NCBI GenBank assembly: GCA_030614485.1
Contig: JAUWTY010000013.1
Location: forward strand, 1 to 13,090
Origin: Methanosarcinales archaeon
GTDB lineage: Archaea > Halobacteriota > Methanosarcinia > Methanosarcinales > Methanocomedenaceae
Length of the DNA: 13,090 nucleotides
Direction: 5' to 3'
The notes under the pieces were generated by a model, which had not been told where the DNA came from, made no database searches, and was given only the letters and a program-made list of their open reading frames with translations. This document shows, piece by piece, positions 1 through 13,090 of this stretch. Positions within the stretch are counted from its first letter, which is position 1; the number at the start of each line of letters is the position of its first letter. Position numbers and translations under genes: made by a program.

Positions 1-1
1 T

Positions 2-592
2 GTTTATCATGAGTTAGATAAATTAGCTGAGATTAATAAGTACATGGGGAGTAGTACACCTAGTTGGATTCAATACAAAATGGAAAAGTTGAAAGGTCTA
101 ATTAGTTGGAAAGAAGAGCTCAAGAAACCATTAGAAATAAATGAAGACAGATTAGGAGAGTTGTTTATTAAAATTAATTATGATCCGTTAATTTTTCCAA
201 AAGAACAAATTTCATATCATTTATGGGGATGGAAAACGCAAGCTATCATTGAGGTTTATATACCAGATTTTTTAAAAGATTATTCAAAAAATGCGTGTGA
301 ACTTTGGAGAAAATTAACTGGAAATAATTATGTTAGCAATATTAAAATTAATAATGAAGAATTTTTATTTAAGAGAGCTGCAAATATAGGTTTTATATAC
401 GGAAACGAATTAGAGATGCTAGCAAATGAACTGACTCCAATTCTTCAATATACAAATGAATTCTACGAATCCTTGGAAGAGGATTATAAATCTAGTTATG
501 GAGTTAAACTTAGATTAATTGAATTGGTATATACGCTCTGTGTTGCTGGTGAAAATAAAAACAAATTGCTGGCGTATTTGGGATACTATTAA
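2..592 (+). CDS. Unrecognised AT-rich protein, 5' end outside the window (3' partial gene)
   Basis: The reading frame is open from base 2 to the TAA at 590-592. An internal ATG lies at 44, but the frame has no stop before it, so the gene very likely begins upstream of the window and only the last ~196 residues are seen. The visible part is hydrophilic and rich in Lys, Glu, Asn, Ile and Tyr, with no signal peptide and no obvious membrane segment. It has an aromatic patch (YHLWGW, about residue 59 counting from the ATG at 44) and a helical-looking C-terminus ending in LAYLGYY. I do not recognise a family. Base composition is far more AT-rich than the genes from 813 onward, and codon use favours AAA, AAT, TTA and ATT, which suggests acquisition from another source. 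No neighbour explains its role. Confidence 0.7.
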   Translation, partial: VYHELDKLAEINKYMGSSTPSWIQYKMEKLKGLISWKEELKKPLEINEDRLGELFIKINYDPLIFPKEQISYHLWGWKTQAIIEVYIPDFLKDYSKNACELWRKLTGNNYVSNIKINNEEFLFKRAANIGFIYGNELEMLANELTPILQYTNEFYESLEEDYKSSYGVKLRLIELVYTLCVAGENKNKLLAYLGYY

Positions 593-626
593 GTGGAACG
601 GTAGAAATCATATGCAATCTCTTTAA

Positions 627-737
627 TCAAAAAACTTATCGCGCACTGCCAAAAAACGTGAAAATTTTGCAGCCTTGTTGTTTAAAACCCTCTATCATCT
701 TATCGATGCCTTTCGGATTTCAATCCGGGGTCGTTGA
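627..737 (+). pseudogene. Possible transposase C-terminal remnant
   Basis: Between the stop codons at 624-626 and 735-737 lies a 36-codon frame with no start codon. It reads SRTAKKRENFAALLF and then a hydrophobic stretch (TLYHLIDAF). This resembles the C-terminal tail often seen in IS4/IS5-type transposases, where an R-x-x-K-x-x-x-N-(F/Y) pattern precedes a hydrophobic helix. It is too short to be sure, and no terminal inverted repeat was found. It lies directly after an AT-rich, foreign-looking gene, which fits a decayed insertion. It may equally be chance. Confidence 0.25.
714..727. repeat. 14-bp palindrome CGGATT-tc-AATCCG
   Basis: The six bases CGGATT and their reverse complement AATCCG are separated by only two bases. 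The site lies about 85 bases upstream of the ABC exporter start, in otherwise non-coding DNA. Its symmetry could make it a binding site for a dimeric regulator of the exporter operon. The two-base spacer is too short for a good RNA hairpin loop. The function is speculation. Confidence 0.3.
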
Positions 738-780
738 CTTCCTTCAAATAGATGAAACAACAATTCAAACTTGCCCTATT

Positions 781-790
781 CTTATATACA
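781..790 (+). promoter_or_regulatory. TATA-like element for the ABC exporter operon
   Basis: CTTATATACA resembles the archaeal TATA box. Its centre lies about 27 bases before the ATG at 813, so transcription would be expected to begin at or just before the start codon. There is no convincing Shine-Dalgarno sequence between it and the ATG, which fits a leaderless or nearly leaderless transcript. Confidence 0.45.
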
Positions 791-812
791 ACTAAAATGA
801 AATGTACCGCTC

Positions 813-1814
813 ATGAATACCCCAGCCATAGAGACATTTGACCTTACCCGCAGATTCGATGACCTGGTAGCAGTAGATAAAATCAGCCTCAGGATTGAAC
901 AGGGCGAACTCTTCGGGCTGCTCGGACCCAATGGTGCAGGCAAGACCACACTTATCAACATGCTCTCCACCATGATACCCCCCAGTGACGGTAGGGCCGA
1001 AGTATGGGGTATTGACGTAAGAGCAAACCCATCCAGGGTCAGGCAGAACATTGGCGTAGTGTTCCAGGGTACAACACTGGACGACAAAATGACAGGCAGG
1101 GAGAACCTGGACCTGCACGGTCGCCTGTACGGTCTTTCCAAAAATCTGCGAAAACAGAGAATTAACGAAGTGCTGGAACTTGTGGAACTGGGTGACAAGG
1201 CCGAAGTACTGGTCAAGACTTACAGTGGCGGCATGATGAGACGCCTGGAAATCGCCAGGGGACTGATGCACCATCCCAGAGTACTGTTCCTGGACGAGCC
1301 CACACTGGGACTGGACCCACAGACGCGCAATCATATCTGGGACTATATCAAGCGCCTGAACCGCGAAGAAAATGTTACGATAATGCTTACTACTCACTAT
1401 ATGGAAGAAGCTGACCAGTTGTGCGAGCGAATAGCCATAATCGACCACGGCAGTATCAAAGCACTGGACACCCCTGAAAACCTGAAAAATGCATTGGGAG
1501 GGGATGTGGTTGGACTGGGCACAGAAAATGAGAGCCAGGCATCGGTGCTATGTGACCTGTATAACAAAAATGGGAGTGCCGGTAATGTACACTACAAAGA
1601 CAGCAATGTCTTGATCACTATTCAGGACGGAACACACCAGATACCCCATTTGCTGAAACTCGCTGCTGAGGCAGGCATTACCATCCTGTCAGTTGACTTA
1701 CATAGACCAACCCTGGATGATGTGTTCCTTTCCCATACCGGCAGGGATATACGGATGGAAGAAACCAGTGATATGGACCGTATTACTTACAAACTCCAGG
1801 GAAGGAGACGATAA
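813..1814 (+). CDS. ABC exporter ATP-binding protein, DrrA family
   Basis: This 333-residue protein is the ATPase subunit of an ABC-2 type exporter and would drive the membrane partner encoded directly downstream. All nucleotide-binding motifs are intact: Walker A GPNGAGKT (38-45), Q-loop Gln85, signature YSGGM (137-141), Walker B VLFLDEP (157-163), D-loop GLDP (166-169) and switch His195. The GTTLDDKMTGREN segment after the Q-loop and the long C-terminal region (about residues 220-333, with HRPTLDDVFL) are typical of the daunorubicin-resistance DrrA/CcmA group. The substrate cannot be read from the sequence; drugs, lipids or other small amphiphiles are usual for the family. The ATG at 813 is preceded by a TATA-like element and gives a normal N-terminus. 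The stop codon is 1 base from the next start, so both subunits are translated from one message. Confidence 0.93.
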   Translation: MNTPAIETFDLTRRFDDLVAVDKISLRIEQGELFGLLGPNGAGKTTLINMLSTMIPPSDGRAEVWGIDVRANPSRVRQNIGVVFQGTTLDDKMTGRENLDLHGRLYGLSKNLRKQRINEVLELVELGDKAEVLVKTYSGGMMRRLEIARGLMHHPRVLFLDEPTLGLDPQTRNHIWDYIKRLNREENVTIMLTTHYMEEADQLCERIAIIDHGSIKALDTPENLKNALGGDVVGLGTENESQASVLCDLYNKNGSAGNVHYKDSNVLITIQDGTHQIPHLLKLAAEAGITILSVDLHRPTLDDVFLSHTGRDIRMEETSDMDRITYKLQGRRR

Positions 1815-1815
1815 A

Positions 1816-2613
1816 ATGACGAGCCAGATATCTGGATTCAAACAAAACACCCTGACTTCCATGAACACGGTCTATACCCTCTGGCTGCGTGAAATGATCA
1901 GGTTCAGGCGTTCCAAGAGCCGTATCATAGGCTCACTTGCAACGCCCATGTTCTTCCTGGTGATCCTGGGAACGGCTTTCAACTCGTCATTCCAGATGAA
2001 AGGTGGTACTGGCCAGACCGATATATCATTCCTGGCCCCTGGTATTATCGGTATGTCAATCCTGTTCTCATCCCTTACAGGAGGCGTTAGCATCATCTGG
2101 GAGCGTGAATTTGGATTCCTGAAAGAGATTCTAATCGCCCCGGTGTCAAGGTTCTTTGTTGCGCTGGGAAAAGCATTGGGTGGGGTTACCACGGCTATGA
2201 TACAGGGCACACTTATCATGCTTATTGCATTTGCCCTGGGCGTTGAATACCAGTCTTACCTGGGAATGGTGGCCAGTATGGGTGTGATGCTTCTTATCGG
2301 ATTGGGGTTCATTGGATTGGGTATAGCACTTGCATCCCATATTGAAAGTCATGAAGGGTTCCAGATGATCATGACCTTCATCACAATGCCCGTACTATTG
2401 CTTAGCGGTGCGTTCTTCAGGATAGGAGACCTGCCATCTTGGATGAAGATACTGGTTTACCTTGACCCGCTGACCTACGGCATCATGGCACTGCGCTTCA
2501 CACTAATAGGAGAGACTGAAATACCAATAAACATTTGCCTTGCGGTTCTGGTCTTTTTTGCTGCAACCACCATAGGCCTGGGTGGGTATATGTTCGGGAA
2601 AGCAAAGGTATAG
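1816..2613 (+). CDS. ABC-2 type exporter permease, DrrB family
   Basis: This 265-residue integral membrane protein is the partner of the preceding ATPase. Six hydrophobic segments are visible at about residues 38-57, 72-92, 116-142, 150-174, 184-203 and 239-259. The cytoplasmic loop WEREFGFLKEILIAPVSR (about 95-112) and the LSGAFFRIGDLPSWM...LDPLTYG segment (196-222) are hallmarks of ABC-2 permeases. The start chosen is the ATG at 1816, with GGAG at 1804-1807 as ribosome binding site; the open frame reaches further upstream inside the ATPase gene but has no reason to be translated there. One base separates it from the ATPase stop codon, indicating translational coupling. The substrate is unknown. 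Confidence 0.92.
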   Translation: MTSQISGFKQNTLTSMNTVYTLWLREMIRFRRSKSRIIGSLATPMFFLVILGTAFNSSFQMKGGTGQTDISFLAPGIIGMSILFSSLTGGVSIIWEREFGFLKEILIAPVSRFFVALGKALGGVTTAMIQGTLIMLIAFALGVEYQSYLGMVASMGVMLLIGLGFIGLGIALASHIESHEGFQMIMTFITMPVLLLSGAFFRIGDLPSWMKILVYLDPLTYGIMALRFTLIGETEIPINICLAVLVFFAATTIGLGGYMFGKAKV

Positions 2614-2903
2614 AAAATATGGCAGTTCCAAAATTCAGTTATTTATATTGACATTGACTTTAGGAAAAATCAGTGTTCATCGGTGTGAATCAGTGTCTTA
2701 AAAATAAAAAGACACGGATTTCACTGATTTACACAGATTTGTTGTCGCATCTGCATCTGTTCTATCCACTGTATAACTTGATTTTGGTATTGTGTCAGAA
2801 AATATATTTTAGCCAACGTAGAAGAAATGCATCAGACGTGTGCCAAAAATGTTGTAGAAATATTGCATACATGCAGCAGATGCAAAAAATAATGTAAATG
2901 CGA
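2614..2903. other. Non-coding region between convergent drrAB-type operon and purF
   Basis: About 290 bases separate the two convergent transcription units. The stretch contains the imperfect inverted repeat at 2667-2740 and an 8-base inverted pair, GCATCTGC at 2747-2754 and GCAGATGC at 2876-2883, spaced too far apart to be convincing. Short open frames are present but have no ribosome binding site or protein-like composition. The region probably contains the transcription ends of both operons. Confidence 0.5.
2667..2740. repeat. Imperfect inverted repeat made of ~10-base units
   Basis: The left arm (2667-2697) and the reverse complement of the right arm (2711-2740) agree at about 24 of 31 aligned positions, with a 13-base A/T-rich spacer between. 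Each arm reads as three successive units resembling AATC-(A/T)-GTGT, so the arm is itself a short direct repeat with a period of about 10 bases. The arms could form a long hairpin. The wording (CAGTGTTCATC...GTG) resembles the CAGATGAACACAG element at 8933-8951 in this window, suggesting a dispersed family. Being between convergent genes, it might also act in transcription termination. Confidence 0.6.
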
Positions 2904-4310
2904 TTAAAATTGATTGAGGGTCAACTGGCGCCGATTACATATTTCACCAGGTACTTCTATAGGGTAAACTCCTGTCAGGCAAGCCAGGCAAAGGTCATCC
3001 GCAGGTATCCCCACAGCATCCACCAGCCCTTCTACACTGATATATCCAAGACTGTCAGCATTGATGACCGCTTCCACACCTGCCACAGTTTTGTGGGCAG
3101 CAACCAGTTCTTCCCTCGTAGCCATATCGATGCCCATAAAACAGGGCGCCACTATTGGCGGGCTGCCGATACGCACATGTACTTCTTTGGCCCCGGCTTT
3201 TCGCACCATGTCCACAATACGCCTTGAAGTGGTCCCCCTGACAATGCTGTCGTCCATCAGGATAACGCTCTGATCCTTAATGTTCTGGGGTATGGTATTG
3301 AGTTTCAACTTCACTGCAGTCTCCCGCATATTCTGGTCAGGCATGATAAAGGTCCGGCCAATATACCTGTTCTTCATCAGGCCCTCCATATAATCAATGC
3401 CGGATTTTTTACTGTATCCTATGCCGAATGTTATGCCACTGTCCGGTATAGGTGATATGATATCAGCATTGACCGGATGTTCATTAACCAGGTGTTCACC
3501 AATTCGTACCCGGGTCTGGTACACAAGTTTACCATCAATGACTGAATCCGGACGGGCAAAATAAATGTATTCGAACACGCATTTTGCCGTATTACGTGTT
3601 TTACTAAGCTGGTGAGAGTGATACCTGCCATCTTTGAAAATAATAACCTCGCCTGGCCGCACATCTCGAATGAGGGTGCCGCTTATGGTATCAATAGCAA
3701 CACTTTCAGATGCAACCACATACCCACCGTCAACTTCACCCAGGCATAACGGCTTGAAACCTAAAGGGTCCCTGACTACCACCAGGACGTCATCCACCAG
3801 TATCGTAAGACTGTATGACCCCTCCAGACGTTTCATCAGTTCTTTTATTGCACCCAGAATATCAGTGTTTATCAGTTCTTTTACCAGCAGGCGGGCAATG
3901 ACTTCGGTATCTGATGAAGTTAAAAATATCTGGCCTTCGGCTTCGAACTCAGATCTCAATTCTGAACTGTTCACCAGGTTGCCATTGTGGGCAATGGCAA
4001 TGGTACGGTCCATGAAATTCACAATCAAAGGCTGGGTGTTCTCGATGTTAGAATCGCCAGTAGTAGAATACCTTACGTGCCCGATTCCTACATAACCTTT
4101 CAGGTCTTTTAAATTATATTTTTTAAAAACGTCAGGCACAAGTCCCATTCCCTTTTGGGTCTGGGCACTTTTACCGTCATGCACTGTAATACCTGTGGAT
4201 TCCTGCCCTCGATGTTGCAGGGCATACAGCGAATAATATATGGGCAGGGCTGCTTTATCCGATTCCCGATCAGTTAATGCGAGACCGACAATCCCGCACG
4301 ATTCACGCAA
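2904..4310 (-). CDS. purF: Amidophosphoribosyltransferase (first step of purine synthesis)
   Basis: This 468-residue cytoplasmic enzyme transfers the glutamine amide nitrogen to PRPP, giving 5-phosphoribosylamine. The N-terminal class II glutaminase domain has Cys5 in RESCGIVG as catalytic nucleophile, plus HRGQESTG (33-40), GHVRYSTTG (77-85) and AHNGNLVN (107-114). The phosphoribosyltransferase domain carries the PRPP loop VILMDDSIVRGTT (349-361). Cys244, Cys390, Cys441 and Cys444 match the four ligands of the 4Fe-4S cluster in Bacillus-type PurF. The start is TTG at 4310, supported by AGGTGA at 4317-4322 with six bases spacing. The nucleophile lies four residues in, so the short RES propeptide plus Met must be cleaved off, as known for this enzyme group. 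It is the last gene of an Lsm-L37e-purF operon, 33 bases after L37e. Confidence 0.96.
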   Translation of the reverse strand: MRESCGIVGLALTDRESDKAALPIYYSLYALQHRGQESTGITVHDGKSAQTQKGMGLVPDVFKKYNLKDLKGYVGIGHVRYSTTGDSNIENTQPLIVNFMDRTIAIAHNGNLVNSSELRSEFEAEGQIFLTSSDTEVIARLLVKELINTDILGAIKELMKRLEGSYSLTILVDDVLVVVRDPLGFKPLCLGEVDGGYVVASESVAIDTISGTLIRDVRPGEVIIFKDGRYHSHQLSKTRNTAKCVFEYIYFARPDSVIDGKLVYQTRVRIGEHLVNEHPVNADIISPIPDSGITFGIGYSKKSGIDYMEGLMKNRYIGRTFIMPDQNMRETAVKLKLNTIPQNIKDQSVILMDDSIVRGTTSRRIVDMVRKAGAKEVHVRIGSPPIVAPCFMGIDMATREELVAAHKTVAGVEAVINADSLGYISVEGLVDAVGIPADDLCLACLTGVYPIEVPGEICNRRQLTLNQF

Positions 4311-4316
4311 TAAGGT

Positions 4317-4322
4317 TCACCT
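4317..4322 (-). promoter_or_regulatory. Ribosome binding site that fixes the TTG start of purF
   Basis: On the minus strand the bases read AGGTGA, complementary to the 16S rRNA tail, six bases ahead of a TTG codon. No ATG or GTG in the right frame sits at a suitable distance, so TTG is the likely start and leaves the catalytic Cys at position 5. Confidence 0.6.
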
Positions 4323-4343
4323 GATTGTTTGAATTATTAAAGA

Positions 4344-4523
4344 TTAATCGCCGTTCAATCCTGATTTACGGACCCATTTATAACTTCTCATACGTGTTGT
4401 CTTACCGAATCCGCATGATACGCATAATTTTGAATGAATGTTCAATGAAACACTACCGCAACGCCTACATTTAATGTGGGTGCGCTTCTGTCTCTTTCCT
4501 TGAGATGGAGTACCTTTTGACAT
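4344..4523 (-). CDS. rpl37e: Large ribosomal subunit protein L37e (eL37)
   Basis: This 59-residue basic protein is a component of the archaeal and eukaryotic 50S/60S ribosomal subunit. It begins [16 protein letters not shown] and has the zinc-ribbon cysteines of the family, C19-x2-C22 and C34-x2-C37, followed by the conserved tail [13 protein letters not shown]. Full length matches archaeal L37e. The ATG at 4523 is preceded by AAGGTG as ribosome binding site. It lies 90 bases after the Lsm gene and 33 bases before purF on the same strand; the Lsm-L37e pairing is well known in archaea and supports both calls. Confidence 0.96.
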
Positions 4524-4613
4524 TATTTTACACCTTGGATGATTATAATTACGTGATAATTCTATGTTAAGGGAAATCCCCTATGTGTTCAGACTAAATA
4601 TATATTGTGGATA

Positions 4614-4853
<240 letters not shown>

Positions 4854-4862
4854 TTAATATAT

Positions 4863-4872
4863 GATGTACATC
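4863..4872. repeat. Perfect 10-bp palindrome upstream of the Lsm gene
   Basis: GATGTACATC equals its own reverse complement. It sits about 31-40 bases before the Lsm start, next to an AT-rich element (CATATATTAAA on the minus strand, about 4853-4863) that could be its TATA box. It could be an operator, but a 10-base palindrome can arise by chance. Confidence 0.3.
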
Positions 4873-4970
4873 TCACGGATGTATTTTTCAAGTACAGGCT
4901 TCACATTTAATTGCATTGCAAAAACTTAAATGCTAAACCAATTAATAGTGCTTCAAAGTTGTAATAGACA

Positions 4971-4980
4971 TACTTATAAC
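4971..4980 (+). promoter_or_regulatory. TATA-like element for the PUA-sepF-zinc finger group
   Basis: TACTTATAAC lies about 30 bases before the GTG at 5006, in the AT-rich gap between divergent transcription units. An AGAGGT at 4991-4996 could serve as ribosome binding site if the transcript starts far enough upstream. Position and composition fit an archaeal promoter, but the match is only moderate. Confidence 0.4.
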
Positions 4981-5005
4981 TATCGAATCCAGAGGTATAA
5001 CAGAC

Positions 5006-5488
5006 GTGAAAATTAGATCCAGACATCAGTTACGAAAAAGCCAGTCAAAAGATATGATACGTAAGATTGGGGAATCATTAACCGATGCAAATACCAAACT
5101 TGCCAAAAAAAAGCTTGAGATTGCAGTTACAGATGAATTTGAACTGCTGTTAGTCGACGGAGAACCTCTTTTTTTTATAATGGATGGTGAGCCGTTCTTC
5201 ACAGTAAAAGGAGCACTGAAGCTAAATCCGGATAAGATGATAGTAACTGTAGATGCAGGTGCGATACCTTTTGTGGTAAAGGGTGCTGACGTCATGAAAC
5301 CGGGTATTGTGTCTGCAGACCCGGGTATAACAGAAGGGGGTTTCGTAATAGTCACGGAAGAAACCCATGGTAAACCATTAGCCGTGGGTCGTGCACTGGT
5401 GCCAGGAGACCAGATGACCGAAGGGAGTGGGAAAGCAATTAAAACTGTACACATTGTAGGCGATAAATTGTGGAATTTACAGGTGTAG
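5006..5488 (+). CDS. PUA-domain RNA-binding protein (MCT-1/archaeal pre-PUA type)
   Basis: This 160-residue protein has an N-terminal pre-PUA-like part (about 1-78, starting MKIRSRHQLRKSQSK) and a C-terminal PUA domain (about 79-155). The PUA core is visible as VTVDAGAIPFVVKGADVM (80-97), then KPGIVSADPGI and GKPLAVGRALVPGDQM. This arrangement is that of the archaeal relatives of MCT-1 and of the N-terminal half of eIF2D/ligatin, which bind structured RNA and act around the small ribosomal subunit; the exact job in archaea is not settled. The start is GTG at 5006, since MKIRSRH is a typical family N-terminus. It is divergent from the Lsm operon and is followed after 78 bases by sepF. Confidence 0.88.
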   Translation: MKIRSRHQLRKSQSKDMIRKIGESLTDANTKLAKKKLEIAVTDEFELLLVDGEPLFFIMDGEPFFTVKGALKLNPDKMIVTVDAGAIPFVVKGADVMKPGIVSADPGITEGGFVIVTEETHGKPLAVGRALVPGDQMTEGSGKAIKTVHIVGDKLWNLQV

Positions 5489-5494
5489 TATATC

Positions 5495-5506
5495 AAAATA
5501 TATATG
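5495..5506 (+). promoter_or_regulatory. TATA-like element in front of sepF
   Basis: AAAATATATATG lies just after the stop codon of the PUA gene and about 65 bases before the sepF ATG, leaving room for a ~40-base leader. It suggests that sepF and the zinc-finger gene may have their own promoter in addition to read-through from the PUA gene. Confidence 0.4.
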
Positions 5507-5566
5507 TAGTGGCACAAGTATATTAAACTAAATTATCCTAATTAAAATTATTCAGGGGAAAATATT

Positions 5567-5944
5567 ATGGCAGCATTCAAGAAAATATTCGGTGGCGCAT
5601 CGTCTTCAAAATCAGTAAGTGAAGAATATGTGGATCTTGACCTCAGTGATTATGAAGAGGTTGTTGAAAATGAACCTGCAGAGATGTATATTCGCATTGC
5701 AGAGCTAAATAACCTGAATGATATACCGGATTTGAAAAAAGAGATATATAATGGAAATATGCTTTTGGTGGATATATCTCTGATCAAACAGGATAAATTC
5801 AATCTGGACCGGGCAATTAAAGAACTCAAGCAGGTAGTAGAAGATACTCACGGAGATATAGCTGGGATTGGGGAAGATCAGGTTATCCTGACTCCAATGG
5901 GTGTAAGGATTAACCGCTCCAAAATAATCGGTGCCAGAAAGTGA
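5567..5944 (+). CDS. sepF: Archaeal SepF, membrane anchor of FtsZ
   Basis: This 125-residue protein matches archaeal SepF, which tethers the FtsZ ring to the membrane in archaea such as Haloferax and Methanobrevibacter. The N-terminus MAAFKKIFGG is a short amphipathic helix suited to membrane binding. An acidic linker follows (about 11-37), then the compact alpha/beta SepF domain (about 38-118) with YIRIAELNNLNDIPDLKKEI, GNMLLVDISLI, DRAIKELKQVV, and the closing strands GDIAGIGEDQVILTPMGVRI. Length is usual for archaeal members. The ATG at 5567 is preceded by AGGGGA as a plausible ribosome binding site. Its TGA overlaps the GTG of the next gene by 4 nt, so translation is probably coupled. Confidence 0.93.
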   Translation: MAAFKKIFGGASSSKSVSEEYVDLDLSDYEEVVENEPAEMYIRIAELNNLNDIPDLKKEIYNGNMLLVDISLIKQDKFNLDRAIKELKQVVEDTHGDIAGIGEDQVILTPMGVRINRSKIIGARK

Positions 5945-6543
5945 GTGAGGACATCGAACCATTTTTAACCAGGACAACATGCCCCTTATGCCAAAGTGAT
6001 ATTATTCTCACCTGGCAGGTAGATAATATTCCTTATTTTGGTGAAGTCGTACTTAACAGTGCCAAGTGCGATTGTGGCTTTAAGTATGCTGACACTATGG
6101 TACTTACCCAGCGTGAGCCTGTAAAGTACACGTTGAGAGTTGAGTCACTGGCCGACCTAAATGCCAGGGTAGTACGTTCCACATCCGGCACAATTAGAAT
6201 ACCTGAGCTTGGCATTAACATCGAGCCGGGCTCTGCCAGTGAGTCCTATATTTCCAATGTGGAAGGTGTACTGTGCCGTATAGAAGATGTGGTGGGCATG
6301 GTGAGCCGCTGGCAGGATGAGCCGCCACAGACCACTGACCGGGCCCATGAAGTGTTAAATGCACTGGATAAGGTGAAACGTGGTGAACTGGATATTACTA
6401 TTATCATCGAAGATCCACTTGGCAATAGTGCTATCATATCTGAGCGGGCAAGCAGGCAGGAACTGTCGCCTGAAGACGCCGATAAATTGAAAACTGGTAT
6501 GATTGTGCTTGAAAAGGATGACCTGCCAGAGTCATTGTGTTGA
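5941..6543 (+). CDS. ZPR1-type zinc-finger protein
   Basis: This 200-residue protein has one ZPR1 module: a zinc finger with C14-x2-C17 and C43-x-C45, followed by the double-stranded beta-helix-like domain (about 55-190) typical of ZPR1. Eukaryotic ZPR1 has two such modules, binds elongation factor eEF1A and was recently linked to its folding; the single-module archaeal proteins are presumed to act in translation, but this is inference. The start is GTG at 5941, overlapping the sepF stop by 4 nt (GTGA), which argues for coupled translation. The conserved segments RVVRSTSGTIRIPELGINIEPGS (about 78-100) and DPLGNSAI support the family. It ends at 6543, facing purM on the other strand. Confidence 0.9.
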   Translation: MSEDIEPFLTRTTCPLCQSDIILTWQVDNIPYFGEVVLNSAKCDCGFKYADTMVLTQREPVKYTLRVESLADLNARVVRSTSGTIRIPELGINIEPGSASESYISNVEGVLCRIEDVVGMVSRWQDEPPQTTDRAHEVLNALDKVKRGELDITIIIEDPLGNSAIISERASRQELSPEDADKLKTGMIVLEKDDLPESLC

Positions 6544-6628
6544 ATACTTTTGTGGATGATTCACTGCAATACAAATTAATAATCGATAATAGTTAGGGGC
6601 AAGTTTTTACTCGGGCACAGTATCAATT

Positions 6629-7627
6629 TCATTCAAACTCCATATCGCCGACTTTAATACCCGAATCCACAATCTCTCCCACTATCCTACCACCTGTTAT
6701 CTCTGCAGCCCGGGGTGCATCTTTTTCTGGCAGGACTATCAGGAATCCCATGCCCATGTTGAAGGTTTTGAACATTTCAAAATCTTCAACATTACCTTCT
6801 TCTTGCAGGAATTTAAAGATGGGCTGAGGTCCAAGTGGGGAATGTATATTAAAACCAAGGTCAGTTATCCTGCGAAGTTTCAGCACTCCACTACCCGTTA
6901 TGTGGGCCAGGCCATGCACATCGCATTCCTGTATCACATCCAGGAGCTCAATATATATGCGTGTGGGGATGAGCATCTCGTCACCAATAGTGGTCTCCTG
7001 ATTGTAAGGGAAAGGGTCATGATAACCATAAGATGACTGATCCATTATCTTACGGACAAGGGTGTATCCATTACTGTGGATACCTGAGGACGGCACTCCT
7101 ACCAGTGCATCACCTTCGGTGATGTGCTCACCGGTGATGACATGGTCCTTTTTTACTGCGCCCAGGCAGGTGCCGGCCAGGTCGAACCCGTTGACGATCT
7201 CGGGCAGGGTGGCAGTCTCCCCACCTACAATTGTCATCCTGCTCAGCTGGGCACCCCGCTGCAACCCTTCACCTATCTGGGCCATTTGGTCTTCATCGGG
7301 TTTAGCGATGGCAAGGTAATCTACAAAGGACAGGGGTTCTGCACCTATGGCCAGCAAGTCGTTGACGTTCATGGCAATGCAGTCTATTCCTACGGTGTTC
7401 CAGCGCTGCATTTCAGTGGCGATGAGCACTTTGGAGCCAACACCGTCTGTGGCCAGTCCCAGAGCATATTCGCCGAACTCTATAAGACCGGCATAATGAC
7501 CTATGTCTGTTAGAGGTGCACCCAGACCTGTACGCTTATAAGTGATGCCAGCAGCAAGTGCTTTGATGGCTTTTTCCTCGAGATGTATATCAACGCCCGA
7601 ACGGGCATAGGTCATTTTTTCAGTCAT
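6629..7627 (-). CDS. purM: Phosphoribosylformylglycinamidine cyclo-ligase (AIR synthetase)
   Basis: This 332-residue cytoplasmic enzyme uses ATP to close FGAM into aminoimidazole ribonucleotide, step 5 of purine synthesis. Visible motifs are the N-terminal TYARSGVDI (6-14), DGVGSK (61-66), MNVNDLLAIGAEP (86-98), GGETATLPE (135-143) and SSGIHSNGYTLVRKI (180-194). The frame extends to a TTG at 7648, but family members begin with M-(T/S)-E-K-x-T-Y, so I chose the ATG at 7627; GAGGT next to the TTG is too close (about 1 base) to serve it. It lies 43 bases after the DUF2098 gene on the same strand, and the two probably share a message. Confidence 0.95.
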   Translation of the reverse strand: MTEKMTYARSGVDIHLEEKAIKALAAGITYKRTGLGAPLTDIGHYAGLIEFGEYALGLATDGVGSKVLIATEMQRWNTVGIDCIAMNVNDLLAIGAEPLSFVDYLAIAKPDEDQMAQIGEGLQRGAQLSRMTIVGGETATLPEIVNGFDLAGTCLGAVKKDHVITGEHITEGDALVGVPSSGIHSNGYTLVRKIMDQSSYGYHDPFPYNQETTIGDEMLIPTRIYIELLDVIQECDVHGLAHITGSGVLKLRRITDLGFNIHSPLGPQPIFKFLQEEGNVEDFEMFKTFNMGMGFLIVLPEKDAPRAAEITGGRIVGEIVDSGIKVGDMEFE

Positions 7628-7670
7628 ATGAGGAAGTAAGGGCTTCAATACCTCAAAAAGACTTCGAAAT

Positions 7671-8003
7671 TCAATGGCCTATAATATTGCGGTCATCTGC
7701 ACCTGTGACCTCGCCCAGAAGCTTACGTTTCATTTCCTCGCGCATCTCAGCAACTGAAAGGTTGGTCTTACCATAATTTCCTTTCACTTTGACCTTATCG
7801 GCATCAATAAGCACAATGGTGCTGGAGTGGTATGTAAGACCGGTACTGTCCAACCTGACCCACATCTCACATTCCTCGAACTCAAGGTCAATGATAAAAC
7901 CAGTGGTTCCTGTTCCTGTATACCTTACAGGGCTGCCTATACGCAAGGCATTACCATTACAGTCAATGAACACGAAGTTATCCGGGACCTTGAAATTATT
8001 CAT
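7671..8003 (-). CDS. DUF2098 family protein
   Basis: This 110-residue protein matches the archaeal DUF2098 family, restricted largely to methanogens and relatives. The core is GNALRIGSPVRYTGTGTTGF (17-36), then WVRLDSTGLTYHSSTIVLID, probably a small beta-barrel similar to SH3 or KOW folds. A charged helical tail follows (about 81-100, LSVAEMREEMKRKL). No function is known. It sits directly before purM on the same strand, a pairing I recall from other methanogens, which hints at a link with purine or nucleotide metabolism; that is inference. The ATG at 8003 is the natural start. A TATA-like CCATATATG (minus strand, about 8056-8064) could give a leader of about 30 bases. Confidence 0.82.
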   Translation of the reverse strand: MNNFKVPDNFVFIDCNGNALRIGSPVRYTGTGTTGFIIDLEFEECEMWVRLDSTGLTYHSSTIVLIDADKVKVKGNYGKTNLSVAEMREEMKRKLLGEVTGADDRNIIGH

Positions 8004-8076
8004 CCACTTTTATAAATTGGGTGTTATGCAATTTAACTATTTCGTATAGTCCCGAACATATATGGTATATTATGTA

Positions 8077-8841
8077 TTATAAGCTCACAGGGATGCCCTT
8101 TCCTGCCAGATATTCTTTCATTTCCTGAATGGTGAATGTACCAAAGTGGGCAATGGATGCGACAAGGACTGCATCGGCATGTGCATCATTAATGGCCTCA
8201 TAGAGGTGTTCCAGCGTGCCAGCACCGCCCGATGCAATAACTGGAAGGCTGACAGCATCTGCAATGGCCCGTGTCATGGGTATATCATATCCGGCAAGTG
8301 TCCCGTCCGCATCCATGCTGGTGGGCAGGATGGCACCTGCGCCCAGTTCCTCTACCTGCTTAGCCCATTGGACAGCGTCTATGCCTGTAGGTTGATTGCC
8401 ACCGTTAACCATTACTTCAAACCCGGACGGTAGTTGTGGGTTCAGGCGGGTATCGATAGCAATAGTTATTGTCTCGCAGCCGAATTCTGAAGCTGCTTCT
8501 TTTACAAGTTCTGGTGCCCGCACTGCGGCAGAGTTTATGGAAAGCTTGGATACTCCCACGTCCAGCATTCTCTGAATGTCCTGGACACTTGCAATGCCAC
8601 CGCCCACAGTCAGCGGTATGGAGATATTATCAACAGTTTTTGCCACAGCATCTACCATAGTCTTCCGGTTTTCGATTGTCGCTGTGATATCCAGGAACAC
8701 CAGTTCGTCTGCTCCGGCATCACTGTATGCTGCACCATTTTCTGCCGGATTGCCCACGTCTTTTAAATCTACAAAATTAACTCCTTTTACCAGTCGGCCG
8801 TCCTTTACATCCAAACAGGGGATAATTCTTCTGTAGTTCAT
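8077..8841 (-). CDS. hisF: Imidazole glycerol phosphate synthase, cyclase subunit
   Basis: This 254-residue (beta/alpha)8 barrel joins with the glutaminase HisH to convert PRFAR plus ammonia into imidazole glycerol phosphate and AICAR in histidine synthesis. The catalytic acids are Asp11 (RRIIPCLDVKDG) and Asp130 (ITIAID). Phosphate-binding segments are TVGGGI (78-83) and VIASGGAG (201-208). Length is normal. The frame reaches a TTG at 8859, but AGAGGA at 8848-8853 sits ideally before the ATG at 8841, giving the family N-terminus MNYRRIIPCLD. hisH is not in the window, so his genes are scattered. The gene is divergent from the candidate protease-fold gene at 9004. Confidence 0.96.
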   Translation of the reverse strand: MNYRRIIPCLDVKDGRLVKGVNFVDLKDVGNPAENGAAYSDAGADELVFLDITATIENRKTMVDAVAKTVDNISIPLTVGGGIASVQDIQRMLDVGVSKLSINSAAVRAPELVKEAASEFGCETITIAIDTRLNPQLPSGFEVMVNGGNQPTGIDAVQWAKQVEELGAGAILPTSMDADGTLAGYDIPMTRAIADAVSLPVIASGGAGTLEHLYEAINDAHADAVLVASIAHFGTFTIQEMKEYLAGKGIPVSL

Positions 8842-8847
8842 TTTAAA

Positions 8848-8853
8848 TCCTCT
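8848..8853 (-). promoter_or_regulatory. Ribosome binding site that fixes the hisF start
   Basis: AGAGGA on the minus strand, six bases before ATG at 8841. It lies inside the longer open frame that begins with TTG at 8859, showing that the longer version is not the real protein. Confidence 0.6.
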
Positions 8854-8932
8854 ATACAATTATCATAATATACGTAGTTCAAGTAATAATGGTGAATAGT
8901 TCTTAATTCTTATGTTTTGGTACGTTCAAACT

Positions 8933-8951
8933 AACCGCAGATGAACACAGG
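8933..8951. repeat. Single copy of a CAGATGAACACAG-type dispersed element
   Basis: AACCGCAGATGAACACAGG lies between hisF and the gene at 9004. Its reverse complement, CCTGTGTTCATCTGCGGTT, resembles the units of the inverted repeat at 2667-2740 (CAGTGTTCATCGGTGTG). Sequences of this wording recur in intergenic DNA of many archaeal and bacterial genomes. Here only one unit is visible. Confidence 0.45.
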
Positions 8952-8969
8952 CTTTCCAATGCGTTAATG

Positions 8970-8977
8970 TTATATTC
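8970..8977 (+). promoter_or_regulatory. TATA-like element for the gene at 9004
   Basis: TTATATTC is centred about 30 bases before the ATG at 9004. No Shine-Dalgarno match lies between, so a near-leaderless transcript is likely. The element is immediately downstream of the repeat at 8933-8951. Confidence 0.4.
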
Positions 8978-9003
8978 ACTGAAAATAAGAGAAAACATTA
9001 CTG

Positions 9004-9714
9004 ATGACCCATAATAGCCGGAATGCACCAAGATATGACATGCTGTTCGATGGAGGTAATTTCAATGCCACCCTCCTGATAGGTCCTGACCCGTGGGATG
9101 CTTATTACGACTATAGTGTATTCCAGGGAGCCCGGCTCAGGCTCAGGAACATCGGTTTCAGGATTACAGAACATCGCAGCGGGTATGATGAATTAAGGAC
9201 CACATTCAGCTATGATAACAGCGACGTTACCGCGCGCATACGCCTTGTCCACGGCAGGGATTATGATAAAGACCTGCAGGAACTCTGGAAGGAATCTCTG
9301 ATAAATGAGGATGTCATATACCTAAAATCCCATGCAGGATATGGTAAACATATCAGCCTGAGCGACGATGTGGGTATCTTTACTGAAGCAATGAAAGCAG
9401 GATTTGAACATCCAGATAAAAAACCGTATCAATTGTATTATCTTGACTGCTGTAAGAGCGAAATGTATTACAAAGATGCATTCAGGGATTTTGTAGGACA
9501 TGAAGGTGTAGACCTTATCCTGCATCAGTGGTTCTGCGATTACAAGAAGATTGGGCAAATGGCTGTGCTTTTTCGGGAACTGATGGCTGGGTCAGATTTT
9601 GGGACAATTGTTGCAGAAATGAACGAGGAATACGGGATTCCTCATTTTGATGTGGAGGACGACCCTGCTGATATGAAACTTGATAGGAAGATGGTGACAT
9701 GTTCTGTAGGTTAG
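9004..9714 (+). CDS. Unnamed protein with probable caspase-like (clan CD) fold
   Basis: I do not recognise a named family. The 236-residue protein has no signal peptide or membrane segment. Two hydrophobic strands end in residues that look like the clan CD cysteine-peptidase dyad: DVIYLKSHAGYG (103-114) with His110 followed by a small residue and Gly112, and YQLYYLDCCKS (142-152) with Cys149/Cys150. The His-to-Cys distance of about 40 residues is within the range of caspases, legumain and gingipain relatives. A preceding segment RIRLVHGRDYDKDLQELW (78-95) would form the strand and helix before the His. The N-terminal 60 residues contain DPWDAYYDYSVFQGARLRLRN. Which Cys is the nucleophile is unclear, and it may be an inactive homologue. 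The gene stands alone, divergent from hisF, with its own TATA-like element. Confidence 0.75.
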   Translation: MTHNSRNAPRYDMLFDGGNFNATLLIGPDPWDAYYDYSVFQGARLRLRNIGFRITEHRSGYDELRTTFSYDNSDVTARIRLVHGRDYDKDLQELWKESLINEDVIYLKSHAGYGKHISLSDDVGIFTEAMKAGFEHPDKKPYQLYYLDCCKSEMYYKDAFRDFVGHEGVDLILHQWFCDYKKIGQMAVLFRELMAGSDFGTIVAEMNEEYGIPHFDVEDDPADMKLDRKMVTCSVG

Positions 9715-10110
9715 CGATTTTAAACTAAAGACAAAAAAGTAAAAAACCGCATGTGTTGATACTTACTTTGCGCCCGTTTATTTTAAGGTGAAACTGAGTA
9801 TGCCTCGCAGGATACTGGTAGCAGGATAAAGCCGGGTGTATCGAATTTGATTTTTATAAAATGGGTTGATATTAAAAATATTCAATATCAATTTGATCAC
9901 ATATCATTGTAAATTATGTGTAACAGAACCCCTTTATTTCGGGTGGAAATATATTAAGAGATATATTATAATAATAGTCATCATAATGAGGTGTTTATGG
10001 ATGGGACTGTGGCATAAATATGTGAATGTTTCTTATGAAATAATTTAAACATTTCATTAAATCAAATAATTTCACAATCCAGTATTCAAGCAAAAACTGT
10101 TTAGTATCTA
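9715..10110. other. AT-rich non-coding gap of about 400 bases
   Basis: No convincing gene is seen on either strand. The stretch holds a weak hairpin right after the upstream gene (AAAGTAA 9736-9742 with TTACTTT 9763-9769), a better one at 9866-9891, and a strong TATA-like tract around 9956-9972 (GATATATTATAATAAT) followed by about 130 bases with no sizeable frame. That last combination could be a small RNA or merely the promoter of the gene at 10111. Confidence 0.4.
9866..9891. repeat. 8-bp inverted repeat with 10-base loop
   Basis: TTGATATT (9866-9873) and AATATCAA (9884-9891) are exact reverse complements around a 10-base A/T-rich loop. It lies in the middle of the non-coding gap; the stem is A/T-rich, so a DNA-level operator is as likely as an RNA hairpin. 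Confidence 0.35.
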
Positions 10111-10539
10111 TTGCAACAATACATTAACATATTGAACAAAGTCAACTATTCCTCCAGACAAGATTATGAAGAATGGATTCCCATCACAATCCTGAATCTC
10201 GAAAATCGTAGTATGGGCTGGTCTCCCAGGCTAAAGAAAAGCGTTTACATCGATGAATCCACAGACTCCAATACCCTGGAAGAACTCAAAAGGGTCAGGG
10301 AAGCGGATGTATTGATAGCATATGACCAGATGCGTGACCGCACCCGACATATTGAACTCAAGGAATCAGAACGCAAAGAGTTCGACATTATTTATTCCCA
10401 GTATCTTGAAAAGGGTGGGCAGATATCATATATCCGAAAAAAGGAAGGGCGTAAGACACATACCCTGTTCATGCTTGAAGAAGAGTATGGCGATTTTGTT
10501 GTCAGGGAAGTACCCGAAAAAAAGTATCTCTTTGAGTAA
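10111..10539 (+). CDS. Hypothetical protein, charged, soluble
   Basis: I do not recognise this 142-residue protein. It is rich in Glu, Arg and Lys, lacks membrane segments, and reads as a mixed fold: a strand-like WIPITILNLENRS (22-34), a helix SNTLEELKRVREADVLIAYDQM (about 53-74), a charged helix, and strand-like C-terminal segments ISYIRKKEGRKTHTLFMLEE and DFVVREVPEKKYLFE. The start is uncertain: an in-frame stop lies at 10102-10104, and the only early candidates are TTG at 10111 or 10132; the first ATG (10213) would remove 34 residues that look protein-like. No clear ribosome binding site is visible. The codon use is like that of neighbouring core genes, which supports it as real. It is isolated, with an AT-rich gap upstream and a convergent gene downstream. 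Confidence 0.65.
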   Translation: MQQYINILNKVNYSSRQDYEEWIPITILNLENRSMGWSPRLKKSVYIDESTDSNTLEELKRVREADVLIAYDQMRDRTRHIELKESERKEFDIIYSQYLEKGGQISYIRKKEGRKTHTLFMLEEEYGDFVVREVPEKKYLFE

Positions 10540-10567
10540 GTACTGTAAAAACCATTTGCTAAACAAT

Positions 10568-10580
10568 AAAAAAAAGAAAA
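10568..10580 (-). terminator. T-rich tract, probable end of the small membrane-protein transcript
   Basis: On the minus strand this reads TTTTCTTTTTTTT, about 55 bases after the stop of the gene at 10635-10817. Archaeal RNA polymerase commonly terminates at such T-tracts without a hairpin. Confidence 0.4.
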
Positions 10581-10634
10581 CCCCAGACTAATCTATGGTA
10601 TATTTTTGGTAGTGTGCAACAGCAAGAATCAATG

Positions 10635-10817
10635 TTATTTTGCCCTGCCGATGAAATAATAAACAACTGCCCCGATAATTCCAAATAACAGAGCCACAAT
10701 TATCCATACTGCTTTCATTACATTTGTCAGCACCCTATTCTGGGTCAATACATCATATATTACCCATATCACTGCTAGTAATGCAAGCAATCCCCAAAGT
10801 TGAGTTATAATATCCAT
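10635..10817 (-). CDS. Small two-helix membrane protein, PLDc_N domain
   Basis: This 60-residue protein consists of two hydrophobic helices (about 6-25 and 37-56) joined by a short polar loop, with the ending GAVVYYFIGRAK. The pattern WVIYDVLTQNR...MKAVWIIVALLFGIIGAVVYYFIGR matches the PLDc_N domain (the membrane part found at the N-terminus of some cardiolipin synthases and as stand-alone small proteins). No catalytic phospholipase part is present, so no enzymatic role is expected. The open frame starts at GTG 10826, but that GTG is part of the ribosome binding site AGGTGAT; the ATG at 10817 is the start. It stands alone, ahead of a long AT-rich gap. Confidence 0.85.
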   Translation of the reverse strand: MDIITQLWGLLALLAVIWVIYDVLTQNRVLTNVMKAVWIIVALLFGIIGAVVYYFIGRAK

Positions 10818-10821
10818 TCTT

Positions 10822-10828
10822 ATCACCT
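10822..10828 (-). promoter_or_regulatory. Ribosome binding site that fixes the PLDc_N protein start
   Basis: AGGTGAT on the minus strand, four bases before ATG at 10817. Its own GTG is in frame and could be mistaken for the start. Confidence 0.6.
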
Positions 10829-10991
10829 AACTATTACTCAGTATTTTCTACATAATCCTGGATGAACATGCACCAGCATCCAACATTTGAAATACTTTGT
10901 AAACATTAATATTTATTTTAACATTATTTAACTTTAATGGGCTTATTAATCTGTTTGATATTCAAAATAAGATTAAGCAACCTAATGTACA

Positions 10992-11013
10992 TGTCCCAAC
11001 GTCAACAGGACAT
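10992..11013 (-). terminator. Possible hairpin right after the dihydropteroate-synthase-like gene
   Basis: On the minus strand TGTCC and GGACA flank about 11 bases directly after the TAA stop. The stem is only five pairs and no T-run follows closely, so termination is only a possibility. Confidence 0.25.
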
Positions 11014-12501
11014 TTAGAACTCATCATCCTGTGCATAACTGCGCCCCAGTTTCAGGGCCAGCTCAGCCCTCATCAATTCCTTGCCCAGATACGCAGCATG
11101 GTCCAGTCTTGACACCAGCCCTAACTCAATGGCAGTGTCCATTATTTCCTTCGCGTTATCCCCTACAATGGTATATTTTGTGTGCCGCGCAATTATCCTC
11201 CCCTTCTCAACTACTCCGTCCTTTAAAGAACTCCTGCTGATGTTGATACTGAAACTACCTGCCGGGTCCCGGGTCCACTGGTAGCTGTCTTCAGCCTCTA
11301 TGAACTCATCTGGCACTACATCAAAAGGCCTGAACCTCTTTTCTTTGAGCTGCAGCAGGTCTATGCCAAGGTCTTTTGGCGGACTGCTACGCTGTGCTGC
11401 TAATGCCATCATCCCGGCAGCAGTCTTCAGTTCAGATATACTTCCCCTGGCCTTGTCACTATATTCCGGCGTGAACAGAACATCTGCGCCCACATCATGG
11501 CTAATTGCAGTGAGCAGGGCATTCACCCCAACCGTATCAGCATCCATCAGCTCGGTGATGTTACCTGCTCCAAAGAACATTGGAATATCTGGCAACAGTT
11601 CCCTGCACCTCTTATACCGGACCATAGAATCAACCATTCCCTGCCCGGGCGGGTCCAGTACCGGGTCGGCAAGTATGCGTGATATTCCAAATTCCTGTGC
11701 ACGGGCGATATTGACCACAAGGCTGTCAAGCCCCTGCCCTCCCTGATCATTGTCCGGGATGACCACTGCAGCTAAACCCTTCCTGGCAATTGCGGGTCCT
11801 ACCTCTTCCATATTACTGGAGTTCAAGCTCAGCACCATATCCACACCTGAGTCCAATGCCGCCATTATTAACTGCGGGTCAAGGGTGTCAATACTCAACG
11901 GCACTGCTACCGCCTTTCTGGCTATTGAGGCCGCATGTTCCACTTCAGCAACGGTAGCAGCCATACCAACCCCCAGGTCGATGATATCAGCGCCTTTTTC
12001 CTGGAACAGCACAACTCTTTCAATAAGCTCATCCCCGGATAATGACGTGGCATCCACCACTTCCCCCATCACTTTCATAATAGAACTCCCGCCGATCTTC
12101 AGGTTCCTGAGTAGAAATGCAGACGTTGCAGCCGCCTCGATATCCTGCAGCCCTGATGTGGCTGCCTCCATTCGTTTAATTTGGAGCATTTCACAGGCAG
12201 GTACAGTGGTAGAAAGTTCGATATCCCCTATTGATGATAATACCAGCCCCAGGTCAACTGCATTTTTCGGACCCAGCCGTATGGGAGTTTTCAACTGCTT
12301 CTCAAGATGGGAAAAATCAGCCGAGACCAGACCCGGGATGATTATAAGGTCAAAATTATTATGCGGCATGGATTTTTCCAGCCGCAGGGGTGTGGTAAAA
12401 GCAGCAACATCAATGTCCAGCACCAGAACATCTGCAATGCCGCCCACAACAGCATTGACAGTTTCAGCCGCTTTTCTACCTGTTACCACAAGGATTTGCA
12501 T
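11014..12501 (-). CDS. Dihydropteroate synthase-like protein, archaeal (MJ0107 type)
   Basis: This 495-residue protein has an N-terminal archaeal domain (about 1-130) and a central pterin-binding TIM-barrel domain related to dihydropteroate synthase (about 140-380), with a C-terminal extension. Family features seen are GADIIDLGVGM (170-180), PLSIDT (201-206), ILADPVLDPPG (276-286) and MFFGAGNITEL (308-318). The first 30 residues, MQILVVTGRKAAETVNAVVG, are typical of these archaeal proteins. Methanogens need a pteroate-type condensation for tetrahydromethanopterin, and these homologues were proposed for it, but the reaction of this subgroup is not proven. The ATG at 12501 follows a weak AGGGTAA. 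No other methanopterin gene is in the window. Confidence 0.88.
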   Translation of the reverse strand: MQILVVTGRKAAETVNAVVGGIADVLVLDIDVAAFTTPLRLEKSMPHNNFDLIIIPGLVSADFSHLEKQLKTPIRLGPKNAVDLGLVLSSIGDIELSTTVPACEMLQIKRMEAATSGLQDIEAAATSAFLLRNLKIGGSSIMKVMGEVVDATSLSGDELIERVVLFQEKGADIIDLGVGMAATVAEVEHAASIARKAVAVPLSIDTLDPQLIMAALDSGVDMVLSLNSSNMEEVGPAIARKGLAAVVIPDNDQGGQGLDSLVVNIARAQEFGISRILADPVLDPPGQGMVDSMVRYKRCRELLPDIPMFFGAGNITELMDADTVGVNALLTAISHDVGADVLFTPEYSDKARGSISELKTAAGMMALAAQRSSPPKDLGIDLLQLKEKRFRPFDVVPDEFIEAEDSYQWTRDPAGSFSINISRSSLKDGVVEKGRIIARHTKYTIVGDNAKEIMDTAIELGLVSRLDHAAYLGKELMRAELALKLGRSYAQDDEF

Positions 12502-12536
12502 GTTACCCTAATTTATTACCACATGCAAAAAAGTTT

Positions 12537-12548
12537 GTTATATTTTTT
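12537..12548 (-). promoter_or_regulatory. TATA-like element for the dihydropteroate-synthase-like gene
   Basis: On the minus strand the sequence reads about AAAAAATATAAC, centred roughly 42 bases before the ATG at 12501. A transcript starting some 26 bases downstream would carry a short leader that includes the AGGGTAA ribosome binding site. Confidence 0.45.
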
Positions 12549-12650
12549 TATCAGCATGGATATAGATGAAGTGGATGATTTGATTTAGAGTTAAAGATAA
12601 GGTTAAGCGTGGCGATGATGTCGGTCCTGGTTCCTTCGCATAATCAACGA

Positions 12651-12666
12651 GAAAGAAAAAAAAGAG
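12651..12666 (-). terminator. T-rich tract after the 75-residue protein gene
   Basis: On the minus strand the sequence is CTCTTTTTTTTCTTTC, about 30 bases beyond the TGA of the gene at 12697. It matches the T-tract type of archaeal transcription stop and would end the two-gene unit from the right edge. Confidence 0.5.
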
Positions 12667-12696
12667 GGCAGGGATTTAAAGCACTAAAAGCGATTT

Positions 12697-12924
12697 TCAA
12701 ATCACAGCCCGGATTTTATCAATTTGTTCTTTTGCCACTCCTGCTCCAAGCATAGGTGTTAACGTCGATTTCTCAATATCATCCAGGACTTTTAAATAAT
12801 CATCTCGTGATGCAGTGGTAAGATCTTGGCCCAATGCTTTTAGTCTTCTTTCTACCGCACTCTTGCCTACATTCATTCCCATAATGTCTCCCACTTTCTT
12901 TATCACTGTATCGCTAAGTGCCAT
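12697..12924 (-). CDS. Small helical protein of unknown function (75 aa)
   Basis: I do not recognise a family. The protein is almost entirely helical, with two similar-length charged halves: SDTVIKKVGDIMGMNVGKSA then ERRLKALGQDL, and DDYLKVLDDIEKS then GAGVAKEQIDKIRAVI. Gly and Ala at helix joints suggest a compact helical bundle; DNA or protein binding is possible but unproven. The open frame starts at GTG 12933, but that codon belongs to the near-perfect ribosome binding site GGAGGTGAT (12929-12937), so the ATG at 12924 is the start. It follows the membrane-protein gene on the same strand after 15 bases, so the two are probably made together and in high amount. Confidence 0.8.
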   Translation of the reverse strand: MALSDTVIKKVGDIMGMNVGKSAVERRLKALGQDLTTASRDDYLKVLDDIEKSTLTPMLGAGVAKEQIDKIRAVI

Positions 12925-12928
12925 CTTT

Positions 12929-12937
12929 ATCACCTCC
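12929..12937 (-). promoter_or_regulatory. Near-perfect ribosome binding site of the 75-residue protein
   Basis: GGAGGTGAT on the minus strand is fully complementary to the typical 3' end of archaeal 16S rRNA and sits four bases before the ATG at 12924. It is the strongest such site in the window and points to high expression. Confidence 0.7.
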
Positions 12938-12939
12938 TT

Positions 12940-13090
12940 TCATACTCCTAGTACTAATCTTGTTATTACACCAATCAATAGTGCGAATATAAAAAGCCCT
13001 ATCACTGCCAGTATTGTCTTCTTCGGACCATGCAAACCGAGGAAACTCCCCAATACACCCATACATGCGAAAAAGCGCGTTGCCGCTATT
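12940..13090 (-). CDS. C-terminal part of a small membrane protein, 5' end outside the window
   Basis: On the minus strand a frame is open from the right edge to the TGA at 12942-12940, giving 49 visible residues. They contain LGSFLGLHGPKK followed by a clear membrane helix, TILAVIGLFIFALLIGVITRL, and end in VLGV. An in-frame ATG at 13062 would give a 40-residue protein, but it has no ribosome binding site, so the gene probably starts beyond the window. The family is not recognisable. It is co-directional with, and 15 bases ahead of, the 75-residue protein, suggesting a functional pair. Confidence 0.6.
   Translation of the reverse strand, partial: IAATRFFACMGVLGSFLGLHGPKKTILAVIGLFIFALLIGVITRLVLGV

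Follow-up and report, generated by a model that had tools for sequence, protein, structure and literature searches.

A predicted caspase-like protein family with an invariant His/Cys pair from anaerobic methanotrophic archaea

Gene, promoter element and neighbourhood

The window, the whole stretch of 13,090 nucleotides of a Methanosarcinales genome (family Methanocomedenaceae) that was analysed, harbors on its forward strand at 9004..9714 a gene with an ATG start encoding a 236-amino-acid protein (P0001) of the caspase-like family described here. Besides the open reading frame, the gene is supported by homologues and by dN/dS values of 0.06-0.16 against 8 relatives, which indicate that the protein is under purifying selection. 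The gene stands alone, as the first-pass annotation had stated: the next upstream gene, which we take to be hisF, is divergent, the next co-oriented ORF of at least 80 amino acids is found about 400 bases downstream, and the neighbours vary from clade to clade.

The promoter-like element that had also been proposed for the gene was borne out by comparison between genomes. The BRE/TATA-like sequence CGTTAA-N2-TTATAT upstream of the gene (8962..8975, forward strand), which can be read as CGTTAA-N3-TATA at -42 to -30, is kept with the gene across different neighbourhoods. A looser form, GTTAA-N1-3-TATA at 37-41 bases before the start, is present in 15 of 15 places, i.e. the window and 14 named loci from ANME-3 and the clades g1 and g2, and CGTTAA itself in 14 of these 15, with differing neighbours. 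Matched by contig coordinates, clade g1 includes HMMV-459A3 and g2 includes S7142MS1, which Chadwick et al. assign to ANME-2a in their Table 1 (PMC9012536), and the genus g149 includes HMMV2, an ANME-3 genome. The looser form is missing at the sole g3 locus and occurs at one of 14 named and none of 7 unnamed Methanoperedenaceae loci. In g1, about 47 bases that reach the start codon (8960-9006 in the window) form a block that is kept with the gene; its core is also kept in g2 and ANME-3, and the sequence before the block is not conserved. This block may function as a promoter or operator dedicated to the gene, and it may mark a regulon.

The downstream neighbour of the gene in the window is a 142-amino-acid ORF without Pfam match (10111-10539), which follows the gene in three distinct g1 places (window, L001 and L002); another ORF without Pfam match is located at 2-592. 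In Methanoperedenaceae, a PAC2-family gene assigned by Pfam lies co-oriented no more than 1.2 kb downstream in at least 11 of 21 intact loci (L013:6850-7656 and 10 further loci; flank lengths differ). PAC2 proteins are proteasome assembly chaperones. A functional partnership was considered and left unproven because no PAC2 gene was seen in the flanks of other clades. In ANME-3, genes for an SNF2 helicase and a SWIM/pRiA4_ORF3-type protein are found upstream in three of four loci, directly so in two (genes of these kinds at L009:457-3666 and L019:2451-3986). The helicase part of the SNF2 protein matches the PADLOC models ZorD/DpdE.

Protein family and conserved residues

A search of about 5.8 billion proteins gave 133 homologues of the 236-amino-acid protein at E <= 0.01. 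Any names carried by the 120 listed sequences are of the hypothetical or uncharacterised kind, and the organisms, where given, are ANME-2, Methanoperedens(aceae) or uncultured archaeon. The window protein and these 120 sequences form the alignment of 121 rows used for conservation. A profile built from it matched 157 proteins at E <= 1, and the 120 listed all belong to the same family, so no wider family is apparent among the matches listed. The protein has no match in Pfam, PHROG or PADLOC, and its single NCBIfam match (E 0.12) and two matches to PDB sequences (E 0.1) are at chance level; the family profile also gave no match to PDB sequences. Scanning all 121 rows against Pfam returned 12 weak, scattered families.

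Two strand-like segments ending in HAG and DCC, about 40 residues apart, had been noticed earlier and taken as a clan CD His/Cys dyad. The sequence agrees with this reading: HAG occupies residues 110-112 (9331..9339, forward strand) and DCC residues 148-150 (9445-9453), which places His110 39-40 residues before Cys149/Cys150. Multiple sequence alignment further revealed that all 121 rows have His110, Cys149 and Cys150, and equally invariant are G27, P28, D29, D36, G60, F68, Y106, K108, A111, H116, F126, Y146, D148 and S152 (17 invariant columns in total). W176, F177, C178, H214 and D216 are each kept in 120 rows with a gap in the remaining one; Gly112, following the invariant Ala111, is kept in 120 of 121. 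Compared with the D-x-C-x-S-G motif of Peptidase C14, the Asp, Cys and Ser are present in all 121 rows and the Gly position is occupied by Glu153 in 116. The segment Asp148-Cys149-Cys150-Lys151-Ser152 (9445..9459, forward strand) contains the putative nucleophile and a putative acidic S1 residue, Asp148; the dyad cysteine is most likely Cys150 and not Cys149.

The loose motif H[GA]-x20-80-D-x-C-x-S was found in 61 of 61 family ORFs versus none of 360 other ORFs from the same loci, so the His/Cys pattern exceeds chance. For this count 61 of 63 family loci were used, several of which represent the same place seen twice; L015 and L047 (one place, seen twice) were left out, the family ORF lying there under a longer overlapping frame.

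Predicted structure and profile comparison

The clan CD fold is a six-stranded sheet of five parallel and one antiparallel strands in the order 2-1-3-4-5-6 with five structurally conserved helices. The predicted model of P0001 superposes best on caspases, over nearly its whole length. The strand-like segments proposed earlier correspond to predicted strands 104-108, followed by His110, and 143-148, followed by Cys149/Cys150, and predicted helices cover residues 35-49, 91-101, 123-132, 152-164, 184-195 and 199-210. The model also has Trp176/Phe177 after strand 169-174, matching the conserved aromatic on the loop after strand 5 of clan CD proteins. An extra beta-hairpin (residues 61-70 and 73-83; 9184..9252, forward strand) precedes helix 2. 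The clan CD fold inferred in the first-pass annotation is supported by the superposition and not by the Foldseek search, in which a caspase-like fold is absent from the best 50 rows against the PDB. Neither of the two outcomes named in the first-pass annotation as counting against it occurred, since the model superposes on caspases and the His and both Cys do not vary. The 50 rows include small GTPases, and the first matches are P-loop alpha/beta proteins (best E 1.0e-3, TM 0.24-0.50); rows against BFVD are likewise mostly GTPase-like, one at E 5.0e-4. No P-loop (G-x4-G-K-[ST]) follows strand 1 or occurs elsewhere in the 236-amino-acid protein, the loop being G27-P28-D29-P30. Homology to GTPases was rejected because of the low TM scores and the absence of a P-loop.

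The expected relation to clan CD families was not recovered by standard profile searches, which gave no significant match to C11, C13, C14, C25, C80 or CHAT. Peptidase C14 (PF00656) did not match P0001 up to E 10 and is absent from the 12 Pfam families of the 121 rows; Peptidase_C13 (PF01650) matched one of 121 rows at the chance-level E of 0.12; and C11, C25, C80 and CHAT are absent from the families found at E <= 10 for P0001 and the 121 rows. Models for C11 and CHAT are part of the Pfam set scanned, as presumably are those for C25 and C80.

Direct profile-profile comparison was done with template proteins from genomes of the same order (14 of 16 C14 matches, leaving out one partial and one short; 20 of 28 CHAT) or the same phylum (4 of 6 C11 and 2 of 7 C13), with weak hits, fragmentary sequences and frames interrupted by stops omitted from the last three sets. 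The best local HHalign alignment to CHAT begins ahead of the His110 strand and continues beyond Cys150, with His paired to His and Cys150 to Cys; in the one to C14, YLDCCKSE is matched to the LDCCHSG-type motif. At a relaxed threshold the C14 and CHAT alignments both span most of the protein, and the C14 His falls on His110. Taken absolutely, these scores are weak, with probabilities below 6%. With trimmed templates, the C14 score is equalled or exceeded by 2 of 150 column-shuffled family versions and the CHAT score by none of 150, and the best of 44 unrelated neighbour families used as controls scores 22.7, below C14 (24.3); the untrimmed CHAT score of 19.0 is exceeded by three of the 44. With the thin profiles of C11 (4 sequences) and C13 (2 sequences), the dyad was not paired in the local alignments. 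A CHAT-domain protein (G000:C103:1073-1837, E 3.5e-25), located in an open frame of 841 amino acids, is also encoded in the genome from which the window comes.

Taken together, the caspase-like (clan CD) interpretation is supported. A rather unlikely alternative is a Rossmann-like alpha/beta protein of merely convergent caspase likeness, in which H110, H116, C149, C150, C178 and H214, with D148 and D216, bind a metal, or Cys149-Cys150 is redox-active. Such a cluster would fit the invariance of the first four of these residues, the near-invariance of C178, H214 and D216 (one gap each) and the P-loop alpha/beta proteins leading the Foldseek list, but the near-full-length superposition is best on caspases, both dyad residues are in register with CHAT, and the sequence has no G-x4-G-K-[ST] P-loop.

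Loss of catalysis within a caspase-like fold is another explanation: the conserved residues would bind a ligand or partner in a pseudo-enzyme or regulator. The Gly after the catalytic His, conserved in all clan CD families (PMC4357240), is replaced by Ala in all rows, and no recognised peptidase profile matches significantly, both of which fit this explanation. We nevertheless consider it unlikely, since His, Cys and Asp148 are kept in 121 of 121 rows and Trp176 in 120 with one gap, whereas pseudo-orthocaspases lose the dyad according to the orthocaspase survey (PMC6426788). The preferred reading, a well-supported prediction, is a new clan-CD-like family whose members are probably active cysteine proteases that use Cys150 as the nucleophile. 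Because Ala stands next to His in every row, we place the protein in no named family and call it clan-CD-like.

Distribution and apparent gene transfer

The gene is present in 40 of 185 genomes of the order: 14 of 17 in the window's own family (Methanocomedenaceae, f1), 22 of 34 in Methanoperedenaceae (f3, which includes Methanoperedens), one of them with a broken copy, and 4 of 7 in the ANME-3 genus g149. It was found in no other genome of the order, including all 17 of family f38, which is probably ANME-2c. At class level the same 40 were found among 237 genomes, and a spread sample of the phylum gave 8 of 392. All but two of the 40 genomes have a single copy; G443 has two copies on two contigs, with a genome contamination of 6%. 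The broken copy (G432:C49:2259-2651, Methanoperedenaceae) gives partial matches only, with one stop, and shows that the gene can decay. Family f4 is probably the ethane-oxidising GoM-Arc1 group, as its McrA is merely 38-44% identical to others.

All 40 gene-bearing genomes of the order belong to a family (f1, f3) or genus (g149) with named anaerobic methanotrophs. In the genomes searched the gene is thus confined to lineages of archaea that oxidise methane without oxygen, and it is a candidate for a trait common to this life style. As a strict marker of methanotrophy it was rejected, being missing from 12 of 34 Methanoperedenaceae, 3 of 7 genomes of the ANME-3 genus, 3 of 17 of its own family and 17 of 17 of f38, many of these gene-lacking genomes being incomplete. 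The patchy presence suggests that the gene is dispensable.

In a tree of 30 family members, all four proteins from ANME-3 cluster with seven from g1 (support 100/98) and separately from those of g2 and g3. Family proteins of ANME-3 and g1 are 79-83% identical and those of g1 and g3 66-68%, whereas for McrA the order is reversed (71-76% and 92-93%, respectively). The tree and this reversal point to transfer of the gene between an ANME-2a-like lineage and ANME-3. The likely receiver is ANME-3, since the gene is absent from other Methanosarcinaceae searched, and the promoter apparently was transferred together with the gene.

The suggestion that the protein serves defence or stress gained no specific support. 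Patchy presence, apparent horizontal transfer and the ANME-3 arrangement downstream of the SNF2 helicase and SWIM/pRiA4_ORF3-type genes could suit a protease that takes part in conflict or defence, but the protein itself has no PADLOC match, the flanks examined contain no defence partner common to clades, and searches of viral contigs, phages and plasmids yielded no relative; a defence context was rejected on these grounds. The single copy in nearly all gene-bearing genomes and the purifying selection also argue against it, and we regard it as very improbable.

Proposed function

With a probability of about two in three, we interpret the protein as a small, single-domain, soluble cysteine peptidase of caspase-like fold that probably cuts after Arg or Lys, is encoded by a stand-alone gene with its own promoter and has been exchanged among methanotroph lineages. 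By the predicted order of elements, strand 3 ends in His110 and strand 4 in Cys150; the His would activate the Cys, and the Cys would attack the peptide bond. Asp148 together with Asp29 or Asp36 would form an acidic S1 pocket, and Trp176/Phe177 on the loop after strand 5 would guide the substrate. In clan CD enzymes, S1 specificity arises from helix 1/L1, L4 and L5 (PMC4357240). By analogy, strand 1 (residues 19-26) with the invariant Gly27-Pro28-Asp29 loop (9058..9090) is a candidate L1 part of the substrate pocket, the invariant Asp36 in helix 1 (9109..9111) a candidate acidic S1 residue, and Trp176-Phe177-Cys178 (9529..9537, all on the forward strand) the candidate L5 aromatic of the S1 pocket. 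Since the invariant Asp148 and Asp29/Asp36 are in like places and Trp176/Phe177 follow strand 5, cleavage probably occurs after Arg or Lys, similar to metacaspases, paracaspases and orthocaspases.

The protein may thus act as an accessory protease under its own promoter, most likely cutting one or few cellular proteins. A more speculative extension, which we regard as unlikely, is that anaerobic methanotrophs have a caspase-type protease of their own that is redox-gated: Cys149 and Cys150 would form a disulfide when these strictly anaerobic cells are exposed to oxidant, the reduced, Arg/Lys-specific form would be active on a substrate common to ANME-2a/b, ANME-2d and ANME-3, and the gene would move with its promoter.

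A full-text literature search for caspases in Methanoperedens, ANME and anaerobic methanotrophic archaea found no description of this family. The orthocaspase survey found 93 archaeal p20 sequences by profile (PMC6426788), a method that would presumably miss the family because neither P0001 nor the 121 rows match the C14 profile. If our reading is right, an undescribed family with His-Ala for His-Gly and an invariant Cys-Cys stands beside the known clan CD peptidases, and uncultured methane-oxidising archaea have a lineage-linked protease. The apparent transfer to ANME-3 with promoter provides a concrete example of methanotroph lineages exchanging a gene.

Comparison with known clan CD proteins

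Similar to the C14 peptidases (PF00656; prokaryotic orthocaspases and metacaspases), the family has the same predicted order of elements, an LLIG-type strand 1, the His after strand 3 and D-x-C-x-S after strand 4, the latter present in all 14 of the C14 template proteins, which come from the same order, and its model superposes at near full length on caspases. Unlike C14 proteins, none of the 121 rows has a C14 Pfam match, HA replaces HG, mostly Glu153 replaces the Gly of CxSG, the vicinal Cys pair is invariant, a beta-hairpin precedes helix 2, and 236 amino acids leave no room for further domains.

The CHAT domain (PF12770) is alike in the local profile alignment, which passes both dyad residues in register, and, at the relaxed threshold, in alignment of the W176 region with the segment after the Cys strand. 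The family differs in lacking a Pfam CHAT match and a TPR or other partner domain, and in the residue two before the Cys, which is Asp here and Ser in the CHAT consensus.

In MALT1, the acids Asp365, Asp462 and Glu500 at S1 bind basic P1 residues, and Asp95 and Asp211 are among the S1 residues described for TbMCA2 (PMC4357240). The helix 1 and L4 acids of these enzymes (Asp365/Asp462 and Asp95/Asp211) are matched by Asp29/Asp36 and Asp148, and their L5 aromatic by Trp176/Phe177. Both are eukaryotic and larger and have Gly adjoining the catalytic His; TbMCA2 further differs by two extra strands and MALT1 by an acid on L5 (PMC4357240).
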